A stretch of DNA of 7,011 bases from the NCBI GenBank assembly GCA_020062035.1, contig JAGUXD010000080.1, forward strand, positions 1 to 7,011. Direction: 5' to 3'. Every line of letters begins with the position of its first letter. The stretch's first letter is position 1. This document shows, piece after piece, positions 1 through 7,011 of the stretch. Position numbers and translations under genes: made by a program. A model generated the notes under the pieces. It had not been told where the DNA came from and searched no databases. It saw only the letters and a list, made by a program, of their open reading frames with translations. The DNA comes from Candidatus Brocadiia bacterium. GTDB lineage: Bacteria; Planctomycetota; MHYJ01; JACQXL01.

Positions 1-154
1 CAGTATCCCATACTATATCCCACACTGTATCCCACACAGTATCCCACACTGTATCCCACACTGTATCACATACAGTATCCCCCACTGTATCCCACGCTGT
101 ATCCCATACTGTATCCTATACTGTATCCTACACTGTTCCCTATACAGTATCCTG
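1..154. repeat. 12-bp tandem repeat array (minisatellite)
   Basis: About 12.8 units of a 12-bp repeat, consensus CACTGTATCCCA, run without spacers from the window edge to 154, so the array is probably longer to the left. Each unit contains the core ATACTGTAT, a palindrome around one central base. That base is T in most units but A in units ending at 10, 46, 82 and 154. These A units fall on a 36-bp grid (three units), except that the unit at 107-118 has T, which hints at a higher-order repeat. The last three units (119-154) are the most degraded. Read on the minus strand the array gives a four-residue pattern (GIQC-like), which is a by-product of the repeat and not a credible protein. The role is unknown; a variable-number repeat is the simplest reading. 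Confidence 0.9.
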
Positions 155-217
155 GACAGGTGGATAGGCCATAGTAAACATAATCTCCAGATACAGTCAA
201 GGAATATTTTTAATAGA

Positions 218-306
218 ATAGGAAAGTATATCAAGCCACAGATTCCTCAGATTATTATATGAGAACAATCTGTGTAATCCGTGTTTATCTGTGTGTATCT
301 GTGGTT
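218..306. repeat. Intergenic repeat, copy 1
   Basis: This copy begins with ATAGGAAAGTATA (218-230), which recurs exactly at 325-337. It continues into CCACAGAT (236-243) and ends with ATCTGTGG (297-304), the perfect reverse complement, so the body is bounded by an inverted repeat. The right half is a degenerate series of ATCTGTG/ATCCGTG words (268-303). Similar sequences (AATCCGTGTTTATCTGTG-like) are common between genes in many uncultured bacterial genomes, to my recollection; they have no known function. It has no coding capacity and no target-site duplication that I could confirm. Confidence 0.7.
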
Positions 307-352
307 ACAGAGTTTACTTGCAGTATAGGAAAGTATAAAACACAGACTCCGA

Positions 353-369
353 CCCCGATTTCATCGGGG
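353..369. repeat. GC-rich hairpin (CCCCGAT stem)
   Basis: A perfect 7-bp stem CCCCGAT/ATCGGGG surrounds the loop TTC. Its right arm is repeated once more (CATCGGGG at 370-377). No T-run follows, so it is unlikely to be an intrinsic terminator. It belongs with the other short GC-rich palindromes in this window and is absent from repeat copy 1. Confidence 0.75.
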
Positions 370-380
370 CATCGGGGCGG

Positions 381-398
381 GTCCCGCTGAAGCGGGAC
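381..398. repeat. GC-rich hairpin (GTCCCGC stem)
   Basis: A perfect 7-bp stem GTCCCGC/GCGGGAC surrounds the loop TGAA. Almost the same hairpin recurs at 6964-6979 (TCCCGC, loop TAAA, GCGGGA), so it is a dispersed short palindrome and not unique to this site. It has no downstream T-tract. Confidence 0.75.
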
Positions 399-431
399 TG
401 ATTTTTATCCGAGTTCATCTGCGTTTATCTG

Positions 432-442
432 CCCCAGCGGGG
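432..442. repeat. Small palindrome flanked by TCTG duplication
   Basis: CCCC-AGC-GGGG is placed exactly between two TCTG words (428-431 and 443-446). Repeat copy 1 has a single TCTG at the equivalent point (298-301) running straight into TGG. The arrangement looks like an 11-bp insertion with a 4-bp duplication, although the event is inferred from only two copies. Confidence 0.55.
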
Positions 443-460
443 TCTGTGGTTGCAATTTTC

Positions 461-493
461 TTGATTTATTTACTGTCAATTTTATTTTATATT
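461..493 (+). promoter_or_regulatory. Possible operon promoter (weak candidate)
   Basis: TTGATT at 461-466 could serve as a -35 element, with TTTTAT at 485-490 (18-bp spacer) or TATATT at 488-493 (21-bp spacer) as a -10. This would start transcription around 500 and leave a short leader before the GTG at 531. The region is very AT-rich, so such matches are expected by chance, and promoter consensus in the likely host group is poorly known. No operator-like palindrome is obvious nearby. Confidence 0.2.
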
Positions 494-530
494 CTTTTCC
501 TTGACAATCTGTAAATAGATAATAGATTGA

Positions 531-1805
531 GTGGAAATGATTTTTGTTCTGATATTATTATTTTTAACATTTCCGTTTTCTTTAGTGCAATCCGAAGAAT
601 CTCCTCAACTCGAAGCATTGAGTGCCCCGGCAGACTTTCAGGTCTTTGATACGCCAAATGATGCTGGCGATAGTATTTCACTAACCTGGCCGGTTTCTCA
701 TTTAGATAGCAAGGAATTAGAATATATTATATACATCTCCAAAGAACAGGATAAGGACTTCAAGGAAATACGGCGGATTAAAGCGGATACTAATTATAAA
801 TCCGATGCTCCTGAATTATTTGGTTTTTCGGATGAGAATAAAAAATCTCATTTTATAAAGATTTATCCATTGAAGGCATATCCACCGCCCCGAACAGAAG
901 ACCAATCCGAAAACAAGAAAAACATATCTGCCATAAAAGGCAGTGTATATTATTTCAAATTAGGTATAACCGATGGGAGACAGACGGTAATTTCAGAAAA
1001 GGTATTATTATCCCAGGCAAAAGGCAATATCTTCAACTGGTCGAAATTGAATAACATTATTCTGATGATAATATTTTCTGCTGTTGTGTTATGGTTTATC
1101 CGGCATGCTCGTAAAGGAAAGGAATTTTACCTGCGCAAGATTGCCGGATTGGATGCTGTGGAAGAAGCAGTGGGCAGGGCGACTGAAATGGGTAAAACGG
1201 TCCTTTTTATTCATGGGTTGGGTGGAATGGGCGACATTGCTACTATTGCTTCTGTTAATATTCTTGGTCGTATTGCCAGAAAGATTGCCGCTTATGATGC
1301 AACCTTAAAGGTAACAAATATAGACCCGATTGTTATGGCCGTCAGCCAGGAAATAGTAAAGGAAGCATATAGTGAAGGAGGCAGACCTGATGCATACCGT
1401 CAGGATAATATTTTTTATGTAGCGGCTCAGCAATTTAGTTATGCCGCGGCTGTTGATGGATTAATGATGCGTGAACGGCCCGCGGCAACCTTCTTTCTGG
1501 GGACTTTTATGGCCGAGGCATTGTTATTATCTGAAACAGGCGCTATGACCAATGCCATCCAGATTGCCGGGACAGATTCATACTCACAATTACCGTTTTT
1601 TGTAACTACCTGCGACTATACCTTGATAGGAGAGGAGTTATATGCTGCTTCGGCATATCTTTCGCGCGAGCCGAAACTGGTCGGTTCGCTTAAAGGTCAG
1701 GATATCGGAAAGGGTTTTATTATTTTGGTATTAATTATAGGCACATTACTGGTAACTGTTTTCCAATGGCATTTTATTCCTAATTTACTTAGGGCGCTCG
1801 GATAA
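531..1805 (+). CDS. FnIII-like / DUF6754-type membrane protein, copy A
   Basis: This 424-residue protein is of unknown function. Residues 4-20 form a signal-peptide-like hydrophobic stretch. Residues 32-160 look like a fibronectin type III fold (DTPNDAGDSISLTW at 40-53, YFKLGITDG at 141-149). A membrane helix spans about 173-190 and is followed by a basic stretch (RHARKGK), so the next part should be cytoplasmic. Residues 206-395 match what I recall as DUF6754: GRATEMG (215-221), GRPDAY (284-289), QIAGTDS (344-350) and GEELYAASAYLSREP (367-381). A final helix covers about 393-413. The GTG start follows an in-frame TGA at 528-530, so the frame cannot extend; ATG at 537 is the other possible start, and neither has a good ribosome binding site or a basic N-terminus. 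It is first in the operon, 4 bp before copy B. Compared with A' it has a polar, proline-containing insert around 112-137. Confidence 0.85.
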   Translation: MEMIFVLILLFLTFPFSLVQSEESPQLEALSAPADFQVFDTPNDAGDSISLTWPVSHLDSKELEYIIYISKEQDKDFKEIRRIKADTNYKSDAPELFGFSDENKKSHFIKIYPLKAYPPPRTEDQSENKKNISAIKGSVYYFKLGITDGRQTVISEKVLLSQAKGNIFNWSKLNNIILMIIFSAVVLWFIRHARKGKEFYLRKIAGLDAVEEAVGRATEMGKTVLFIHGLGGMGDIATIASVNILGRIARKIAAYDATLKVTNIDPIVMAVSQEIVKEAYSEGGRPDAYRQDNIFYVAAQQFSYAAAVDGLMMRERPAATFFLGTFMAEALLLSETGAMTNAIQIAGTDSYSQLPFFVTTCDYTLIGEELYAASAYLSREPKLVGSLKGQDIGKGFIILVLIIGTLLVTVFQWHFIPNLLRALG

Positions 1806-1809
1806 AATT

Positions 1810-2514
1810 ATGAATATATTCAGACGAACTATCCCGCTGATAATTGCCTTCTGCCTCGGTATTGTAATGATTTTCAGATATTATGTACCGCATCAGAGCG
1901 CAGAGGACTTGTTAACTAAATACGGCGAATGGGTTAGGATTATTGGCGGTTTTTCTATTGTTCTTGGGCTTTATAGTTTGTTTTTTACGCATTATACGAA
2001 AATAAAGAGGGGAATGCCCGGTTGGGGATATAGTATTTTTGTATTCATCGGCTTTGCGGTAATGGTTTTCTTGGGACTGATTAAAGAATTTGAAACATTC
2101 CTGAGCATTATCTCTGGCAAATTAATAGATGTTACTTCGCCTTTTGGCTCGTGGGAAAAGTCGCTGACAGGAACTTCTTATGACTGGATTTATCAATACA
2201 TATTTAATGCCTGCGGTGCGACTATGTTTTCTATTTTGGCTTTCTATATCGCATCCGCGGCTTATCGGACATTTCGTATACGTTCTGTTGAAGCAACCAT
2301 TTTACTTCTGGCCGCAGTGATTATTATGATAGCCCGCGTACCGATTGGTGGTTTGATTTCACACTGGATACCGGATTTGGCTGATTGGATAATGGAAGTT
2401 CCGAATCTGGCTGCTAAACGCGGAGTTTTACTGGGAATGTGTTTGGGCAGTATTTCAACTGCGTTAAGAATTATATTCGGTATTGAACGCGGTTACTTAG
2501 GCGGTGGCGAATGA
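1810..2514 (+). CDS. Six-helix membrane protein, copy B
   Basis: This 234-residue integral membrane protein belongs to a family I cannot name. Predicted helices are about 7-24, 42-59, 73-91, 133-152, 160-182 and 204-224. The positive-inside rule (KIKRGMPGWG after helix 2, YRTFRIRS after helix 4) puts both ends in the cytoplasm. Motifs shared with B' include RGxPGWG (67-73), ATMFS (137-141), IASAA (147-151), SVEAT/SIEAT (159-163) and the C-terminal LRIIFGIER followed by YLGGG. The charged and glycine-rich motifs on the cytoplasmic side are the most conserved, which suggests contact with a partner such as the DUF6754 domain (inference). It starts 4 bp after A, and its stop overlaps the start of C as ATGA, so translation of B and C is probably coupled. 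Confidence 0.85.
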   Translation: MNIFRRTIPLIIAFCLGIVMIFRYYVPHQSAEDLLTKYGEWVRIIGGFSIVLGLYSLFFTHYTKIKRGMPGWGYSIFVFIGFAVMVFLGLIKEFETFLSIISGKLIDVTSPFGSWEKSLTGTSYDWIYQYIFNACGATMFSILAFYIASAAYRTFRIRSVEATILLLAAVIIMIARVPIGGLISHWIPDLADWIMEVPNLAAKRGVLLGMCLGSISTALRIIFGIERGYLGGGE

Positions 2515-3365
2515 TAAAATTTCTGTTGAATATTGATAGACGAATAATTTTTATATTGGTGTTGTTGGCTCTAATAATACCGCTCAAATCCCAGATATTC
2601 AATATGCCGGTTAAGCCGACTTCCACGGTAGAAAAAATATATAAAAAGATAGAGTCGTTATCGCAGGGCTCTATATTTTTGCTGTCATCTGATTATGACC
2701 CCCAGTCCCGCGCCGAATTATATCCGATGCATATCGCCTTATTGAGACACTGCTTCCGTAAAAATATAAAAGTAATCTCTATGACCCACTGGATATATGG
2801 AGTTGGTATTGCTGAAGAGGCATTGAAAAAAGCATCAGCAGAGTACAATAAAAAAGATGGCGAGGATTATGTATTTCTTGGGTGGAAACCAGGATTTGCT
2901 ATGTTAATCATAGGAATGGGTCAAGATTTGTATTCTGCTTACCCGACAGATTATTATGGTAAAAATACACGGGATATCCCGATGCTGAAGAATGTTGCTT
3001 CATTAAGGGATATTGATTATATGATTGACCTGGCAGCTGGCGCTACAATTGAACCGTGGATTATCTATGGTAGCGATGTTTATAAATTTGAGATGGGAGC
3101 AGGATGCACCGCTATTTCTGCCCCTGATATGTATCCTTTCATGCAAACCAAACAACTTAATGGATTATTAGGGGGAATGAAAGGTGCCGCTGACTATGAA
3201 ACACTATTAGAAAAAGGAACACTTGTTGGTGAAAACCTAACTCTTGAAGAAAAAACGAACCTTGCCAGGGAAGCAATGAGACCGCTAACAGCGGTGCATC
3301 TGCTGATTATTATTCTGGTAATTATGTGTAATATTTTATATCTTTTAACCCGCGAGAAAAAATGA
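2511..3365 (+). CDS. Double-anchored α/β-like membrane protein, copy C
   Basis: This 284-residue protein is not recognised. A helix at about 12-28 and another at 262-279 flank a soluble domain of some 230 residues. Basic residues at both ends (NIDRR, TREKK) suggest both termini are cytoplasmic and the domain lies outside. The domain alternates predicted strands and helices: IFLLSSDYDP (55-64), a helix ending LLRHCFRKN (77-85), IKVISM (86-91), a helix (99-112) and DYVFLG (119-124). It ends in GAGCTAISAP (196-205) and GLLGGMKGAADYE (218-230). The D-[YF]-DP-x-S motif (61-66) and GAGCT are shared with C'. Residues about 234-246 are a 13-residue charged insertion absent from C'. The start overlaps B's stop and the stop overlaps D's start (both ATGA). 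A Rossmann-like fold is a guess from the pattern; no catalytic function can be assigned. Confidence 0.85.
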   Translation: MIKFLLNIDRRIIFILVLLALIIPLKSQIFNMPVKPTSTVEKIYKKIESLSQGSIFLLSSDYDPQSRAELYPMHIALLRHCFRKNIKVISMTHWIYGVGIAEEALKKASAEYNKKDGEDYVFLGWKPGFAMLIIGMGQDLYSAYPTDYYGKNTRDIPMLKNVASLRDIDYMIDLAAGATIEPWIIYGSDVYKFEMGAGCTAISAPDMYPFMQTKQLNGLLGGMKGAADYETLLEKGTLVGENLTLEEKTNLAREAMRPLTAVHLLIIILVIMCNILYLLTREKK

Positions 3366-4126
3366 CCCCAGAAAAGAATAATAAAACAATTGATACAATA
3401 CTGTTGATAATATTTGTTGCGTTTCTATTGGGTATAAATATTTTCTTGTTTTCAGGGAAATATTTACATTTTGACACCCAAGGTGTTGGTATAGTTGTGG
3501 CGGCATTCCTAACATTGGCAATGTATAGTTTTCTTTATAAGGATAATCCGCTCTTTAAAATAGCCGAACATATTTTTGTAGGTATAGGTATGGGGATGGG
3601 CGTTGTCCTGACATGGCTGCAGGTGATTAAACCGCTGTTGTATAAGCCATTAATCAGGCATGCTATCTTTGATAATACGCCAGGCACTCCGGACTACATT
3701 CTGATAGTACCGATGATATTGGGTATATTTATGTTTGCCCGTTTATATGGCAAAACATCCTGGCTTTCACGTTGGTCTTTTGCATTCATAGTAGGTGGTG
3801 GTGCAGGCATTGGCATCCCGGTTATAATTAACAGCCTCATCTTAAAACAACTGGAGCCGTCCTTACAACCGATTTTTGTAGATTGGGTTGTAACCTGGCA
3901 AAGTATCAATATATTACTTATACTGGTCGGAACTATTTCGGTACTAATATATTTCTTTTTCTCACTGCCACATAAAGGAACAATCGGCGGCATTTCAAGA
4001 ATAGGCATCTGGTTTTTAATGATATCATTCGGTGCCACATTTGGTTATACTGTAATGGGCAGAATGTCCTTGATTATACAAAGGATTCAATTTCTTTTGA
4101 CAGATTGGCTACATATAATTAAATAG
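3362..4126 (+). CDS. Seven-helix membrane protein D (single copy)
   Basis: This 254-residue hydrophobic protein has likely helices at about 11-30, 41-58, 66-87, 111-128, 137-159, 180-200 and 211-230, followed by an amphipathic C-terminal stretch that may be an eighth helix. Striking segments are MYSFLYKDNPLFKIAEH (54-70), a glycine-rich helix FIVGGGAGIGIP (142-153) and GATFGYTVMGRMSL (224-237). I recall the SFLYKDNP...AEH pattern from uncharacterised planctomycete-type membrane proteins but know no function. The charged residues D61, E69 and H70 next to helix 3 would be natural sites for a functional role (inference). It is translationally coupled to C by an ATGA overlap and ends 9 bp before A'. 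It is the only gene here without a paralogue in the window, so it may be the shared subunit of both cassettes. Confidence 0.85.
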   Translation: MTPEKNNKTIDTILLIIFVAFLLGINIFLFSGKYLHFDTQGVGIVVAAFLTLAMYSFLYKDNPLFKIAEHIFVGIGMGMGVVLTWLQVIKPLLYKPLIRHAIFDNTPGTPDYILIVPMILGIFMFARLYGKTSWLSRWSFAFIVGGGAGIGIPVIINSLILKQLEPSLQPIFVDWVVTWQSINILLILVGTISVLIYFFFSLPHKGTIGGISRIGIWFLMISFGATFGYTVMGRMSLIIQRIQFLLTDWLHIIK

Positions 4127-4135
4127 CATCAAATT

Positions 4136-5365
4136 ATGAACTGTCATTACGCAAGAAGCGGATTAATAACCTTAATCATTGTCCTATTAGCATTTCCTTT
4201 GGCTGTTTTGGCTCAAGATAAACCATCTTTAATGCCTCCGCAGGACTTTATTGCCTTTGATACGCCCAATGATGACGGTAAAAGTATTTCTCTTATATGG
4301 AAAGCATCTGAGAGTGACCGGGAAGGAGTTTACTATATCATTTATGCGGCTACTTCATCCAAAGGTCCATGGAAAGAGCAATACCGAGTTCTGTCAACTA
4401 CCAGGTTCAAATCAGATGCGCCACAATATTTCGGTTTAAGCAAAGATAACGAAAAATGGCATTTCTATGAAGTTACAGACATTAATGAAAATCCTCTCTC
4501 GATTACTACTCCTACATATTTCAAATTGGCCGTTACCGACGGGACAAATACCATAGCATTCCCGGGTATTGCTTTAAGTATGCCCCAAGGTAACTGGTTT
4601 GATACATCTAAGATAAATGTTCTTGTTTTTGTAATTGTCTTCTCGTTTCTGGTAATGTATTTTATTAGCCTGGCACGAAAGAATCTTAACCTATTCATTA
4701 GACATATACCTGGTTTGGATGCCATAGAAGAGACCATTGGTCGGGCAACCGAAATGGGTAGACCGATTCTTTATCTTAATGGGCTTCTGGATATGTCCTC
4801 GCTTTCTACAATTGCTTCTACAAGTATACTGGGTAAAGTGGCACGCAAGGTCGCCAACTACGATTCACAGATAAAGGTCCCTTGCTATGACCCGATTGTA
4901 ATGTCGGTCTGCCAGGAAGTGGTCAAAGAATCCTATTTAGAGGCAGGGCGTCCCGACGCATTCAAAGAAGATAATATTTTCTTTATTACCAATGACCAGT
5001 TTGCCTATGCAGCGGCCGTTGACGGAATTATTGTAAGGCATAAACCGGCTGCTAACCTTTATATGGGTTATTACTATGCTGAGTCACTGTTAATAGCAGA
5101 AACAGGTGCGGTCAGCGGTGCGATGCAGATTGCCGGAACCGACTCCATTACCCAATTACCCTTCTTTATTACCACCTGTGATTATACATTGATGGGTGAG
5201 GAATTATATGCGGCCTCGGCTTATCTATCACGTGAACCATTACAATTGGGTTCACTTAAAGGACAGGACTTTGGCAAAGGATTTATTATTTTAATGCTGG
5301 TTGTGGGAACCATCGTCAGCACTATCGGATATCCGTTTTTTGTTAATCTGGTTAGGACTTTCTGA
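4136..5365 (+). CDS. FnIII-like / DUF6754-type membrane protein, copy A'
   Basis: This 409-residue paralogue of A has a clearer signal peptide: basic R7, a hydrophobic core at 10-24 and a likely cut after AVLA at 26. The FnIII-like domain covers about 35-148 (FDTPNDDGKSISLIW at 41-55, YFKLAVTDG at 128-136). A helix spans about 160-178 and the DUF6754-type region 193-382, with a last helix at about 380-400. By hand count it is identical to A at 128 of 200 positions across the DUF6754 region, with no gaps. The final part (QIAGTDS to SLKGQD) is almost unchanged, while the segment after GRATEMG differs: A has FIHGLGGMGD and A' has YLNGLLDMSS. The outer FnIII domain is less conserved than the inner domain, so the copies may bind different external partners (inference). 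Its ATG lies 9 bp after D without a recognisable ribosome binding site and 2 bp separate it from B'. Confidence 0.88.
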   Translation: MNCHYARSGLITLIIVLLAFPLAVLAQDKPSLMPPQDFIAFDTPNDDGKSISLIWKASESDREGVYYIIYAATSSKGPWKEQYRVLSTTRFKSDAPQYFGLSKDNEKWHFYEVTDINENPLSITTPTYFKLAVTDGTNTIAFPGIALSMPQGNWFDTSKINVLVFVIVFSFLVMYFISLARKNLNLFIRHIPGLDAIEETIGRATEMGRPILYLNGLLDMSSLSTIASTSILGKVARKVANYDSQIKVPCYDPIVMSVCQEVVKESYLEAGRPDAFKEDNIFFITNDQFAYAAAVDGIIVRHKPAANLYMGYYYAESLLIAETGAVSGAMQIAGTDSITQLPFFITTCDYTLMGEELYAASAYLSREPLQLGSLKGQDFGKGFIILMLVVGTIVSTIGYPFFVNLVRTF

Positions 5366-5367
5366 TT

Positions 5368-6078
5368 ATGATTAAACGACAAATACCTCTGGTGATTGCT
5401 TTTATTGTGGGTGTGATGTTTATCATCCAATTTTTTGTGCCACACAAGGTGTCACAAGATGCATTGACATATGTGAATCAATGGAGCATAATTATCGGCG
5501 GTATTTCTATATTACTAGGCATTTACAGCCTGATTCATTTCCATTTTATTTCAATCAGACGTGGCAGACCCGGCTGGGGATTCAGCGTAGTGCTTTTTGG
5601 ATGTTTTGGATTGGCTGTACTTGTCGGATTTCTGCCCTCTATTGTGTTGTGGTTCAAACCGGTCCAGCAGGGTGCTGAACCGGGTGTCTGGCTTGGTTTT
5701 ATTCCACTCAAACCAGGGGTAGAAGAAGGCTCGCCATTATTCTGGCTATTCCTCAACCTTATTTCACCGTTTATGGCAACGATGTTTTCGTTAATCGGAT
5801 TCTTTATTGCTTCTGCGGCATTCAGGGCATTCAGGGCTCGCAGTATTGAAGCAACCCTTTTGCTTATCGCAGCAGTTATTATCATGCTCGGTCAGATTCC
5901 ATTGGGACAGATGATCTGGCAGGGGATTCCCGATATTATGATGGACTGGATTCTCAAGGTGCCTAATACTGCGGCTAAACGGGCAATAACTTTTGGCATT
6001 ACACTGGGTTCCATCGCCTTCTCGTTAAGAATCATATTCGGTATTGAACGCGCTTATTTAGGCGGTGGTAAAGATTAA
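5368..6078 (+). CDS. Six-helix membrane protein, copy B'
   Basis: This 236-residue paralogue of B has helices at the same positions. From ATMFS (137-141) to the C-terminal YLGGG about 62 of 96 residues match B, with one single-residue length difference near 190. The extracytoplasmic loop between helices 3 and 4 (about 92-130) keeps its length but is nearly unrelated: here it is rich in G, P and E (GAEPGVW, GVEEGSP), whereas B has a more polar, serine- and lysine-containing loop. Cytoplasmic motifs RRGRPGWGFS (64-73), AAFRAFRARS (150-159) and AAKR (202-205) are kept. It follows A' by 2 bp. Unlike B, its stop (TAA) is not overlapped by the next start: 47 bp with a hairpin separate it from C'. 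The function is unknown and should be the same as that of B in a second complex or in a mixed complex. Confidence 0.87.
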   Translation: MIKRQIPLVIAFIVGVMFIIQFFVPHKVSQDALTYVNQWSIIIGGISILLGIYSLIHFHFISIRRGRPGWGFSVVLFGCFGLAVLVGFLPSIVLWFKPVQQGAEPGVWLGFIPLKPGVEEGSPLFWLFLNLISPFMATMFSLIGFFIASAAFRAFRARSIEATLLLIAAVIIMLGQIPLGQMIWQGIPDIMMDWILKVPNTAAKRAITFGITLGSIAFSLRIIFGIERAYLGGGKD

Positions 6079-6079
6079 G

Positions 6080-6097
6080 TCCCGACAGGAGTCGGGA
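6080..6097. repeat. GC-rich hairpin between B' and C'
   Basis: A perfect 7-bp stem TCCCGAC/GTCGGGA surrounds the loop AGGA, starting one base after the stop codon of B'. The corresponding B-C junction has a 4-bp gene overlap, so this hairpin is extra sequence. It is followed by TGGGAAAGG and not by a T-run, so strong intrinsic termination is unlikely. It could act as an mRNA processing or stability element, or simply be another copy of the short palindromes that litter the non-coding DNA here. Confidence 0.75.
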
Positions 6098-6125
6098 TGG
6101 GAAAGGTAAGATTTGATTAACCCAT

Positions 6126-6959
6126 ATGACTAAAGAATTGAGTTTTAATTTGACACGTTGGGTTATCTTTATACTGGTCGCCCTGGCTATCATTATCCCG
6201 ATTGTCATCAGAAAACACATAAAACTGCCGGAGACATCTTCAGGTGTCGTGAAAAATATCTATGACCATGTTGAATCCTTGCCTAAAGACGCGCCCATAA
6301 TTGTTTCAGTTGATTTTGACCCGTCATCTGATGAAGAATTGAGACCGATGATTAATGCACTCTTACGCCATGCCTTCAGAAAAAACCTGCGGGTGATTGG
6401 TATGACCATCTGGGGCCCGGCTGCTGCTGGAACTCTGGTTGATATTTTTACTAAAATGGCGCAAGAGTCAAACAAGCAATACGGGATAGATTATGCGATT
6501 ATGCCGTTTAAACCAGGCGGGATGCAGATTGTTATTTTACTGAGCCAAAATATCTTTGAAGCATACCCCAAGGACTATAAAGATAAAAATACCAAGGAAC
6601 TCCAGGTTTTCAAGGGTATAAAAAACCTTAAGGATATGGGGTTTGCCATATGCGTTTCAGCCGGTCAGGCCGTTGACATCTGGATAGCTTATGGAAAAGA
6701 AAAGGGCAAAATGCCATTAGGCGCCGGCTGCACCGGAGTTATGGCTACTGATTATTACCCTTACCTGCAGTCCGGTCAATTGTTAGGATTACTTGGCGGA
6801 GTAAGCGCCGCGGCTCAGTATGAAACCCTGATTAAATGCCAGGATAGAGCTATTGAAAGTATGAAACCGCAAACCGTGGTTCATTCTTTGATTATTCTTT
6901 TGATAATTGTCGGTAATATCATATATTTTATCAGGCTGTCCAAAAAGTCCTTGCTTTAG
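6126..6959 (+). CDS. Double-anchored α/β-like membrane protein, copy C'
   Basis: This 277-residue paralogue of C has helices at about 12-28 and 252-268 with the soluble domain between. Shared landmarks are VDFDPSS (62-68), ALLRHAFRKNLRVIGM (78-93), FKPGG (128-132), YPKDY (147-151), GAGCTG (199-204), YYPYLQSGQL (210-219) and GLLGGVSAAAQYETL (221-235). The cysteine in GAGCT (C202, equal to C199 in C) is conserved, whereas C81 of C is alanine here. It lacks the 13-residue insert of C before the second helix. C/C' look more diverged than A/A' or the conserved half of B/B'. An in-frame TGA at 6114-6116 limits the start, and ATG 6126 is the first available; there is no ribosome binding site at normal spacing, the closest purine run (GGGAAAGG, about 6100-6107) being too far upstream. 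The function is unknown. Confidence 0.85.
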   Translation: MTKELSFNLTRWVIFILVALAIIIPIVIRKHIKLPETSSGVVKNIYDHVESLPKDAPIIVSVDFDPSSDEELRPMINALLRHAFRKNLRVIGMTIWGPAAAGTLVDIFTKMAQESNKQYGIDYAIMPFKPGGMQIVILLSQNIFEAYPKDYKDKNTKELQVFKGIKNLKDMGFAICVSAGQAVDIWIAYGKEKGKMPLGAGCTGVMATDYYPYLQSGQLLGLLGGVSAAAQYETLIKCQDRAIESMKPQTVVHSLIILLIIVGNIIYFIRLSKKSLL

Positions 6960-6963
6960 ATAA

Positions 6964-6979
6964 TCCCGCTAAAGCGGGA
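6964..6979. repeat. GC-rich hairpin after C'
   Basis: The stem TCCCGC/GCGGGA with loop TAAA begins five bases after the stop codon of C'. It is nearly the same palindrome as at 381-398. The downstream sequence CTATAATTCC has no T-tract, so it is a poor intrinsic terminator and transcription may continue into the next gene. Confidence 0.7.
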
Positions 6980-6993
6980 CTATAATTCCTCTT

Positions 6994-7001
6994 AAAGGAG
7001 G
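6994..7001 (+). promoter_or_regulatory. Strong Shine-Dalgarno site for a gene beyond the edge
   Basis: AAAGGAGG is a near-perfect ribosome binding site, the only one in the window. The last base (A7011) would give a 9-nt spacing if the next two bases are TG, so a further operon gene probably starts at 7011. The site lies in a small inverted repeat, TCCTC (6987-6991) with GAGGA (6998-7002) and a 6-nt loop, which could partly mask it. The in-window ATG at 7002 is too close and is followed at once by TGA. Confidence 0.55.
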
Positions 7002-7011
7002 ATGTGAGTTA

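Follow-up and report, generated by a model that had tools for sequence, protein, structure and literature searches.

The window, i.e., the whole stretch of 7,011 bp that was analysed, is one entire contig (G000:C34) which ends shortly past the gene C' and carries one complete copy of a four-gene membrane cassette, A-B-C-D, together with a second copy that is cut by the contig end (Table 1). The repeating unit is A-B-C-D and not A-B-C, and as this membrane set recurs beside or together with the same soluble partners in many bacteria, it is likely to represent an undescribed envelope machine. The order A-B-C-D-A'-B'-C' on one strand, with all parts being membrane proteins, had been read from the sequence beforehand and was recovered here, as all seven ORFs are present on the plus strand and A, B, C and D were each predicted to be membrane proteins.

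Table 1. Features of the window, with positions counted from its first base
Feature	Position	Strand	Description	Evidence
A (first cassette)	531-1805	+	N-terminal hydrophobic stretch, FnIII-like region, one helix, DUF6754 (residues 164-412), C-terminal helix	ORF; PF20539, 394 bits; hydropathy
B (first cassette)	1810-2514	+	membrane protein, 6 predicted helices	ORF; hydropathy
C (first cassette)	2511-3365	+	two helices around a domain predicted outside	ORF; hydropathy
D (first cassette)	3362-4126	+	membrane protein, 7 predicted helices	ORF; 3,687 homologues; hydropathy
A' (second cassette)	4136-5365	+	FnIII-like domain, helix, Rossmann-like DUF6754 domain (residues 151-403), C-terminal helix	ORF; PF20539, 403 bits; model; fold matches
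B' (second cassette)	5368-6078	+	membrane protein, 6 predicted helices	ORF; alignment; hydropathy
C' (second cassette)	6126-6959	+	two helices around a Rossmann-like domain predicted to sit outside	ORF; model; fold matches; 721 homologues
Dispersed-repeat copy at the contig end	6965-7011	+		D'-bearing contig C62 starts with another copy

The sequence repeat within the window is real. Over the alignment the identity amounts to 52% for A/A', 48% for B/B' and 43% for C/C', and the scores of the three pairs exceed the mean of 100 shuffles each by 189, 78 and 102 standard deviations, respectively. Earlier hand counts of about 64% (A/A', 200 residues) and about 65% (the conserved half of B/B') agree with the computed values of 64% for the best 200 columns and 63% for the best 100. 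The original prediction had further described a three-gene cassette doubled around a single D, of which the doubling stands while the three-gene unit does not, because D is duplicated too. A second D (D', 260 aa) was identified on contig C62 of the same genome (267-1049), 266 bp from the contig start, which rules out a single-copy D. The 47 bases that close C34 match the 47 bases that open C62 at 43 positions, and both stretches are copies of a dispersed repeat with 12 matches in the genome, many of them located at contig ends. Bases resembling a ribosome site at the end of the window were considered as the start of D' and rejected, as they are part of the dispersed repeat and the reading frame of D' opens only at base 267 of C62. 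In relatives whose contigs run on, D' follows C', giving an unbroken array A-B-C-D-A'-B'-C'-D', so that the doubled arrangement recurs, as had been anticipated; elsewhere in bacteria one or three cassettes are found.

The co-occurrence of the four genes across genomes, likewise anticipated, was counted in a sample of 294 genomes from the host phylum, whereby A, B and C were found in the identical 82 genomes and D in 80 of these. Among the named loci, a set limited to the best 80 out of 574 confirmed stretches and hence favouring near relatives, the cassette order is A-B-C-D, and all four genes locate within 6.5 kb in 79 of 83 testable cassettes, a cassette being testable if followed by more than 4.3 kb of sequence and not truncated by the end of its locus; the four not counted as complete are those of L109 and L112, the third copy in L137 and one with a weak A match (33 bits) in L118. 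A-B-C-D is thus a conserved unit, and the set is present in planctomycetes (including loci titled as anammox genera), in Nitrospira and in many uncultured groups. No further neighbour common to all groups was seen among these best 80 of 574 loci. Memo was found downstream in 24 of the 80, all titled Nitrospira, Nitrospirae or Nitrospiraceae.

A distance of 1.45-1.81 substitutions per site separates the two copies of the window, and in all four gene trees both copies are closer to sequences from elsewhere than to each other, which rules out a recent tandem duplication. Each of these trees unites the second cassettes of the class in a single group, pointing to their retention over long times, and in three-copy arrays each position forms its own group. 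Judged from these trees, the two cassettes are old paralogues which were inherited separately. The idea that the paired paralogues make hetero-oligomers or two versions of one machine sharing D fits such old paralogues, but D as the shared part is not supported. It might also be argued that the second cassette is redundant or decaying and its doubled layout functionally meaningless, as many relatives manage with a single cassette (70 of 80 named loci, the best 80 of 574). This is very improbable, since the reading frames of A', B', C' and D' are all open, the second cassettes were long kept and the positions in three-copy arrays stay separate groups.

Next to the cassette, three further genes outside the window, coding for soluble and presumably cytosolic proteins, were identified, namely S (small, unknown), M (a MutL/GlmL-type ASKHA protein) and E (a barrel-sandwich protein). 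Among the 50 testable named loci (at least 4.5 kb of upstream sequence; best 80 of 574), S-M-E locates upstream of the cassette in 37 and none of the three does in nine. A gene upstream of S-M in G000 and G001 had matches only in these two among the ORFs searched. Within the 82 cassette-bearing genomes of the phylum sample, E is present in 74 and a MutL-family protein in 77, one of the latter matches (G266) being weak and under the cut-off; the absences (E from eight, M from five) have to be read with most sampled genomes being incomplete. Both are also present where the genes lie far apart (G045, G104, G212). Of 20 genomes without S, M or E beside the cassette, a strong E is encoded at another place in 16, and a MutL match was obtained in 18; E and M are lacking in G306, M but not E in G308, and E matches are weak in G309, G310 and G317. 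G319, one of these 20 genomes, is probably identical with G278 of the phylum sample, as the match coordinates of the two coincide. D had been proposed as the single part shared by both cassettes, which is not supported, as D is duplicated with the cassette. Where a genome has at least two A matches, E occurs only once in 12 of 16 cases (two strong E matches were found in each of G030 and G060), and S and M are single in the five multi-cassette loci where S, M and E are all visible. As E usually stays single where cassettes multiply, S-M-E and not D is likely the common part for multiple cassettes.

With regard to the cassette proteins, A and A' are members of the DUF6754 family (PF20539), scoring 394.1 and 402.9 bits against a curated cut-off of 27 bits, and the family itself is without assigned function. 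B gave no family above the cut-off in the Pfam and NCBIfam scans, and by these scans neither collection contains a dedicated family for B, C, D, E or S. Structure models reached a mean pLDDT of 86.7 for A', with the FnIII fold visible, and of 94.9 for C'; the fold of the FnIII-like region of A was read from the model of its paralogue A'. Foldseek searches against the PDB returned two matches at E-value <= 0.001 for A', an FnIII protein and a glycoside hydrolase, and nothing at this threshold for C'. By sequence, no convincing solved-structure relative was found for A, B, C, D, E or M. Among the best 120 listed homologues each of D, C and E (for E from a search that went as far as 8,000 candidates), the named ones are hypothetical, uncharacterized or unknown, except for one D homologue with an automatic KefB-type label. 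The Rossmann-like matches of the A and C domains are to a fold shared by many proteins and do not point to an activity. Profile comparison gave a probability of 3% for homology between the A and C domains and of 1% for homology between B and D, and both were rejected. The helix count of D varies between three and seven over 28 homologues, and no clear charge bias was seen. A is predicted to span the membrane with its FnIII region outside and DUF6754 inside, C to expose its Rossmann-like domain outside, and B and D to form a multi-helix core. A defence system was considered as well and received no support from a PADLOC scan of eight proteins, in which the sole matches, both weak, were those of D to a 2TM effector model (E-value 0.0074) and of D' to KwaA (E-value 0.0077).

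M matches the GlmL/MutL family (PF13941; accessories of glutamate mutase and ornithine degradation) well above the cut-off of 27 bits, with 427.4 bits for M of the window genome, 430.9 bits for that of L063 and 419 bits for that of L059, the match spanning the whole of M. Its conserved glycine-rich stretches (DCGSTTTK, DIGGATTD, GSGG) we take to be ASKHA motifs. Together with matches of E to RnfC_N (15 of 19 proteins) and NQRA_N (7 of 19), both at E-value <= 0.1 and in one protein reaching 28.5 bits for RnfC_N against a cut-off of 25.6, the likeness of M to GlmL and ornithine-degradation accessory models might suggest a GlmL-type chaperone or reactivase acting with an Rnf/Nqr-like peripheral subunit; A-B-C-D, as a membrane enzyme that carries a cofactor and is possibly redox-active, would then be matured or coupled by S-M-E. 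This is considered improbable. M is about 600 aa long, with about 120 aa past the MutL region, and in contrast to its PF13941 score stays under all GlmL-type cut-offs of NF040745, NF040744 and TIGR01319 (475, 600 and 204 bits), scoring 228, 216 and 166 bits in L063 and 232, 208 and 163 bits in L059. E and A-B-C-D are what recurs around M, and no cluster of B12-dependent mutase subunits stands out among the recurrent neighbours, few clusters of which were family-scanned. RnfC_N is a common barrel-sandwich fold; the E of the window genome lacks a Pfam match at E-value <= 0.05, and the E proteins tested gave no NCBIfam match. Rnf/Nqr serves as a comparison of working principle only, in that E resembles RnfC/NqrA in its barrel-sandwich stretch and is encoded with membrane proteins, whereas no Rnf, Nqr or other redox subunit family matches A, B, C, D, A', B' or C'.

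Two further readings concern the membrane part. A-B-C-D may be a ligand-regulated ion or solute transporter with B and D as the pathway and S-M-E in maturation or regulation, the Rossmann-like domains of A and C being regulatory, like RCK domains in Trk and MthK, which we regard as rather unlikely. An envelope sensor, in which the FnIII region of A and the outer domain of C would recognise a polymer or ligand outside the cell and pass the signal on to S-M-E, is hardly probable, as the scans of A-D, E, M and S revealed neither a kinase or cyclase nor a regulator or any other output domain, and no regulator recurs as neighbour across groups.

The reading preferred here, that the products of A-B-C-D and S-M-E constitute one envelope machine for which M would be the ATP-dependent switch or power source, is considered to be somewhat short of an even chance. 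M would bind ATP via its ASKHA motifs and may act through E on the cytosolic domain of A, and the outer domains of A and C would receive the change by way of B and D, with the putative outcome that something is moved or assembled in the envelope. In a paralogous family, M and E occur as fusion ORFs of 982, 932 and 845 aa, and a sub-threshold match to FtsA was obtained with a paralogous M-E fusion. The type IV pilus inner-membrane platform, in which PilM operates with PilN/PilO, may be compared by working principle only, as there too an ASKHA protein is encoded with membrane proteins possessing outer domains, but M is of the MutL type and no Pil family was found in the scans of A-D, E, M and S. 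Cassettes in tandem likely contribute subunits that differ from each other, or different versions, all served by a single S-M-E module. A more far-reaching and doubtful extension assumes a seven-protein nanomachine of undescribed kind, in which the ASKHA ATPase M, via the adaptor E, drives A-B-C-D in about ten or more phylum-level groups, and in which tandem duplication of whole cassettes has led to hetero-oligomers with one motor.

That the function was not known and the complex possibly undescribed had been stated before, and this is consistent with the searches made, which found no described system. Full-text literature searches yielded no paper on DUF6754, PF13941, MutL together with glutamate mutase in planctomycetes, or fibronectin type III together with anammox, and the text in PMC2881027 that matched anammoxosome and fibronectin is a reference-list entry. 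As the parts are kept even when scattered around the chromosome, an important common job is suggested for them. The list of seven parts (S, M, E, A, B, C and D) makes this function directly testable, and the forms with one, two and three cassettes might provide a natural series for the change from a homo- to a hetero-oligomeric machine.

The window encodes seven ORFs head to tail on the plus strand, as identified by ORF calling, whereby the membrane-protein genes A, B, C and D of the first cassette are followed by A', B' and C' of the second. Pfam scans matched A and A' to DUF6754 (PF20539; 394 and 403 bits, respectively), and no Pfam or NCBIfam family scored above its cut-off for B, C, D, B' and C'. 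Alignment revealed pair identities of 52% (A/A'), 48% (B/B') and 43% (C/C') with scores far exceeding those of shuffled controls, and the similarity of B to D and of A to C was not above chance in such controls. The window spans the whole of contig C34, which carries at its start a tandem array of a 12-base unit (GTATCCCACACT, approximately 12.5 copies, 82% matches). The contig's end is formed by a copy of a dispersed repeat; the genome has 12 matches to it, many of them at contig ends, and the break between C' and D' is attributed to this repeat. Contig C62 begins with a further copy of this repeat (43 of 47 bases identical to the C34 end), carries a second D gene (D') and is inferred to follow C34 directly in the genome. 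An unbroken array A-B-C-D-A'-B'-C'-D' was found in the genomes G005 (L040), G020 (L042), G016 (L043) and G001 (L039). The original prediction, A-B-C doubled around a single-copy D, thus stands as regards the A, B and C pairs; however, the relatives' arrays and D' on C62 identify A-B-C-D as the repeating unit and the single D as a contig-edge effect.

Positions and spacings of the features in the window and the compared loci
Feature	Location	Detail
A-B spacing		4 bp gap
B-C spacing		4 bp overlap
C-D spacing		4 bp overlap
D-A' spacing		9 bp gap
A'-B' spacing		2 bp gap
B'-C' spacing		47 bp gap
D'	C62:267-1049	260 aa
Tandem array	window 1-152	
Dispersed repeat	window 6965-7011; also L139:1-72	last 47 bases of C34
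M-E fusion ORF	L168:6009-8957	982 aa
M-E fusion ORF	L169:2618-5416	932 aa
M-E fusion ORF	L170:1761-4298	845 aa
Gene directly upstream of S-M, window's genome and G001	L153:938-1918, L154:6993-7895	

Scanning GTDB genomes with the DUF6754 profile yielded at least 574 confirmed stretches, the best 80 of which were kept as loci; by their titles, these include Planctomycetota (among them Scalindua, Anammoxibacter, Loosdrechtia and Brocadiaceae), Nitrospirota, Latescibacterota, Gemmatimonadota, Methylomirabilis, Armatimonadota, Stahlbacteria and WOR-3, TA06, Zixibacteria, Edwardsbacteria, Fermentibacter and Hyd24-12. Within these best 80, 83 cassettes are followed by more than 4.3 kb of sequence, and in 79 of them all four genes lie within 6.5 kb. 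In the remaining four, B and C are widely separated (L109), A stands alone (L112 and the third copy of L137) or the A hit scored 33 bits (L118). When a cassette had to hold two or more of A, B, C and D to be counted, one was found in 70 loci, two in 4, three in 4 and none in 2, many loci being cut by contig ends. In 24 of the same 80 loci, including L065, L067, L071 and L073, D is followed by a gene resembling Memo (PF01875, with 144 bits for the L065 protein); all 24 are labelled Nitrospira, Nitrospirae or Nitrospiraceae. An ABC-transporter gene cluster lies near the cassette in six loci (L060, L064, L069, L070, L075, L135), in several directly after D; a family scan of one member, from L060, assigned it to the dipeptide type. 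The predicted co-occurrence of the four genes was also borne out across 294 genomes of the host phylum Planctomycetota, the window's included, as A, B and C were each found in the identical 82 genomes and D in 80 of these. D was missing from G248 and G183, and in G248 it may be cut off by the contig end, since the C match reaches base 2.

Three further families recur just upstream of A, namely E, a barrel-sandwich protein (46 loci), M, a MutL/GlmL-type ASKHA protein (38), and S, a small soluble protein (24), as revealed by ORF clustering in the best 80 of at least 574 loci. Using profiles, S, M and E were found together in 37 of the 50 such loci with at least 4.5 kb of upstream sequence, M and E in 2, E in 2 and none in 9, and the order S-A-B-C-D-M-E occurs in two planctomycete loci (L045, L052). 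Family scans identified M as a MutL-family protein (PF13941) and found no family for S. The barrel-sandwich stretch of E matched RnfC_N in 15 and biotin-lipoyl domains in 14 of 19 members (E-value <= 0.1), next to weak RraA-like and KOW/NusG-like signals; E of the window's genome had no Pfam match at E-value <= 0.05. Scoring covered at least 8,000 homologues of E, the named ones among 120 listed all being 'hypothetical protein'. M is linked to E by a paralogous family possessing both in one ORF. No A-B-C-D lies within the stretches analysed for this family, and L150, L151 and L171 hold unfused, adjoining M and E paralogues. The protein encoded directly upstream of S-M in the window's genome and in G001 may be PfkB-like.

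Among the 294 genomes, 74 of the 82 with A, B and C also have E, as does one other, and a MutL-family protein is present in 77 of the 82 and in eight others. As the genomes are related by descent, Fisher values overstate the significance of such co-occurrence, and persistence of the parts when unlinked is more telling. In 20 genomes with cassettes lacking S, M and E alongside, an E-type match was found in 19 (16 strong, E-value <= 3.3e-156; 3 weak only) and a MutL match in 18, G306 showing neither and G308 only E. On the single contig of G045 the parts are scattered (A and E near 0.29 Mb, M 0.79, D 2.30, B 3.48, C 3.53 Mb), G104 and G212 keep A-B-C-D together with E and M at other places, and the window's genome has E on contig C83 and S-M on C120. 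One strong E was found in 12 of 16 genomes with at least two A hits, two in 2 and none in 2.

A combined A+B+C tree of 116 cassettes unites the second cassettes from the window's class in a single group (support 1.0), on which the separate A, B, C and D trees agree (0.94, 0.99, 0.99 and 0.99); in the A tree it also includes three further second copies. For the window's first cassette, the nearest loci in all four trees are labelled anammox groups or Planctomycetota/Planctomycetia, and the combined tree places it beside anammox/Planctomycetota cassettes (0.71), joined with a Latescibacterota-rich group (1.0). The first cassettes of its relatives (L040, L039) are placed elsewhere, so the first slot was exchanged or lineages were sorted. 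Each position of the Zixibacteria three-copy arrays (L113, L129, L133) forms its own group in the combined tree. By these sequence groupings, the cassettes are old, distinct paralogues.

Taken together, the parts suggest a membrane complex, A-B-C-D, and a cytosolic ATP-switch module, S-M-E. Here, M would bind ATP and E would bridge M to A, with movement or assembly in the envelope as the putative outcome. It is possible that A-B-C-D instead serves transport with RCK-like control or sensing, and M, being of the MutL/GlmL type, may possibly act as a GlmL-type chaperone for a membrane enzyme. No described system emerged when the parts were scanned against Pfam, NCBIfam and PADLOC, and a search of mainly open-access literature found no paper using DUF6754 or PF13941. 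Because the seven-part combination of membrane complex and switch module matches no known kind in the tests run, we call it a new kind; if it were, for example, a transporter, the set would be a variant within an already known kind.
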